64,000 bases of DNA, from the NCBI RefSeq assembly GCF_040744945.1, contig NZ_CP160453.1:682001-746000 (forward strand), given 5' to 3'. Made by a program: the position numbers and the translations under genes. The DNA is from Saccharothrix sp. HUAS TT1 (GTDB taxonomy: Bacteria; Actinomycetota; Actinomycetes; Mycobacteriales; Pseudonocardiaceae). Positions within the stretch are counted from its first letter, which is position 1. Every line of letters starts with the position of its first letter. This document shows, one piece after another, positions 1-64,000 of this stretch. The notes below the pieces were generated by a model that did no database searches, had not been told where the DNA came from, and saw nothing but the letters and a program-made list of their open reading frames with translations.

Positions 1-905
1 CCGGCGAGGGCGACGTGTTCATCAGCGCCGGCGTGGAGACGGTGTCCAGCTTCGCGCGCGGGTCGTCCGACTCGTGGCCGGGCACGCACAACCCCGCGTT
101 CGCCGACGCCGAGGCCCGCACCGCGGCCGTCGCCCAGTCGGGCGCCTCCGAGTGGGTCGACCCGCGGCGGAACGGGCAGGTGCCCGACATCTACGTCGCC
201 ATGGGCCAGACGGCGGAGAACCTGGCGCTGACCAAGGGCGTCACGCGGCAGGAGATGGACGAGTTCGGCGTGCGGTCGCAGAACCTCGCCGAGAAGGCCA
301 TCGCCAACGGCTTCTGGGCGCGCGAGATCACGCCGATCACCCTGCCGGACGGCACGGTCGTGTCGACCGACGACGGCCCGCGGCCGGGCGTGACGATCGA
401 GGGCGTGTCCGGGCTCAAGCCGGTGTTCCGGCCGGACGGCCGGGTCACCGCGGCCAACTGCTGCCCGTTGAACGACGGCGCGGCGGCGTTGGTGATCATG
501 AGCGACGTCAGGGCGAAGGAGCTCGGCATCACGCCGCTGGCGCGGATCGTGTCGACCGGCGTGTCCGGGCTGTCGCCGGAGATCATGGGCCTCGGGCCGG
601 TCGAGGCGTCGCGGCGGGCGCTGGCGCTGGCCGGGATGTCGATCTCGGACATCGACCTGGTGGAGATCAACGAGGCGTTCGCGGCGCAGGTCATCCCGTC
701 CTACCGGGACCTGGGCGTCGACCTGGACCGGCTGAACGTCAACGGCGGCGCGATCGCCGTGGGTCACCCGTTCGGGATGACCGGGGCGCGGATCACCACG
801 ACGCTGATCAACTCGCTGCGGTTCCACGACAAGCAGTTCGGCCTGGAGACCATGTGCGTCGGCGGCGGCCAGGGCATGGCGATGGTGCTGGAGCGGCTGA
901 GCTGA
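1..905 (+). CDS. acetyl-CoA acetyltransferase / thiolase family protein (5' truncated)
   Basis: The reading frame is open from the window edge, so the N-terminus, including the usual acyl-accepting cysteine, is missing. The remaining ~300 residues carry thiolase C-terminal signatures: EINEAFAAQVIPSY, then NVNGGAIAVGHPFGMTGAR with the catalytic His, and CVGGGQGMAM with the second catalytic Cys. Thiolases condense or cleave acyl-CoA/acetyl-CoA in beta-oxidation or acetoacetyl-CoA formation in the cytosol. The internal GTG at 15 is not the true start, because homology continues through it. Substrate specificity cannot be read from the sequence. Confidence 0.93.
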   Translation, partial: GEGDVFISAGVETVSSFARGSSDSWPGTHNPAFADAEARTAAVAQSGASEWVDPRRNGQVPDIYVAMGQTAENLALTKGVTRQEMDEFGVRSQNLAEKAIANGFWAREITPITLPDGTVVSTDDGPRPGVTIEGVSGLKPVFRPDGRVTAANCCPLNDGAAALVIMSDVRAKELGITPLARIVSTGVSGLSPEIMGLGPVEASRRALALAGMSISDIDLVEINEAFAAQVIPSYRDLGVDLDRLNVNGGAIAVGHPFGMTGARITTTLINSLRFHDKQFGLETMCVGGGQGMAMVLERLS

Positions 906-961
906 ACCGCGTCACGCCGAACGCCGGTCCGCGTCCTACCCTGTGAGCAAGGGGAGGGACG

Positions 962-1168
962 ATGCCGTACGCGTGGTGGCACAGCGGTTACGACCGGCAG
1001 TGCCACGCCTTCGCCGCCGAGCAGTCCTCGACGGCCTACTTCGAGGCGGCGTGCGCCCACTCGGTGCCGCCGGACCTCGTGGTCCGGTCGCCGAGCGGGG
1101 CGCTGTGCGTGCCGTGCCTGGTCGAGGTGGGCACGACCGCCGAGGACGACCACCGCTGGCGCGACTGA
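962..1168 (+). CDS. small Cys/His-containing hypothetical protein
   Basis: This is a 68-residue protein starting at ATG, preceded by a good ribosome binding site (ggggaggg, 949-958). It contains a CxxC pair (CVPC) plus an upstream Cys and CAH, which could bind a metal, and ends in an acidic, hydrophilic tail. Codon use is high-GC and matches the neighbours. It sits 57 bp after the thiolase on the same strand and ends just before a strong terminator, so it may be co-transcribed with the thiolase. I recognise no family function. Confidence 0.7.
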   Translation: MPYAWWHSGYDRQCHAFAAEQSSTAYFEAACAHSVPPDLVVRSPSGALCVPCLVEVGTTAEDDHRWRD

Positions 1169-1179
1169 CCCGGAACGCG

Positions 1180-1217
1180 CCGAAGGGCGTCCCGGCCGAG
1201 GCCGGGACGCCCTTCGG
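1180..1217. terminator. bidirectional hairpin terminator
   Basis: A perfect 18-bp inverted repeat (1180-1197 with 1200-1217, 2-nt loop) lies between the convergent small ORF (+) and the Bax-inhibitor gene (-). It is the strongest hairpin in this part of the window and is placed to terminate both transcripts. Confidence 0.85.
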
Positions 1218-1235
1218 GGGACAGCAGCGGCGCCG

Positions 1236-2036
1236 CTAGTCGTTCTGGAAGTACGACAGCAGGCGCAGGATCTCCAGGTACAGCCAGACGAGCGTGGTCA
1301 TCAGGCCGAACGCCGCCAGCCAGGCGTACTTCGCCGGCAGCGCGCCGCGGATCATCTCGTTGGCCGCCTCGAAGTCCAGCAGGAAGCTGAACGCCGCGAT
1401 GCCGATCACGACGAGGCTGAACACGATCGCCAGCGTGCCGCCGTCGCGCAGGCCCATGTTCACGCCGAACAGGCCCATGACCAGGTTGCCCAGCATGAGG
1501 ATGACCACGCCGACGGTGGCGCCGATGATCCACTTGGTCAGGCGCGGGGTGACCCGGATCGCACCCGTCTTGTAGACCACGAGCATCGCGGCGAACACGC
1601 CGAACGTGCCGAGGATCGCCTGCCAGGCGATACCGGGGAAGATCGCCTCGAACACGCCGGTGATGGCGCCGAGGAACACGCCCTCAGCCGCCGAGTAGGC
1701 GAGCACCATCGGACCGCTGGGCGTGCGCTTGAAGATGATGATGAGCGCCAGGACCAGGCCGACGAGCATGCCGGGGACCGCGAGCGCGAACGGCGCGACC
1801 TGGCCGGAGAGCACCAGCCACGCCGAGATGAAACCGGTGACCAGGGCGACGCCGAGCGTGGTGGCGGTCTTGGTCACCACGTCGTCGATCGTGATCGGGC
1901 GCTCGCCGGTGGCGGGCGGCGGGCCCTGGTAGCCGCCGTGCTGCTGCGCCTCGTAGGGCTGGCCGAAGCCTGCGTAGTTACCGCTACCGCCGCTGGTCGG
2001 CAGGTTGCGGAACGCGGGGTTGCTGGTGGTACGCAC
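1236..2036 (-). CDS. Bax inhibitor-1/YccA family membrane protein
   Basis: A 266-residue integral membrane protein starting at GTG 2036, with GGAGG a few bases upstream. The open frame continues much further, but that extension only shadows the opposite-strand gene. After a Gly/Pro/Gln-rich cytosolic N-terminus (residues ~1-50) there are about seven hydrophobic helices with the family's LAYSAAEGVFLGAITGVFE and late DFEAANEMI segments. Family members are putative ion/pH-responsive membrane proteins; the bacterial role is unsettled. The gene appears monocistronic, facing the hairpin terminator at 1180-1217. Confidence 0.9.
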   Translation of the reverse strand: MRTTSNPAFRNLPTSGGSGNYAGFGQPYEAQQHGGYQGPPPATGERPITIDDVVTKTATTLGVALVTGFISAWLVLSGQVAPFALAVPGMLVGLVLALIIIFKRTPSGPMVLAYSAAEGVFLGAITGVFEAIFPGIAWQAILGTFGVFAAMLVVYKTGAIRVTPRLTKWIIGATVGVVILMLGNLVMGLFGVNMGLRDGGTLAIVFSLVVIGIAAFSFLLDFEAANEMIRGALPAKYAWLAAFGLMTTLVWLYLEILRLLSYFQND

Positions 2037-2285
2037 CTCGTCCTCCTGTGGCGTGCTGACGCCGTCACGGGGTTCAACGACCACACGAGTCGATCGGTTC
2101 CCGTCGGGTAAAAGCGACTTTACTCGGGCTGTCGATCTCGAATCCACACCCCGCGCTGCGGAGCGTAGTCGGCATCCCACCCCGCTAGGGGATTGTGGCG
2201 GTGATCGCGGACACGTAAGGCTCACCACTGCAGTTGTCACCGACCGGCGTCGCCCACCGGCGCGCCCGAGGGGTTCAGGGACATC

Positions 2286-3710
2286 ATGGCGTGGAGACGA
2301 CTCGCCGGCGCGGTGCTCGCAGCCGGCCTCACCCTGCTCGCCGTGCCCGGCGCGGCCGTGGCGGAGCCCGACGTGCGACCCGGCGCGGGGCACATGGCCG
2401 ACCCCCAGGGCTACCGCGGCAAGAAGCCGGGCACCGGTGACTGGCTCGGCTCCTACAAGTGGCGTGACCAGCAGGTCTGGTGCGTGCAGTACTCGCTGCT
2501 CGCGCCGGACGGCAACGTGGAGTACCAGGACGGCGACGAACTGCTCTCCAAGGGCGGCGCGAAGCTGCCCGACGACGTCGCGGGCTACATCTCCTACCTG
2601 CTGCTGAAGTACGCGGACACGCAGTCGCCGGACGAGTCGGCGGCGCTGGCCCACCTGCTGCACGCGTGGACGGCCTACGAGGACCCGGCCAACGGGATCA
2701 CCCTCGACCCGAACAACGACTACCGGCACATCGCCTACAACGTCGACTTCCACTACCAGCAGCTCGGCCGGTTCGGCGAGTCGCAGCGGATCGCCGACCG
2801 GATGCTGGCCGAGGCGAAGGCCAACCGCGGCCCGTGGGCGGCGAAGGTCACCGCGCCCGAGGAGGACCAGGTCATCGGCACCCCGGACACGTGGGTGGTG
2901 GACATCACCAAGACCGACGGCGGCCAGGCGGCCGGCGTCCCGGTCGCGGTGGAGCTGACCGACGCGACGCTGGAGTCCGGCGCGGCGGCCGGCGAGCTGG
3001 CCACGCCGGACGGCGGCGACGCGCTGGCCGTCAAGGTGGTGCCGACCGGGCCGAACCCGTCGCTCACGGTCCGGCTGGACAGCCCGGCGGACCGGCCGAA
3101 GGTGCGCGTCCCGGCGGACGTGAACATGCAGCGGATCGTCACCACGGGCGGCGAGAAGAAGCTGACCGCGAACGCGTCCACGACCGCGAAGACCGCGCCC
3201 GGCGCGGTGAAGGTCGCCAAGACCGACGCCGAGACCGGCAAGGCGATCTCCGGGGTGGCGCTGAGGATCACCGCGGCGGACGGCGTCACGCCCGCGAAGC
3301 GGCAGGACGACACCCCGCTGGCCGGCCCCGAGGGCACCGCGGTCGTGCTCCAGACCACCGCCGACGGCACCGCCGAGGTGCCGGACCTGCGCACGCCGCA
3401 GGAGATCTGCGTGATCGAGGTCGCGCCGGCCAAGGGCTACGAGGAGTTCTTCGACCCCGGCTCGCCGCCCAAGGCGTGCGGGACCGTCGACGCGGGGCAG
3501 GTGCTGGCGCTGGCCCTGGAGAACAAGCCGGACAAGCCCGTCGTGCCGATCACCATCCACGCCGGTTCCGAGGGCGGCGGCGTGGTCGCCCGGGCGGCGT
3601 ACACCACCCGGCCGGCCACCGGCGCGCTGGTCGGGTTCGGCGGCGTGGTGCTGCTGGGCGCGGCGCTGCTCGGCCTGGTGGCCCGGCGACGGGCGACCGC
3701 CCGCCGGTGA
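2286..3710 (+). CDS. secreted surface protein with SpaA/prealbumin-like domain and sortase signal
   Basis: A 474-residue exported protein. A Sec signal peptide (residues 1-26, ending AVA) is followed by a Trp/Tyr-rich N-terminal region containing a WCVQY segment, a middle region, then an SpaA/Cna-B-like Ig domain (about 305-400, starting GAVKVAKTDAETGKAISGV). The C-terminus is a cell-wall sorting signal: TTRPATGA, a hydrophobic helix (GFGGVVLLGAALLGLVA) and a basic tail RRRATARR. The motif is RPATG rather than LPxTG. The gene overlaps the class F sortase by 4 nt, so the sortase very likely anchors this protein. The N-terminal domain could be a thioester-type adhesin fold, but I cannot prove that. 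Confidence 0.82.
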   Translation: MAWRRLAGAVLAAGLTLLAVPGAAVAEPDVRPGAGHMADPQGYRGKKPGTGDWLGSYKWRDQQVWCVQYSLLAPDGNVEYQDGDELLSKGGAKLPDDVAGYISYLLLKYADTQSPDESAALAHLLHAWTAYEDPANGITLDPNNDYRHIAYNVDFHYQQLGRFGESQRIADRMLAEAKANRGPWAAKVTAPEEDQVIGTPDTWVVDITKTDGGQAAGVPVAVELTDATLESGAAAGELATPDGGDALAVKVVPTGPNPSLTVRLDSPADRPKVRVPADVNMQRIVTTGGEKKLTANASTTAKTAPGAVKVAKTDAETGKAISGVALRITAADGVTPAKRQDDTPLAGPEGTAVVLQTTADGTAEVPDLRTPQEICVIEVAPAKGYEEFFDPGSPPKACGTVDAGQVLALALENKPDKPVVPITIHAGSEGGGVVARAAYTTRPATGALVGFGGVVLLGAALLGLVARRRATARR

Positions 3711-4423
3711 GGTCCACTTCCGCGAGGGCACTGCTGACGGGCGTGGCGGTGGCGGCGTTGCTCGCCTCCGCCGCGCTCGTCGCCACCCGGGCGCCGGACG
3801 ACGTGCTGGGCGGCAGGGCCGCGCCCGGTGACGCCGTCGTGCCGCACCCGCTGGGCGACAGCGCGCGCACCGGGCGCGGCGCCGACCTGGCCGGCATGCC
3901 GGTCGGCGCGAACCCGCCCGCCGCGCCGCCGCCGGTGACCACCACCGAACCCGCTCCCCCGCCGCCCGCGACGCCGCCCGAGCAGCGGCCGGGGACCGTG
4001 CGGCTGCCCGAGGGCGGGCTGGCGACGCTGGTGCGCGAGGAGGTCACCGCGGACGGCGTGCTGCCGGTCCCGGAGGGCGTCGGCGAGGCCACCTGGTGGG
4101 GCGTCGACCTCGGCGCGGCCGAGGGCGCGACGGTGCTGGCCGGGCACGTGAACTGGAAGGGCGTGACCGGGCCGTTCGACGAGCTGTGGCGGGCGGCGGT
4201 CGGGCAGCGGGTGACCGTGGTCGACACCGGCGGCCGGGAGTTCCGGTTCGAGGTCGGCCGGGTCGAGGCGGTGCGCAAGGACGCCCTGCCCGCGCGCGCG
4301 GTGGAGCTGTTCGGGCCGCGCGGCGAGCACCGGCTGGTGCTGGTGACGTGCGGCGGGCGGTGGGTCGGCGGCGAGACCGGCTACGAGGAGAACCAGGTCG
4401 TGGTCGCCACCCCCGTGCCATGA
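3707..4423 (+). CDS. class F sortase
   Basis: A 238-residue transpeptidase starting at GTG 3707, overlapping the stop of the surface-protein gene (GTGA), so translationally coupled. It has an N-terminal membrane anchor (LLTGVAVAALLASAALVA), a Pro/Thr-rich linker (about 70-95) and a sortase beta-barrel with catalytic His in LAGHVNW, Cys in LVTCGG and a C-terminal ENQVVV segment. Sortases cleave a sorting motif and link the protein to cell-wall peptidoglycan outside the membrane. Its only visible substrate is the neighbouring surface protein. Confidence 0.92.
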   Translation: MRSTSARALLTGVAVAALLASAALVATRAPDDVLGGRAAPGDAVVPHPLGDSARTGRGADLAGMPVGANPPAAPPPVTTTEPAPPPPATPPEQRPGTVRLPEGGLATLVREEVTADGVLPVPEGVGEATWWGVDLGAAEGATVLAGHVNWKGVTGPFDELWRAAVGQRVTVVDTGGREFRFEVGRVEAVRKDALPARAVELFGPRGEHRLVLVTCGGRWVGGETGYEENQVVVATPVP

Positions 4424-4489
4424 GCGGTCACCGCGCGTAGTCACGTCACGAAGAGGCAACCTCCGGCTACCCCGGGTCGTCCTCCTTGT

Positions 4490-5647
4490 GTGAAGCGATG
4501 GGGCTGGCTGAGCACGGGCGTCGCGCTGGCACTCACCCTCGTGGTGCTGGCCGTGCTGGGCGCCCGTGAACCCGAACCGGGCTTCGACGTGGGCGACGTG
4601 GCCGCGCCGCTGCCGATGGCGCCGCGCACGACGAGCAGCACCGGCGGCGAACCCGCGCTGACCGTGCCCGCCGCCGCCTCGCCGCCGTCGTGGATGCGCC
4701 GGATGCAGCCCGGCGAGAAGCCGCCCCAGTTCGTCCTCTTCTCGTTCGACGGCGCCGCGTCCAAACCGCACTGGGACCGGATCATGCCGCTGGCCGAGCG
4801 GGTGGGCGCGCACGTCACCGGCCTGCTGTCGGGCGTCTACCTGGTGGCCGACGCGGACCGGTCGGACTACACCGGGCCGGGTCACGGCCGGGGCCTGTCG
4901 TCCATCGGGTTCGGCGGCACGCGGGCGGACGTGGCGCTGCGGATCGAGTACCTGAACGCGGCCATCGACGCGGGCCACGAGATCGGCACCCACTACAACG
5001 GGCACTTCTGCGTCGGTGACGAGCCGAACGTCGGCGCCTGGGACACCGCCCAGTGGAACGCGGAGCTGGACCAGTTCTTCGCGATCGTGGAGAAGGCCAG
5101 GCAGCAGGGGTTCAAGCTGGACCCGGCGGCCGTGCGCGGCGGGCGGACGCCGTGCCTGGAGGGCGTGTGGGAGCAGGCGTTCCCGGCGATGCGCGGCCAC
5201 GGCCTGGCCTACGACACCAGCCACGTCAGCCTGGGCGTGGTGTGGCCGTCCGTGCAGGGCGGGGTGTGGGAGTTCCCCATGCCCGAGGTGCGGGTGCCCG
5301 CGCTGGGCAAGCAGGTCGTGATGATGGACTTCAACCTCTGGTACGCGCTCAACGGCGCGAAGGACGAGCCCGACCGGGCCGGTGACTACACGCGGATCGT
5401 GCTGGACACGTACCGGTCGGTGTACCAGGCGGCGTTCAACGGCAACCGCGCGCCGATGGTGATCGGCAACCACTTCAACGACTGGGCGGGCGGCGCGTTC
5501 ACCAACGCGGTGGAGGGGTTCCTCGGGGAGGTGTGCGCCGAGCCGGAGACGGTGTGCGCCACCTATACGGAGGTGATCCAGTGGATGCAGTTGCAGGATC
5601 CGGTGGTGCTGGAACAGTTGAGGCGCATGCCCGCGGCCAGGAACTGA
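4490..5647 (+). CDS. secreted/membrane-anchored polysaccharide-deacetylase-like protein
   Basis: A 385-residue protein with an N-terminal hydrophobic anchor (WLSTGVALALTLVVLAVLG) and then a NodB-like fold. The FSFDGAA motif corresponds to the Asp-containing motif 1, and GHEIGTHYNGHFC to the His-containing motif 2. Family members remove N- or O-acetyl groups from cell-wall sugars, but motif spacing here differs from classical chitin deacetylases and the substrate is unknown. The start is GTG 4490. It ends 82 bp before pqqA on the same strand, though no functional link to PQQ is evident. Confidence 0.75.
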   Translation: MKRWGWLSTGVALALTLVVLAVLGAREPEPGFDVGDVAAPLPMAPRTTSSTGGEPALTVPAAASPPSWMRRMQPGEKPPQFVLFSFDGAASKPHWDRIMPLAERVGAHVTGLLSGVYLVADADRSDYTGPGHGRGLSSIGFGGTRADVALRIEYLNAAIDAGHEIGTHYNGHFCVGDEPNVGAWDTAQWNAELDQFFAIVEKARQQGFKLDPAAVRGGRTPCLEGVWEQAFPAMRGHGLAYDTSHVSLGVVWPSVQGGVWEFPMPEVRVPALGKQVVMMDFNLWYALNGAKDEPDRAGDYTRIVLDTYRSVYQAAFNGNRAPMVIGNHFNDWAGGAFTNAVEGFLGEVCAEPETVCATYTEVIQWMQLQDPVVLEQLRRMPAARN

Positions 5648-5729
5648 AACTAGCGCGGCGGCCACCGCGAGCTCTACGGTGGGTTACCGCCGCCCCACGG
5701 AGAATCACCACTCGTCCGAGGAGTAGCGC

Positions 5730-5825
5730 ATGACCACCGAGCCCGAGAAGCGCCCCTGGGTCAAGCCGGATTTCCGGGACGTCGACACCCCGATGGAAGT
5801 CACCGCCTACGCGGCTCGCGGCTAG
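5730..5825 (+). CDS. pqqA: PqqA, PQQ precursor peptide
   Basis: A 31-codon ORF with a strong GAGGAG ribosome binding site 6 nt upstream of ATG. The peptide contains WVKPDF near the N-terminus and the diagnostic E-x3-Y motif, MEVTAYAARG, with Glu23 and Tyr27. In PQQ biosynthesis these two side chains are cross-linked by PqqE and become the cofactor skeleton. It is followed immediately by pqqC, D, E and B on the same strand. No pqqF-like protease is in the window, so another peptidase must release the cross-linked dipeptide. Confidence 0.95.
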   Translation: MTTEPEKRPWVKPDFRDVDTPMEVTAYAARG

Positions 5826-5914
5826 CCACCCCGCCGCGCTCGGCCGAGGTCCCGCGCCGGTGCGGCCGGGTGCGGGCCGGGCGCGGCGCCCGCGAACCGA
5901 GAGGTGCCCTGCCC

Positions 5915-6607
5915 GTGGTGCTCACCCACCCGCTGTTGACCCCGTCCGAGTTCACCGCGCGGCTGCGCGGGCTGGCGCACCGCTACTGGGACCGCCACCC
6001 GTTCCACCTGCGGCTGCACGAGGGCGGGCTGGGCAAGGACGAGCTCCGGCTGTGGGCGGCCAACCGCTGGTACTACCAGCAGGCCATCCCGCGCAAGGAC
6101 GCCGCGATCCTGGCCAACTGCGCCGACGTCGAGGTCCGCCGGGCGTGGCGGGAGCGGATCGTCTGGCACGACGGCAGCGGGCCGGGCGAGGGCGGCGCGG
6201 AGGACTGGCTGCGGCTGGCCGAGGCCGTCGGGCTGACCCGCGACGAGGTGCTGGACGAGCGGCACGTGCTGCCGGGCACGCGGTTCGCCGTGGACGCCTA
6301 CGTGACGTTCGCCCGCACCCGGCCGTGGGTGGAGGCGGTGGCGTCCGGGCTGACCGAGATGTTCTCCCGCGGCCTGATGGCGCGCCGGCTGGTGGACATG
6401 CGCGAGCACTACCCGTGGATCGCCGAGGAGGGCTTCGCCTACTTCACCGCCAGGCTCCGGGTGATCGCCGACGAGGGGAGGTCCACGTTGGACATCGTGG
6501 TCGGCCACTGCCGCACGCGCGAGCAGCAGGAGGCGGCGGTCGCCGCGCTGGCGTTCAAGTGCGACGTGCTGCGGGCGGTGCTGGACGCCGTGGACTACTA
6601 CTCGTGA
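5915..6607 (+). CDS. pqqC: PqqC, pyrroloquinoline-quinone synthase
   Basis: A 230-residue cofactor-independent oxidase that performs the last ring closure and oxidation of PQQ. Family landmarks include a LTPSEFTARLR N-terminus, NRWYYQQAIPRKDAAIL, and late helices with FAYFTARL and HCRTREQQEAAV. The start is GTG 5915 (the adjacent GTG 5918 is equally possible) with GAGAGG about 10 nt upstream; the open frame also reaches 5870, but that extension is Arg/Gly-rich and lacks the family N-terminus. The length is close to the usual ~250 residues. Confidence 0.95.
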   Translation: MVLTHPLLTPSEFTARLRGLAHRYWDRHPFHLRLHEGGLGKDELRLWAANRWYYQQAIPRKDAAILANCADVEVRRAWRERIVWHDGSGPGEGGAEDWLRLAEAVGLTRDEVLDERHVLPGTRFAVDAYVTFARTRPWVEAVASGLTEMFSRGLMARRLVDMREHYPWIAEEGFAYFTARLRVIADEGRSTLDIVVGHCRTREQQEAAVAALAFKCDVLRAVLDAVDYYS

Positions 6608-6609
6608 CG

Positions 6610-6637
6610 GGTCGCTCATGACAGGTCGCTCATGACA
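6610..6637 (+). repeat. 14-bp tandem duplication forming a micro-ORF before pqqD
   Basis: The 14-mer ggtcgctcatgaca occurs twice in tandem (6610-6623 and 6624-6637). The first ATG (6618) opens a five-codon ORF (MTGRS) whose TGA overlaps the second ATG (6632), the pqqD start. The arrangement could couple translation of pqqD or be a neutral duplication. Confidence 0.6.
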
Positions 6638-6901
6638 GGGCTGAACGCGGTGCCGCGCCTGCGCCGGGGCGTGAAGACGACCTACGACCGGACCCGGGAC
6701 AGCCACGTGGTGCTGTTCCCGGAAGGGGTGCTGGTGCTGAACGAGACCGCGGCGGCGGTGGTCGGGCTGTGCGACGGGCGGACGTCCGTCGAGGGCATCG
6801 CGCGCCGGCTGGCCGAGTCCTTCGACGGGGTGGAGGCGGACGACGTGGCCGAGCTGGTCGGGCGGCTGGTGGCGCGGCGGGTGGTGGACGTCGATGGCTG
6901 A
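6632..6901 (+). CDS. pqqD: PqqD, PQQ peptide chaperone (RiPP recognition element)
   Basis: An 89-residue winged-helix PqqD-like protein. It has the beta-strand segment SHVVLFPEGVLVLNETAAAVVGLCDG followed by the helical SVEGIARRLAESF and DVAELVGRLVARRVV, the standard RRE fold. PqqD binds PqqA and presents it to the radical SAM enzyme PqqE. It begins at the second ATG of a tandem duplication and overlaps pqqE by 8 nt. Confidence 0.94.
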   Translation: MTGLNAVPRLRRGVKTTYDRTRDSHVVLFPEGVLVLNETAAAVVGLCDGRTSVEGIARRLAESFDGVEADDVAELVGRLVARRVVDVDG

Positions 6902-7949
6902 CGCGCCGTTCGGGTTGCTGGCCGAGCTGACCCACCGGTGCCCGCTGCGCTGCGGGTACTGCTCCAATCCGGTGGAGCTGGCCGCGCGGGCCGACGAGCT
7001 GGGCACGGCGCGGTGGTGCTCGGTGTTCGACGAGGCGCGGGCGCTGGGGGTGCTGCAGGTCCACCTGTCCGGCGGTGAGCCGCTGGTGCGCAGGGACCTG
7101 CCGGAGCTGGTCGCGCACGCGTCCGGGTTGGGGTGCTACGTGAACCTGGTGACCAGCGGGCTCGGGTTGACGCCCGACCGGCTGGCGTCGCTGGCGGGGG
7201 TCGACCACGTGCAGCTGTCCGTGCAGGGCGCGGACGAGGCGGGCGCGGACCTGATCGCCGGGGTGAGGGCGTTCGAGCCGAAGCTGCGGGCCGCGCGGGC
7301 GGTCCGGGACGCCGGGCTGCCGCTGACCGTGAACGTGGTGCTGCACCGGCTCAACCTCGACCGGGTGGAGGAGGTCGTCGCGCTGGCGGAGCGGTTGGGG
7401 GCGGACCGGTTGGAGCTGGCCAACACCCAGTACTACGGCTGGGCGCTGCGCAACCGGGCGGCGCTGCTGCCGACCCGGGAGCAGCTGGCGCGGGCGGGGG
7501 AGGTGGTGGCGGCGGCGCAGGCGCGGTCGGGGATGGAGATCGTGTACGTGATCGCGGACTACCACGAGGCCCACCCGAAGCCGTGCATGCACGGGTGGGG
7601 TGCGCGGCAGTTGACCGTGGCGCCGAACGGCGACGTGCTGCCGTGCCCGGCGGCGGGGGTGATCGAGGGGTTGGGGGTGGAGAACGTGAAGGAGCGGTCG
7701 TTGGCGGACATCTGGCACTCGTCGGCCGCGTTCAACGCCTTCCGGGGCTTCGAGTGGATGCGCGACCCGTGCCGGTCTTGTGCGCGGAGGGAGGTGGACT
7801 TCGGGGGGTGCCGGTGCCAGGCGTTCCAGCTGACGGGTGACGCGGCGGCGACCGACCCGGTGTGCACGCTGTCGCCGGACCACGGGTTGGTGGAGGCGAT
7901 CCTGGCCGGGGCGGGTGCGGAGGTCGAGCACCGGGCCGTGGTGCGGTGA
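6894..7949 (+). CDS. pqqE: PqqE, radical SAM PqqA cross-linking enzyme
   Basis: A 351-residue radical SAM/SPASM protein. The radical SAM [4Fe-4S] motif is CPLRCGYC (Cys16, Cys20, Cys23), followed by the GGEPL motif. The C-terminal SPASM region carries cysteines in CPAAGVI, DPCRSCARRE, GGCRCQAF and PVCTLSPDH for auxiliary clusters. PqqE forms the C-C bond between the Glu and Tyr of PqqA bound to PqqD. It overlaps pqqD by 8 nt and its stop overlaps a GTG that opens a small ORF. Confidence 0.95.
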   Translation: MADAPFGLLAELTHRCPLRCGYCSNPVELAARADELGTARWCSVFDEARALGVLQVHLSGGEPLVRRDLPELVAHASGLGCYVNLVTSGLGLTPDRLASLAGVDHVQLSVQGADEAGADLIAGVRAFEPKLRAARAVRDAGLPLTVNVVLHRLNLDRVEEVVALAERLGADRLELANTQYYGWALRNRAALLPTREQLARAGEVVAAAQARSGMEIVYVIADYHEAHPKPCMHGWGARQLTVAPNGDVLPCPAAGVIEGLGVENVKERSLADIWHSSAAFNAFRGFEWMRDPCRSCARREVDFGGCRCQAFQLTGDAAATDPVCTLSPDHGLVEAILAGAGAEVEHRAVVR

Positions 7950-8173
7950 GTGCCGCTGACCGGGCTGCTGTCCGGGCTGCTGTTGCGGGCTCAGTAGCGA
8001 AGACAGCATCGCTAGAGCCGAAAGAAAATCTAGCAGCGCTAGCAATCAGAGCACCGACAGCGGCGGTGGCGGTGGCGGTGACCGGGAGCGTGGTGAAGCT
8101 AGCAATGCTGGTAACCAGAGCGCCGATAGGGCTGATAGCAGTGACAGCGCCGGCAGCGGGGGTGGCGCGGTGA
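7946..8173 (+). CDS. small low-complexity ORF between pqqE and pqqB (uncertain)
   Basis: A 75-codon ORF starts at GTG 7946, overlapping the pqqE stop, and ends in TGA overlapping the pqqB GTG at 8170. Both ends thus have the tight coupling typical of real genes here. The product is Ala/Val-rich with two imperfect internal units (LAALAIRAP... and LAMLVTRAP...). Codons are unlike the rest of the window: four CTA plus ATA, AAA, TCA and GTA, with visibly lower GC. The pqqB frame is also open upstream of pqqB from 7960 and would encode a Ser/Gly/Asp-rich linker, but it has no usual start codon. It could be a peptide, a translation-coupling spacer or a remnant; I assign no function. Confidence 0.4.
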   Translation: MSAADRAAVRAAVAGSVAKTASLEPKENLAALAIRAPTAAVAVAVTGSVVKLAMLVTRAPIGLIAVTAPAAGVAR

Positions 8174-9036
8174 AGGTGATCGTGCTCGGCACGGCTGCCG
8201 GTGGTGGGGTGCCGCAGTGGAACTGCGCGTGCGGGCCCTGCGAGGCCGTGCGCGCCGGTGTCCTGCTCGCGCGCACCCAGGACGCGCTGGCCATCACCGC
8301 CGACAACGCGAACTGGTGGCTGGTCAACGCCTCACCCGACCTCGGCGCACAGCTCACCGCCACCCCCGCCCTGGCGCCCGGTCCCGGCCCGCGCGACACC
8401 CCGATCCGCGGCGTCCTGCTCACCGACGCCGAACTCGACCACACGCTCGGCCTCCCGATCCTCCGCAACGCGCCGACACTCCAGGTCCACGCCCCCGCCA
8501 ACGCCCTGCGCGCCCTCTCCCCCACCCGCGCCACCCTCGACACCTACGGCGAGTGGTCCTGGCACCAGGTCCAACCCCGTCAACCGTTCCACCTCACCGG
8601 CCTGGAGATCACCGCCTTCCCGATCAGCGGCAAGCACCCCCGCTACGCCACCGCGTCACCCGGCCCCTGGGTGGTCGCCTACCGGTTCCGCGACCCGGCC
8701 ACCAACGGCGTGCTGCTGTACGCGCCGTGCCTGGCGTCCTGGCCTTCGAACTTCAGCGCACTGGTCGACGAAGCCGACGTGGTGCTGCTGGACGGCACGT
8801 TCCACGCCCCCTCGGAGATGGGCGCGGCCACCGGCAAACAGCTCGGTCAGGCCGCGATGGGCCACCTGCCGATCACCGACAGCCTGGCCGAGCTGCGCGC
8901 CCACCCGTCGACCCGGCGGATCTACACCCACCTCAACAACACCAACCCGGTGCTGGACCCGACGTCGCCGGAGCGCGCCGGGATCACCGCGGCGGGCGTC
9001 GAGGTCGTCGCGGACGGCACGGTGATCGACGTCTGA
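8170..9036 (+). CDS. pqqB: PqqB, metallo-beta-lactamase-fold PQQ biosynthesis protein
   Basis: A 288-residue protein with the family-diagnostic N-terminus MKVIVLGTAAGGGVPQWNC, paired Cys residues (CACGPC) and an MBL-fold core with DAELDHTLGLPIL. PqqB is an Fe(II)/oxygen-dependent hydroxylase acting on the Glu-Tyr-derived dipeptide intermediate. It starts at GTG 8170, overlapping the stop of a small low-complexity ORF. It is the last gene of the operon here; pqqB placed after pqqE is a reordering compared with the classical A-B-C-D-E order. Confidence 0.94.
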   Translation: MKVIVLGTAAGGGVPQWNCACGPCEAVRAGVLLARTQDALAITADNANWWLVNASPDLGAQLTATPALAPGPGPRDTPIRGVLLTDAELDHTLGLPILRNAPTLQVHAPANALRALSPTRATLDTYGEWSWHQVQPRQPFHLTGLEITAFPISGKHPRYATASPGPWVVAYRFRDPATNGVLLYAPCLASWPSNFSALVDEADVVLLDGTFHAPSEMGAATGKQLGQAAMGHLPITDSLAELRAHPSTRRIYTHLNNTNPVLDPTSPERAGITAAGVEVVADGTVIDV

Positions 9037-9078
9037 GGCCGCATTGGGGGGTTAAGCCCACTGCCTCCCCCTCCGGCC
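9037..9078 (+). terminator. possible terminator after pqqB
   Basis: Directly after the pqqB stop an outer stem GGCCG/CGGCC (9037-9041 with 9074-9078) encloses a G-run (9046-9051) opposite a C-run (9067-9071). The stem is interrupted and has no U-tract, so this is a weak call based on position and pairing. Confidence 0.35.
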
Positions 9079-9097
9079 GACCGGAAGAATCGCCGCC

Positions 9098-10381
9098 ATG
9101 ACCGACCACGACCTGGTGCGCGGGGCCCGCGCTCGGTTGATCCAAGCCGCGCTCGGCCTGGCGCGCGTGCCGCTCTGCCTGGTGGGGCTGCCCCTGGTAG
9201 TGCTCCAGCTCTACGCCTACCCGCTGATCCTGGTGACCGTCGGCGTGCCGCTGCTGCTGCTGTCCACCGCGCTGGCCCGCCGGTACACCGGCTTCTTCCG
9301 CGACTGGGCGGCCGGCGTGCTCGACGTGGAGATCCCGGCGCCCCACCGGCTGCCCGCCAACCGCGGCCCGATGACCAGGGTGCGCACCATCGCCACCGAC
9401 CCGGCGACGTGGCGCGACCTGGCGTTCCTGCCGGTCAACGCGGTCACCGGCGTCTTCCTCGGCATCCTGCCGGTGGCGCTGCTGGTCGGCGGCGTGATGG
9501 GGTTCCTGGTCCCGCTGCTCTGGCTGTCCGGCGAGGCCGAGGGCCTGGAGTACACCCTCGTCGAACGCGACTTCCCCGGCAGCTACGTGCTCGCGCCGCT
9601 GGTCGCCGTGCTCTACCTGGCCGCGGCCTGGTGGGCGATACCCCGCGCCGCCCGGCTGCACGCCACCGTCGCCAGGTGGCTGCTCGCGCCGAGCGCCACC
9701 GCCGCGCTGACCGACCGGGTCCGGGTGCTCTCCGACTCGCGGGCCGACACGGTCGACGCGCAGGCCGCCGAGCTGCGCCGGATCGAGCGGGACCTGCACG
9801 ACGGCGCGCAGGCCAGGCTGGTCGCGCTGGGCCTGAACCTCGGCATGGCCGAGGAGCTGCTGGCCCGCGACCCGCTGGCGGCGCAGGAGCTGCTGGCCGA
9901 GGCGCGCCAGTCGTCCACCCAGGCGCTGGCCGAGCTGCGGGACCTGGTGCGCGGCATCCACCCGCCGGTGCTGGCCGACCGGGGGCTGGACGGCGCGCTG
10001 CGCGCGTTGGCGCTGGCGCACCCGCTGCCGGTCGACGTGGACCTGGAGCTGGCCGGGCGGCCGGAGGCGCCGGTCGAGTCGGCGGCCTACTTCGCGGTGG
10101 CCGAGACGCTGACGAACGTCGCCAAGCACAGCGGCGCGACCAGCGCGTGGGTCCGGGTCCGGCACGACGGCGGCCGGCTGGCGCTGATGGTCGGCGACAA
10201 CGGGCGCGGCGGCGCGGAGGCGGCCGAGGGTGGCGGGTTGCGCGGGATCGAGCGCAGGCTGGCGGCGTTCGACGGCACACTGGTCGTCGCGAGCCCGGTC
10301 GGCGGGCCGACCATCGTGACCGTGGAGCTGCCGTGCGAGTTGTCCTCGGTGAAGACCTCGTCCTCCTCCGGGACGGCCTGA
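9098..10381 (+). CDS. NarL-type sensor histidine kinase
   Basis: A 427-residue kinase. Two pairs of hydrophobic helices (about residues 20-60 and 115-190) form the sensor domain. The HisKA_3 dimerisation segment follows, with phospho-acceptor His in ERDLHDGAQARLVALGLN, then the HATPase_c domain with NVAKHSGAT (N box) and GDNGRGG plus GGGLRGIERRL (G boxes). It overlaps the response-regulator gene by 49 nt, so the two form a pair. The signal is unknown; the pqq genes lie 61 bp upstream on the same strand, but a regulatory link is speculative. Confidence 0.93.
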   Translation: MTDHDLVRGARARLIQAALGLARVPLCLVGLPLVVLQLYAYPLILVTVGVPLLLLSTALARRYTGFFRDWAAGVLDVEIPAPHRLPANRGPMTRVRTIATDPATWRDLAFLPVNAVTGVFLGILPVALLVGGVMGFLVPLLWLSGEAEGLEYTLVERDFPGSYVLAPLVAVLYLAAAWWAIPRAARLHATVARWLLAPSATAALTDRVRVLSDSRADTVDAQAAELRRIERDLHDGAQARLVALGLNLGMAEELLARDPLAAQELLAEARQSSTQALAELRDLVRGIHPPVLADRGLDGALRALALAHPLPVDVDLELAGRPEAPVESAAYFAVAETLTNVAKHSGATSAWVRVRHDGGRLALMVGDNGRGGAEAAEGGGLRGIERRLAAFDGTLVVASPVGGPTIVTVELPCELSSVKTSSSSGTA

Positions 10382-10980
10382 TCCGGCTGCTGCGCGCCTA
10401 CGACTTCGACGTGGTGGAGGCGGTCGACAGCGGTCCCGCCCTGCTCGAGGCCCTGGTCGACCACCGCCCGGACGTGGCGGTGGTCGACGTCCGGTTGCCG
10501 CCGACGTTCACCGACGAGGGGTTGCGGGCCGCGATCGAGGCCCGCAAGCGGGTGCCCGGCCTGCCGGTCCTGGTGCTCTCGCAGTACGTCGAGCAGCTGT
10601 ACGCCCGCGAGCTGCTGTCGGACCGGGGCGGCGCGGTCGGCTACCTGCTCAAGGACCGCGTGTCGGACGTGCGGCAGTTCGTGGACGCCATTCGCCGGGT
10701 CGCCGCGGGCGGCACCGCGATGGACCCCGAGGTCATCACCCAGCTGCTCGCCCGCGGCGCGCGGGACCGGCCGCTGACGACGTTGACGCCGCGCGAGCGG
10801 GAAGTGCTGTCGCTGATGGCGGAGGGCCGGTCGAACGGCGCGATCGCGGGCAGGCTGTTCGTCACCGAGAAAGCCGTCGGCAAACACATCGCGAACATCT
10901 TCGGCAAGTTGGACCTGCCGTTGTCCGAGGACGACAACCGGCGGGTGCTCGCGGTGCTGGCGTATTTGGACCGGGTGTAA
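10333..10980 (+). CDS. LuxR/NarL-family response regulator
   Basis: A 215-residue regulator starting at GTG 10333 inside the end of the kinase gene. The receiver domain begins RVVLGEDLVLLRDG and has its phospho-acceptor Asp in VAVVDVRLPP. The LuxR-type helix-turn-helix starts LTPREREVLSLMAEGRSN and continues VTEKAVGKHIANIFGKL. It is phosphorylated by the neighbouring kinase and binds DNA as a dimer; target genes cannot be read from this window. Confidence 0.94.
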   Translation: MRVVLGEDLVLLRDGLIRLLRAYDFDVVEAVDSGPALLEALVDHRPDVAVVDVRLPPTFTDEGLRAAIEARKRVPGLPVLVLSQYVEQLYARELLSDRGGAVGYLLKDRVSDVRQFVDAIRRVAAGGTAMDPEVITQLLARGARDRPLTTLTPREREVLSLMAEGRSNGAIAGRLFVTEKAVGKHIANIFGKLDLPLSEDDNRRVLAVLAYLDRV

Positions 10981-11032
10981 ATCGTTTCTTAGCCTAAGTA
11001 CCATCTTGGTTCACCACTACCAGGGGGTGCGC

Positions 11033-12670
11033 ATGGGCACGACGGCGGAGTTGGCCGACGAACTGCTCGACCTGATGTTCTCGCTGCAGCCGTTGGGCGC
11101 GACGATCTACGGCGTCCCGGGGTACGACCACCTGCTCACCGACCACCGGGCCACCACCGACGAGGCGGCCCGGGCGCGGGCCCTGGACATCGCCGAACGG
11201 GCGCGCGCCCTGCCCGCGGACGACGACCCGGTGACGCGCGCGGTGATCGTCCAGCAGGCCGGCGCGGTGGTGGACCGGATCGACTCGCTCGGCGTCGAGT
11301 ACACGATCACCGACTCGTTCTTCGCGCCGGCGGGCGAGCTGCTGTCGATCATGCCGACGGTCGTGCTGTCCGGCCCGGAGGCCGAGCGGGCCTACCTGGA
11401 CCGGCTGGCCGCGATCCCCGAGTTCCTGCGCCGGGTCGCCGAGCGGCACCTCGCGGGCTCGGCGGCGGGCCGCACGCCGGTGCGCAGGCTGGTCGAGGCC
11501 GCCGTGGCGCACCTGGACCGCTACCTGGCCGCCGACGAGGACCCGCTGGCCCGACCGGCGGGCGGCGAGGAGTTCACCGCCGAGCGGGAGCGGCTGCTGG
11601 CCGAAGTGGTGCGGCCCGCGTTCGCCTCCTACCGCGACGTCATCGCGGGCATCGAGGGCAGGCCGGACGACCGGGCGGGCCTGGGCGGGCTGCCCGGCGG
11701 CGCGGACGCGTACGCGGCGCTGGCCCGCGTCTACACCACCACCGACCGCACGCCCGAGGAGCTGCACCGGACCGGCCTGGACGTGATGGCCGCGCTCACC
11801 GAGGAGTACGCCGAGCTGGGCCGGCGGGTGTTCGGCACGTCCGACGTGGCCGAGGTGCTGGAGCGGATGCGCACCGACCCGGCGCTGCGCTGGACCACCG
11901 AAGACGAGCTGATCTCGGCCGCCCGCGAGGCCGTGACCAGGGCCGAGCAGGCCGCGCCGAGCTGGTTCGGCCGGTTGCCCGAGGGGCACTGCGAGGTGGA
12001 GCCGGTGCCCGCGGCCGACGCGCCGGGCGCGCCGATCGCCTACTACTCGCCGCCGTCGGCGGACGGGCTGCGGCCCGGCACCTACTACGCGAACACGCAC
12101 CGGGTGCAGGAGCGGTTCCGGTACCAGGCCGAGGCGATCGCGTTCCACGAGGCCGTGCCCGGCCACCACTTCCAGATCACGCTGGCGCAGCAGCTCACCG
12201 AGCTGCCGATGCTGCGCCGGGTCGCGCAGGTGACCTCGTACCTGGAGGGCTGGGGGCTCTACACCGAGCGGCTGGCCGACGAGATGGGCCTGTACTCCGA
12301 CGACGTGGCCCGGCTGGGGATGCTCGCGCTGGACTCGCTGCGCGCCGGGCGGCTGGTGGTGGACACCGGGCTGCACGCGCACGGCTGGAGCCGCGAGCAG
12401 GGCGTGGCGTACCTGCGCGAGAACACGCCGATGGCGCTGGTCGAGGTGGAGAACGAGGTCGACCGGTACATCGCCGCGCCGGGCCAGGCGCTGGCGTACA
12501 TGGTCGGCCGGTTGGAGATCCTGCGGATCCGGTCGGCGGCGCAGGAGGCGCTGGGCGACCGCTTCGACATCCGCGAGTTCCACGACGTGCTGCTGGGTGG
12601 CGGGCCGCTGCCGCTCGCGGTGCTGAACGAAGTCGTCTCGGAATGGACCGACCGGGTGACCAGGCGATAA
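11033..12670 (+). CDS. DUF885 family metallohydrolase
   Basis: A 545-residue protein starting at ATG 11033, which has AGGGGG just upstream; an upstream TTG is less likely. The DUF885 zinc-binding motif is present as AFHEAVPGHHFQ (about residue 375), and the downstream EGWGLYTERLADEMG segment supplies the Glu ligand. The family resembles M3-like peptidases; substrates are mostly unknown. There is no signal peptide, so it is presumably cytosolic. It converges on the tRNA gene and RiPP-like cassette. Confidence 0.88.
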   Translation: MGTTAELADELLDLMFSLQPLGATIYGVPGYDHLLTDHRATTDEAARARALDIAERARALPADDDPVTRAVIVQQAGAVVDRIDSLGVEYTITDSFFAPAGELLSIMPTVVLSGPEAERAYLDRLAAIPEFLRRVAERHLAGSAAGRTPVRRLVEAAVAHLDRYLAADEDPLARPAGGEEFTAERERLLAEVVRPAFASYRDVIAGIEGRPDDRAGLGGLPGGADAYAALARVYTTTDRTPEELHRTGLDVMAALTEEYAELGRRVFGTSDVAEVLERMRTDPALRWTTEDELISAAREAVTRAEQAAPSWFGRLPEGHCEVEPVPAADAPGAPIAYYSPPSADGLRPGTYYANTHRVQERFRYQAEAIAFHEAVPGHHFQITLAQQLTELPMLRRVAQVTSYLEGWGLYTERLADEMGLYSDDVARLGMLALDSLRAGRLVVDTGLHAHGWSREQGVAYLRENTPMALVEVENEVDRYIAAPGQALAYMVGRLEILRIRSAAQEALGDRFDIREFHDVLLGGGPLPLAVLNEVVSEWTDRVTRR

Positions 12671-12735
12671 CCGGCACGGGCGCGCGCGTCGTGTTCACCC
12701 AGCGGATGGGTGAAGTCATTGCGGCGCGCCGAACG

Positions 12736-12809
12736 TGCCCCCGACGGGATTCGAACCCGTACTGTGACTCTTTTAAGGAGCCTGCCTCTACCGGTTGGGC
12801 TACGGGGGC
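12736..12809 (-). tRNA. class I-shaped tRNA with UAA anticodon (tRNA-Leu-like, atypical)
   Basis: The 74-nt sequence folds into a cloverleaf: 7-bp acceptor GCCCCCG/CGGGGGC with discriminator A, a 3-bp D stem (GCC/GGC) with an 11-nt loop containing GG, a 5-bp anticodon stem (GGCTC/GAGTC), loop CTTAAAA, a 5-nt variable region and a 5-bp T arm with loop TTCGAAT. The anticodon is therefore TAA, reading UUA (Leu). Bacterial tRNA-Leu normally has a long variable arm; this one does not. T(-1) could pair with A73, extending the acceptor to 8 bp. CCA is not encoded. It lies 87 nt downstream of the SagB-type gene on the same strand, so it could be part of that transcript. Confidence 0.8.
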
Positions 12810-12896
12810 AGCGGGGAGCCTAAGCCGTTACCGAGCGTTCGTGGGGCCGGTTCACAAGAAGTCCCCCGCACGGCTCAATGCGATCCGCTATTGCGC

Positions 12897-13967
12897 TCAT
12901 TCGGGTAATGGACCCAAGGCGCTCAGGCCAAGTACAACTTCGTGATAAGCGTCACAGCCGAGTGCTTGTTCGACCAGCTCATCCCGCAATGCTGCGGTGA
13001 AGCCGATACCAAAACCCATTGCCGTAGCAACCAGATAAGCCGTTTGGGACAGGTGGCCCACGTCCATTTGCACAACGCGGTAAGCACGTGACGTGTCGTA
13101 ACGCCACCTGGTCCGTTCGAGGACGCCGGTGTACGCGAGGACCAACGGAGCCTGTCCCACCCACTCCTGGTCACCGGCCGCCGCGGCCATCTCGGCCGGT
13201 GTCCACGTCACCCCTATGGGCTCAAGCGCGTGCGCGAGCCCGTTGTAGTGGTACCAGCCGTGCTCCAGCGGCTCGACGCCGCGCACGTGCGCGTACAGCT
13301 CCACCGGGTGCCGCCCGCCGCCGGACGGGCTGGTCTTGAACACCGTGCCGGACCGCCCGATCCGCGACCGCACCGGCGAGGGGCCGCCCAGCACGGCCAG
13401 CAGCTCGGCGACCTTGGTCAGCGGCAGGGGCCCGGGGCCGAACTCGCGGGTCGTGCGGCGGGACAGCAGCACGTCGAGCAGGCCCGCCCCGGCCCACTTC
13501 GAGGAGCCGTCCAGGCGCGGCAGCAGCACGGCGGTGCGGCCGAGGCTGCGGAACGGCGCGGGCGGCGGTTCGGCGACCAGCTTGGCGTCCAGGGCCGCGT
13601 CGTGCTCGGCCGACGCCTGGTACGGCGCGTCGGCGAGGGTGCGGCTGGCGAAGTGGAAGTGCCGCGCCGACGTGCCCCAGTCGCGCCAGCCGGCCAGCAG
13701 CCTGCGCTCCCGCTCGTGCTCGGGCGAGCCCTCGACGATCAGCACGCCCGCCTCGACCAGCTCGTCCAGCACCCCGCGCAGCGCCACCCGGTCCGGCTCG
13801 GCCAGCGGCGCCAGCATCTCGTCCACGTCGGTGAACTCGGTGAACTTGCGGCACAGCAGCTCGGCGGTCTCGCTGATCGCGAACTGGCGGTGGTGCAGGT
13901 AGTCGTCCCAGACCACGGCGCCGTCCTGGTAGAACAGCGTCGCGTGCTCAGCGACCTTTGCCCGCAC
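12897..13967 (-). CDS. SagB/ThcOx-type FMN oxidoreductase with N-terminal RRE-like domain
   Basis: A 356-residue protein starting at GTG 13967, overlapping the ATP-grasp gene by 20 nt. Residues ~150-356 are a nitroreductase-fold ThcOx domain with SRRTTREF (169-176), the SPSGGGRHPVE motif (213-223) and a VQMDVGHLSQTAYLVATAMG helix near the C-terminus. Such enzymes use FMN to oxidise azolines or otherwise dehydrogenate peptides in RiPP pathways. Residues ~10-80 look like a PqqD-type winged helix (ATLFYQDGAVVW..., ISETAELLCRKF, LDELVEAGVLI), a plausible precursor-binding element. No YcaO cyclodehydratase is in the window, so a classical azole route is not supported. Confidence 0.82.
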   Translation of the reverse strand: MRAKVAEHATLFYQDGAVVWDDYLHHRQFAISETAELLCRKFTEFTDVDEMLAPLAEPDRVALRGVLDELVEAGVLIVEGSPEHERERRLLAGWRDWGTSARHFHFASRTLADAPYQASAEHDAALDAKLVAEPPPAPFRSLGRTAVLLPRLDGSSKWAGAGLLDVLLSRRTTREFGPGPLPLTKVAELLAVLGGPSPVRSRIGRSGTVFKTSPSGGGRHPVELYAHVRGVEPLEHGWYHYNGLAHALEPIGVTWTPAEMAAAAGDQEWVGQAPLVLAYTGVLERTRWRYDTSRAYRVVQMDVGHLSQTAYLVATAMGFGIGFTAALRDELVEQALGCDAYHEVVLGLSALGPLPE

Positions 13968-15066
13968 CCAGGAGCTCCTTGAAGCGCGCCGCCACCCACT
14001 CGTGCACGGCCTCCGACACCCGCGAGTCCCGCGCCCGGTGCTCGAACCAGCGCCAGTCGCAGTTGACGTTGACCTCCAGGAACACGTGGTCGCCGCCCGT
14101 GACCAGCAGGTCGAACGCGGCCACCTGCAACCGCCAGTGCCGGGCCAGCGCGAGCAGCCGGTCGGTCAGCCCGGCGGGCACGTCGACGGGCGTGACCCGG
14201 ACCGCCTCCGGGTCCACCCACAGCTGCGCCGGGTCGAGCTTGTCCACCTGGAACGCCAGGCACCGCTCGCCGACCACGAACACCCGCAGCTCGGTGTCGG
14301 ACGGCACGTACTCCTGCACGATCACCGGCGCGGACTCGGGCACGTCACCGGACCGGCTGGTCTCCAGCGGGCGCGGGAACAGGCCGTGCTGCATGCCGGG
14401 TCGCGGTTCCAGCAGGTGCCGGCCGGAGGTCTTGACGATGCACCGCCCACCGCCGGGCCGGGTGCGACCGGGCCGGGTGGTGACGGTGGTGCGCGGCACC
14501 CGCAGGCCGAACGCGGCCGCGTCGGCGAGCTGCGTGAGCCGGTTGAGGTGGGAGGTGTTGCGGCTGGGGTTCACGTGCGACCAGTCGGACCGGCTGGACA
14601 GCCAGTCGGCGACCGCGCCCCACTGGTCGACGGCGTACGCGCCGGCCAGCGTGCCAGGCTCGTGCGGCAGCGCGGAGAGCTCGAAGTGCCTGCGCCACAC
14701 CAGCAGGGGGCGCAGCAGCCAGCGGTCCAGCTCCAGCAGCGGCTGGTCGGTGTAGACGGTCAGCGGCAGGTCGGCGGAGCGGTCGGCGTCGATGCGGGCC
14801 ATCCGGATGCCGCGCTCGGCCAGGGCGATGGAGAGCTCGTTCATCTCCATGTCGGCGGCGCGGGCGAGGACCAGCACGCAGGGCACGGGGCTGCCGTCGC
14901 CCTCGTCCACCATGCCGAGGCGGTGCACCTGCTCCTGGAAGTCCAGGCACTTGGGCTGCGACCGGAAGAGGTAGTCCTGGCCTTGGAGCAACAGCGGGGG
15001 CGGTTTCGCCGGTCTGGCGGCCTCGGGTGGGGGAACGGTCTCGTTCCCCCACCCGGAGACGGTCAT
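13948..15066 (-). CDS. MvdD/graspetide-type ATP-grasp ligase
   Basis: A 372-residue ATP-grasp protein. It contains CIVKTSGRHL, VIVQEYVPSDTELRVFVVG (ATP-clamp region) and the metal-binding LEVNVNCDWRWFE (330-342), closely patterned on MvdD/TgmB-like RiPP ligases (usual form LEVNPNGQWxW). These enzymes phosphorylate peptide carboxylates and form ester or amide links. The ATG at 15066 lies 3 nt after the stop of the 40-aa peptide gene. Because a 14-bp hairpin covers codons ~4-14 and the conserved fold begins near residue 60, ATG 14913 (Met52) is an alternative start. The SagB-type gene overlaps its 3' end. Confidence 0.82.
   Translation of the reverse strand: MTVSGWGNETVPPPEAARPAKPPPLLLQGQDYLFRSQPKCLDFQEQVHRLGMVDEGDGSPVPCVLVLARAADMEMNELSIALAERGIRMARIDADRSADLPLTVYTDQPLLELDRWLLRPLLVWRRHFELSALPHEPGTLAGAYAVDQWGAVADWLSSRSDWSHVNPSRNTSHLNRLTQLADAAAFGLRVPRTTVTTRPGRTRPGGGRCIVKTSGRHLLEPRPGMQHGLFPRPLETSRSGDVPESAPVIVQEYVPSDTELRVFVVGERCLAFQVDKLDPAQLWVDPEAVRVTPVDVPAGLTDRLLALARHWRLQVAAFDLLVTGGDHVFLEVNVNCDWRWFEHRARDSRVSEAVHEWVAARFKELLGAGKGR
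15024..15055 (-). terminator. strong hairpin between peptide gene and ATP-grasp coding region
   Basis: A 13-bp perfect inverted repeat (15025-15037 with 15042-15054), extended to 14 bp by 15024/15055, with a 4-nt loop. On the minus strand it begins 14 nt after the stop of the 40-aa peptide gene and lies within the first codons of the annotated ATP-grasp ORF. It has no U-tract. Position suggests partial termination or mRNA stabilisation that raises peptide over enzyme expression. Confidence 0.6.
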
Positions 15067-15069
15067 GGC

Positions 15070-15192
15070 TCAGTCGTCTTTCTTGCTGCAAAAACGCTTT
15101 TCGGCGGTGGCGTACTCCGCGGAGTACTCCGCCAGCGCACGATCCTCGATCTCACCGCGGCGAAGCTGTGCGGCCAGCTCCTCGAGAGACAT
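15070..15192 (-). CDS. putative RiPP precursor peptide (40 aa)
   Basis: A 40-codon ORF from ATG 15192, preceded by GAGAGGTGA. The N-terminal half reads MSLEELAAQLRRGEIEDRAL, a charged amphipathic helix typical of leader peptides. The C-terminal half reads AEYSAEYATAEKRFCSKKDD, with two SAEY/LAEY-like units, one Cys, several Lys/Ser/Thr and an acidic end. These side chains could accept Glu/Asp carboxylates in a graspetide-type reaction. Three nucleotides separate it from the ATP-grasp gene. No family name is known to me; the core boundary and modified residues are unknown. Confidence 0.75.
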   Translation of the reverse strand: MSLEELAAQLRRGEIEDRALAEYSAEYATAEKRFCSKKDD

Positions 15193-15248
15193 CGCGGTCA
15201 CCTCTCTCCCCACTGATGCATCACACATTCAGGCGATACACCAGCTGT

Positions 15249-15277
15249 ATTCTCGGGTTCACGTTACGCAATGTCAA
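15249..15277 (-). promoter_or_regulatory. near-consensus sigma-70-type promoter for the peptide cassette
   Basis: Reading the minus strand, a perfect TTGACA (15277-15272) is followed after exactly 17 bp by GAGAAT (15254-15249). This places transcription start near 15242, about 50 nt upstream of the peptide ATG. The region is more AT-rich than its surroundings. The -35 match is exact, which is uncommon in such high-GC DNA. Confidence 0.65.
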
Positions 15278-15387
15278 GGCGACTGGCGGCACGTTAGCCC
15301 GTACGGGGGCTCAAGTCGGGATGATGCTCCGGACGGCCCCGCGCCCGCCACCACCGAACGGCGCAGCGGGCGCGGGACCGTTCGCGG

Positions 15388-16713
15388 TCAGCTCTTGGTG
15401 GCCCGGTCGAACTCCGCCTTCGGCTCGTGGATCTGGCCGAGGGCGACGACCTCGCGGCCCGAGAACAGCGCCTGCGTCCAGTCCACGAACACCCGGAACT
15501 TGCGGTTGACCGTCGGCATGAACATCACGTGGTAGCTGCGGTGCATGAACCAGGCGACGACGCCCTTGAACCGCAGGCCGAACACGTCGGCCACGCCCTT
15601 GTACAGGCCGAGGCCCGCGACCGAGCCCAGGTACTTGTGCTCGTAGTCCTTGGGCTGGCGACCGCGCAGCGTGGCCACGATGTTGCGGGCCAGCAGCTTG
15701 GACTGGCGGATGGCGTGCTGCGCGTTGGGCACGCAGGTCGCCGTCGGGTCCTCCTCGGTGCGCGAGAGGTCCGGCACGGCCGAGCAGTCACCCGCGGCCC
15801 ACACCCCCGGCAGGCCGACGACCTGCATCGCGGCCGTGCAGCGGACCCGGCCGCGCTCGTCCAGCGGCAGGTCGGTGTCGCGCAGCATCGGGTTGGCCTT
15901 CATGCCCGCGGTCCAGATGATGGTGTCCGAGTCGAACTCGGTGCCGTCGTCCAGGACGACGTGGCCGCCCTCCATGCTCTTGACGCGGGTGTCGAGGTAG
16001 CACTTGATGCCGCGCTTCTCCAGCTGCTCGACGGTGTAGACGCCGAGCCGGGCGCTCACCTCGGGCATGATCCGGCCGGTGGCCTCGACCAGCACCCAGT
16101 GCATGTCCGACTGCTTCAGGCCCTCGTAGTAGCGCAGCGCGTAGCGGGCCATGTCCTCCAGCTCCGCCAGCGTCTCGATGCCCGCGAAGCCGCCGCCGAT
16201 GACGACGAAGCTCAGCAGGCGCTTGCGCAGCTCCGGGTCGTTCGTGCTGGCGGCCTGGTCGAGCCGCGACAGCACGTGGTTGCGCAGGTAGATCGCCTCG
16301 CCGATGGTCTTCATGCCGATGCCGACCTCGGGCAGGCCCGGGATGGGCAGCGTGCGCGAGATCGCGCCGAGGGCCGAGACCAGCACGTCGTACTCGTACT
16401 CCTCGACGTGGCCGTCGGCGAGCTCGACCGTGACGGCCTTGCGCTCGTGCTCGATCCGGGTGGCGCGACCGGTGACGACGTGGCAGCGCTTGAGGACCTT
16501 GCGCAGCGGCACCACGACGTGCCGGGGCTCGATGGAGCCGGCCGCCGCCTCGGGGAGGAACGGCTGGTAGGTCATGTGGGGCTGGGGGTCGATCACCGTG
16601 ACGGACGCCTCGCCGGAACGCAGCTTCTTCTGCAACCCCAGCGCGGTGTACATGCCGACGTACCCACCGCCGACGATCACGATCCGTGTGGGTTGCGACT
16701 TCACAGCAGCCAT
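15388..16713 (-). CDS. ndh: type II NADH dehydrogenase (NDH-2)
   Basis: A 441-residue flavoprotein. The FAD-binding Rossmann motif is VIVGGGYVGMYTALGLQKK near the N-terminus, the NADH-binding motif is VVIGGGFAGIETLAEL in the middle, and the third FAD motif is VWAAGDCSAVPDL. A C-terminal amphipathic segment with several Trp/Phe (VVAWFMHRSYHVMF, VDWTQALFSGR) fits membrane-surface attachment. It oxidises NADH and reduces quinone without pumping protons. ATG 16713 is chosen because homology starts within a few residues. Confidence 0.93.
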   Translation of the reverse strand: MAAVKSQPTRIVIVGGGYVGMYTALGLQKKLRSGEASVTVIDPQPHMTYQPFLPEAAAGSIEPRHVVVPLRKVLKRCHVVTGRATRIEHERKAVTVELADGHVEEYEYDVLVSALGAISRTLPIPGLPEVGIGMKTIGEAIYLRNHVLSRLDQAASTNDPELRKRLLSFVVIGGGFAGIETLAELEDMARYALRYYEGLKQSDMHWVLVEATGRIMPEVSARLGVYTVEQLEKRGIKCYLDTRVKSMEGGHVVLDDGTEFDSDTIIWTAGMKANPMLRDTDLPLDERGRVRCTAAMQVVGLPGVWAAGDCSAVPDLSRTEEDPTATCVPNAQHAIRQSKLLARNIVATLRGRQPKDYEHKYLGSVAGLGLYKGVADVFGLRFKGVVAWFMHRSYHVMFMPTVNRKFRVFVDWTQALFSGREVVALGQIHEPKAEFDRATKS

Positions 16714-16883
16714 ACACACATGGTCGCACCGGGCGGGCCGTTCCGGCGCATCGAGCGGGCCCGTTGTGACCACAGTCGCCGGGTGATTGCCGACACGCAG
16801 CCGCTGACCTGCGCTCGGAGGTGAACGTGCTGAGAGGAACGATCCAGAGGCTCAGCTCGGGCTGAGCCGGCGGGCCCGGTTCC

Positions 16884-17390
16884 TCAGCCCTTGCGGCGCA
16901 TCAGCAGGACCACGCCGAGCACCAGGCCGACCGCGCCGACGAGGCCGATCACCTCGACCGGCTCATCCGTTCGGCCGTCCGGCAACAGGAGGACGAGGCC
17001 GGCGAGGGCGAACACGCAGAGTTGAACCGCGGCGAACCTCTTCGCCGGCGCCTTTAGCGCGTTCAGGTGAAAGCGGGACCCGACCGGCAGCACCGCCGAA
17101 TAAGCGGACAAAACGTGCATCAGGTGCAGCAGCACCATCAACGCGAGCACGCTCGGCCACGACGTCCCGCCGTCGGCGACCACCACCGCAGCCGCCGGGT
17201 AGCCGATCACCAGCGCGACCGCGGCCGACGCGGGGATCGCCGCCGCGACCACCACCAGCAGCCCGTACAGCGCGATGGCGGGCCAGTCGACCCCGCTGCC
17301 GGCCAGCACCGCGGCCACCGCGACCCCCACCACCCCCACCGCCACCCGCAGCACCCACCCCGGCAGCCCGGCGCCCAGCTCCACCCTCAC
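16884..17390 (-). CDS. hypothetical membrane protein
   Basis: A 168-residue protein with about five hydrophobic helices (roughly residues 10-30, 34-56, 58-72, 79-100 and 118-165 in two spans), a conserved-looking LLHLMHVLSAYSAVLPVGSRF segment, and a basic C-terminus LLMRRKG. I do not recognise its function. It is minus-strand and separated by a 217-bp repeat-bearing spacer from the upstream DUF58 gene, so co-transcription with that operon is possible. Confidence 0.7.
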   Translation of the reverse strand: MRVELGAGLPGWVLRVAVGVVGVAVAAVLAGSGVDWPAIALYGLLVVVAAAIPASAAVALVIGYPAAAVVVADGGTSWPSVLALMVLLHLMHVLSAYSAVLPVGSRFHLNALKAPAKRFAAVQLCVFALAGLVLLLPDGRTDEPVEVIGLVGAVGLVLGVVLLMRRKG

Positions 17391-17422
17391 CGCACCCCGC
17401 CCCGAACGCAGAACTCGGGGGT

Positions 17423-17578
17423 CCTGGACGTACGACTCACCGCACCTGGACGTACGACTCGCGCGAGAGTCCTACGTCCAGCTCTCGCGAGTCGAACACC
17501 CAGGACCCGCGAGTCGAACCTCCGCGTCCCGCGAGTCGAACGCCCAGGGCCCGCGAGTCGAACGGTCGCGGACCCCGA
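17423..17578. repeat. 22-bp-period tandem repeat array with a head-to-head junction
   Basis: Units begin at exact 22-bp steps: 17423, 17445, 17467, 17489, 17511, 17533, 17555 and a degenerate start at 17577. From 17467 each starts GAGTC, and from 17489 each starts GAGTCGAAC; most end CCCGC, with a variable middle. The first two units (cctggacgtacgactc) are the reverse-complement orientation of the same consensus. A unit near 49724 is 21/22 identical to the one at 17511. The array fills the intergenic spacer and has no open reading frame support. Confidence 0.85.
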
Positions 17579-17607
17579 GTTCGTCGGTGGGGTCGTCGGT
17601 GGGGGTG

Positions 17608-19002
17608 TCATCGGAAGACCCTCCTGCCGGTCCGGGCCTGCCGCAGCGCGCCCGCGATCGGCGCGCCCCACGGCAGCACGGCCACGCCGTGCCGGCGCAT
17701 CGCCTCCAGCCGCACGTCGTGCTCCAGCCGCAGCACCTTCACCGCGCTCTCCCCCCACGGCGTCTCCGGGTCCGGCACCAGCCGGTCCGGCAGCACGTCC
17801 ACCGCCAGCACGAGGTTCCCCCGCCGCGCCGCGTGCACGGTCAGCTCCACCACCTCGGCGTCCAGGAACGGCGACAGCACGACCACCAGCGCGCCGTGCG
17901 GCACCTGCTCCGCCCGCAGCACGGGCCGCTGACCCCACCCCGCCGACCGCGCGCACACCACCAGCTGGTTGCGCAGCCGCAGCAGCTGCCGCCGCCCCGC
18001 ACCGGCCCGCGCGCCCAACCGCGGCCGCCCGAGGTCGGCCAACCCCACCCGGTCGCCCTGCCGCAGGTACCCCGCCGCCAACGACGCCGCCGCCCGCACC
18101 GCCAGGTCGAGGCTGCCGCCCGGCCGGACCGTCGTGCCGCGCGACGCCGGCGACCACTCGCCGAACGAGAGCCCGAACGCCCCGCCCCGCGTCGCCCGCG
18201 CCGGCACCGCCCAGTCGCCGACCTCCGCGCCGACGTCGTACCGCGTGTCGAGCGCCAGCACCACGTCCGCGTCCGCCTCCGCGTGGTGCTCGCGGACGTG
18301 CAGGTTCGTGCCCTCCGGCGACCCCGCGCTGCTGCGCAGCGACACCCGCCAGTCGATCCGCCGCAGCCGGTCGCCCGGCTGGAACGCCCGGATGTCGCGC
18401 AGCTCGACCGAGTCACCCGGCCGCCGCGCCCGGTGCGCGCCGACCAGCCCGACGGCCCGCGCGGGCAGCAGGCCGGCGGGCAGCGCCTCCACCGGCGGCA
18501 GGATCACCCGCCCCCGCTCGGCCGCGGTCACCGGACCGTGCACGAACAACGCGTCCGGCCCGGCGACCAGGTGGTCCGGCCGCAGGTCGACGCCCTCACC
18601 CCACGCGTCACGGCGCAGCACGACCTCGATCTCCCGCGCCGACGCGGGCAGCAGGTGCACCGGCCCGATCCCGGCGCCGTGACCCGGCAGCCGGATCGCC
18701 ACCACCTCCGCGCCGAGCCCGGGGTCGACCGCCACCACCGACTTGGCCGCGCCGACCTCGCCGGTGCGCGGCAGCCCGCGCACCCGGACCTGCGGCGTGC
18801 CGACGACCGGTGTGACCAGCGCGAGCAACGTCGAGAGCAGCAGCGGCGCGCCGAGCAGGACCAGCGCCACCTCGTGCAGCAGGCCGCCCAGCACCACCAT
18901 CCCGACGCCGAGCACCAGGCCGCGCACCAGCGCGTCGGTGGGGTGCCAGTGCGCGCCGCGCCCGCTCGTGAACGCCTCGCGCAACCGCTCCGCCCGGCTC
19001 AC
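17608..19002 (-). CDS. DUF58 domain-containing protein
   Basis: A 464-residue protein starting at GTG 19002, overlapping the MoxR stop (GTGA). Two N-terminal membrane helices (LVRGLVLGVGMVVLGGLL, LGAPLLLSTLLALV) precede a long extracytoplasmic or cytosolic beta-rich region. The DUF58/vWA-like part is marked by RRPGDSVELRDIRAFQPGD and RRIDWRVSLR. The gene sits in a moxR-type operon, where MoxR ATPases and DUF58/vWA proteins are thought to act as chaperone or insertion modules for partner proteins. Its client here is unknown. Confidence 0.88.
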   Translation of the reverse strand: MSRAERLREAFTSGRGAHWHPTDALVRGLVLGVGMVVLGGLLHEVALVLLGAPLLLSTLLALVTPVVGTPQVRVRGLPRTGEVGAAKSVVAVDPGLGAEVVAIRLPGHGAGIGPVHLLPASAREIEVVLRRDAWGEGVDLRPDHLVAGPDALFVHGPVTAAERGRVILPPVEALPAGLLPARAVGLVGAHRARRPGDSVELRDIRAFQPGDRLRRIDWRVSLRSSAGSPEGTNLHVREHHAEADADVVLALDTRYDVGAEVGDWAVPARATRGGAFGLSFGEWSPASRGTTVRPGGSLDLAVRAAASLAAGYLRQGDRVGLADLGRPRLGARAGAGRRQLLRLRNQLVVCARSAGWGQRPVLRAEQVPHGALVVVLSPFLDAEVVELTVHAARRGNLVLAVDVLPDRLVPDPETPWGESAVKVLRLEHDVRLEAMRRHGVAVLPWGAPIAGALRQARTGRRVFR

Positions 19003-19979
19003 GACCGGCTGCTCGCCGGACCGGCCACCCTGCCCAGCAGCTCGGTCACCACCTCCACGCCGGTCACGCCGGACGTCCACGTCTCCGGGCGCAGCGTGAG
19101 CCGGTGCGCCAACGCGGGCACCGCGCACGCCTTGACGTCCTCCGGCAGCACGAAGTCCCGGCCGTCCAGCACCGCCAGCGCCCGCCCCACCAGCACCAAC
19201 GCCTGCGCGCCGCGCGGTGACGCGCCGACCTCGACGGCGCTGTGCGACCGGGTCGCCGACGCCAGGTCCACGCAGTACCGCAGCACGTCGTCGTCTACCG
19301 ACACCTGCTCCACGCCGTGCTGGAGCAGGCGCAGCCGGTCCGCGTCCAGCACCGCCGCCACCTCGGTCTCCTCGCGCTGCCGGACCAGCCTCCGGCGCAG
19401 CACCTCGACCTCCTCGGCGGGCGGCGGGTAGCCGATGTCCAGCCGGAGCAGGAACCGGTCCAGCTGCGCCTCCGGCAGCGGGTAGGTGCCCTCGTACTCG
19501 ACCGGGTTCGCGGTCGCCAGCACGTGGAACGGGCGCGGCAGCGGGAACGTGCGGCCCTCCACCGTGACCTGGCGCTCCTGCATGGCCTCCAGCAGCGCGG
19601 ACTGCGTCTTCGGCGGGGTGCGGTTGATCTCGTCGGCCAGCAGCAGGCCGGTGAACAGCGGCCCCTCGCGGAAGGTGAAGTCGCGGTCGCCCGGGTTGTA
19701 CAGGAACGAGCCGGTGACGTCGGCGGGCAGCAGGTCGGGCGTGCACTGCAGGCGCTTGAAGTCCAGCTTCAACGCCTGCGCCAGCGACCGGGCCATCAGC
19801 GTCTTGCCCAGCCCCGGCACGTCCTCCAGCAGCACGTGCCCGCCGGCCAGGATCGCCGCCAGCGCCAGCCGCAGCGACCGCTCCCGGCCGACGACGACCG
19901 TGCCGACGGCGGACAGCACCGCCTCCGCCTCGGCCGCGATCGTCCCGACGCCCATCCGGTCCCGGTCGAGTGAGGTCAC
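18999..19979 (-). CDS. MoxR-family AAA+ ATPase
   Basis: A 326-residue AAA+ protein starting at GTG 19979. Walker A is LLEDVPGLGKTLMARSLA, Walker B is GLLLADEINRTPPKTQSALLEAMQE, and sensor 1 is FHVLATANPVEYEGTYPLPEAQLDRFLLRLDI. MoxR proteins act as chaperones, often with vWA/DUF58 partners, as here with the 4-nt-overlapping downstream gene. The 4-nt overlaps on both sides indicate a single translationally coupled operon. Confidence 0.94.
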   Translation of the reverse strand: MTSLDRDRMGVGTIAAEAEAVLSAVGTVVVGRERSLRLALAAILAGGHVLLEDVPGLGKTLMARSLAQALKLDFKRLQCTPDLLPADVTGSFLYNPGDRDFTFREGPLFTGLLLADEINRTPPKTQSALLEAMQERQVTVEGRTFPLPRPFHVLATANPVEYEGTYPLPEAQLDRFLLRLDIGYPPPAEEVEVLRRRLVRQREETEVAAVLDADRLRLLQHGVEQVSVDDDVLRYCVDLASATRSHSAVEVGASPRGAQALVLVGRALAVLDGRDFVLPEDVKACAVPALAHRLTLRPETWTSGVTGVEVVTELLGRVAGPASSRS

Positions 19980-20443
19980 AGGTGCTCCAAGAGTTCGGCG
20001 AGCCGCGACGGCCCGGGCATCGGCGCTTTCGGGTCGGTGAGCAGGCGGTGCAGTTCGTCGCCCAGCACCTCGCGGGCCCGCGGGTCCAGCAGGTCGGGCA
20101 CGCCGTGCAGCTGCCGCAACCGGGCCTCGGCCAGCCGGCGCAGCCGCGGCTGGACCCGGTTGGCGAACCGGTCCTGGTCGACCGCGGCCTCGGCCAGCCG
20201 GCCGGCCAGCGTGCCGGCCTGCGCGGACGTGGCGGTGGCGACGTGCGCGGGCTGCGGCGCCCACACCACGTCGGTGGCGCGCGGCAGGCGTGAGACGAGC
20301 AGGGCCAGCGCGCCCAGCGGCAACGCCAGCAGCACCGCCCACCCCCACGGCGCGCCGACGCGGACCAGCACGAACGCGCTGATCGCGGCCACGACGGCGG
20401 CCAGCGCCGCGGCCCGGGCCATGCTGCCGACCAGCGGGTTCAC
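19976..20443 (-). CDS. hypothetical membrane protein of the moxR operon
   Basis: A 155-residue protein starting at GTG 20443, with two N-terminal hydrophobic helices (ALAAVVAAISAFVLVRV, WAVLLALPLGALALLVS) and a cytosolic helical tail rich in Leu, Arg and Glu (LDPRAREVLGDELHRLLTD). It overlaps both neighbours by 4 nt. Proteins of this kind occupy the same slot between DUF4129 and moxR genes in other actinomycetes, but no biochemical role is known. Confidence 0.78.
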   Translation of the reverse strand: MNPLVGSMARAAALAAVVAAISAFVLVRVGAPWGWAVLLALPLGALALLVSRLPRATDVVWAPQPAHVATATSAQAGTLAGRLAEAAVDQDRFANRVQPRLRRLAEARLRQLHGVPDLLDPRAREVLGDELHRLLTDPKAPMPGPSRLAELLEHL

Positions 20444-21102
20444 CGCAGGTCCCGCACGATCTGCGCCAACGCCTCGGTGGCGGCGACCGCGTCGGCCCTG
20501 GTCACCTCGGCCGTGCCGAACCTGGCCCGCTGGTAGGCGCGCCGCAGCGCGCCGGTCGCGCCCTCGTCCACCCGGTAGCGGCGCAGCAGGTCGCCGGTGA
20601 ACTCGGTGGCGGTCTGGTGGCCCAGGCGCGGCGCGCCGCTGTCCTCGGCGGCCCGTTCGAGGGCGAGCCAGGCGGCGATCACGGCGTCGCCCGGCGGGCC
20701 GTCCGCCCGGTCGCGCAGCTCGGCCAGGGCCTCGCCGGCGCGGCGGACCAGGACTTCCGGCGGGTTCGCGCGCTCGTCGACCAGGTCCGGCGCGTCGACC
20801 GCCGCGCCGACCCCGCGCGGGCGCCGCTGGCGGCGGAACAGGCCGAGCGAGATCAGCAGCCAGAGCACCGCGACCACCGCGATGGCGCTGAAGACGATCA
20901 CGAAGACCAGGAACGACCCCGCCGCCGTGGAGCCGCCCACCTCGGTGTCCAGGGACCCGGCCGACTCGGTCGTCGTCGGTGTCGGCTCGTCGTCACCCGC
21001 GGGCCGCTCCGCGTACCGCACGGGCGACGTGCCGCGGGCCGCGAGCGCGACGAGCACGAGCAGGGACCCCACCGCGAGGACGAGCGCGAGCCGGGGCTTC
21101 AT
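20440..21102 (-). CDS. DUF4129 domain-containing membrane protein
   Basis: A 220-residue protein with an N-terminal hydrophobic segment, an acidic/Thr-rich extracytoplasmic stretch (about 30-60), a second membrane helix (FLVFVIVFSAIAVVAVLWLLISL) and a cytosolic DUF4129 domain with the recognisable AWLALERAAEDSGAPRLGHQTATEF and RRAYQRARFG motifs. It is the first gene of the operon leading to moxR and the DUF58 gene. Function is unknown beyond this association. Confidence 0.85.
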   Translation of the reverse strand: MKPRLALVLAVGSLLVLVALAARGTSPVRYAERPAGDDEPTPTTTESAGSLDTEVGGSTAAGSFLVFVIVFSAIAVVAVLWLLISLGLFRRQRRPRGVGAAVDAPDLVDERANPPEVLVRRAGEALAELRDRADGPPGDAVIAAWLALERAAEDSGAPRLGHQTATEFTGDLLRRYRVDEGATGALRRAYQRARFGTAEVTRADAVAATEALAQIVRDLR

Positions 21103-21147
21103 GGACCCAGGATGCCCGCCTGCCTGGCGCGGCGCGTGCGGTTTGCG

Positions 21148-21861
21148 TCAGAACGGCCCGTTCGACAACCCCGCCGCACCGGCCGCCGCGCGCAGCACGT
21201 CCTGGAGCATCGGCTGGGTGAGCGTGCCGGTGAACGTGTTCTGCTGGCTCACGTGGTAGCAGCCGAACAGGTGCAGCGGCACGCCGCCGTCCAGCGCGGG
21301 CAGCACCACGTGCGCGCCGTGCCCGAACACCGGCCGGGGGCGCGGCACCCGCCAGTGCGAGGCCAGCACCGGCAGCGCCGCCTGCCAGCCGAACCCGCCG
21401 AGCACGAGCACCGCCCGCAACGTCGGCCGGAGCAGTTCCAGCTCCCGGACCAGCCACGGCCGGCAGTTGTCGCGCTCCTGCGGCGTCGGCTTGTTCGCCG
21501 GCGGCGCGCACTTCACCGGCGCCGTGATCCGGGCCCCGACCAGCTCCAGGCCGTCGCCGACGTGCGACGCCGTCGGCTGGGTCGCCAACCCCACCGCGTG
21601 CATCGCCGCGTACAGGAAGTCGCCGGAGCGGTCGCCGGTGAACATCCGGCCGGTGCGGTTCGCGCCGTGCGCGGCGGGCGCCAGGCCGATGATCGCCAGC
21701 GCCGCGTCGGCCGGGCCGAACCCGGGCACCGGCCGCCCCCAGTACTCCTGGTCCCGGAACGCCGCCCGCTTGACCCGGGCCACCTCCTCGCGCCACGCCA
21801 CCAGCCGCGGGCACGCCCGGCAACGGGTAACCCGTTCGTCGAGAGCCGAAAGCGGGAGCAC
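21148..21861 (-). CDS. family 5 uracil-DNA glycosylase (UdgB-type, 4Fe-4S)
   Basis: A 237-residue DNA-repair enzyme starting at GTG 21861. Iron-sulfur cysteines appear in CRACPRL at the N-terminus and in [17 protein letters not shown] in the middle. The active-site [26 protein letters not shown] loop and the late [15 protein letters not shown] motif with catalytic His fit type 5 glycosylases. Family members excise uracil, hypoxanthine and other deaminated bases, useful in high-GC DNA where cytosine deamination is frequent. It is divergent from the S10 peptidase gene. Confidence 0.9.
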
Positions 21862-21891
21862 GCGCGGCTACTCCGATCGTAGAGTTCGACC

Positions 21892-23379
21892 ATGACCGAC
21901 AAGGACAACGGCGACGAGCAGGCCGTCAAGGACGCTGCCGCCGACGGGCAGGACCTCCCCGTCGACGACCTCGTCACCAGCAGGCACAGCATCACCGTAA
22001 AGCGGCGCAAGCTGAACTACACCTCGACCACCGGTCGAGTGGTGCTGCGCCAGGAGGTGCTGACCGAGGGCAAGTTCGACGGGCACCTGCCGAAGGCCGA
22101 GGTGTTCGTGACGGCGTACACCCTGGACGGGGCCGACCCGGCGAAGCGGCCGGTGACGTTCGCGTTCAACGGCGGGCCCGGCTCGTCCAGCGTGTGGCTG
22201 CACCTGGGGCTGCTCGGGCCGCGCCGGGTGGTGTCCGGCGACGTCGACGCCCTCGCGCCGCCCCCGTACGACCTGGTCGACAACCCCGAGACGCTGCTCG
22301 CGCACAGCGACCTGGTGTTCATCGACCCGGTGTCGACCGGGTACTCGCGGGCGGTGAAGGGCGAGAAGCCCGGCCAGTACCACGGGTTCCAGGGCGACCT
22401 GGAGTCGGTCGGCGAGGTGATCCGGCTGTGGACGTCGCGCAACGGGCGGTGGATGTCGCCGAAGTTCCTGGCGGGCGAGTCGTACGGCACGACGCGCGCG
22501 GCCGGGTTGGCGGACTACCTGCAGTCGCGGTACGGCATGTACCTCAACGGGCTGATGCTGATCTCGTCGGTGCTCGACTTCGCCACGCTGGACTTCAGCG
22601 AGGGCAACGACCTGCCGCACACGCTGTTCCTGCCGACGTACGCGGCGATCGCGCACTACCACGGGTTGCACGGGACGCGGTCGTTGGAGGACGTGCTGGC
22701 CGACGCGGAGGACTTCGCGTCCCGGGACTACCCGTGGGCGCTGGCGCGCGGCAACCGGCTGTCCACTGAGGAGCGCGCGGCGGCGGTGGCGCGGCTGGCC
22801 GGGTTGACCGGGCTGGGCGAGGACTACGTGGACCGGGTGAACCTGCGGGTCGAGCACGTGCGGTTCTTCACCGAGGTGCTGCGGTCGGAGCGCAAGGTCG
22901 TCGGCCGGTTGGACTCCCGGTTCACCGGGCCGGACGTGGACTACGGGCGGGAGCACTTCAGCGAGGACCCGTCGTACACGGCGATCCTCGGGCCGTACAC
23001 GGCGGCGTTGAACCACTACGTGCGGGCGGAGTTGGGGTACGAGAACGACTTGCCGTACGAGATCCTGACGATGAACGTGCGGCCCTGGTCGTACAAGGAG
23101 TTCGAGGGGACGCACGTGACGGTGGCGGACAAGCTGTCGTCGGCGATGCGCGCCAACCCGCACCTGCGGGTGCACATCGCGTACGGGTACTTGGACGGGG
23201 CGACGCCTTACTACGCGGCGGAGCACGTGGTGGCGCACCTGCGGATTCCGGAGGAACTGCACGAGAACATCGAGGCGGCGTACTACCCGGCCGGACACAT
23301 GATGTACGTCCACAACGAATCACGGGTGCAGCAGTCGAAGGACCTGGCCGAGTTCGTGCAGTCCGCTTCGAACCGCTAG
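21892..23379 (+). CDS. S10 serine carboxypeptidase-like peptidase
   Basis: A 495-residue alpha/beta-hydrolase-fold protein. The oxyanion-region motif NGGPGSSSVWLHLG and the nucleophile motif GESYGTTRAAG are diagnostic for family S10. The catalytic Asp lies probably near HIAYGYLDGATPY and the His in YYPAGHMMYVH. No signal peptide is visible, unlike many S10 enzymes, so a cytosolic role is likely. The gene ends at a strong hairpin. Confidence 0.9.
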   Translation: MTDKDNGDEQAVKDAAADGQDLPVDDLVTSRHSITVKRRKLNYTSTTGRVVLRQEVLTEGKFDGHLPKAEVFVTAYTLDGADPAKRPVTFAFNGGPGSSSVWLHLGLLGPRRVVSGDVDALAPPPYDLVDNPETLLAHSDLVFIDPVSTGYSRAVKGEKPGQYHGFQGDLESVGEVIRLWTSRNGRWMSPKFLAGESYGTTRAAGLADYLQSRYGMYLNGLMLISSVLDFATLDFSEGNDLPHTLFLPTYAAIAHYHGLHGTRSLEDVLADAEDFASRDYPWALARGNRLSTEERAAAVARLAGLTGLGEDYVDRVNLRVEHVRFFTEVLRSERKVVGRLDSRFTGPDVDYGREHFSEDPSYTAILGPYTAALNHYVRAELGYENDLPYEILTMNVRPWSYKEFEGTHVTVADKLSSAMRANPHLRVHIAYGYLDGATPYYAAEHVVAHLRIPEELHENIEAAYYPAGHMMYVHNESRVQQSKDLAEFVQSASNR

Positions 23380-23384
23380 GGGAC

Positions 23385-23414
23385 GGTGGCCGGCCACCCG
23401 GGTGGCCGGCCACC
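23385..23414. terminator. bidirectional hairpin terminator
   Basis: A 12-bp perfect inverted repeat (23385-23396 with 23403-23414) enclosing cccggg, between convergent genes: the S10 peptidase (+) and the sigma-factor-linked membrane protein (-). Confidence 0.8.
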
Positions 23415-23424
23415 GCGAACGTCG

Positions 23425-24201
23425 TCACCACTTGTCGGAGGTGACGATCGCCTTCAGCTGGTCGGGGGTCAGCGGCGGCTGGGGCGCGTGGAACGCACCG
23501 CCCGGCGAGTTGGTCGCGGCGCCCATGGGGTCCTCCTGGTTGCCGACGTGCAGCAGGACCACCGTCCCGTCGGGCCGCTTGAGGCACGCCATGTGCGACA
23601 GCGCGCCGGGAGCGGGCCGCGCGGTCCCGGTCGCCAGCCGGGAGCCGTCGGGCAGCGTGCTGACGACGCAGTCCTGCACGCGGGAGAGGTCGCACCACTC
23701 GCCGGGCTCGGACTCGGTGGGGTAGATCGTCAGGGCGAAGCTCCCGGTGACGCCCGCGGAGGTCAGGGTCCCGCTGATGAGCGCGTTGCCGGGGGCGGTC
23801 GGGTCGTCCAGCCGCGTCACGACCGTTCCCGGCCCCGGTTGCGCGGACGGGGAAGCCCCCGGCACGGTGAGCTTCTGGGTCGCCTCGAACGTCGCGGTGT
23901 CGCCGAGCACCACCCGGAACCGGGCGATCAGGTCGTCCGGCGAGGTGGGGACCGGGCCGCGCGTCGTGGTCGCGGACGACGAGGTGGTGGTCAGCGGGTC
24001 GGCGGCGCGCGTGCCGGAGTCGCCCGGCGCCAGCCACACCGCACCCGCGACCAGGCCCGCCACCGCCGCGGCGGTGGCCAGGACGGCCGCCGGCCGCACG
24101 GCCCGACGCGGCAGCACGACCGGGGCCGCAGCCGGGGTCGCGGCGTCGGCGCGCCGCTCCAGCTCGGCGAAGGCGTCGTGGAGGGTGCGCAGGTCGCTCA
24201 T
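23425..24201 (-). CDS. single-pass membrane protein paired with ECF sigma factor
   Basis: A 258-residue protein starting at ATG 24201, overlapping the sigma gene stop (ATGA). A short cytosolic N-terminus (LRTLHDAFAELERRADAA) is followed by one membrane helix (VLATAAAVAGLVAGAVWL, about 38-56), a Ser/Thr-rich linker and an extracytoplasmic domain with two Cys pairs in EWCDLSRVQDCVVS and a later Cys in HMACLKRPDG. Pairing with a SigE-family sigma factor suggests it modulates that sigma factor, but no zinc-binding anti-sigma motif is visible. Confidence 0.75.
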   Translation of the reverse strand: MSDLRTLHDAFAELERRADAATPAAAPVVLPRRAVRPAAVLATAAAVAGLVAGAVWLAPGDSGTRAADPLTTTSSSATTTRGPVPTSPDDLIARFRVVLGDTATFEATQKLTVPGASPSAQPGPGTVVTRLDDPTAPGNALISGTLTSAGVTGSFALTIYPTESEPGEWCDLSRVQDCVVSTLPDGSRLATGTARPAPGALSHMACLKRPDGTVVLLHVGNQEDPMGAATNSPGGAFHAPQPPLTPDQLKAIVTSDKW

Positions 24202-24689
24202 GAGGTCTCCTGGAAGTGGGGGGCGCTGGCGGTGAGGTCGACGCGCAGGGTGTTGAGGGCCCGGTGGATCTGGCTGCGCACGGTCGGTTCCCGGCACCCC
24301 AGCTGCGTGGCGATCTCCCCGTCGGACAGTCCCGCGTAGTAGCGCAGGACCACGGCCGCGCGCTGCTTCCTGGGCAGGCCCGCGAGGCGGCGGACCATCG
24401 CGTCCCGCTCGGCCCGCTCGTCCGCGCCGTCGGAGATCACCTTCGGCTCGACCTCGGCGCGCGGGGACGTGCGGGTCAGCCTCCTGCGCCAGGACAGGTA
24501 CTCGTTGACGATCATCCGCCGCACGTAGGCGTTCGGCTCGGCCATCCCCGAGATCCGCTCCCAGCGCTCGAACGCCCGGCCCAGCACGTCGCTGACCAGG
24601 TCCTCGGCCAGCCACGTCCGGCAGGTCAGGACCGTGGCGAACCGCATCAGCGCGGGACGCTGCCTTGCCACGTACTCAGCGAACTCCAT
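24198..24689 (-). CDS. SigE-family ECF RNA polymerase sigma factor
   Basis: A 163-residue sigma factor. ATG 24689 (MEFAEYVARQRPALMRFA) is chosen for its GGGAG ribosome binding site and family-typical N-terminus; the frame is open to 24728. Region 2 is seen in WLAEDLVSDVLGRAFERWERI and region 4 in LPRKQRAAVVLRYYAGLSDGEIATQLGCREPTVRSQIHRAL. It lies directly upstream of, and overlaps, a membrane-protein gene that may respond to an external signal. Target promoters are unknown; autoregulation is common in this family. Confidence 0.9.
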   Translation of the reverse strand: MEFAEYVARQRPALMRFATVLTCRTWLAEDLVSDVLGRAFERWERISGMAEPNAYVRRMIVNEYLSWRRRLTRTSPRAEVEPKVISDGADERAERDAMVRRLAGLPRKQRAAVVLRYYAGLSDGEIATQLGCREPTVRSQIHRALNTLRVDLTASAPHFQETS

Positions 24690-25310
24690 CGGCCACTCCC
24701 GATCGTCGACCCGGCCTCGATTCCGCACCCCTAATGCGGGAGGGGCCCCTTTCGTTGCATTCGGTCTCTCGACAGCTGCCGAGAGCCGTCGACCCGTGCC
24801 GGTAGGGCCGCTGATCCCTATACTTGCTGGCCGGCACGCGGCTTCGGCGGTCGGCTGGGATGTGAATGGACTTCAGCAAGATCACCCGGACGAGCGAAAG
24901 AGGGGCGGAGCGGGATCGATGTCATCGCCGATTTCGTTGCCGGGAACAAGGAGGCGGCACACACGGTAGGACCCGTAGGCAGCCCGAGGCATCCGGACTG
25001 CCGGACCACCCGCTGTGGGCTGAAGCGCAGTGGCTCGTGGCGGGCTCAGGTCAAGTGCACGGGCAGCCGCGCGACGGGCACGCGGTAGGCGAGGCGGGCG
25101 GCCGGTCGGTAGGCGAGGGACGCGAGAACGGGCACGCGGCCGTAGGCGAGCCGCGCCCGAGCCCGCCCATGGACACGGGACGGGCGCGAGGGCGGGCGCA
25201 GTGCAAGGTGGATGGTGTGGGCGGGCGTGGCGCGTGGCGTGGGTGACGTGTGGGCGGGCGTGGGCAGGTGCGGGGGTGGGCAGGCGCGTGAGTGGTTAGT
25301 GCGGGGGTGG
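24690..25310. other. 621-bp gene-poor spacer with direct repeats and G-runs
   Basis: No ORF in this spacer has a convincing start, RBS and family resemblance. From 25079 to 25155 the motif GTAGGCGAG recurs three times, and from about 25210 to 25315 the plus strand carries many GGG runs that could form G-quadruplexes. A TATACT hexamer at about 24820 could be a -10 element, but no good -35 precedes it. It may hold the divergent control region of the sigma factor gene. Confidence 0.5.
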
Positions 25311-26306
25311 TTAGGGGACGACGGAGCGCTCCTCGGCGAAGTGGCACGCGCTCGGGTGGTTGCCGACGCGGGTCACCAGGGCCGGTTCCTCTGTCGCGCA
25401 CACGTCCTGCGCCTTCCAGCACCGCGTCCGGAACCGGCAGCCGGATGGGGGGTTGACCGGTGACGGCACGTCGCCGGTCAGGCGGATGACGTCGCGGTGG
25501 CCCCGCAGGGCCGGGTCCGGCACCGGGACGGCGGACAGCAGGGCCTGCGTGTACGGGTGCGTGGGGTGCCCGTAGATCTCCTCCTCCGTCCCGATCTCGA
25601 CGATCTTCCCCAGGTACATGACCGCCACCCGGTCCGACAGGTGCCGCACCACCGACAGGTCGTGCGCGATGAACACGTACGACAGCCCGAACTCGCCCTG
25701 CAGCTCGCCCAGCAGGTTCATCACCTGCGCCTGGATCGACACGTCCAGCGCCGACACCGGCTCGTCGCACACGATCACCTTCGGCCGCAGCGCCAGCGCC
25801 CGCGCGATCCCGATCCGCTGCCGCTGCCCGCCGGAGAACTGGTGCGGGTACCGGTTGATGTGCTCCGGGTTCAGCCCGACGACCTCCAGCAGCTCCCGCA
25901 CCCGCCCCGCCCGCGACGCCCTGGGCGCGACTTCGGGGTGGATCTCGAACGGTTCGCCGATGATGTCGCCGACCGTCATCCGCGGGTTCAGCGACGTGTA
26001 CGGGTCCTGCAGCACGATCTGCATCTCGCGCCGCCACCGGCGCAGCGCGGCGCCCCTCAACCCGAACACCGACGTGCCCTCGAACAGCGCCGTCCCGGAC
26101 GTGGGCGGCTCCAGCCGCATCAGCACCTGCGCCAGCGTCGACTTCCCGCACCCCGACTCGCCGACCACGCCCAGCGTCTCGCCGGCCCGCAGCGTGAACG
26201 ACACCCCGTCCACCGCCCGCACCTGCCCGACGGTCCGCCGGAACGCCACCCCGCGCGTCACCGGGAAGTGCTTGACCAGGTCCCGGACCTCCAGCAGCTC
26301 AACCAC
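25311..26306 (-). CDS. oppF: oligopeptide ABC transporter ATP-binding protein OppF
   Basis: A 331-residue ATPase. Walker A is GESGCGKST, the signature is [17 protein letters not shown], Walker B is [13 protein letters not shown] and the switch His lies in IAHDLSVV. The C-terminal oligo_HPY extension contains paired cysteines ([16 protein letters not shown]). It starts at GTG 26306, overlapping oppD by 8 nt. With OppD it energises uptake of peptides or similar solutes through OppB/OppC. Confidence 0.93.
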
Positions 26307-27273
26307 CGACGACCTCCTCCGCGAAGTGGCACGCGCTGGTCCGCCCCGCCCCGAGCCCGACGGGGGACGGCAGGTGCGCGGCGCACACGTCCTCCGCCCG
26401 CGGGCACCGGGGGTGGAACGGGCAGCCGGACGGGATGCGCAGCAGGTTCGGCGGCAGCCCGCGGATCGTCTCCAGCGCCGTCCCCTTGGCGTCCAGCCTG
26501 GGCAGCGACCGCATCAGCGCCGCCGTGTAGGGGTGGCCGGGCGACCGGAACAGCGAGGCCGCGTCGGCCTGCTCCACGATCCGCCCCGCGTACATCACCA
26601 CGATCCGGTCGGCCACCTCGGCGACGACGCCCAGGTCGTGGGTGATCAGCACGAGCCCCATCCGGCGTTCCCGCTGGATCTCCGCCAGCAGGTCCATGAT
26701 CTGCGCCTGCACGGTGACGTCGAGCGCCGTGGTCGGCTCGTCGGCGATCAGCACCTCGGGGTCGAGCGCCAGCGACATCGCGATCATCGCCCGCTGCCGC
26801 ATGCCGCCGGAGAACTGGTGCGGGTACTCGCGGACGCGTTGCCGGGCGGCGGGTATCCGGACCAGGTCGAGCAGTTCGACGGCCCGCGCCCTGGCGTCGG
26901 CCCGGCTCATGCCGCGCCGCACCCGCAGCTGCTCCTCGATCTGGAACCCGACCGTGAAGACGGGGTTCAGCGCGGACAGCGCGTCCTGGAAGATCATCGC
27001 GACGCCCTCGGCGCGGACGGCGCGGCGGCGTTCGGCGGTGGCGGTGAGCAGTTCCTCGCCGTGGAACCGGACGGACCCGCTCGTGACGAACGCGGGCGGG
27101 GTGTCCAGGATGCCCATGATCGCCTGGGCGGTGACGCTCTTGCCCGACCCGGACTCGCCGAGCACGGCCAGCGTCTCGCCCGCGGACACGTGGTAGCTCA
27201 CGCCGTTGAGCACGCGGGCCACCCCGTCGCGGGTCCGGAACTCGACGTGCAGGTCCTCGACCTCCAGCAGCAC
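26299..27273 (-). CDS. oppD: oligopeptide ABC transporter ATP-binding protein OppD
   Basis: A 324-residue ATPase starting at GTG 27273 with GGAGGGG upstream. Walker A is [12 protein letters not shown], the signature is [17 protein letters not shown], and Walker B is [12 protein letters not shown]. The C-terminal segment ([16 protein letters not shown]) is the oligo_HPY cysteine-bearing extension of this family. It works as the partner of OppF. Minus-strand operon order is oppA, oppB, oppC, oppD, oppF. Confidence 0.93.
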
Positions 27274-27283
27274 GACACCCCTC

Positions 27284-28183
27284 CTAGCGGAGCTTCGGGT
27301 CGAGGGCTTCGCGCACGGCGTCGCCCAGCATCACGAACGCGAGCACGGTGGCGGTCAGGAAACCGGCCGGGAACAGCAGGGCGTGCGGTGCGACGCGCAG
27401 GTAGTCCTTGGCGCTGTTGATCATCACGCCCCACGACACGACCGGTGGCCGCAGCCCGATGCCCAGGTAGGACAGGGTGGCTTCGGCGCCGATGAACGCG
27501 CCGAGCGCGATCGTGGAGTACACCAGCACGGGCGCGACGCAGTTGGGCAGCAGGTGCTTGCCGATGATCCGCCCGGACGACGCGCCGAGCGCCCGCGCCG
27601 CCTTGACGTAGTCCTGCTGCTTGGCCGCGATCGCGGTGGACCGCATGATCCGCATCGCGACCGGCCAGGACAGCACCGAGATGGACAGCACGACCTGCGC
27701 GACGATCCGCGTCGGTCCGGCGTCGCCGCCCGCGTTCAGCGTGGTGAGGATGACGATCGCGCCGAGCACGAACGGCACGCCGACGAACACGTCGGCGATC
27801 CGGGACACCACGGCGTCCAGCCACCCGCCGTAGAAGCCGGCCAGCATGCCGATGGACGCGCCGACCAGCACGACGCCGATGGTGGCCAACAACCCCACCA
27901 CCAGCGACGCGCGCGTGCCGTGGACGACTCGCGTGTAGATGTCGTAGCCCTGGTTGTCGTACCCGAACCAGGCGGCCGAGGAGGGCGCGCCGCGGGACCG
28001 CGACAGCACGGCCTCGTTCGGGTCGCCGGAGGTGAACAGGCCGGGGAACGCCGCCATCAGCACCACGAGCAGGATCAGCGACATCGACACCCAGAACAGG
28101 GGTCGCCGCCGCAGCGCGTGCCAGGCGTCGCCGAACAGCCCGCGCGGCCGTTCCACCACGAGCGCGGCGAGTTGGTCACTCAT
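27284..28183 (-). CDS. oppC: oligopeptide ABC transporter permease OppC
   Basis: A 299-residue inner-membrane permease with about six helices, an N-terminal OppC-specific helix (FWVSMSLILLVVLMAAFPGLF) and the cytosolic EAA loop KAARALGASSGRIIGKHLLPN, which docks on the ATPases. It overlaps oppB by 8 nt. The N-terminal region contains the GYDNQGYDIYTRVVHGTR segment common to dipeptide/oligopeptide permeases. Confidence 0.93.
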   Translation of the reverse strand: MSDQLAALVVERPRGLFGDAWHALRRRPLFWVSMSLILLVVLMAAFPGLFTSGDPNEAVLSRSRGAPSSAAWFGYDNQGYDIYTRVVHGTRASLVVGLLATIGVVLVGASIGMLAGFYGGWLDAVVSRIADVFVGVPFVLGAIVILTTLNAGGDAGPTRIVAQVVLSISVLSWPVAMRIMRSTAIAAKQQDYVKAARALGASSGRIIGKHLLPNCVAPVLVYSTIALGAFIGAEATLSYLGIGLRPPVVSWGVMINSAKDYLRVAPHALLFPAGFLTATVLAFVMLGDAVREALDPKLR

Positions 28184-29099
28184 AGCGGATCCTCGGGTCC
28201 AAGACCGCGTACAGCAGGTCGACCAGCAACGTCATCAGCAGGTACACCAGCACCAGCACGGTGACCACGCCGGTCACCATGGCGCCGTCCTTGGTCAGGA
28301 TGGAGCGGAACACCAGCCCGCCGACGCCGGGCACGTTGAAGATGCCCTCGGTGACGATCGCGCCGCCCAGGAACGCGCCCAGGTCGGTGCCGAGGAACGT
28401 GATCACCGGGATCAGCGAGTTCCGCAGCAGGTGCACGCCGACGATGCGCCGCGGCGGCAGCCCCTTCGCCGCGGCGGTGCGCACGTAGTCGGCGCGCCGG
28501 TTCTCGGCGATGCTCGCCCGGGACAGCCGGGCCACGTAGGCCATCGACAGGCTGGCCAGCACGAAGCCGGGCACGAGCAGGTTGCCGAACGACGGCGTGG
28601 TGACCGTCGGCGCGATCCACCCGAGCTGCAGGCCGAAGACCAGCTGCACGACGTACCCGGTGACGAACACCGGGATGGAGATCAGGAACAGCGTCGAGAC
28701 CAGCACCAGGCTGTCCAGGAAGCCGCGGTTGCGCAGCCCGGACACGACGCCCGCGGTGATGCCGATGACGGCCTCGACCAGCAGGGCCACCAGCGCCAGG
28801 CGCAGGGTCACCGGGAACGTCGCCGCGATCCGGTCGACCACCTGCACGCCGGACGACGTGACGCCGAAGTCGCCCTGCAGCAGGTTGACGAGGTACTTCC
28901 AGTACTGCAGGAGCAGCGGGTCGTCGAGGTTGAACCGGTCGCGCATCATCGACACGTAGGACTCGGGGCAGTCGCGCTCGCCGCACTTGCCCTCGAACGG
29001 GTCGCCGGGCACCGCCCACACCAGCACGTAGATCAGGAACGTGGTGCCGACGAACACCGGCACCATCTGCAACAGCCTGCGCAGCACGTAGCGCCCCAA
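28176..29099 (-). CDS. oppB: oligopeptide ABC transporter permease OppB
   Basis: A 307-residue permease. TTG 29099 is chosen because AAGGGG lies 6 nt upstream and it yields the canonical GRYVLRRLLQMVPVFVGTTF N-terminus; the larger open frame upstream only shadows oppA. It has six helices and the EAA loop RTAAAKGLPPRRIVGVHLLRN. An extracytoplasmic loop contains two cysteines (KCGERDCPESY), a feature seen in some actinobacterial OppB proteins. It overlaps oppC by 8 nt. Confidence 0.9.
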   Translation of the reverse strand: MGRYVLRRLLQMVPVFVGTTFLIYVLVWAVPGDPFEGKCGERDCPESYVSMMRDRFNLDDPLLLQYWKYLVNLLQGDFGVTSSGVQVVDRIAATFPVTLRLALVALLVEAVIGITAGVVSGLRNRGFLDSLVLVSTLFLISIPVFVTGYVVQLVFGLQLGWIAPTVTTPSFGNLLVPGFVLASLSMAYVARLSRASIAENRRADYVRTAAAKGLPPRRIVGVHLLRNSLIPVITFLGTDLGAFLGGAIVTEGIFNVPGVGGLVFRSILTKDGAMVTGVVTVLVLVYLLMTLLVDLLYAVLDPRIRYE

Positions 29100-29163
29100 C
29101 GAGCACCCCTTCGACACGAGACCGGGATCGGGACCGGCGCCGGACCGGCGCGGGGACCGGGTC

Positions 29164-29196
29164 GGGGCCGGCCCGGAGGTGGTCCGGGCCGGCCCC
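29164..29196 (-). terminator. hairpin between oppA and oppB
   Basis: A 14-bp perfect inverted repeat (29164-29177 with 29183-29196, 5-nt loop) directly after the oppA stop on the minus strand. In transporter operons such intercistronic hairpins commonly reduce downstream transcription or protect the binding-protein mRNA, giving more OppA than permease. Confidence 0.75.
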
Positions 29197-29206
29197 GCGC
29201 CGGTCG

Positions 29207-30829
29207 CTAGGCCACTTCGACCGTGTACAGGTCGAGCGTGCGGAACGGGTCGAGGTTGGCCACCTTGAGCCGGTCGGACCGGCCGCCGATGGTGTTCTGC
29301 GTCCACAGCGGGACGGACGGCAGGTCCTCGGCCAGCATCCGCTCGGCTTCGAGGTACAGCTCGATGGCCTCGTCCTCGCTGGACGCCCGGTCGGCCTCGG
29401 CGAGCTTGGCGTCGAACGCCGGGTTGGAGTACAGCCCGTCGTTGGAGGACGCGCCGGTGCGGAACAGCGGCGTGAGCCAGTTCTCGATCGACGGGTAGTC
29501 GGCGATCCAGCCGGCCCGGTACATGCCGGTCATCTCGTGCGCGTTCACCTTCTGCCGGAACTCGCCGAAGCTGGTCGTCGGCAGGAACCTGGTTTCGACG
29601 CCGAGGGTGTTCTTGATGCTGTTGACGACCGCTTCGGCCCACTCCTGGTGGCCGCCGTCGGTGTTGGACAGCAGCAGGATCTCGCCGGTGTGGCCGGACT
29701 TGGCGTACGCGGCCTTGGCCTTGTCCGGGTCGAACGCGCAGTAGTCGCCGCACTGGCCGGGCCGGTAGCCCTTCATCAGCGGGTGCACCCAGCCGTCGGC
29801 GGGTTTGCGGGTGCCCTCGAAGATCCGCTGGGTGATCTCCTCGCGGTTGATCGACATGGAGATCGCGCGGCGCAGCTCGACGTTGTCGTAGGGCGGCAGG
29901 TAGAGCGGGAACGCGATGGTCTGGTTGTTCAGCGTCTCGCGCTGCACGACCCGGTCGCCGAGGTCGGTCTCGTACTGCCTGCCGGCCAGCGCGTTGGGCG
30001 GCAGTTCCTCCATGAAGTCGAGGTTGTTCGCGACGAGGTCGGCGTAGGCGGACTCGCGGCTCTGGTAGACCTTGAGCGTCAGGTCCTTGAACTTCGGCTT
30101 GTCGGCGCCCTTGTAGTCGTCGTTGCGGGTCAGCTTGATGTCGGTGCCGACGCTGCGCGAGACGAACTTGAACGGGCCGTTGCCGATCGGGTTGGCCTCG
30201 AACGCCTGGCGGTCGGTGAAGAACGCCTCCGGCAGGGGCGAGAACACCTCGTAGCCGACGGTCACCGGGAACACCGAGAACGGTTCGGACAGGGTGATGG
30301 TGAACGTGTGGTCGTCCACGACCTCCAGCCCGGACATGGTGTCGGTGGTCGGGGTCGGCGCCTTCTGCTCGCCGTCGGGGCCGTCGGGGTCCTTGGGGTG
30401 GACGACCTCGTAGCCCTCGATCTGGGAGAAGAAGCTGGCGCCCTGGGTGGCGTTGGGGCCGTAGGCGGTCCAGTTCCAGGCGTCGACGAAGCTCTTCGCG
30501 GTGACGGGGCTGCCGTCGTGGAACTGCCAACCCTGCTTGATCTTGACGGTGAAGACCTTGGAGTCGGAGGTCTCGATGGACTCGGCCATCGCGTTCCTCG
30601 GCTGCGCGTCCTGCGCGCTGTACTCGATCAGGCCGGTGAACAGCGGGTCGAGGACGCGGCTGCCGCCCGCCTCGGTGGTGTTGCCCGGGACGAGCGGGTT
30701 CTCCGGCTCGGTGTTGAAGATGGTGATGGCGGCGTCGGTGTTCGAGCCGGCCGGCGTGTCCGCCGAACCGCAGGCCGTGGCCGCCAGGGCGACCACCGCG
30801 GCCGCGGCGGCTAATCGGGCAAGTGACAT
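29207..30829 (-). CDS. oppA: oligopeptide ABC transporter substrate-binding lipoprotein OppA
   Basis: A 540-residue SBP_bac_5-type binding lipoprotein. ATG 30829 has GGGAGG upstream and gives a signal peptide with lipobox LAATAC, the Cys being lipidated. The body has the family pattern: GLIEYSAQDAQP, KQGWQFHDGSPVTAKSFVDAW, then NGPFKFVSR and RRAISMSINREEI. It captures peptides outside the membrane for the OppBCDF complex. The long upstream extension of the frame lacks coding support. Confidence 0.93.
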   Translation of the reverse strand: MSLARLAAAAAVVALAATACGSADTPAGSNTDAAITIFNTEPENPLVPGNTTEAGGSRVLDPLFTGLIEYSAQDAQPRNAMAESIETSDSKVFTVKIKQGWQFHDGSPVTAKSFVDAWNWTAYGPNATQGASFFSQIEGYEVVHPKDPDGPDGEQKAPTPTTDTMSGLEVVDDHTFTITLSEPFSVFPVTVGYEVFSPLPEAFFTDRQAFEANPIGNGPFKFVSRSVGTDIKLTRNDDYKGADKPKFKDLTLKVYQSRESAYADLVANNLDFMEELPPNALAGRQYETDLGDRVVQRETLNNQTIAFPLYLPPYDNVELRRAISMSINREEITQRIFEGTRKPADGWVHPLMKGYRPGQCGDYCAFDPDKAKAAYAKSGHTGEILLLSNTDGGHQEWAEAVVNSIKNTLGVETRFLPTTSFGEFRQKVNAHEMTGMYRAGWIADYPSIENWLTPLFRTGASSNDGLYSNPAFDAKLAEADRASSEDEAIELYLEAERMLAEDLPSVPLWTQNTIGGRSDRLKVANLDPFRTLDLYTVEVA

Positions 30830-30999
30830 GGGTCCTCCCACCTGTTCGCGCGTGACCGAGCGGAGTCGACCGCGTTGCACAGCGTGGGAGTGAACCTAGA
30901 GGGTCAGGTGACGCGAGCCACGAGGGTGAGGCGTCACAACCTCGTCACGAACAATCCCAGTTGACAGCGGAATAACCGTGCCGACCGGTCCGGCAGCGC

Positions 31000-31950
31000 C
31001 TAGGCCAGGGAGAACGCGATGCCGTCGAGGATGTCGTGCTCGCTCGCGACGAGTTCGGTGATCCCCCGCGCTTCGAGGTGGTCGGCCAGCGTGCGGACGA
31101 TCAGCGCGCCGCCGCAGATCACGTCCACCCGGCCGGGGTGCATCGGGCCGAGCGCGGCGCGTTCGTCGTGACTCGCGGTGAGCAGCTTCGAGGTGGTCTC
31201 GCGGATGGCGTCGAGGCTGAGCCGGGCGAGGTGGATCTCGTCCGGCTCGTACCGGGGCAGCTCCTTGGCCAGGGCGACGAGCGTGGTGACGGTGCCGGCC
31301 ACCCCGATCCAGGTGCGGGCCCGGGACACCGGGACGGCGTCGAACGCCTCGGCGAGGACGTCCCGCGCCACCCGCACCGCCTCCTCGACCTCGGCCTCGG
31401 TGGGCGGGTCGCCGTGCAGGCAGCGCTCGGTGAGCCGGACGCAGCCGATGTCGACGGACCGGGCGGCGGAGACGTCGCCGCGCACGCCGTCCCAGGCGCC
31501 GAGGACGAGTTCGGTGGAGCCGCCGCCGATGTCGGAGACGAGGAACGGGCCCTCGGCGGCGTCCAGGTCGGACACCGCGCCGGTGAACGACAGCCGGGCT
31601 TCCTCGTCGCCGGTGATGACCTCGGCCTCGACGCCCAGGACGTCCCGGGTCATGGCGAAGAACGCGTCCTTGTTGGCGGCGTCGCGGGTGGCGGAGGTGG
31701 CGACCATGCGGACCCGCTCGGCGCCCTTGCGGCGCAGGGCGTTCGCGTAGTCGGCGAGCGCGGCGCGGGTGCGGGCGATGGCGTCGGGGTGCAGCTGCCC
31801 GGTGGCGTCGACGCCCTGGCCGAGCCGGACGACCCGCATCTCGCGGTGCACGTCGCGCAGCCACCGCTCGCCACCGTCCGAAGTGGTCACGTCGGCGACC
31901 AGCAGGCGGATCGAGTTGGTCCCGCAGTCGATCGCGGCCACGCGTGCCAT
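31000..31950 (-). CDS. ppx: Ppx/GppA-family exopolyphosphatase
   Basis: A 316-residue ASKHA-fold phosphatase starting at ATG 31950, preceded by GGGAGGAA. The phosphate-1 motif AAIDCGTNSIRLLVAD and the phosphate-2 motif LVSDIGGGSTELVLG are intact. It hydrolyses polyphosphate and/or the pentaphosphate side chain of pppGpp. It matches the mycobacterial ppx2 position near eno, ftsB and the DUF501 gene, although a pseudogene and a transglycosylase gene now separate it from them. Confidence 0.92.
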   Translation of the reverse strand: MARVAAIDCGTNSIRLLVADVTTSDGGERWLRDVHREMRVVRLGQGVDATGQLHPDAIARTRAALADYANALRRKGAERVRMVATSATRDAANKDAFFAMTRDVLGVEAEVITGDEEARLSFTGAVSDLDAAEGPFLVSDIGGGSTELVLGAWDGVRGDVSAARSVDIGCVRLTERCLHGDPPTEAEVEEAVRVARDVLAEAFDAVPVSRARTWIGVAGTVTTLVALAKELPRYEPDEIHLARLSLDAIRETTSKLLTASHDERAALGPMHPGRVDVICGGALIVRTLADHLEARGITELVASEHDILDGIAFSLA

Positions 31951-32039
31951 GCCGTGGTTCCTCCCTGCCGGTGGGTGCTGCCAGCAGGGTAGTCGGCCGG
32001 GCGAGGGGGACCCGAGGGCCCGGGTCCCCCTCGACGCGG

Positions 32040-32580
32040 TCAGTTGGGCGCGTGGACCGGTCGGCGGCGTTCGCCGCGTAGTCCCTGGTCGCGCCGCGCA
32101 CGAACATGTCCTGCTCGGCGTGGTCGCCGGAGAAGTGCTGCTGGATCGAGCCGTTGAACGGCGTGGTGGACGCGTTGCGGCCGCACACGTCGGCGCAGAC
32201 CGCGGTGGGGCCGGAGTTGCGCACCTTGAAGCCGCCCGCGCGGAACTCGCGCAGCGTGCCCTTGAACGGCGAGCGCGGGTCGTCCCACGCCACCCGCCGG
32301 CCGGTCCGGTCGGTGATCCGCCGGGCCGCGTCGCAGTAGTCGCCGCGGATGCCCTCGTAGCAGAGGTCGACCTGGCGTTCCACGCCTGGGTGACCCGCTG
32401 GCCGGAGGCGAAGCTCCACGTCAGCGTCCACGAGCCGATCGGTCGCCCAGGTTGGTGATGTTCACGTTCGCGGTGAAGCCGCCCTGCCGCTGGGTCGCGA
32501 TCGCGTAGGTGACGCCGCAGCCCGGTGCGGCGACGACCGCGGCCGTTAAGAGGTTCCTGTGCCTGCGCATGGGTGTGCCG
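32040..32580 (-). pseudogene. frameshifted secreted protein with CBM2-like module
   Basis: Pieces of one protein lie in different frames. From ATG 32580 the frame encodes CGVTYAIATQRQGGFTANVN followed by ITNLG, the start of a CBM2 cellulose-binding module. A second frame continues PIGSWTLTWSFASGQRVTQ and AWNA. A third then encodes a Cys-containing ~100-residue domain (CYEGIRGDYCDAARR ... SPFKGTLREFRAGGFKVRN ... RGATRDYAAN). The last residues PVHAPN and the stop at 32040 are in yet another frame. At least three single-base shifts are needed (near 32447, 32380 and 32065). An N-terminal TTA codon is present. Sequencing error is possible but less likely, as flanking genes are intact. Confidence 0.72.
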
Positions 32581-32639
32581 CCTCCCGGGAGGTGTTACCA
32601 GGTCGCGGAAAGGCGACGTCCCGATTTCCCGGGGACGGC

Positions 32640-34043
32640 TCAGGTGGCCCTCATGGACGACGTCACCGACGGGCGGTCGCCGGACGACGAGGACGAGCCG
32701 CCGGAGCTGCTGGAACCGACGGAGCTGCCGGAGCTGCTGGAGCTGCCGCCCGTGGTGCCGCCGGGCGTCGTGCCCTCGGGGGTCGTGGTGACGGCAGGCT
32801 CCGCGGCGGTCGTGGTCGTCGTCGTGGTGGTGGTCGTCGTCGTCACGCAGCTCGGCGGGACCGGGGGCGTGGTGGTCGACGTCGGCGCCGTGGTGCTGGT
32901 GGTCGTGCTGGTGCTGGTCGGCGTGTCCGTGGGGCACGTCGGCGTGGTGGTCGTCGTCGTGGTGGTGCTGCCCGTCGGCGACAGGGTGATCGTCACACCG
33001 GGCCGCGACGTCGTCGTGGTCGTCGTCGGGTTCGGCGTGCCCGAGGACGGCGGCGTGGTGTTGCCGGGCGGCGCGGTGCCGTTGTCGTTCGGCGGGGTGC
33101 CGTTCGACGGGTCCTGGTCCTGGTCCTGCCCGAAGTCGTCGTCCGAGCCGACCATGTCCGGCAGCACGGGCACGCCGCTGGCGTAGATGTCCGCCCAGTA
33201 CAGCACCGTGGCCACGTACTCGTTCGAGTGGTTGTAGCGGAACACCGAGCGCGCGCGCTGCTCCGGGTCGCTCACGTCCGCGCCGTTCGCGCACAGGTAG
33301 TTGCCCGCGCCGATGGTGGCGTCGTAGATGTTGTTCGGGTCCCGGTCGCCGTCGCCGTTGCCGTCGGCCGCGTAACCGGCCCAGGTGGACGGGATGAACT
33401 GCATCGGGCCGACCGCCCGGTCCCACGTGCGGTCGCCGTCGAACCGGCCGCCGTCGGTGTCCCGGATGGCGGCCATGCCGGGCCCGCCGTCGAGCACCGG
33501 GCCCAGGATCGGGTTGACCGTGGTGCCGTTCTCGGCGACCCGGCCGCCCCGGGCGTGCCCGGACTCGATCCGGCCGATGCTCGCCAGCAGCGGCCAGTCG
33601 AGGTTGCAGCCGGGGGTGGTCTGCGCCAGCCGGTCCGCCGCCCGCATGTAGGCGTCGAGCATCACGCCGGGGATGCCGTGCTGGCCCTCGCGCAGGAAAC
33701 CGCCCTCCAGCGGGGGCAGGTCGTCCTCGAACTCCGACGGGTCGTCCGCGTCGGCCAGCAGCGCGGCGCTCACCTCGTCGGCCTCCGGCAGCTTGCCGGT
33801 CGCGCCCAGCTGGCCCCTGCCGTTCAGCGCGAGGGTGCCCAGCACGTCGCCGGAGCCGGGCGGCACGATTTCCACGTCGGAGCGGGCCGCGAGGTTGATC
33901 CAGTCGACCGGGTTCGCGGTGTGCAGCAGCGCGGGCACCAGCATCGCGGCGGTCGCGGTGGCGGCGAAGCCCCATTGCCGAGGCGTCATCGTGCCCGGGT
34001 GGACCCTGGTCCTCTTCCGCACCCGACGCTTCGACCTAGGCAC
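32640..34043 (-). CDS. lytic transglycosylase with Thr/Ser-rich C-terminal tail
   Basis: A 467-residue exported muramidase-like protein. GTG 34043 has GGGGAG 8 nt upstream; ATG 34070 is an alternative start. A basic N-terminus and one hydrophobic helix (FAATATAAMLVPALL) precede an MltB/SLT-like domain with catalytic Glu in IGRIESGHARGG and the motif WDRAVGPMQFIPSTWAGYA. The last ~170 residues are low complexity: Pro/Thr, poly-Thr runs, then Gly/Ser repeats. Such enzymes cleave peptidoglycan glycan strands. The tail may span the cell wall or be glycosylated. Confidence 0.88.
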   Translation of the reverse strand: MPRSKRRVRKRTRVHPGTMTPRQWGFAATATAAMLVPALLHTANPVDWINLAARSDVEIVPPGSGDVLGTLALNGRGQLGATGKLPEADEVSAALLADADDPSEFEDDLPPLEGGFLREGQHGIPGVMLDAYMRAADRLAQTTPGCNLDWPLLASIGRIESGHARGGRVAENGTTVNPILGPVLDGGPGMAAIRDTDGGRFDGDRTWDRAVGPMQFIPSTWAGYAADGNGDGDRDPNNIYDATIGAGNYLCANGADVSDPEQRARSVFRYNHSNEYVATVLYWADIYASGVPVLPDMVGSDDDFGQDQDQDPSNGTPPNDNGTAPPGNTTPPSSGTPNPTTTTTTSRPGVTITLSPTGSTTTTTTTTPTCPTDTPTSTSTTTSTTAPTSTTTPPVPPSCVTTTTTTTTTTTTAAEPAVTTTPEGTTPGGTTGGSSSSSGSSVGSSSSGGSSSSSGDRPSVTSSMRAT

Positions 34044-34173
34044 GCCACGAACTCCCCATCGCCTCGTCATCCGGCCCGCAGACCAGCCTGCCTGATCCGA
34101 TCGGCGGTGTCACGGCCGATCGCCCGCTTTGTGCCCGGAGACCTGCTTTGTGCCCGAAGAACCCACCCGGCGG

Positions 34174-34665
34174 TCAGTTTTTCACCGTTGACGCGCACTC
34201 CCCGCTCGGCCACCACTCGGCGAGCAGGTCGAGGGCCTCGTCGCCGAACGGGTTCACGCCGCGGCCCGCGGCCAGCGAGTGCGCCACGTGCACGTGCAGG
34301 CACTTGACCCTGGTCGGCATGCCGCCCGCGGTGACGGTCGTGCCCAGCGGCTCGATCGCGTCCCGCTCGGCCAGGTACAGCTCGTGCGCCCGCAGGTAGC
34401 GGGCCGCCAGCTCCCCGTCCGCCGCCAGCCGGTCGGTCATCTCCTTCATCAGCCCGGCCCCTTCGAGCCTGCTGACGTAGGAGTTCAGCTTCGAGCACGT
34501 CAGGTAGTACAGGGTCGGGAACGGCGTGCCGTCCTCCAACCGGGGGTTGGTCTGCACGACCGCCGGGTGCCCGCTCGGGCACCTCGCGGCGACCTCGCGC
34601 ATGCCCCGCGGGGCGCGCCCCAACTGCGCCGCGACCGCCGCCCGGTCCTCGTCGCCCACCGTCAT
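34174..34665 (-). CDS. DUF501 domain-containing protein
   Basis: A 163-residue protein starting at ATG 34665, which overlaps the ftsB stop (ATGA). It has the family's conserved Cys/His features: ARCPSGHPAVVQT, TPFPTLYYLTC, and a late MPTRVKCLHVHVAHSLA segment. The gene always follows ftsB in actinobacteria, as in the mycobacterial eno-ftsB-DUF501-ppx order. Its biochemical role is unknown; the Cys/His pattern suggests metal binding. Confidence 0.9.
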   Translation of the reverse strand: MTVGDEDRAAVAAQLGRAPRGMREVAARCPSGHPAVVQTNPRLEDGTPFPTLYYLTCSKLNSYVSRLEGAGLMKEMTDRLAADGELAARYLRAHELYLAERDAIEPLGTTVTAGGMPTRVKCLHVHVAHSLAAGRGVNPFGDEALDLLAEWWPSGECASTVKN

Positions 34666-35314
34666 CGCGCCGCCGCCGAATCCCACAACTGCTCGTACCA
34701 CGCCTTGTCCTCGGCCGGCTTGGTCGCCGGTCGCCGCTCTTCCAGTTCGCGCTCCGCGTCGCCGGGGAGCTGCACGATGTAGGGCGTCTCACCGGGCCGC
34801 ACGTAGTGCAGCCGGCGTCGCGCCTCGGCCTCCACGTGCGCCGGGTCCGCCAGTTCCCCCTTGCGCCGCTCCAGCCGGTCCACCTCGGCGCGCAGGGTCT
34901 CCTGCGAGGCGGTGACGCCGCGCAGCTCCTCGCGCTGTTCGAGGTACGTGCGCAGCGGCACGGCGATGCTCAGCGCCAGCGCGCACACCACCATCGCCAG
35001 CAGCGCGGCCCGCCGCGTGCCGGTCATGCCGAACGCGCCGCCGGTGCCCGCGCCCGCCCTGGTCCTGGCCCTGGACTGCGGCTTGCGGGTGGTCGGGCGG
35101 GTGCGCGGCGGGGTCTTCCCCGGCTCGGCCTTGCGCGGTTGGGCCCTGCGGGGGTCGGCCTTCTTCGGCTCGGCCCTCTTCGGGTCGACCCTCTTCGGCT
35201 CGGCCTTCTTCGGCTCGGCCCGGCGGGCGTCCGCGCCACGCCCCCGTGCCCGCGCAGGGCGGGACCCCGGCGTGGCGTCGCGGCCGCGCCGGGGGTCCCG
35301 TTCCCGTCGTGCCA

Positions 35315-35315
<1 letters not shown>
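34662..35315 (-). CDS. ftsB: FtsB/DivIC-type septum formation initiator
   Basis: A 217-residue bitopic division protein. A long basic, Pro-rich cytosolic N-terminus carries seven pentapeptide repeats of the type RAEPK (residues 32-66). One membrane helix (AALLAMVVCALALSIAVPL) is followed by an extracytoplasmic coiled coil (YLEQREELRGVTASQETL through RLERRKGEL). The C-terminal RRRLHYVRPGETPYIVQLPG is the DivIC signature. It works with FtsL/FtsQ to activate septal synthesis. It overlaps the eno stop by 1 nt. Confidence 0.9.
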
Positions 35316-37002
<1,687 letters not shown>

Positions 37003-37719
37003 GTGGTTCACGTGACGCGTGGTGGGGATGGGCCGTTGCTGGTGCTGCTGCACGGGCTCGGCGCGACCGGCGAGGTGTGGCGGGAGGCGGCGCGGCACTG
37101 GCCCGGGGCCTGGTTGGCGGTGGACCTGCCCGGCCACGGGCGGTCCGAGGGGTTGCGGCGGTACTCGTTCGGGGCGTTGGCGGCCTCGGTGGCGTCGGTG
37201 GTCCCGGCCGGGCCGGTGGCGGTGCTCGGGCACTCGTTGGGCGGCGTGGTGGCGTTGACGTTGGCCAGCGGGTGGTTCGGGGTGGACGTGCGGGCCGCCG
37301 GCGGGCTGGGCGTCAAGGTCCGGTGGACGCCGGAGGAGCTGGACAAGGCCGCCGCCGTGGCGGCGCGGCCGGCTCGGGTGTTCCCGACCCGGGAGGAGGC
37401 GGCCGGGTGGGCGGCGCGGTTGGCCGGGGTGCCCCTGGACGACTCGGGCGTCGCGCAGGCCGACGGCGGGTGGCGGGCGGCGCTGGACCCGGCGGCGTTC
37501 GGGGTCGGCGAGCCGGACGTGGAGGGGCTGCTCGCGGTGGCGAAGGCGCCCGTCGTGCTGGCGGCGGGCGAGTCGGACCACATGTGCCCGCCGGACCACC
37601 TCCGGGCGGCCCAGCCGGGCGGGGTGGTGCTGCCTGGCGTGGGTCACAACGCCCACGTGGAACAACCGGCGGCGATCGGTCCCCTGCTGGACCGGCTGCA
37701 CGGCGCGTTGACGGGGTGA
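37003..37719 (+). CDS. alpha/beta hydrolase
   Basis: A 238-residue hydrolase starting at GTG 37003. It has HGLGATGEVW (oxyanion loop), the nucleophile elbow VLGHSLGGVVAL, a short cap domain (about 105-165), the acid in LAAGESDHM and the catalytic His in LPGVGHNAHVE. There is no signal peptide. The fold covers esterases, lipases, haloperoxidases and C-C hydrolases, and the substrate cannot be inferred. Confidence 0.88.
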   Translation: MVHVTRGGDGPLLVLLHGLGATGEVWREAARHWPGAWLAVDLPGHGRSEGLRRYSFGALAASVASVVPAGPVAVLGHSLGGVVALTLASGWFGVDVRAAGGLGVKVRWTPEELDKAAAVAARPARVFPTREEAAGWAARLAGVPLDDSGVAQADGGWRAALDPAAFGVGEPDVEGLLAVAKAPVVLAAGESDHMCPPDHLRAAQPGGVVLPGVGHNAHVEQPAAIGPLLDRLHGALTG

Positions 37720-37786
37720 CACGCCGTCCCGTCATCCGGTCGGCTGTCGTACAGCGGCCGGATGCGCGGGTAGCGTTGATCGAACC

Positions 37787-38164
37787 ATGACCGACAGCAC
37801 CTTCGAGGCGTTCCGCCGGGCCGAGGCGCTGCTCGCGAACCGCCGACCGCTGGAGGCGCTGCGCGAGCTCGAAGTCGTGCTCGAAGCAGCACCGGACCAG
37901 GTGGGCGTGCAGCTGCTCGCGGGTCGGGCCTACCTGGGTTCGGCCCAGCTCAAGCGCGCCGAAGAGGCGTTCCGCAAGGTGCTGGAGCTGGACCCCAGCG
38001 ACCACTACGCCCGCTTCGCCCTCGGCCGCACCCTGCAGCGCCAGAGCCGGTTGACCGAGGCGTTGACGCAGCTGCGGATGGCGGCGGCGATGAACCCGTC
38101 ACCGGAGTACCAGGAGGCGCTGGGCGAGCTCAGCGCCCGCCTCGCGGTCGAACGCGACCGCTGA
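37787..38164 (+). CDS. tetratricopeptide-repeat protein
   Basis: A 125-residue all-helical protein with about three TPR units: AFRRAEALLANRRPLEALRE, LLAGRAYLGSAQLKRAEEAF, and FALGRTLQRQSRLTEALTQL. Such proteins mediate protein contacts. It has no signal peptide and no fused catalytic domain. It converges with the LpqU-like transglycosylase gene, and its partner is unknown. Confidence 0.85.
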   Translation: MTDSTFEAFRRAEALLANRRPLEALRELEVVLEAAPDQVGVQLLAGRAYLGSAQLKRAEEAFRKVLELDPSDHYARFALGRTLQRQSRLTEALTQLRMAAAMNPSPEYQEALGELSARLAVERDR

Positions 38165-38202
38165 CCCGCGCGGCGGAACCGCCCGAGCAGGCGGAACGCC
38201 GG

Positions 38203-39039
38203 TCAGCCGCCGAGGCTGGCGCGCGCGTAGGCGTCGGCGCCGCTGTAGACGTTCTGGCCGTACTCGGTCGAGTTGTTGTACGCCAGCACGGCGGCCCACC
38301 AGCCCGCGCCCGTGCCCAGGTCACGGCCGTCGGAGCACAGGTAGCGGGCGGCGGCGAGGGCGGCGTCGTCGATGTTCTGCGGGTCGGGGGCCTGGCCGTC
38401 GCCGTTCGCGCGGGCCGCGTAGCGGGCCCAGGTGGTCGGGATGAACTGCATCGGGCCGACCGCCCGGTCCCACGTGGTGTCGCCGTCGAGCACGCCGCCG
38501 TCGCTGTCGGCGATGGCCTTGACGCCCGGCGAGCCGTCCAGCGGGATGCCGATGATCGGCCGCGACGGCCGGCCGTCCTCGCCCAGCCGCAGGCCGCCGA
38601 AGGTGCCGTGGTGCGACTCGATGCGGCCGATGCCCGCCAGCGTCGCCCACGACACCCGGCAGGCCGGGTCCTGGGCGCGCATCGCCAGGTCGGCGGCGGC
38701 GTAGGCGCGCAGGGCGCGGGCCGGGACGTCGGTCTTGTCGGACAGCGCCGCAGCCCACGCGGTGAGCGGTTCGCTCGTGGACGCCTGGGCCTGCGCGTCC
38801 GCCGGCACCTCGCCCGCCGTGCCGGGCGCGGCGGCGCCGGGCTGGACCTCCAGGAACGGGACCGGGAACGGCGGGTCGACCGCCTGCCGGGGACCCGACC
38901 GGTTGAACGTGCTCAGCGCCCACGCCCCGCCGGCCACGAACGCCAGCAGGAGCAGCACCAGCGCCAGCCGTCCGAAGAGGTTGCCGGCACCGCCGCGTGA
39001 CGGGCGCGGCTCGGTCTTGGACGGCGGCGGGACGACCAC
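38203..39039 (-). CDS. LpqU-like lytic murein transglycosylase
   Basis: A 278-residue exported protein with an N-terminal membrane anchor (LALVLLLLAFVAGGAWALS) and a Pro/Ala-rich linker. The transglycosylase domain has catalytic Glu in LAGIGRIESHHGTFGG and the WDRAVGPMQFIPTTWARYAA motif shared with the second transglycosylase at 32.6 kb. It cleaves glycan strands of peptidoglycan. Its neighbourhood with eno, mazG and mfd matches mycobacterial lpqU, although this copy lacks a lipobox. Confidence 0.9.
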   Translation of the reverse strand: MVVPPPSKTEPRPSRGGAGNLFGRLALVLLLLAFVAGGAWALSTFNRSGPRQAVDPPFPVPFLEVQPGAAAPGTAGEVPADAQAQASTSEPLTAWAAALSDKTDVPARALRAYAAADLAMRAQDPACRVSWATLAGIGRIESHHGTFGGLRLGEDGRPSRPIIGIPLDGSPGVKAIADSDGGVLDGDTTWDRAVGPMQFIPTTWARYAARANGDGQAPDPQNIDDAALAAARYLCSDGRDLGTGAGWWAAVLAYNNSTEYGQNVYSGADAYARASLGG

Positions 39040-39154
39040 GACCCCAGGCTACGTGCTCTTGGGGGGTGGACGGCCGAGATCACGCGGCAACATGTCCGGC
39101 TTGCCGCCTATCACCAGGTAAGAGCCGGTTGGTCGCATGTCCGGGCGGGCTCGA

Positions 39155-42100
39155 TCAGGCCAGGGGCGGGAGCTGGGGCGGAACGGCAGCCGGGCGCTCG
39201 GCCAACGCCTCCAGGGCCAGCCGCACGGCCGTGTCCAGCTGCGGGTCGCGGCCCGCCACCCGGTCCTGCGGCGTGATCTCCACCTCGACGTCCGGGTCGA
39301 CGCCGTGGTTCTCCACGCCCCAACCCGGCCCGGCGAACCACGACGCGTACCGCGGCTGCGTCACCAGCGTCCCGTCGACCAGGTGGTACCGCATGTCGAT
39401 GCCGATCACGCCGCCCCACGTCCGGGTGCCGACGACCGGCCCGATGCCCAGCTCCTTGATCGCCACGTTCACGATGTCGCCGTCGGAACCGGCGAACTCG
39501 TCCGCGATCGCCACCACCGGCCCGCGCGGCGCGTCACCGGGGTAGCTGTCGGCGGTGGTGTAGCCGCGGGCCACCGACCAGCCGATGATCCGCCGGCCCA
39601 GCTTCTCCACCACCAGCTGGGACGTGTGCCCGCCGCCGTTCTCCCGCACGTCCAGCACGACGGCCTCGCGCGCCAGCTCCACCCGCAGGTCGCGGTGCAG
39701 CTGCGCCCAGCCCGCGCCCATCATGTCCGGCACGTGCAGGTAGCCGACCCGACCGTCGGACAGCTCGCGCACGCGGGCCCGCCGGTCGGCCACCCACGCG
39801 TGGTACCGCAGCGCCTCGTCGTCCTCCAGCGGCACCACCACGACCCGGCGCGGCTCGCCGCCGCCACCCGGCCGCACGATCAGCTCCACCGGCTTGTCCG
39901 CCGTGCCGACCAGCAGCGGCGCGGGCCCGGTCAGCGGGTCGACCTGCCGACCGTCGACCGCCACGATCGCGTCGCCGACCCGCACCGCGACCCCGGGGGC
40001 CGCCAGCGGCGACCGCGCCGCCGGGTCCGACGTCTCGCCGGGGATCACCCGCACGACCCGCCACGCGCCCGCCTCGTCCCGCTCCAGGTCGGCTCCGAGC
40101 AGGCCCACCGCGCGACCGCGCGCGCCCCGAGCCGGGATCACGTACGCGTGCGACGTGCCCAGCTCGCCCTGCACCTCCCACAGCAGGTCGACCAGGTCGC
40201 CGTAGCTGCCGAGCCGGTCCACCAGCGGCCGGTAGCGCTCCAGCACGCCCGCCCAGTCCACGCCGCCCATGTCGGTGCGCCAGAAGTTGTCCCGCATCAG
40301 CCGCCCGGCCTCCGCGTACGCCTGCCGCCACTCGGCGGCCAGGTCCACCACCACCCGGACCCGCGACAGGTCGACGTCCACCGAGTCGCTGTCGTCCGGG
40401 TCGACCTTGCGGTCCGCGGGCACGACCTGCAGGTCGTGCCCGTCCTGCACGACCAGCCGCCGGCCGTCGCCGGTCACCGCGTAGGCGTCCACGCCGTCCA
40501 CCAGGACCTCGGCGCGCGCCTTGGTCAGGTCGAACCGCTCCAGCACGGCCCGCGGCGGCCGGGCGGCCGGGTCGGCCAGGTTGTCGCCGAGCACCCCGCG
40601 CAGCGGCGAGCGCAGCCACAGCAGCCCGCCCCGGGCGGCGGACAGGCCCGAGTAGCTGGCGGCGGCGACCGGCACCGCGACCACCCGGTCGGCCAGCCCC
40701 TCCAGGTCGACCACCGTGATCGGGTTCTCGTCGTCCTTGTCCTTGTCCTTGTCGGACGGGTCGTCGCCGACCGGCCTGCCCAGCCGCAGCGGGTCGAACG
40801 GCGACGGGGTGGTCGCGGCGAGCGGCACCAGGTGGGGGCGGCAGCCGGTCGGGAAGGACAGGTCGAACACGTGCGCGTCGTACACCGGGTCGAAGCTGCG
40901 GACCGACAGGAACGCCAGGTGGCGGCCGTCCTCGGTGAACGTCGGCGAGAAGTCGGAGAACCTCAGCGGCGTCACGTCCACCACGGACAGGTCGGTGGTG
41001 TTGGTCATCCGGATGTGCTGGAGCGGGCGCGGGCCGGGGTGCGACCAGGCCAGCCAGTTCGAGTCCGGGGCGAAGGCGAGGTCGCTGACGTGCGGGTTGG
41101 CGTCGCGGAGGACTTCGCGGACCTCGCCGGACTCGACGTCGACCAGCAGCAGGCGGCCGTCGTGGGTGGCGACCGCCAGCTTGCGGGCGTCCGGCGACAC
41201 GGCCAGCTCCAGGACGCGGCCCAGCTCGCCGACCGCGACGCGGCGCGGTTCGTCGCCCGGCTCGACGCCGCCGGTCGGGGCGAACTCCAGGCCCTCCTCG
41301 CCGTCGGCGTCGGTCACCCAGACGACGTGGTCGCCGACCACCCGCGGCAGGCGGGCGCGGACGCCGGGCTGCTCGGCCAGCGCGCGCACCGGGCCGTCGC
41401 GGTGGGTGACCCAGTGGACGGTGCCGCGCACCTCGACCGCGCTCGCCCGGCCGGTCGCGTCCGGGTCGAAGTCGTCCGGGCGCGGTGGCACGTGCCGCGG
41501 CCGGCGGCCGGTGCGGGGACCGCCGAGGGCGATCTCCAGCCGGCGCGGTTCGGCGCCCCGCAGGTCGTCCAGGACCCACAGCTCGCCGGCGTGCTGCCAG
41601 ACGACCCGCTCGCCGTCGCTCGCCGCGACGCGGGCGTAGAACTCCTGCTCGGAGTGGCGGCGCAGGTCGGAGCCGTCGGCGAGCACCGAGTACAGGCTGC
41701 CGACGCCGTCGTGGTCGGACAGGAACGCGATCCGGTCGCCGATCCACAGCGGCGAGGTCAGCGAGGACGTCAGCTCGGGCAGGATGCGGGCGAACTCGCC
41801 GTCACCGGCGGCGTCGACCCAGAGCTTGCCCGCCGCGCCGCCCCGGTAGCGCTTCCACCAGGCCGGGTCCTGGCGGTAGGCGGAGGTGACGACGACCTGC
41901 CCGGACGGGCCGAACGACACGTCGTCCACCCAGCCGAAGGGCAGCCGGCGCGGCGGACCGCCGTCGACGGGCACGGCGTGCGCCCACTGCCGGTTGGGTG
42001 ACGCCTGACCGGTGGCCGTGACCGCGACGACGTCACCGCCCGCCGTCCAGCCGCGCACGCCGGTGGAGTAGTCGCCCCAGTAGGTGAGCCGGGTGGACTC

Positions 42101-42328
42101 GCCGCCCCCCACCGGGGCCAGGTGCACCTCGGGCGCGCCGTCGCGCCGGCTGGTCCACGCCAGCCACGTGCCGGTCGGGTCGAAGCGCGGGCTGGACACC
42201 GGCGCCTGGTCGGCGGTCACCCGCCAGGCCCGGCCGCCGTCGAGCGGTGCGAGCCACACGTCGTCCTCGGCCACGAAGGTCACCAGGTCGCCGTGCAGGT
42301 GCGGGAAGCGGAGGTATGCCTCGGTCAC
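39155..42328 (-). CDS. tricorn-type S41 peptidase
   Basis: A 1057-residue protease. Two N-terminal beta-propeller regions (WD/PD40-like, about 1-300 and 310-680) are followed by a C1 domain, a PDZ domain (about 755-840, AAPGVAVRVGDAIVAVDGR) and the S41 catalytic domain. The active Ser lies in DEFAGSDGDIVN, with VLDVRENGGGHTSQLV and GVIGI nearby. Tricorn-like proteins form large complexes that trim peptides released by proteasomes. It is separate from the neighbouring mazG operon. Confidence 0.92.
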   Translation of the reverse strand: MTEAYLRFPHLHGDLVTFVAEDDVWLAPLDGGRAWRVTADQAPVSSPRFDPTGTWLAWTSRRDGAPEVHLAPVGGGESTRLTYWGDYSTGVRGWTAGGDVVAVTATGQASPNRQWAHAVPVDGGPPRRLPFGWVDDVSFGPSGQVVVTSAYRQDPAWWKRYRGGAAGKLWVDAAGDGEFARILPELTSSLTSPLWIGDRIAFLSDHDGVGSLYSVLADGSDLRRHSEQEFYARVAASDGERVVWQHAGELWVLDDLRGAEPRRLEIALGGPRTGRRPRHVPPRPDDFDPDATGRASAVEVRGTVHWVTHRDGPVRALAEQPGVRARLPRVVGDHVVWVTDADGEEGLEFAPTGGVEPGDEPRRVAVGELGRVLELAVSPDARKLAVATHDGRLLLVDVESGEVREVLRDANPHVSDLAFAPDSNWLAWSHPGPRPLQHIRMTNTTDLSVVDVTPLRFSDFSPTFTEDGRHLAFLSVRSFDPVYDAHVFDLSFPTGCRPHLVPLAATTPSPFDPLRLGRPVGDDPSDKDKDKDDENPITVVDLEGLADRVVAVPVAAASYSGLSAARGGLLWLRSPLRGVLGDNLADPAARPPRAVLERFDLTKARAEVLVDGVDAYAVTGDGRRLVVQDGHDLQVVPADRKVDPDDSDSVDVDLSRVRVVVDLAAEWRQAYAEAGRLMRDNFWRTDMGGVDWAGVLERYRPLVDRLGSYGDLVDLLWEVQGELGTSHAYVIPARGARGRAVGLLGADLERDEAGAWRVVRVIPGETSDPAARSPLAAPGVAVRVGDAIVAVDGRQVDPLTGPAPLLVGTADKPVELIVRPGGGGEPRRVVVVPLEDDEALRYHAWVADRRARVRELSDGRVGYLHVPDMMGAGWAQLHRDLRVELAREAVVLDVRENGGGHTSQLVVEKLGRRIIGWSVARGYTTADSYPGDAPRGPVVAIADEFAGSDGDIVNVAIKELGIGPVVGTRTWGGVIGIDMRYHLVDGTLVTQPRYASWFAGPGWGVENHGVDPDVEVEITPQDRVAGRDPQLDTAVRLALEALAERPAAVPPQLPPLA

Positions 42329-42436
42329 CTCTTCGACGTTAGCGCTCCGCCGATCACCGGCCGCCCCGGACCGGGAAGGTCGCTGCGGACCGGGCAGATC
42401 GCTTCGGACCGGCGGGTCGCCGCGGCACGGGCTCGG

Positions 42437-43351
42437 TCAGGCGGGCCAGTGGGCGCGCCAGTCGGCCGCGCCCAGGGTGGTGATCCCGGCCGCGCGGGCG
42501 GAGCGCTCGGCCGCGCGGACGTTCGCCTCGAACCGGCGGGCCACCGCGCGCAGCTCCGTCTCCGGGTCCTCGCCGGCCAGCTTCGCCAGCGCGGCCACCG
42601 CGAACAGCGTCGCCCCGGTGTCGTCGCCCTCGGGCAGCAGGTCCACCGGGAACCCGGCCCGCGCCACCCGCTGCGCCAGCTTCCCGGCCAGCGCCACCGC
42701 GGGCTGCCCGCCCGCCACGCCGTCGACGCTGGACTCGCGCCGCTTCTCGACCTGCTTCAGCTCTTCCCACCGGTGCTGCTGCGACGCCGCGTCCCGCACC
42801 GCCGGGTCGCCGCCCTCGAACACGTGCGGGTGCCTGCCGACCAGCTTGGCGACCAGGTCGCCCGCCACCTCGTCGATCCCGAACGGGTCCGCGGCGTCCT
42901 CCGCCGCGATCCGCGCGTGGAACAGCACCTGGAGCAGCACGTCGCCCAGTTCCTCGCGCAACGCCGCCCGGTCGCCGTCCTCGATGGCCTCCAGCAGCTC
43001 GTAGGTCTCCTCGACCAGGTACTGCCGCAGCGACCCGTGGTCCTGCTCGGCGTCCCACGGGCACCCGCCGGGCGAGCGCAGCCGGTCCATCACGGCCGCC
43101 GCGGCCAGCAGCGGCACGCCCGGCGTCCGGATCACCTCGGACCCCGCGGCGATCAGCGCCCGCGCGGCGGGCTCGTCCGGGTCGGTGGTCAGCAGCACCA
43201 CCGACGGTCCCGGGACGAGGTCGGCCACCGGCGACGCCGACCACTGCCCGGCGTCCACGCCCTCCCCCGCGTACACCGCCGCCGCGCCCCGCAGTGCGGG
43301 CAGCGCGGCGGCGGGCAGGACGGGGGTGGGGCCGACGACGACCACGGTCAC
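42437..43351 (-). CDS. mazG: MazG nucleoside triphosphate pyrophosphohydrolase
   Basis: A 304-residue enzyme starting at GTG 43351, overlapping the upstream stop (GTGA). The N-terminal ~100 residues are an Ala/Val-rich domain typical of actinobacterial MazG. The MazG domain starts GGCPWDAEQDHGSLRQYL, with metal ligands in VEETYELLEAI and EELGDVLLQVLFHARI. It hydrolyses (d)NTPs, including damaged ones, to monophosphates. Neighbouring mfd and eno support the identity. Confidence 0.92.
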   Translation of the reverse strand: MTVVVVGPTPVLPAAALPALRGAAAVYAGEGVDAGQWSASPVADLVPGPSVVLLTTDPDEPAARALIAAGSEVIRTPGVPLLAAAAVMDRLRSPGGCPWDAEQDHGSLRQYLVEETYELLEAIEDGDRAALREELGDVLLQVLFHARIAAEDAADPFGIDEVAGDLVAKLVGRHPHVFEGGDPAVRDAASQQHRWEELKQVEKRRESSVDGVAGGQPAVALAGKLAQRVARAGFPVDLLPEGDDTGATLFAVAALAKLAGEDPETELRAVARRFEANVRAAERSARAAGITTLGAADWRAHWPA

Positions 43352-44298
43352 GGGGACGTCTGCCGGACCGTCGCCTGGTAGCCGGTCAGCTCGCCCTCGC
43401 TGGGCGCCAGCGAGATCGCGGTGCCGTCCCACAGCCCGTAGCGCGGGTTGACCTGGATCTCCGGGTCGCCCGCCAGCGTCTGCACGAGCCGCAGCCCGAT
43501 CTGCTCCAGCAGCTGCGGCGTCAGCTGCTCGGTCGCCGACTCGCCGGACGCCCGCGCGTCGGTCTTGCGGTCGGTCACGTGCGCGACGATCCACTGCGCG
43601 CTGCTCGGGTCCGGCGCGAACGCCACCACGGTGCCCGCCGGCACGCCGAACAGCGGCGACTGGGCGGCCTGCGGCGACTCGGCCGAGCGCACCCGCTGGC
43701 CCTGCCTGGACAGGGTCTGGCCCTCGGCGCCCTGCGGCGCGGCGGCGATGAACTCGTCCATCTTCGCCGGGTCGGCCGCGACCTGCTTGGCCTTCTCGAC
43801 CGCCTCGGCGTTGTCCTTGGCGAAGAAGTAGTCGAACGTGACTTCCATCCGGTCCACGTACTTGCGCGCCAGCTCGACCAGCAGCAGCTGGTCCCGGGCC
43901 CGCTCGCGGAACGTCGCCGCGTCGTACACGGTGTTCTGCGAGGCCAGGTCCGCGCCGCCGGCCTGCTCGACCGACTCGGTCACGTCCTCCTCGGACACCG
44001 TCACGCCCTCGCGCCGCGCGGCCTGCTCGATCAGCTCGTGCTGCACGCCCAGGGTCACCAGCTGCCGGGCGACCGTGTCGAGCTTGCGCTGGTCGTGCAG
44101 CTTCTGGGCCTCGGGCTCCTTCTTGAGCACGACGTCCAGCCGCTGCTGGACCTGCTCCAGCGGCAGCACGGTGTCGCCGACGATCGCGGCCGAGCCGACG
44201 TGGCTCGGGCCGGTGGCGCAGCCCGCCGCCAGCAGTGCCACCGAAGCCAGGGCGACAGCCGCGCCCCTCAGGGTGAAGCGCCTCTGCACAGTCCTCAC
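43348..44298 (-). CDS. SurA-like N-terminal domain lipoprotein
   Basis: A 316-residue lipoprotein starting at GTG 44298. The lipobox is LLAAGC. The mature part begins with a SurA_N-type helical region (VQQRLDVVLKKEPEAQKL, QLVTLGVQHELIEQAARREG) similar to peptidyl-prolyl isomerase chaperones, but I see no rotamase (PpiC) signature. It lies between mfd (upstream on the same strand) and mazG, overlapping mazG by 4 nt. It probably assists folding of exported proteins. Confidence 0.82.
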   Translation of the reverse strand: MRTVQRRFTLRGAAVALASVALLAAGCATGPSHVGSAAIVGDTVLPLEQVQQRLDVVLKKEPEAQKLHDQRKLDTVARQLVTLGVQHELIEQAARREGVTVSEEDVTESVEQAGGADLASQNTVYDAATFRERARDQLLLVELARKYVDRMEVTFDYFFAKDNAEAVEKAKQVAADPAKMDEFIAAAPQGAEGQTLSRQGQRVRSAESPQAAQSPLFGVPAGTVVAFAPDPSSAQWIVAHVTDRKTDARASGESATEQLTPQLLEQIGLRLVQTLAGDPEIQVNPRYGLWDGTAISLAPSEGELTGYQATVRQTSP

Positions 44299-44311
44299 GA
44301 CCAGTACCCTC

Positions 44312-47890
<3,579 letters not shown>

Positions 47891-48034
47891 TGCGATGGCT
47901 CCCCGAGATCAACGCGCGGACAGACCCCTGCCCGGGACCGAACGTCCACCGGAGGGGTTCTCGACCGCCAGCCTACGGCCACCGCGCGCGGGGTGCGCCG
48001 TGATTTCGGTTGACCGCGGCGTGACGCTTGACGC

Positions 48035-48559
48035 GTGGAGCAGAAGCAGATCAGGGCCGACTACGACGATCGGCACATCACGGTGTACCAGGCGTACTCG
48101 CCGCGGGTGGCGCTCCCGGCGCTGGCCGCGGGCCGGTTCGTGCCGCCGTTCAAGGCCGGGCGGATGACGTGGGTCAAGCCGTCGTTCCTGTGGATGATGC
48201 ACCGGTCCGGGTGGGGCTCGAAGCCGGATCAGGAGTGCGTGCTGGCGGTGAGAATCACCCGTTCGGGATTTGATTGGGCGGTGCGCGCGGCGGTGTCGAG
48301 CAGCGTCGCCGGGGCCGGCAAGCCGGAGGTGCGGGTGCAGTGGGACCCGGAGCGCGGCCTGCGCCTCGAGGCGCTGCCGCACCGGTCGTTGCAGCTCGGG
48401 CTGGCGGGTGAGGCGTCGCGCCGGTACGTCGAGGAGTGGGTCGTGGGGCTGACGGACGTGACGCCGCTGGCGCACCGGGTGCGCGCGCTGGTGCGGGCCG
48501 GTGACCTCGACGGCGCGCGGGCGTTGTTGCCGGTGGAGCGGCCTTACCCGGTCGTGTGA
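48035..48559 (+). CDS. DUF4291 domain-containing protein
   Basis: A 174-residue cytosolic protein starting at GTG 48035. The family hallmark FKAGRMTWVKPSFLWMMHRSGWG is split here by normal residues but fully present, along with IRADYDDRHITVYQAYSP at the start. DUF4291 proteins are widespread and uncharacterised; some resemble ADP-ribosyl-type folds. It stands alone between mfd (divergent) and the dehydrogenase lipoprotein. Confidence 0.9.
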   Translation: MEQKQIRADYDDRHITVYQAYSPRVALPALAAGRFVPPFKAGRMTWVKPSFLWMMHRSGWGSKPDQECVLAVRITRSGFDWAVRAAVSSSVAGAGKPEVRVQWDPERGLRLEALPHRSLQLGLAGEASRRYVEEWVVGLTDVTPLAHRVRALVRAGDLDGARALLPVERPYPVV

Positions 48560-48596
48560 ACGGCGAGCACACGTCCGGGTTGGCATGCTGAGCGTC

Positions 48597-49715
48597 ATGC
48601 GTCGCGTTGTCGGGTTCGCTGCGGTGGTGCTGCTGGCCGGGTGTTCGGCGGAGTCCCCCGGTGGCACCGCGCCGCCGACCGCCGCGCCCGAGGGGATCGA
48701 GGTCGAGGTGGTGGCGTCCGGGCTGAGCCACCCGTGGGACGTGGGGTTCCTGCCCGACGGGCGGATGCTCGTGCCGCAGCGGCCGGGGCGGATCGCGCTG
48801 GTGTCCGCCGAGGGGTCGGTCACCGACGTCGAGGCCGACCTGGGCGACGTGGCGGCGCGGGGCGAGGGCGGGTTGATGAGCCTGGTCGTGCACCCGGACT
48901 TCGCCACCAGCGGCCGGTTCACCACGTGCTCCAACACCGCTGCCGACGTGCGGCTGGTGACGTGGGAGCTGGCGGGGGCGAAGGCGACCAGGGTCGTCGA
49001 CCCGCTGCTGGCGGGGCTGCCGTCCAACCCGAGCGGGCGGCACTCGGGGTGCCGGATGGCGCTCGACCGCGACGGCAACCTGCTCATCGGCACCGGCGAC
49101 ACCGCGCGGGGCGACGTGCCGCAGGACCGGTCGAGCCTCGGCGGGAAGGTGCTGCGGGTCGACCTGGCCACCGGCGAGGGCGTGGCGGACAACCCGTTCG
49201 GGGACCGGGTGTACACGTACGGGCACCGCAACGTGCAGGGCGTCGCCGTGCGCCAGGACGGGCTGGTGTTCACCGCCGAGCACGGGCCGTCGGTGGACGA
49301 CGAGGTGAACGCGCTGCGCGCCGGCGGCAACTACGGGTGGGACCCGTCCCGGGGCGGCGCGGCCGACGGCTACGACGAGGGCGTGCCGATGACGGACCTG
49401 GAGCGGTTCCCGGACGCCGTGCCCGCCGCGTGGTCGTCCGGCAGCCCGACGGAGGCGATCTGCGACGCCGCGTTCCTCGTCGGCGAGCAGTGGGGCGCGT
49501 TGGACGGCGTGCTGGCCGTCACCGCCCTGAAGGGCGCCAAGCTCCTGCTGTTCACCGTCACCCAGGACGGCGGCGTCCACTCGGTGTCCATCCCGTCCGA
49601 GCTGGACGGCTCCTACGGCCGCCTCCGCGGCGCGGAGCTCTCCCCCGACGGCGCCCTCTACGTCACCACCTCGAACGGCACCGACGACAAGATCCTCCGC
49701 ATCACCAACTCCTGA
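48597..49715 (+). CDS. PQQ-dependent sugar dehydrogenase-type lipoprotein
   Basis: A 372-residue beta-propeller protein. ATG 48597 gives a short signal peptide with lipobox LLAGC; ATG 48585 is an alternative. It resembles soluble glucose/aldose dehydrogenases: HPWDVGFLPDGRMLVPQRPG, GGLMSLVVHPDF, GTGDTARGD, GKVLRVD, YGHRNVQGVAV and DEVNALRAGGNYGWD. It would oxidise sugars or polyols at the membrane surface using PQQ. A complete pqq operon lies 40 kb upstream, making cofactor supply plausible. The substrate is unknown. Confidence 0.85.
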   Translation: MRRVVGFAAVVLLAGCSAESPGGTAPPTAAPEGIEVEVVASGLSHPWDVGFLPDGRMLVPQRPGRIALVSAEGSVTDVEADLGDVAARGEGGLMSLVVHPDFATSGRFTTCSNTAADVRLVTWELAGAKATRVVDPLLAGLPSNPSGRHSGCRMALDRDGNLLIGTGDTARGDVPQDRSSLGGKVLRVDLATGEGVADNPFGDRVYTYGHRNVQGVAVRQDGLVFTAEHGPSVDDEVNALRAGGNYGWDPSRGGAADGYDEGVPMTDLERFPDAVPAAWSSGSPTEAICDAAFLVGEQWGALDGVLAVTALKGAKLLLFTVTQDGGVHSVSIPSELDGSYGRLRGAELSPDGALYVTTSNGTDDKILRITNS

Positions 49716-49718
49716 CCC

Positions 49719-49763
49719 CCCGCGAGTCGAACCTCCACGTCCCGCGAGGGTTCGACTCGCGGG
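49719..49763. terminator. GAGTCGAAC palindrome acting as bidirectional terminator
   Basis: A perfect 14-bp inverted repeat (49719-49732 with 49750-49763) with a 17-nt loop lies between convergent genes. It contains a 22-bp unit (49724-49745) differing in one base from a unit of the array at 17511, so it belongs to the same repeat family. Confidence 0.75.
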
Positions 49764-50405
49764 TCAGCGGGTGCGGAGGCGGGGTTTGTGGTCCATGTGG
49801 GAGAGGCCCTTCCAGGCCAGGTTGACGAGGTGGGCGGCGACCTCGTCCTTCTTCGGCTTGCGGACCTCCAGCCACCACTGGCCGGTGAGGGCGACCATGC
49901 CGACCAGCGCCTGCGAGTAGAGGGCGGCCAGCTTGCGGTCGTAGCCCTGGCGCGAGAAGTGCAGGCCCAGGATCGACTCCACCTGTGACGCGATGTCGTT
50001 CAGCAACGACGAGAACGTGCCGGTGGACGACGCCACCGGCGAGTCGCGGACCAGGATGCGGAAGCCGTCGGTCGAGCCCTCGATGTAGTCCAGCAACGCG
50101 CACGCCGCCTGTTCCAGCAGCTCACGCGGGTGCCCGCCGGACAGCGCGTTGACGATGTGGTCCATCAGGTACTGCATCTCCCGGTCCACCACGACCGCGT
50201 AGATGCCTTCCTTGCCGCCGAAGTGCTCGTAGACGACCGGCTTGGACACGCCCGCCCGGTGCGCGATCTCCTCGATGGAGGTGACCTCGAAGCCCTTCTC
50301 GGCGAACAGCGCCCGAGCCACGTCGAGCAGCTGCTCGCGCCGCTCCTTGCCGGTCATCCGCACGCGCGGCACCGGTGCCTGGTCCCCGCGCCGTCTCCCC
50401 GCCAC
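49764..50405 (-). CDS. TetR-family transcriptional regulator
   Basis: A 213-residue repressor-type protein; GTG 50405 is chosen, though the frame reaches 50423. The helix-turn-helix reads SIEEIAHRAGVSKPVVYEHFGGKEGIYAVVVDREM. The C-terminal ligand-binding domain is all helical. It occupies the slot of mycobacterial Rv1019, between mfd and glmU. It lies downstream of the desaturase on the same strand, and the operator at 51491 could be its site. Confidence 0.9.
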   Translation of the reverse strand: MAGRRRGDQAPVPRVRMTGKERREQLLDVARALFAEKGFEVTSIEEIAHRAGVSKPVVYEHFGGKEGIYAVVVDREMQYLMDHIVNALSGGHPRELLEQAACALLDYIEGSTDGFRILVRDSPVASSTGTFSSLLNDIASQVESILGLHFSRQGYDRKLAALYSQALVGMVALTGQWWLEVRKPKKDEVAAHLVNLAWKGLSHMDHKPRLRTR

Positions 50406-50422
50406 CCCAACCACCCTAAACA

Positions 50423-50453
50423 CCTGCCCCCCGCGGCAACCGCGAGGGGCAGG
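50423..50453 (-). terminator. hairpin downstream of desaturase gene
   Basis: Outer stem CCTGCCCC/GGGGCAGG (50423-50430 with 50446-50453) and inner stem CGCGG/CCGCG (50432-50436 with 50440-50444) with a 3-nt loop and one mismatch. It follows the desaturase stop on the minus strand and precedes the TetR start. Confidence 0.65.
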
Positions 50454-50489
50454 CAGGTCGACTTCCCGTGACCGCTTCTCGGCGCGGGA

Positions 50490-51449
50490 CTACTTCTTCG
50501 CGCTGATGCGCGCCAGGCGCTGCTCGTTCGGCCAGCGCACGTTCGTCGCCCAGCCGAACTTCTCGAACAGCCAGATCAGCCGCGCCGAGGTGTCGATCTG
50601 ACCGCGCTTGACGCCGTGGCGCGCGCAGGTCGGGTCGGCGTGGTGCAGGTTGTGCCACGACTCGCCGAAGCTCAGGATCGCCAGCGCCCACACGTTGGCG
50701 GAGCGGTCGCGCGCGGCGAACGGGCGGTCGCCCACCATGTGGCAGATCGAGTTGACCGACCACGTCACGTGGTGCAGGAACGCCACCCGGACCAGGCCGG
50801 CCCAGAAGAAGGCCGAGAGCGCGCCGGCCCACGACATGGTGACCAGGCCGCCGATCGCGGCGGGCGCGAGCAGGCTGATCGTGGTCCAGAGCCAGAACAG
50901 GTTGTCGATGCGGACCAGGTCCTTGTCGGCCAGCAGGTCCGGCGCGAAGCGCTGCGCGTTGGTCTTGTCGCGCTCGAACAGCCAGCCCATGTGCGCGTGC
51001 CAGAAGCCCTTGGCCAGCGCCACCGGGCCGCTGCCGAACAGCCACGGCGAGTGCGGGTCGCCCTCGCGGTCGGAGAACGCGTGGTGGCGGCGGTGGTCGG
51101 CGACCCAGACGATCACCGGGCCCTGCAGCGCCATGCTGCCCGCGATGGCCAGGCCGATCTTGAGCGCCCGGTTGGCCTTGAACGAGCCGTGCGTGAAGTA
51201 CCGGTGGTACCCGATCGTCACGCCGAGGCCGGCCAGGTAGTAGAACGCCACGAAGAGCGCGACGTCGACCCAGCCCAGCCCCCAGCCCCAGGCGAGCGGA
51301 ACGGCCGCGAGCAGAGCCAGGAACGGCACGATGACGAACACGTACACGCTGAACTGCTCGACGTGTCCCCGTCGCCCTTCGAGAATCGGCTTGGGTCCGC
51401 GGTCCTCGGGGCCTTGCGGCGTGGACCTGCTCTCCAGGGTGCTGGTCAT
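50490..51449 (-). CDS. acyl-CoA (delta-9 type) fatty acid desaturase
   Basis: A 319-residue di-iron membrane desaturase. The three histidine boxes are HRYFTH, HRRHH and HNLHH, with four hydrophobic spans between them. It introduces a double bond into an acyl chain in the membrane to regulate fluidity. A 20-nt palindrome 42 nt upstream of the start is the likely control site, and the TetR gene downstream its likely regulator. The N-terminal ~28 residues are charged and cytosolic. Confidence 0.95.
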   Translation of the reverse strand: MTSTLESRSTPQGPEDRGPKPILEGRRGHVEQFSVYVFVIVPFLALLAAVPLAWGWGLGWVDVALFVAFYYLAGLGVTIGYHRYFTHGSFKANRALKIGLAIAGSMALQGPVIVWVADHRRHHAFSDREGDPHSPWLFGSGPVALAKGFWHAHMGWLFERDKTNAQRFAPDLLADKDLVRIDNLFWLWTTISLLAPAAIGGLVTMSWAGALSAFFWAGLVRVAFLHHVTWSVNSICHMVGDRPFAARDRSANVWALAILSFGESWHNLHHADPTCARHGVKRGQIDTSARLIWLFEKFGWATNVRWPNEQRLARISAKK

Positions 51450-51490
51450 ACATGTACCTCTTGTGTGTTCGGGGCTACCTACGGAACCGT

Positions 51491-51510
51491 AACTTACGGG
51501 AGCGTAAGTT
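51491..51510. promoter_or_regulatory. palindromic operator upstream of desaturase
   Basis: A perfect inverted repeat aacttacg-n4-cgtaagtt lies 42-61 nt upstream of the desaturase ATG, in an AT-rich patch. Size and symmetry suit a TetR-family dimer; the neighbouring TetR protein is the obvious candidate. Confidence 0.7.
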
Positions 51511-51603
51511 AGGTCGACCTCGTCCCGCCATAGCCAGGGCCGAAGTCACGGCGTGTTCTCAGGAAGTCGGGCGTGTCGATCAACGCCGGTGCATCATTCG
51601 GCA

Positions 51604-52788
51604 ATGGGATCACCGAACGTCCGCGGACGTCGCCGGCCGCGGATCGCGCTCATCACGTTCGCGGCGGTGTTCTTGCTGCTCAGCGGCAGTCTGCTGGGGT
51701 TCGGCTGGTACTACAGCGGTGAACTGCTTGACCCGGCCAACGCCCGTCCCGGCTACCGCGACACGGTCACGTCGTCGGCCTCCGGGACCGTCTCGCTGGC
51801 GGAGTCCAGGGTCACAGTGCTCCCGGGCACGTGGGGTCTCGTCTGGCCGGACGGCGGCGCGAAGGTCGGCCCGATCACCCAGCGGTCCGAGGGCACGGTG
51901 GTACGCGAGCTCCAGGGCACGGCGCCGCCCGACGGCACTCAGGTGCGCATGGAGACGTCGGTGTGGAGCACGGACCCGGACACCGCTCACGACCTGGAGT
52001 ACACGGAAGTGCGAATCCCGACCGAGTTGGGTGACGCGCCCGCCTGGCTGGTGCCCGCGGCGTCGTCCACGTGGGTCGTCGCGGTGCACGGGCGCGGCGG
52101 AACCAGGGCCGAGGCCCTGCGGGTCATACCTGCGCTGCACGACCTGGGGCTACCCGTTCTGGCCGTGACCTACCGCAACGACGACGGCGCGCCCCGCTCG
52201 CCCGACGGCCTCTACCACCTGGGCGACACGGAGTGGCGGGACGTGGAGGCGGCCGTGCGGTACGCCCGGGACCACGGCGCGCGGGACGTGGTGCTGTACG
52301 GGTGGTCGATGGGCGGCGCGATCGTCGGCCAGTTCCTGGGCCGCTCGGCCGAGGCCGACGACGTCGCCGCGGCGGTGCTCGACGCGCCCGTGGTGAGCTG
52401 GACGAAGACGCTGGAGCTGCAGTCGCGCAACCGGGGCCTGCCCGAGCGGCTGGTGCCGCTCGCGGAGCTGGTCTCGGGCTGGCGGGCGGACCTGGACTTC
52501 GAGCGGTTCGACCTGGTCGACCACCCGCCCGCGCACCGGCCGCCGACGCTGCTGTTCCACGGCGGCGCGGACGGGACCGTGCCGGTGCAGGCGTCGCGGG
52601 ACCTGGCGGTGGCGGCGAACCGGCTCGCCTGGCCCATCCGGTACGTGGAGGTGCCCGAGGCGGAGCACACGGCGTCGTGGAACGTCGACCCCGAGGGCTA
52701 CGAACGCGCGCTGCTCGATTTCCTGGCGTCGATCGACGGCGTTGAGGAGGCGTCCCCGAGTGCCCATTCGACTACTCCAGGTAGTTAA
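51604..52788 (+). CDS. membrane-anchored alpha/beta hydrolase
   Basis: A 394-residue protein. ATG 51604 gives an N-terminal anchor (IALITFAAVFLLLSGSLLGFGWYYSGE). The hydrolase domain has HGRGGTRAEALR, nucleophile elbow LYGWSMGGAIVG, acid in FHGGADGTVPVQ and catalytic His in EAEHTASW. The fold and exported position suggest a peptidase- or esterase-like enzyme at the outer membrane face; the substrate is unknown. Confidence 0.85.
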   Translation: MGSPNVRGRRRPRIALITFAAVFLLLSGSLLGFGWYYSGELLDPANARPGYRDTVTSSASGTVSLAESRVTVLPGTWGLVWPDGGAKVGPITQRSEGTVVRELQGTAPPDGTQVRMETSVWSTDPDTAHDLEYTEVRIPTELGDAPAWLVPAASSTWVVAVHGRGGTRAEALRVIPALHDLGLPVLAVTYRNDDGAPRSPDGLYHLGDTEWRDVEAAVRYARDHGARDVVLYGWSMGGAIVGQFLGRSAEADDVAAAVLDAPVVSWTKTLELQSRNRGLPERLVPLAELVSGWRADLDFERFDLVDHPPAHRPPTLLFHGGADGTVPVQASRDLAVAANRLAWPIRYVEVPEAEHTASWNVDPEGYERALLDFLASIDGVEEASPSAHSTTPGS

Positions 52789-53046
52789 GCGGGTGATTGT
52801 TTCGGCCGAAATCGTGTCGAGCGGGGGTCCCTGGACCGGCGTTGAGGGCCACCGAGGGTCGTTCGAAGGCCGTTGATAGTTCACCCAACAGTGAGATGGC
52901 CGAGATCGCGCGGACGCTTGACCTGCACCAACACGCAGTGTCATGATCGAGTTACCCAGGGGTTGCCGCCACTTGAGTGGTGGTGCTGACCTTTCCGGGG
53001 GACTCGTGACAACATGTGTTCGCGCGGTCGGGGCGAACCCGGCCGT

Positions 53047-53117
53047 TCCGCCATGGTGTAAAGGCAGCACCTCGGATTTTGGTTCCGATGGTCCAGGTTC
53101 GAATCCTGGTGGCGGAG
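53047..53117 (+). tRNA. tRNA-Gln (UUG anticodon)
   Basis: A 71-nt cloverleaf with acceptor TCCGCCA/TGGCGGA and discriminator G, anticodon stem TCGGA/TCCGA with loop TTTTGGT (anticodon TTG) and T loop TTCGAAT. The CCA is not encoded. The open frame running through it from 52943 is therefore not coding here. Confidence 0.93.
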
Positions 53118-53209
53118 CGAGGAGGCCGGACCACGAGGGGTCCGGCCGCCCTGCGTCTGCATGGGGGTGTGAGTCGCTGCACGAGGAAGCGGTCGACGAG
53201 CAGGACAAC

Positions 53210-54856
53210 GTGGCGCCGGCGCTCCACGAGATGTCCGACGCGTGGCTGGTCGGCCGCGCGAGTGAGCTCGTGGCCGTCGCCCAGAGCAGCCACCTGTCCG
53301 ACCAGCTCGACGCGGCGCACGAGGTCGACGACATCCTGGCCGAGGCCCAGGGCCGCGGCGAGCCGCGGATCGTCGGCCAGCTGCTGCGCGCGGCGGCCGT
53401 GGTCCGGATCGTCACCCCCGGCCTGGTCGACCTGTCCGACTCCGTGCTGGACGAGATGCTGGCGCACTGCCGCCGGCACGGCCTGCTGGTGCTGGAGGCC
53501 GAGGCGCACGCCCTGCGCGGTCGCCGCTACCTGCTCGGCGGGTTCGAGGACAAGGCGCTGACCGAGGTCGCCGGCGGGCTGGCGATGCTGGAGGAGGACC
53601 TCGCGCCCGACCCGATGCTGGACAAGCGCACCTGGGACCGGCTGCTCGCGTCCGCGCTGCAGAGCACCGGGCTCGTGCTCACCCAGCTCGGCGTCTACGA
53701 GATGGCGGACGAGGTGCTGGCGCGGGCGCACAACGCGATCCGGGACAGCGCCAACCCGCACCAGATCTACGTGCACCTGGTCAACCGGGCCCGGCTGCTG
53801 ATCGGCTGGGGCCTGCGGCTGGAGCGGGTGGACAACTTCGACGAGGCCGTCGAGCGGTTCACCACCGCGTCGGCCATCGCCACCGCCGTCGAGGGGCCGT
53901 TCCGCGAGTCGCTGCACCCCGGCAGGCGCGACCGCACGGCCGCCGAGCAGGTGCCGGTCATCGGCGCGGCGCACGCGCTGGCCAAGCCGGGCGCGGAGCA
54001 CATCGCGCGGCTGTGGACGCTGCGCGAGCTGGCCATGTACGCCCGCGAGCTGATCATCGTGTCGATCGCGCTGGCCCGGTGCCTGGAGATGGAGGAGCTG
54101 CCGCAGCAGGCGCTCCAGGTGCTGCACGACGCCCGCGACCGGCTGGAGCACGACACCTCCGAGCCGACCCTGATGCTGTGCCTGACCCGCGAGTACGCCC
54201 GGATGTCGGGCCCGCACGGCGAGCGCACCATCTCGGCGCTGCAGACCTACGCCAACGCGCTGGAGGTGGAGCTGTGGCTGATGCAGGAGGCCCGCACCGC
54301 CACCCTGCTCACCCGGCGCGACCACGAACGGCTGACCCGGGCGCACGGCGCGATCGCGCAGCAGGCGCTCCAGGACCCGTTGACCACCCTGCCGAACCGG
54401 CGCGCGCTGGACGAACGGCTGGCGGCGCTGATCAACGCGCAGACCCACCCGATGGCCATCGCGCTGGTGGACCTGGACGGGTTCAAGGTGGTCAACGACC
54501 GGCACTCGCACGCCGAGGGCGACGACGTCCTGCGCGTGATTGCGAGCACACTCCGGCAGGCGTTGCGCGGTGACGACCTGGTGGCCCGCTACGGCGGCGA
54601 CGAGTTCGTCGTGCTGCTGCCGGGGGCTCCCCTGCACGCCGCCGAGGCGGCCCTCGGCCGGGCCGTGGATGCCGTCGCCGCCTTGCCTTCCGACCTGTCC
54701 CGGGGCGTGACGCTGTCGGTCGGGGTGATCTCCGTGCGACCCCGCGAGTCGGCCCACGGGGCGCTGGCCCGAGCCGACTCGGCGATGTACGCGGCGAAGC
54801 GGCGAGGTGGCTGCCAGGTTGCGGCCGTGGAAGTCGAGCCCCCCTCGGAGGCTTAG
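53210..54856 (+). CDS. GGDEF diguanylate cyclase with helical N-terminal domain
   Basis: A ~548-residue protein; GTG 53210 or ATG 53231 are the likely starts, since the upstream part of the frame is tRNA-Gln. Residues ~1-380 are TPR-like helices ([36 protein letters not shown]). The C-terminal GGDEF domain is intact: [32 protein letters not shown], an RGDD inhibitory-site-like RxxD, and [13 protein letters not shown]. It should make cyclic di-GMP under control of the N-terminal domain. Confidence 0.88.
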
Positions 54857-54923
54857 TATCGGCACCTGGCGGGAAGCCAGGCCCCTCCCGCCGCAAGCAC
54901 GCACTCAGCTAGGGAGAGCGCTG

Positions 54924-56420
54924 ATGCTCGAGGGTGTCCCCACCCCAGTCAGCACGATCGTCCTCGCAGCGGGTGAAGGCACCCGCATGCGCTCAGCCAC
55001 TCCGAAGGTGTTGCACGGCATCGCCGGTCGTTCCCTGGTGGAGCACGCCGTGCGCGCCGCCGCCGGCACCGAGCCGGACCACCTCGCGGTCGTGGTCGGC
55101 CACGGCCGCGCCGCGGTCGCCGACCACCTCGACAGCCTGTCCGCCGCGCTGGACCGCAAGGTCACCGTCGCGGTGCAGGAGGAGCAGAAGGGCACCGGGC
55201 ACGCGGTCGGCTGCGGCCTGGCGGCGCTGGCCGAGGTCCCGGGCGTGCCCGCCGACCTCGGCGGCACGGTCGTGGTGACCTACGGCGACGTGCCGCTGCT
55301 GGACGCCGACACGCTGCGCGGGCTGCTGGTCGAGCACGGCGAGCGCGGCAACGCCGTGACCGTGCTGACCGCCGTGGTGGACGACCCGACCGGCTACGGC
55401 CGGATCGTGCGGTCCGCCGACGGCTCGGTCGAGGGGATCGTGGAGCAGAAGGACGCCACGCCGGAGCAGCGGGAGATCACCGAGATCAACTCGGGGGTGT
55501 ACGCGTTCGACGCGGCCGTGCTGCGCGACGGGCTGTCCCGGCTGTCCACCGACAACGCGCAGGGCGAGCTGTACCTGACCGACGTGCTGACCATCGCGCG
55601 CGGCGACGGGCGGCGGGTCGGCGCGCTGGTCACGGCGGACCGCTGGCTGGTCGAGGGCGTGAACGACCGGGTGCAGCTGGCCCGGCTCGGCGCCGAGCTG
55701 AACCGCCGGATCGTGGAGCGCGCGATGCGCTCGGGCGTGACCGTGGTCGACCCGGCCACGGTGTGGCTGGACGCCGACGTGCGGCTGGACCGGGACGCGC
55801 GGATCGAGCCGAACGTGCAGCTGAAGGCGGGCACGACCGTCGGCGAGGGCGCGGTCGTCGGACCGGACACCACGCTGTCGGCGTGCGCCGTCGGGCCCGG
55901 CGCGACCGTGGTGCGCACGCACGGCTCCGGCGCGGAGATCGCCGCGGGCGCGTCCGTCGGGCCGTTCGCCTACCTGCGGCCCGGCACCCGGCTCGGCGAG
56001 GGCGGCAAGATCGGCACCTTCGTGGAGACCAAGAACTCCGACATCGGCGCGGGCAGCAAGGTGCCGCACCTGAGCTACATCGGCGACACGACCATCGGCG
56101 AGCACTCCAACATCGGCGCCGCCAGCGTCACGGTCAACTACGACGGCGTGGACAAGCACCGGACCACGATCGGGTCCTACTGCCGCACCGGGTCGGACAA
56201 CATGTTCGTCGCGCCGGTCACCGTCGGCGACGGCGCGTACACCGGCGCGGGGACCGTGGTGCGGCGCGACGTGCCGCCCGGCGCGCTGGCCGTGTCCGGC
56301 GGACCGCAGCGCAACCTCGACGGGTGGGTGGTGTCCCGCCGCAAGGGCACCGCCGCGGCCGAAGCGGCGCGACGCGCGCTGCCGCCCGAGAATGCAGGCA
56401 CAACCGATGAAGGGCGCTGA
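54924..56420 (+). CDS. glmU: bifunctional GlmU (UDP-N-acetylglucosamine synthesis)
   Basis: A 498-residue enzyme. The N-terminal uridylyltransferase begins [20 protein letters not shown], with [15 protein letters not shown] and [12 protein letters not shown]. The C-terminal left-handed beta-helix acetyltransferase has the [20 protein letters not shown] and [12 protein letters not shown] segments. It makes UDP-GlcNAc for peptidoglycan. AGGGAGA precedes the start. It is 1 nt from prs. Confidence 0.97.
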
Positions 56421-56421
56421 C

Positions 56422-57405
56422 GTGAACCCCACGATGGCCGGGACACCCAAGAAGAACCTGATGCTCTTCGGCGGGCGGGCCTACCCCGAGCTGACCGAGC
56501 AGGTGGCCAAGCACCTGAACGTGTCGGTCACCCCGCAGTCGGCGTACGACTTCGCCAACGGCGAGATCTTCGTGCGGTTCGAGGAGAGCGTGCGCGGCTG
56601 CGACGCGTTCGTCATCCAGTCGCACTGCGCGCCCATCAACCAGTGGCTGATGGAGCAGCTGATCATGGTGGACGCGCTGAAGCGCGCGTCCGCGAAGCGG
56701 ATCACCGTGATCATGCCGTTCTACCCGTACGCGCGGCAGGACAAGAAGCACCGCGGCCGCGAGCCGATCTCGGCCCGCCTGGTGGCGGACATGTTCAAGA
56801 CCGCGGGCGCGGACCGGCTGGTGTCGGTCGACCTGCACACGTCGCAGATCCAGGGGTTCTTCGACGGCCCGGTGGACCACCTGTGGGCCATGCCGCTGCT
56901 GGCCGAGCACATCCGGGACAAGTACGCGGGCCGCGAGCTGACCGTCGTGTCGCCGGACGCCGGCCGCACCAAGCTGGCCGAGAAGTGGGCGGACACGCTC
57001 GGCGGCGCGCCGATCGCGTTCATCCACAAGACCCGCGACCCGCTGCGGCCGAACGAGGTCGTCGCGAACCGGGTGGTCGGCCAGGTCGAGGGCCGGCTGT
57101 GCGTGGTCATCGACGACATGATCGACACCGGCGGCACCATCACCAAGGCGGTGGACCAGCTGCTGGCCGAGGGCGCGTCGGACGTGGTCATCGCGGCCAC
57201 CCACCCGGTGCTGTCCGGCCCGGCCGTCGAGCGGCTGCGGTCGTGCGGCGCGCGCGAGGTCGTGTTCACCGACACGCTGCCGATCCCGGCCGAGAAGCGG
57301 TTCGACGCGATGACCGTGCTGTCGATCGCCCCGCTGCTGGCGCGGGTGATCCAGGAGGTCTTCGAGGACGGCTCCGTGACGTCGCTGTTCGACGGCAACG
57401 CCTGA
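56422..57405 (+). CDS. prs: ribose-phosphate pyrophosphokinase
   Basis: A 327-residue enzyme. GTG 56422 (AAGGG upstream) is preferred; ATG 56434 is possible. Signatures are FANGEIFVRFEESVRG, the PRPP-synthase signature RLVSVDLHTSQIQGFFD, and the PRPP-binding loop LCVVIDDMIDTGGTITKA. It makes PRPP for nucleotides, histidine and tryptophan. Transcription probably ends at a hairpin lying inside the next gene. Confidence 0.97.
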   Translation: MNPTMAGTPKKNLMLFGGRAYPELTEQVAKHLNVSVTPQSAYDFANGEIFVRFEESVRGCDAFVIQSHCAPINQWLMEQLIMVDALKRASAKRITVIMPFYPYARQDKKHRGREPISARLVADMFKTAGADRLVSVDLHTSQIQGFFDGPVDHLWAMPLLAEHIRDKYAGRELTVVSPDAGRTKLAEKWADTLGGAPIAFIHKTRDPLRPNEVVANRVVGQVEGRLCVVIDDMIDTGGTITKAVDQLLAEGASDVVIAATHPVLSGPAVERLRSCGAREVVFTDTLPIPAEKRFDAMTVLSIAPLLARVIQEVFEDGSVTSLFDGNA

Positions 57406-57436
57406 CACCTCGCGCGCCGTGCGGGATGATCCCCGA

Positions 57437-60400
57437 ATGGCGCTCGACCCCGAAGGGCCCGGCACGCGTGACGTGCCGGGCCTTTCGTCGTCCAACTCCG
57501 CGTCGGGCACGGTGCACGGGTCCCTCGCCCAGATCGGCGTCGTGCACGGCGACGTGAACCTGACGACCGGCGCGCCGGTGCGGACCCGGTACCGGGAGAC
57601 GGTCCGCCGCATCGCGCCGCGCGCGCTGATCGGCCGCGAAGCCGAACTGGCCGAACTGGCGGCGTTCTGCACGGCCCCGTCGACCGCCGGCTCCTACTGG
57701 TGGTGGCGAGCGGCGGCGTGGTCGGGCAAGTCGGCGTTGATGTCGACGTTCGTGCTGAACCCGCCCCCAGGCGTCCGCATGGTGTCGTTCTTCATCACGG
57801 CACGCATGGCGGCTCAGAACGACCGGAGCGCCTTCATCGACAACGTGCTGGAGCAGTTGGTCACCCTGCTGGACCAGCCCCCACCGCCGCTGCTGACCGA
57901 GTCGACGCGGGAAGCGCACCTGTCGAGCCTGCTCGCCGAGGCCGCGGAGGCCTGCCGGGACCGGGGCGAGCACTTCGTGCTGCTCGTGGACGGCTTGGAC
58001 GAGGACCGGGGCGTCACGACGGGTTCGGACGCGCACAGCATCGCGGCGTTGCTCCCGGCGGACCCGCCGGCCGGCCTGAGGGTGATCGTGGCCGGCCGCC
58101 CCAACCCGTCGATCCCCACCGACGTCCCGGACCACCACCCGCTGCGCGCTGCGGAGGTCGTCCGTCCGCTCACGCCGTCGCCTGCGGCCCAGGCCGAGCG
58201 CCCTGGCCTGGAACGCGAGCTCAAGCGCCTCCTTCGCGGCACGTCGACCGAACAGGACCTGCTCGGCCTGCTCACCGCGGCCGGCGGCGGTCTCACCGCG
58301 ACCGATCTGGCGGAGCTTGCGGGCTTGTCCGCCTGGGACGTCGAGGACCACCTGCGGACGGTGACGGGCCGCAGCTTCAGCCGCCGGGAAGGCGACCACT
58401 CGGACGCCTACGCGCTCGGCCACGAAGAACTGCACAGGATGGCCGTCGAGGCGCTAGGGCACCGCCTCGACGCGTATCGTGGTCGACTGCACGAGTGGGC
58501 GGACCGCCACCGGGCCCGCCGCTGGCCGGACGACACTCCTCAGTACCTCCTCCACGACTACTTCGCCCTGCTCAGGCTCACCGACGACGTCGCGCGGATG
58601 CTCGCGTGCGCCACCGACCCGGACCGGCACCACCTCCTGCTCGACCGGTTCGGCGGTGACGGCGTCGCGTTGGCGGAGATCCTCGCCACGCAGTTCTGGT
58701 TAGTGGCCGAGGAGGCGCCGGACCTGATCGCGATCGGCCGCCTCGCCGTCCACCGCGACCGCCTCGCCACCCGCAACACCTCGCTGCCGCGCAACCTGCC
58801 GGGGCTCTGGGCGTCGCTCGGGCGGGTCGCCAGGGCCGTGGCGCTGGCCGAGTCGTTCGCCGAGACGGTCAAGAAGGACGCCGCCTACCTCTCAGTCGTG
58901 CGGGCCATCGGCCGGCTCGGCGCGAACAGGTCCCTCCACACCACCCGGGCCGTCGAACTGACCCACAAGATCAACGACGTCGTTCACCGCAACCGCGCGC
59001 TCGCCGTGCTGGGTCGGATCGGCGCGGTGCGCGAGAACGTCGAGGACCTGCTCGACCGGCAGGAGGCAGCCGTGCGGCTCATCGAGAACGGGTCGACGCG
59101 AGACCGCGAACTGGCGGCCTTGGCCCGCTCCACCGCCCACTTGGGTGACCTCCACCGCGCCACCGCCCTGGTCGAGTCGATCGCCGACGACGCGGTGCGC
59201 GTGCGCGCTCAGGGCTCGATCGCCCTGGCCGTCGTGGCCGGCGGTGACCTCGACCGCGCGCTCGCCCTCGCCGAGCAGGTCACCGACTCGACCACGCGCG
59301 TCCGGGTGACCGCCGAGGTCGCGATCGCGTTCGGCGAGTCGGGGGACGTCGACCAGGCCCGGAGGGTGCTGGCACGGCTCGCCGGGCCGGGCTGTGCGGT
59401 GACGTCCGACCGGAACGCGGTGGTCGCGGTGCGCGAACTGGCGGTCCTGGTCGGTGATCAGGCCCGCGCCGACGAGCTGAAGGGCTTCCTCGACGACGCG
59501 GGGCAGGGCGAGGAGCCCGGCCGCATCGACCCCCGTCCTCCGGCCGCAGCCGCCAGCGACCTCCAACGGGCCCGTGAGAGGGGGAATCTCATCCCCGGCC
59601 TCATGGACCGCGAGGCGGCCCTCGTCCAAGTGATCCGAGGGTTGGCCGAGATAGGAGAGTTCGCCCAGGCCGATTCGCTCACCTCCGCCGTTTCGCACCC
59701 TTGGCGACGCCGTGACGCGCTGGCAGTCCTGATACCGGCGCTGATCGCGGCCGGCCGGCAAGACCGGGCGGTCGCGGCGCTGCACCGGACCGAGGTCGCG
59801 GCACGCGGCGACGGGGACACCGCGTGGCGGGACCGCGTGCTGCTCTCGCTGGCCACCACCGTGACCGGGGCCGGTGACCTGCGTCAGGCAGAGGCGCTGT
59901 CCCGTTCCATCGCCGACCCTGCGGACCGGGCCGGCGCGTTGACCGCGGTCAGCCGTGCTGCCTGGCGGCGCCGCGATCCGGCTGCCGCCCGCCGACTGCG
60001 GGCCGCTGCCACAACCGCCGCCCGCTCCACCGCGAACGTCGAGAGACGTGACCGGGCGCTGGTGGCCATAGTTCGGGCCGCTGCGGGCCAGGATGATCTG
60101 GCCGAAGCCAAGGCCCTGACGGACTCACTGAGCACATCCCGGTTCCATGAGCTGGCCCTGTCGTCGGTCGCCCGCTTCGATCGCGCCTCGGACGTGGAGG
60201 AGGCGGACGCGGCACCCACTCCCCCCGCCCCTGTGGTGGCGGAAGAACCGCACCTCCCCTCACCGGTGGTACCTGACGAGGTGACGAGCGCGATCGCCCT
60301 GGGTGACTTGATCCGCGCCGCGGCTCTCACGTCCTCGATCGCACACCCGTCCGCACGCGGCACCGCGATCAAGGCACTGGTGACGGCCGTGGTGGCGACC

Positions 60401-60898
60401 GACGCCTGCGACAGGGCGCAGAAGATCGCGGTGCTGACCACCATCTGCCATCGCCCGTCGGCCAACCGGCTCGCTCGGCCCTGGACGCTCATGTCCGTCA
60501 TGTCCGTGGTCGACGCGCTGGTGGGTGCGGGAGAGTTCGACCTCGCCGAACAGGTCGCCAGGACTTGTCACGACAACCGGAGCCAAGCGCTGTGGCGCGT
60601 GGTCGAGGGAGCGCTGCGCGTGGGCGACCACGATCGGGCGAACACCGTCGCCGATTCGATCGCCGGTTCCGACCTCCCGTCCAGCGCCACCCGACTCATC
60701 CCTGACCTCAAGCCCGACACGGCACGGCGTGCGGCGGCGCGTGGGCTGGGCGGTGAGGCTTGGCACCGGCGTGCCGGGGTGCTGGCTCGGTTGAGCCCAG
60801 CCGCGCTGGAGGCCGTCATGCGGGAACTGGCCGTTGTCGAGGAGCGGACCAGCCGGGCGTTTCAAGGATCCCGGAGAGGGGAACGAACCCCCGATTAG
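57437..60898 (+). CDS. STAND-type NTPase with helical repeat C-terminus
   Basis: A 1153-residue protein starting at ATG 57437. An N-terminal motif GTVHGSLAQIGVVHGDVNL is followed by an NTPase: ALIGREAELAELAAF, a Walker A variant WRAAAWSGKSALM (first Gly replaced by Ala), and Walker B EHFVLLVDGLDEDRG, with GRPNPSIP as a likely sensor. Residues ~450-1150 are helical TPR/HEAT-like repeats (LARSTAHLGDLHRATALVE and similar). STAND proteins switch and oligomerise in signalling or anti-phage defence; no effector domain is identifiable. It contains a TTA codon (58700). It sits between prs and rplY, which normally adjoin. Confidence 0.75.
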   Translation: MALDPEGPGTRDVPGLSSSNSASGTVHGSLAQIGVVHGDVNLTTGAPVRTRYRETVRRIAPRALIGREAELAELAAFCTAPSTAGSYWWWRAAAWSGKSALMSTFVLNPPPGVRMVSFFITARMAAQNDRSAFIDNVLEQLVTLLDQPPPPLLTESTREAHLSSLLAEAAEACRDRGEHFVLLVDGLDEDRGVTTGSDAHSIAALLPADPPAGLRVIVAGRPNPSIPTDVPDHHPLRAAEVVRPLTPSPAAQAERPGLERELKRLLRGTSTEQDLLGLLTAAGGGLTATDLAELAGLSAWDVEDHLRTVTGRSFSRREGDHSDAYALGHEELHRMAVEALGHRLDAYRGRLHEWADRHRARRWPDDTPQYLLHDYFALLRLTDDVARMLACATDPDRHHLLLDRFGGDGVALAEILATQFWLVAEEAPDLIAIGRLAVHRDRLATRNTSLPRNLPGLWASLGRVARAVALAESFAETVKKDAAYLSVVRAIGRLGANRSLHTTRAVELTHKINDVVHRNRALAVLGRIGAVRENVEDLLDRQEAAVRLIENGSTRDRELAALARSTAHLGDLHRATALVESIADDAVRVRAQGSIALAVVAGGDLDRALALAEQVTDSTTRVRVTAEVAIAFGESGDVDQARRVLARLAGPGCAVTSDRNAVVAVRELAVLVGDQARADELKGFLDDAGQGEEPGRIDPRPPAAAASDLQRARERGNLIPGLMDREAALVQVIRGLAEIGEFAQADSLTSAVSHPWRRRDALAVLIPALIAAGRQDRAVAALHRTEVAARGDGDTAWRDRVLLSLATTVTGAGDLRQAEALSRSIADPADRAGALTAVSRAAWRRRDPAAARRLRAAATTAARSTANVERRDRALVAIVRAAAGQDDLAEAKALTDSLSTSRFHELALSSVARFDRASDVEEADAAPTPPAPVVAEEPHLPSPVVPDEVTSAIALGDLIRAAALTSSIAHPSARGTAIKALVTAVVATDACDRAQKIAVLTTICHRPSANRLARPWTLMSVMSVVDALVGAGEFDLAEQVARTCHDNRSQALWRVVEGALRVGDHDRANTVADSIAGSDLPSSATRLIPDLKPDTARRAAARGLGGEAWHRRAGVLARLSPAALEAVMRELAVVEERTSRAFQGSRRGERTPD
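57451..57487 (+). terminator. prs terminator inside the 5' end of the STAND gene
   Basis: A 16-bp stem (57451-57466 with 57472-57487, one G-U pair, 5-nt loop) 46 nt after the prs stop. It resembles a classic actinomycete terminator, including a TTTC end. It overlaps codons 5-17 of the STAND ORF. Confidence 0.8.
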
Positions 60899-61099
60899 GC
60901 CATGTCCCGCTGGTCGGCCTACACTGCTCGGGTTGCCTCGGCGAGGGCGAGCATCACGCTCGGCGTGATCGACGCGGCGGTTGTGATGCCGCGCGTGTTC
61001 ACCCTCCGCGCCGCCCGCCGCCGCAGGCCAACCCCCGCTTCGCCCCGCCCGACGCACCCGCCGACTTGTACCAGGCCAGACCGTTAGGAGAGCCCCACC

Positions 61100-61705
61100 G
61101 TGTCCGAGGTCCGTCTCGCCGCAGAGCAGCGCACCGAGTTCGGCAAGGGCGCCGCCCGCCGCACCCGCCGCGCCGGCAAGATCCCCGCGGTGCTCTACGG
61201 CCACGGTTCCGACCCGAAGCACCTGGCTCTGCCGGCGCTCGAGTTCGCCCGTGTTGTCCGCGAGCACGGTCACAACGCAGTTCTCACGCTGGACATCGAG
61301 TCCTCCTCCGAGCTGGCGCTGACCAAGACCGTCACCACGCACCCCATCAAGAACTACATCGAGCACGTCGACCTGCTGCTGGTGCAGCGGGGCGAGAAGG
61401 TCACCGTCGAGGTGCCGATCGTCCTCACCGGCGAGGTCGCCCCGGCGACCCTGCTCACGCAGGACCTCACCACCCTCCAGGTGGAGGCCGACGCGCTGAA
61501 CATCCCCGAGCAGGTCGAGTACTCGATCGCCGGTCTGGCCGCGGGCACCCAGGTGCACGCGTCCGACCTGGTGCTCCCCGCCGGCACCAGCCTGGTGACC
61601 GACGGCGAGGCCATGGTCCTCGCGGTGAACGCCGCGCCGACCGCCGCCGAGATGGACGGCGACAGCGGCGAGGCCACCGACGCCGAGGCCACCGAAGAAG
61701 GCTGA
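61100..61705 (+). CDS. rplY: ribosomal protein bL25, CTC-type general stress protein
   Basis: A 201-residue long form of bL25. The N-terminal 5S-RNA-binding domain begins VSEVRLAAEQRTEFGKGAAR, with KIPAVLYGHGSDPKHL. The C-terminal TL5-like beta domain runs QVEYSIAGLAAGTQVHASDL, then an acidic tail. GTG 61100 has TAGGAGAG upstream. The 201 bp before it contain no supported gene. Confidence 0.96.
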   Translation: MSEVRLAAEQRTEFGKGAARRTRRAGKIPAVLYGHGSDPKHLALPALEFARVVREHGHNAVLTLDIESSSELALTKTVTTHPIKNYIEHVDLLLVQRGEKVTVEVPIVLTGEVAPATLLTQDLTTLQVEADALNIPEQVEYSIAGLAAGTQVHASDLVLPAGTSLVTDGEAMVLAVNAAPTAAEMDGDSGEATDAEATEEG

Positions 61706-61727
61706 GCCCATCACGTCGGGCAACTCG

Positions 61728-61771
61728 AACGGCACGCCACCCCCGCCGCACGGCTGGGGTGGCGTGCCGTT
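61728..61771 (+). terminator. rplY terminator overlapping the next gene start
   Basis: A 16-bp perfect inverted repeat (61728-61743 with 61756-61771, 12-nt loop) begins 22 nt after the rplY stop. Its right arm contains the GTG start (61764) of the next gene, so the arrangement could also hide that start in mRNA structure. Confidence 0.75.
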
Positions 61772-62276
61772 CCCGTTCCTGAGCCCGGCGCAGGTGCGGG
61801 CCACCCGGTTCCCGCGCAGGAAGGGCAAGGGCTACGACCCGGCGCAGGTGGACGCGTTCGCGCTGCGGATCGCCGACGCGCTGGCCGGGCGCACCCGGCT
61901 GCACCCCGACCAGGTGCGGACGATCGCGTTCACCGAGATCGCCGGCGGGTACGACCAGCGGGCCGTGGACGACTTCCTGGCCGCGTGCGAGCACCAGCTG
62001 CGCTCCGGCCACGTGCCGCCGACGACGTTGCAGACCGGCGACGCGGTGCTGGCGGTGAAGCTGCCGCGGGCCCCGAACGGCTACGATCGCGGCGAAGTCG
62101 ACGCGTTCCTGGGGCGGGCCGCCGCGGCGCTGGACGGCCGCGGGCGGATGACGTCGAGCGAGGTCCGCCACACCAGGTTCAGCACCACGTCCGGGTTGCG
62201 GCGGGGGTACCAGGCGCGCGCGGTGGACGCCCTGTTGGACGAGCTTGAGCAGGAGTTGCGGTTCCGTGGTCGATGA
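61764..62276 (+). CDS. DivIVA-domain-like protein
   Basis: A 170-residue protein made of repeated units of the DivIVA/Wag31 N-terminal type: [49 protein letters not shown] and [14 protein letters not shown]. Each has the GY-D..VD-FL signature, so this looks like four tandem short units rather than one long coiled coil. DivIVA proteins recognise membrane curvature, but this one lacks the long coiled coil. GTG 61764 lies in a terminator arm; no better start is visible. Confidence 0.72.
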
Positions 62277-62835
62277 CGTCGCCCTGGTCGTCGGGCTGGG
62301 CAACTCCGGGCCCAAGTACGAGGGCAACCGGCACAACGTCGGGTTCCTGGTGCTGGACGAGCTGGCCGCGCGGGTCGGCGGACGGTTCAAGGCGCACAAG
62401 GGCGGCGCCGAGGTGGTGGAGGGCAGGCTGGCCGGCCGCCGGGTCGTCCTGGCGAAGCCGCGCGGGTACATGAACACCTCCGGCGGACCGGTGGCGGGCA
62501 CGGCGAAGTTCTACAAGGCGCCGCCTGCGTCGGTGATCGTCGTGCACGACGAGCTGGACCTGCCGTTCGGGACGGTGCGGCTAAAGCTCGGCGGCGGGGA
62601 GAACGGGCACAACGGGCTGCGGTCGATCACGAAGTCGCTGGGCACGAAGGACTACCACCGGGTGCGGTTCGGGGTGGACCGCCCGCCGGGCCGGATGGAC
62701 CCGGCGGACTACGTGCTGCGCGACTTCTCGCTGGTCGAGCGCAAGGAGCTGGCGCTGGAACTGGACCGGACGGCCGACGCGGTCGAGGCGCTGCTGGAAC
62801 TGGGCCTGGAAGCCGCCCAGAACAAGTTCCACTGA
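62266..62835 (+). CDS. pth: peptidyl-tRNA hydrolase
   Basis: A 189-residue enzyme starting at GTG 62266, with AGGAG upstream, overlapping the previous gene by 11 nt. Signature [19 protein letters not shown] carries the catalytic His, [13 protein letters not shown] is the tRNA-binding region and [10 protein letters not shown] holds the catalytic Asp. It recycles stalled peptidyl-tRNAs. The rplY-pth pairing is conserved in actinobacteria. Confidence 0.97.
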
Positions 62836-62875
62836 GAACGAGTTCCACTGAGCCCTCAACCGCGCCGGCCGCGCC

Positions 62876-64000
62876 TCACTTGACCGGCACCAGGGACGCG
62901 GCGGCGGAGCGGCGGAGCTTGCCGGACGGGGTCTTCGGCAGGCTGCCCGGCTTGAGCACCACCACCGAGAACGGCCGCAGGCCGACCGCGTCCACGACCC
63001 GGGCGCTGATCTCCTTGGTCAGCGCGCGCACCGCATCCTCCTCGCCGGCCAGCTTCGACTCGACCACCACGGCGAACCGCTCCCGCCGCGTCCCCGCGTC
63101 CAGCCGCACCGCCATCGCGTTGCCCGCGCGCACGCCCTCCACCGACGTCGCCGCGCGCTCGATGTCCGTCGGGTAGATGTTGCGCCCACCCATGATGATC
63201 ACGTCCTTGCGCCGCCCGCACACGACGACCTGGCCGTCCACCAGGTAGCCCTCGTCGCCGGTGTCGAGCCAGCCCTCGGCGTCCCGGGTGGCCACCGGGC
63301 CGTTCACCGTCAGGTAGCCGGGCGTCACCGCCTCGCCGCGCACCCGCAGCTGCCCCACCTCGCGCTCGCCCAGCACCGCGCCCGACTCGCCGACGACCTG
63401 CACCTCCAGCCCCGGCAGCGGCGGCCCGAGCAGCGGGAACGTCCGCGCGTTCGGGCTGTCCGGCGGCACCGGCACGGCGCGGTGGCCCGCCTCCAGCTCC
63501 TCCGGGTCGACCACGTCGACCGCGAGGCCGGTGAACACCGGTGCGAACGCCACGCCCAGCGCCGTCTCCGCCATGCCGTACGCGCAGAGCACGGACTCGG
63601 GTCGCAGCCCGAACCGCGCGCCCTCGTCGTTGAACAGCCGCACGGCGGCCGGGTCGATGGGCTCGGCGCCGTTCAGCGCGATCCGCAGCTTCGACAGGTC
63701 GAACGCGCCGTCGTCCACGCCCCGCATGCGGCGGGCGGCGATGGCGTAGGCGAAGTTCGGCGCGGCGGTGATCGTGCCCTGGTAGCGGCTGATCAGGTCC
63801 GGCCACAGGGTCGGCCGGCCGAGGAAGTCGACCGGGGTGACCTTGACCAGGTCGATGCCGAACAGCATCGGCACGGTCAGGAAGCCGACCATCCCCATGT
63901 CGTGGAACAGCGGCAGCCAGGAGACCATCCGGTCGGTCTCCGGGTCGAGCCGGGCGGCGACCTCCATGGCCTTGGCGTTGGACCACAGGTTTCCGTGCGT
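62876..64000 (-). CDS. acyl-adenylating ligase (FAAL / fatty-acyl-CoA ligase type), 5' truncated
   Basis: An ANL-superfamily enzyme whose N-terminus runs beyond the window edge; the frame is open to 64000 (THGNLWSNAKAM...). It has SWLPLFHDMGMVGFL, typical of FAAL/Pks-linked acyl-AMP ligases, NGAEPIDPAAVRLF, YGMAETALGV, and the hinge/lid motif WLDTGDEGYL, with catalytic Lys in PKTPSGKLRRSA. It activates fatty acids as acyl-AMP for lipid or polyketide synthesis. The position matches mycobacterial Rv1013 (pks16), which is also a ligase. Confidence 0.9.
   Translation of the reverse strand, partial: THGNLWSNAKAMEVAARLDPETDRMVSWLPLFHDMGMVGFLTVPMLFGIDLVKVTPVDFLGRPTLWPDLISRYQGTITAAPNFAYAIAARRMRGVDDGAFDLSKLRIALNGAEPIDPAAVRLFNDEGARFGLRPESVLCAYGMAETALGVAFAPVFTGLAVDVVDPEELEAGHRAVPVPPDSPNARTFPLLGPPLPGLEVQVVGESGAVLGEREVGQLRVRGEAVTPGYLTVNGPVATRDAEGWLDTGDEGYLVDGQVVVCGRRKDVIIMGGRNIYPTDIERAATSVEGVRAGNAMAVRLDAGTRRERFAVVVESKLAGEEDAVRALTKEISARVVDAVGLRPFSVVVLKPGSLPKTPSGKLRRSAAASLVPVK

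Follow-up and report, generated by a model that had tools for sequence, protein, structure and literature searches.

ATP-grasp ligases encoded beside SagB-like enzymes have been described in branch 6 of the survey of Makarova et al. (2022; PMC8939145). In the survey's account of that branch, most ATP-grasp loci are without a detected precursor, except those of clusters 367 and 1115, predicted precursors that are distantly related, have no usual leader motif (cluster 1115 also has no GG motif) and mostly lie beside a SagB-like nitroreductase; other branch 6 loci carry SPASM, TfuA, adenylate cyclase and type III PKS genes, and the authors regard the branch as possibly outside the graspetide class. 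The locus analysed here combines the same two enzymes, the genes around its distant relatives L109, L110 and L118, inspected by eye, match the branch 6 list, and we infer from the survey's description that cluster 1115 is very likely the peptide reported below, which ends in KKDD, and cluster 367 a sister peptide ending in CKGCHGG. The KKDD end, the family, the tRNA/NDH-2 site, the ThcOx losses and an exporter are not mentioned for these clusters in that account. The words nitroreductase, SagB and Pseudonocardi- are absent from the main text of a 2026 graspetide survey (PMC13097080), and our searches of the open-access literature returned no paper joining graspetide with Pseudonocardiaceae or ThcOx, KKDD with graspetide, or CKGCH with ATP-grasp. 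The original prediction had called the pathway undescribed; as far as our searches and the published account of branch 6 show, this kind of pathway has already been predicted and is uncharacterised. New here are the fixed core, the largely vertical descent, the insertion site, the ThcOx losses and the acid-free core of the sister type.

Graspetides such as microviridin, plesiocin and the SAV_5884 group resemble the locus in combining an ATP-grasp fold with a small upstream precursor, but the KKDD type differs from them in scoring below the NCBIfam cut-off, in having no Ser/Thr-Asp/Glu ring pattern, in its near-invariant core and in having no transporter recognised beside it. The oxidases ThcOx, BmdC and McbC share with the enzyme at our locus the FMN oxidase fold and the invariant W and Y of the W[RK]Y motif, and ThcOx and BmdC also an RRE-like N-terminal domain; unlike those systems, the locus has no YcaO or NRPS partner, and an azoline is impossible in some of its cores. 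The RiPP cofactors PQQ and mycofactocin have a short fixed precursor, vertical conservation and an RRE, as does this cassette (where the RRE is a prediction), which unlike them has no radical SAM gene and for which a cofactor role would be conjecture.

Layout, conservation and descent of the cassette

The window, a 64,000-nt stretch of DNA from a member of the Pseudonocardiaceae (the closest named database protein among the matches listed, 97% identical, is from Saccharothrix saharensis), carries on its minus strand, in this order, a peptide gene, an ATP-grasp gene, a SagB/ThcOx gene and a tRNA-Leu(UAA) gene (Table 1). All four had been read in the original prediction as elements of a RiPP pathway. 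Its positions were confirmed, as were its gene spacings, its 40-aa peptide gene with a ribosome-binding site (GGAGAGAGGTGA, directly 5' of the ATG) and an exact TTGACA, and its statement that no YcaO gene is present at the locus; the set of precursor, ATP-grasp enzyme and RRE-bearing ThcOx stood, whereas the tRNA as an element and the ThcOx as an essential part had to be given up on the evidence set out below. The flanking NDH-2-like protein scored just below the cut-off of PF22366 (NDH2_C).

Table 1. Features of the locus, with positions counted from the first letter of the window
Feature	Position	Strand	Remarks
NDH-2-like pyridine nucleotide-disulphide oxidoreductase	15388..16773	-	PF07992; upstream flank of insertion site
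Promoter-like block TTGACATTGCGTAACGTGAACCCGAGAATAC	15247..15277	-	TTGACA at 15277-15272
Precursor peptide gene (putative)	15070..15192	-	ATG at 15192, stop at 15070; 40 aa, MSLEELAAQLRRGEIEDRALAEYSAEYATAEKRFCSKKDD
ATP-grasp ligase, graspetide-synthetase group	13948..15066	-	372 aa; start 3 nt past peptide stop
SagB/ThcOx-type FMN oxidoreductase	12897..13967	-	356 aa; 20-nt overlap with ATP-grasp gene; optional part
tRNA-Leu(UAA)	12735..12809	-	87 nt beyond ThcOx; Rfam 12736-12809; neighbour only

Peptide and ATP-grasp genes were found together in all 109 loci examined, in 18 genera of one family, with the peptide always 5' of the ATP-grasp gene (a script detected 108, and the one in L182 was picked out by inspection). 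The absence of homologous peptide ORFs beside the same enzymes elsewhere had been set beforehand as the refuting test; such ORFs were found, and the RiPP reading survives. The peptide, for which Pfam and NCBIfam gave sub-threshold matches only, has a helical N-terminal part, the presumed leader, of the form MS[LI]xELA...[DE][YF]xx[DE]Y and a C-terminal core (F)R(S)KKDD that is nearly invariant rather than variable, with a tail almost fixed across the 18 genera (KKDD in 108 loci, RKDD in L149) and no clear cleavage site. This core holds both an acceptor (Lys) and a donor (Asp) side chain. The window's own core is FCSKKDD.

Among 25 genomes of the genus, eight codon positions of the peptide gene vary in sense and ten silently, giving a pN/pS of 0.18 (pS 0.222, pN 0.039), and 93 of its 123 nt are invariant; the peptide is under purifying selection. 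Of 21 upstream regions aligned from distant genera, 18 have the exact TTGACA (exceptions L042, L043 and L047); the block 3' of it is less well kept, best among nearer relatives. Because the ORF holds the same place in every locus, has this low pN/pS and keeps its TTGACA, we consider it more than a chance reading frame.

A search with the ATP-grasp protein gave some match in 56 of 99 genomes (own included), and a profile search of 390 family genomes at E 1e-20 gave matches in 112, of which two (G339, G376) have the sister type and the rest, 110, the ortholog; 109 of the 110 genomes with a KKDD-type match were examined, a contig stub (G035) being left out. Among 394 genomes drawn from the class, there was no KKDD ortholog outside the family, apart from the window's own, and further full-length relatives there scored at most 283 bits. 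A database search at E 1e-10 matched 133 proteins; among the best 120, the organism names shown are those of Pseudonocardiaceae or Pseudonocardiales, apart from P0051. This protein, 67% identical and named Parasphingorhabdus pacifica (an alphaproteobacterium), is the sole exception among the matches listed and may reflect mislabelling, an assembly problem or a transfer. P0118 looks frame-shifted; it is part of A1 but was dropped from A2, as was the truncated ThcOx of L128 from A5. Distances between ATP-grasp proteins agree with those between the neighbouring NDH-2 proteins (32 loci; Mantel r 0.773, with 0 of 2000 permutations as high), which indicates that the pair of peptide and ATP-grasp gene descends largely vertically with its chromosomal neighbour. 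The tiny peptide gene and its two probable modifying enzymes are a genuine peptide-modification system, conserved to an unusual degree within this family of soil actinobacteria.

The insertion site and its neighbours

An NDH-2-like gene lies upstream of the cassette in 109 of 109 loci, and 107 have tRNA-Leu(UAA) downstream on the same strand, the two misses (L139, L153) being contig ends. Such regularity could be taken to mean that the adjacent tRNA-Leu serves one of the enzymes, as in a tRNA-dependent, pearlin-like pathway. However, in 14 family members without the cassette the best NDH-2 match still adjoins tRNA-Leu(UAA) in 12, on the same strand in 11 (opposite strand in G027; no adjacency in G028 and G119), and in other families of the order two genomes (G070, G072) have both genes as neighbours on one strand; three genomes of the order (G059, G061, G065) gave no NDH-2 match at E 1e-80. 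Of two genomes further away, one (G729) has its tRNA-Leu(UAA) at a distance of about 1.2 kb and the other (G567) has none within the stretch. The stretches of all seven sister loci described below are without a tRNA, and two further tRNA-Leu(UAA) genes are present in the window's genome. A pearlin-like pathway is therefore barely conceivable. By eye, no LanB-like peptide aminoacyl-tRNA ligase was recognised near the locus. The cassette sits between NDH-2 and tRNA-Leu(UAA), a neighbourhood that exists without it; these cassette-free pairs and the two additional tRNA-Leu(UAA) genes led us to reject the tRNA as a pathway part, as which it had originally been proposed.

A PQQ cluster also lies about 4-9 kb from the locus within the window. 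The fetched stretches of 10 of the 109 loci contain pqq genes, and PqqB occurs in 293 of the 390 family genomes; ten genomes (G003, G006, G011, G013, G014, G021, G024 and G099-G101) have the cassette with no PqqB listed. Given this frequency and these ten genomes, a dependence on PQQ is unsupported.

The two enzymes and the sister type

The ATP-grasp protein has a graspetide-synthetase fold and is of the same kind as MdnB, MdnC and PsnB, with a conserved N-terminal segment LLLQGQDY..R...LDFQE. Macrocyclases are its nearest relatives by both fold and sequence, followed among structural neighbours by RimK, ArgX and LysX. It does not reach the curated score of the NCBIfam graspetide maturase models: TIGR04187 gave 92.2 bits against a cut-off of 350, and TIGR04184, 04185 and 04192 were likewise under theirs.

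The second enzyme has a SagB-type domain and an FMN-oxidase fold (PF00881, 70 bits; TIGR03605, 110 bits against a cut-off of 78.4), and missed the curated score of TIGR04511 (SagB_rel_DH_2; 160.7 bits vs 240). In the AlphaFold2 model, its residues 1-78 form three strands followed by three helices (pLDDT about 78-94), and alignments starting at residue 1 extend into the peptide clamp of ThcOx (5lq4) and, in BmdC (7ly4), into the RRE-like domain; with 5lq4, 314 of 356 residues align, 1-356 on 115-469, the peptide clamp being 87-194. These predictions place an RRE-like domain at about residues 1-78, in support of the RRE that had been assigned to the protein from its sequence.

ThcOx as an essential part of the pathway is not supported: it is complete in only 32 of the 109 loci, in 7 of the 18 genera, with remnants in two (L054, L211) and nothing found in 75; setting aside L139 and L153, where contig ends prevent assessment, 73 of 107 loci have no ThcOx trace at E 1e-5. 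On a tree of ATP-grasp proteins, made by a quick method from 34 of the 109 loci and 5 of the 7 sister loci, whose branches are long, its state changes six times, five of these being forced by well-supported branches. Repeated loss is the likelier history because the sister type has ThcOx at the same place and because two remnants exist. In 27 of the 32 complete copies the third codon from the end is TTA, which could point to UUA-codon control and may instead be DNA conservation beside the tRNA promoter.

Membership of the ThcOx/SagB family raises the possibility of a linear azole pathway, in which ThcOx would dehydrogenate azolines in the peptide and the ATP-grasp enzyme would stand in place of YcaO. 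The window core has both Cys and Ser, the CKGCH core has Cys, and 28 of the 32 ThcOx-bearing loci, including the window, have Cys, Ser or Thr among the last 13 peptide residues (as do 82 of the 108 scripted peptides, 26 having none). However, the remaining four ThcOx-bearing loci (L042, L043, L046 and L196) have none of these residues there, so ThcOx is not making core azoles in them; the window's Cys is replaced by Arg or Asn in congeners, and the genome's only YcaO match over the cut-off is 5.7 Mb off. We regard this pathway as very improbable. For the KKDD type, azole formation was judged unlikely on the basis of those four loci and the lack of a YcaO at the locus.

A genome scan returned nine loci. 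Two of these are at the KKDD site, namely L135, which has a KKDD peptide, and L136, a contig-end piece with ThcOx and tRNA-Leu. The remaining seven, from Nocardia seriolae, Planobispora siamensis, Pseudonocardia nigra, Rhodococcus ruber, P. thermophila, R. aetherivorans and Hoyosella altamirensis, belong to a second, sister kind. All seven sister loci have a 51-54 aa peptide, an ATP-grasp gene and a ThcOx gene in the same order (truncated ThcOx in N. seriolae), followed in six by an MFS gene, and the type is scattered over Rhodococcus, Nocardia, Pseudonocardia, Planobispora and Hoyosella. When profiles of the two kinds of peptide were searched at a limit of E 10, 98 proteins were retrieved: 46 KKDD peptides, 50 with a C-x(2-3)-CH tail (exactly CKGCHGG in 34) and two degenerate sister matches (P0223, P0224) without the core lysine. 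In 49 of the 50 C-x(2-3)-CH cores there is no Asp or Glu.

The leaders of the two types are similar. Profile comparison (hhalign) gave a local probability of 91 (E 1e-6) and 48 in global mode, and five of the seven sister peptides scored higher against the KKDD profile than all but 0-2 of 1798 scored shuffles, whereas for L129 and L130 as many as 45 and 110 shuffles reached the same score, so that neither was set apart. At the level of sequence the leaders thus appear related, the global mode and two of the seven shuffle tests being weaker. This bears on whether the system is a RiPP at all. The peptide could be a small regulatory subunit or a substrate mimic of the ATP-grasp enzyme, itself unmodified, and its very high conservation over the whole length, extending to the DNA, would suit such a role; but its precursor-like build, and related leaders carrying two different fixed tails, each with an ATP-grasp and partly a ThcOx enzyme, make this quite improbable.

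Possible chemistry and role of the product

We propose a RiPP pathway based on a graspetide-type ATP-grasp ligase, which would form an amide at the core lysine; in some lineages ThcOx would then oxidise the product. We give this scheme an even chance of being right. The 40-aa peptide would be the precursor, with its helical N-terminal leader and C-terminal core. The ligase would phosphorylate a core carboxylate and join it to the conserved lysine in an isopeptide (lactam) bond, linking Lys to the C-terminal carboxylate in either type, CKGCHGG or KKDD, or alternatively, in KKDD, to the side chain of an Asp. An amide at the lysine is favoured because the lysine and the free C-terminus are the features common to both cores. 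The C-terminal carboxylate is the only donor open to both, since side-chain acids are general only in KKDD, and the usual side-chain-to-side-chain bond of graspetides is impossible within nearly all sister cores because they have no acid; what a graspetide-type ligase joins in such a core is the chemical question that the sister type poses. Where ThcOx is present, its RRE would hold the leader and its FMN would oxidise the product, though not to an azole. Against the lactam stand the very small ring that it would make inside KKDD, the TIGR04187 score far below its cut-off and the two degenerate sister peptides without lysine.

Alternatively, the peptide may be a carrier, to which the ATP-grasp enzyme would join an outside molecule, either an amino acid at the C-terminus (as LysX/ArgX do on LysW and RimK on S6) or an acyl group at the core lysine (cf. 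PGM1, pheganomycin), and ThcOx would oxidise the attached group to yield a small product or a tagged peptide. A fixed C-terminus without a variable core suits a carrier better than an antibiotic, nearly all sister cores have no acid, and the enzyme's structural neighbours after the macrocyclases are ligases of this kind. The genes clustered with L109, a more distant relative, include some recognised by eye as type III PKS-, amidinotransferase- and aminotransferase-like, and the survey's account of branch 6 is similar (PMC8939145). However, the macrocyclases are closest by fold and sequence, the cassette has no recognised gene for small-molecule biosynthesis, and an exporter-like gene accompanies the sister type; we hold a carrier to be a tentative and rather doubtful alternative.

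Under the lactam scheme, the product of the KKDD type would have a cell-internal role, because no exporter was recognised by eye beside it, unlike in the sister type with its MFS gene. Most natural-product RiPPs have fast-varying cores and jump between strains; a near-invariant tail over 18 genera, together with largely vertical descent, is what would be expected of a product used by the cell itself. A more specific version, which we consider unlikely, is that a former secondary-metabolite RiPP cassette is now fixed and cell-internal in much of the Pseudonocardiaceae, making a C-terminal lactam at the core lysine whose near-invariant form serves as cofactor, metal ligand or signal. If true, forming such a lactam in either tail, KKDD or CKGCH, from the C-terminal carboxylate and not from a side chain would be chemistry outside that of classical graspetides. 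A knock-out should be feasible, as Saccharopolyspora erythraea, the erythromycin producer, is among the named matches listed. For the sister type, metal or haem binding is hinted at by the CKGCH tail, whose form is that of the CxxCH motif to which c-type haem is attached.

Nucleotide-level conservation in the cassette

Across 25 congeneric genomes, 93 of the 123 nt of the 40-aa peptide gene are invariant, a degree of conservation which at the nucleotide level suggests that the gene is under an additional RNA or DNA constraint. The TTA codon at the third-last position of the ThcOx gene is retained in 27 of the 32 complete copies; this could reflect control through a rare codon, and it could equally mark a DNA element that is itself conserved. 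This codon sits just upstream of tRNA-Leu(UAA).

Features of the window, with positions and strands
Feature	Position	Strand	Remark
pqqA-like 31-aa ORF	5730-5825	+	part of PQQ cluster
PqqC	5870-6607	+	part of PQQ cluster
PqqD	6632-6901	+	part of PQQ cluster
PqqE-like radical SAM/SPASM	6894-7949	+	part of PQQ cluster
PqqB	8170-9036	+	part of PQQ cluster
TTA codon (codon 354 of ThcOx)	12906-12908	minus	third from gene end
Peptide gene	15070-15192	minus

Variants and relatives of the ATP-grasp ligase

The ATP-grasp open frame spans 571-725 codons in some congeneric genomes (locus L055, also L034-L036), where it reaches far upstream beyond the conserved start. More distant, full-length relatives at loci L109, L110 and L118 lie in complex clusters; read by eye, these seem to combine type III PKS genes with genes for an amidinotransferase, SPASM, TfuA and an adenylate cyclase, and no obvious precursor was seen among them. 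A 67% identical ATP-grasp protein (P0051), carried on a 0.7-Mb contig, is recorded under the name of the alphaproteobacterium Parasphingorhabdus pacifica.

The PQQ cluster and sister precursors

The window also contains a PQQ cluster on the plus strand (5730-9036). Precursors of the sister type (loci L128-L134, proteins P0142-P0238) mostly carry a C-terminal CKGCH ending, which has the same form as the c-type haem attachment motif; one sister-type entry, P0213, is named in its source database as a mono/diheme cytochrome c family protein.
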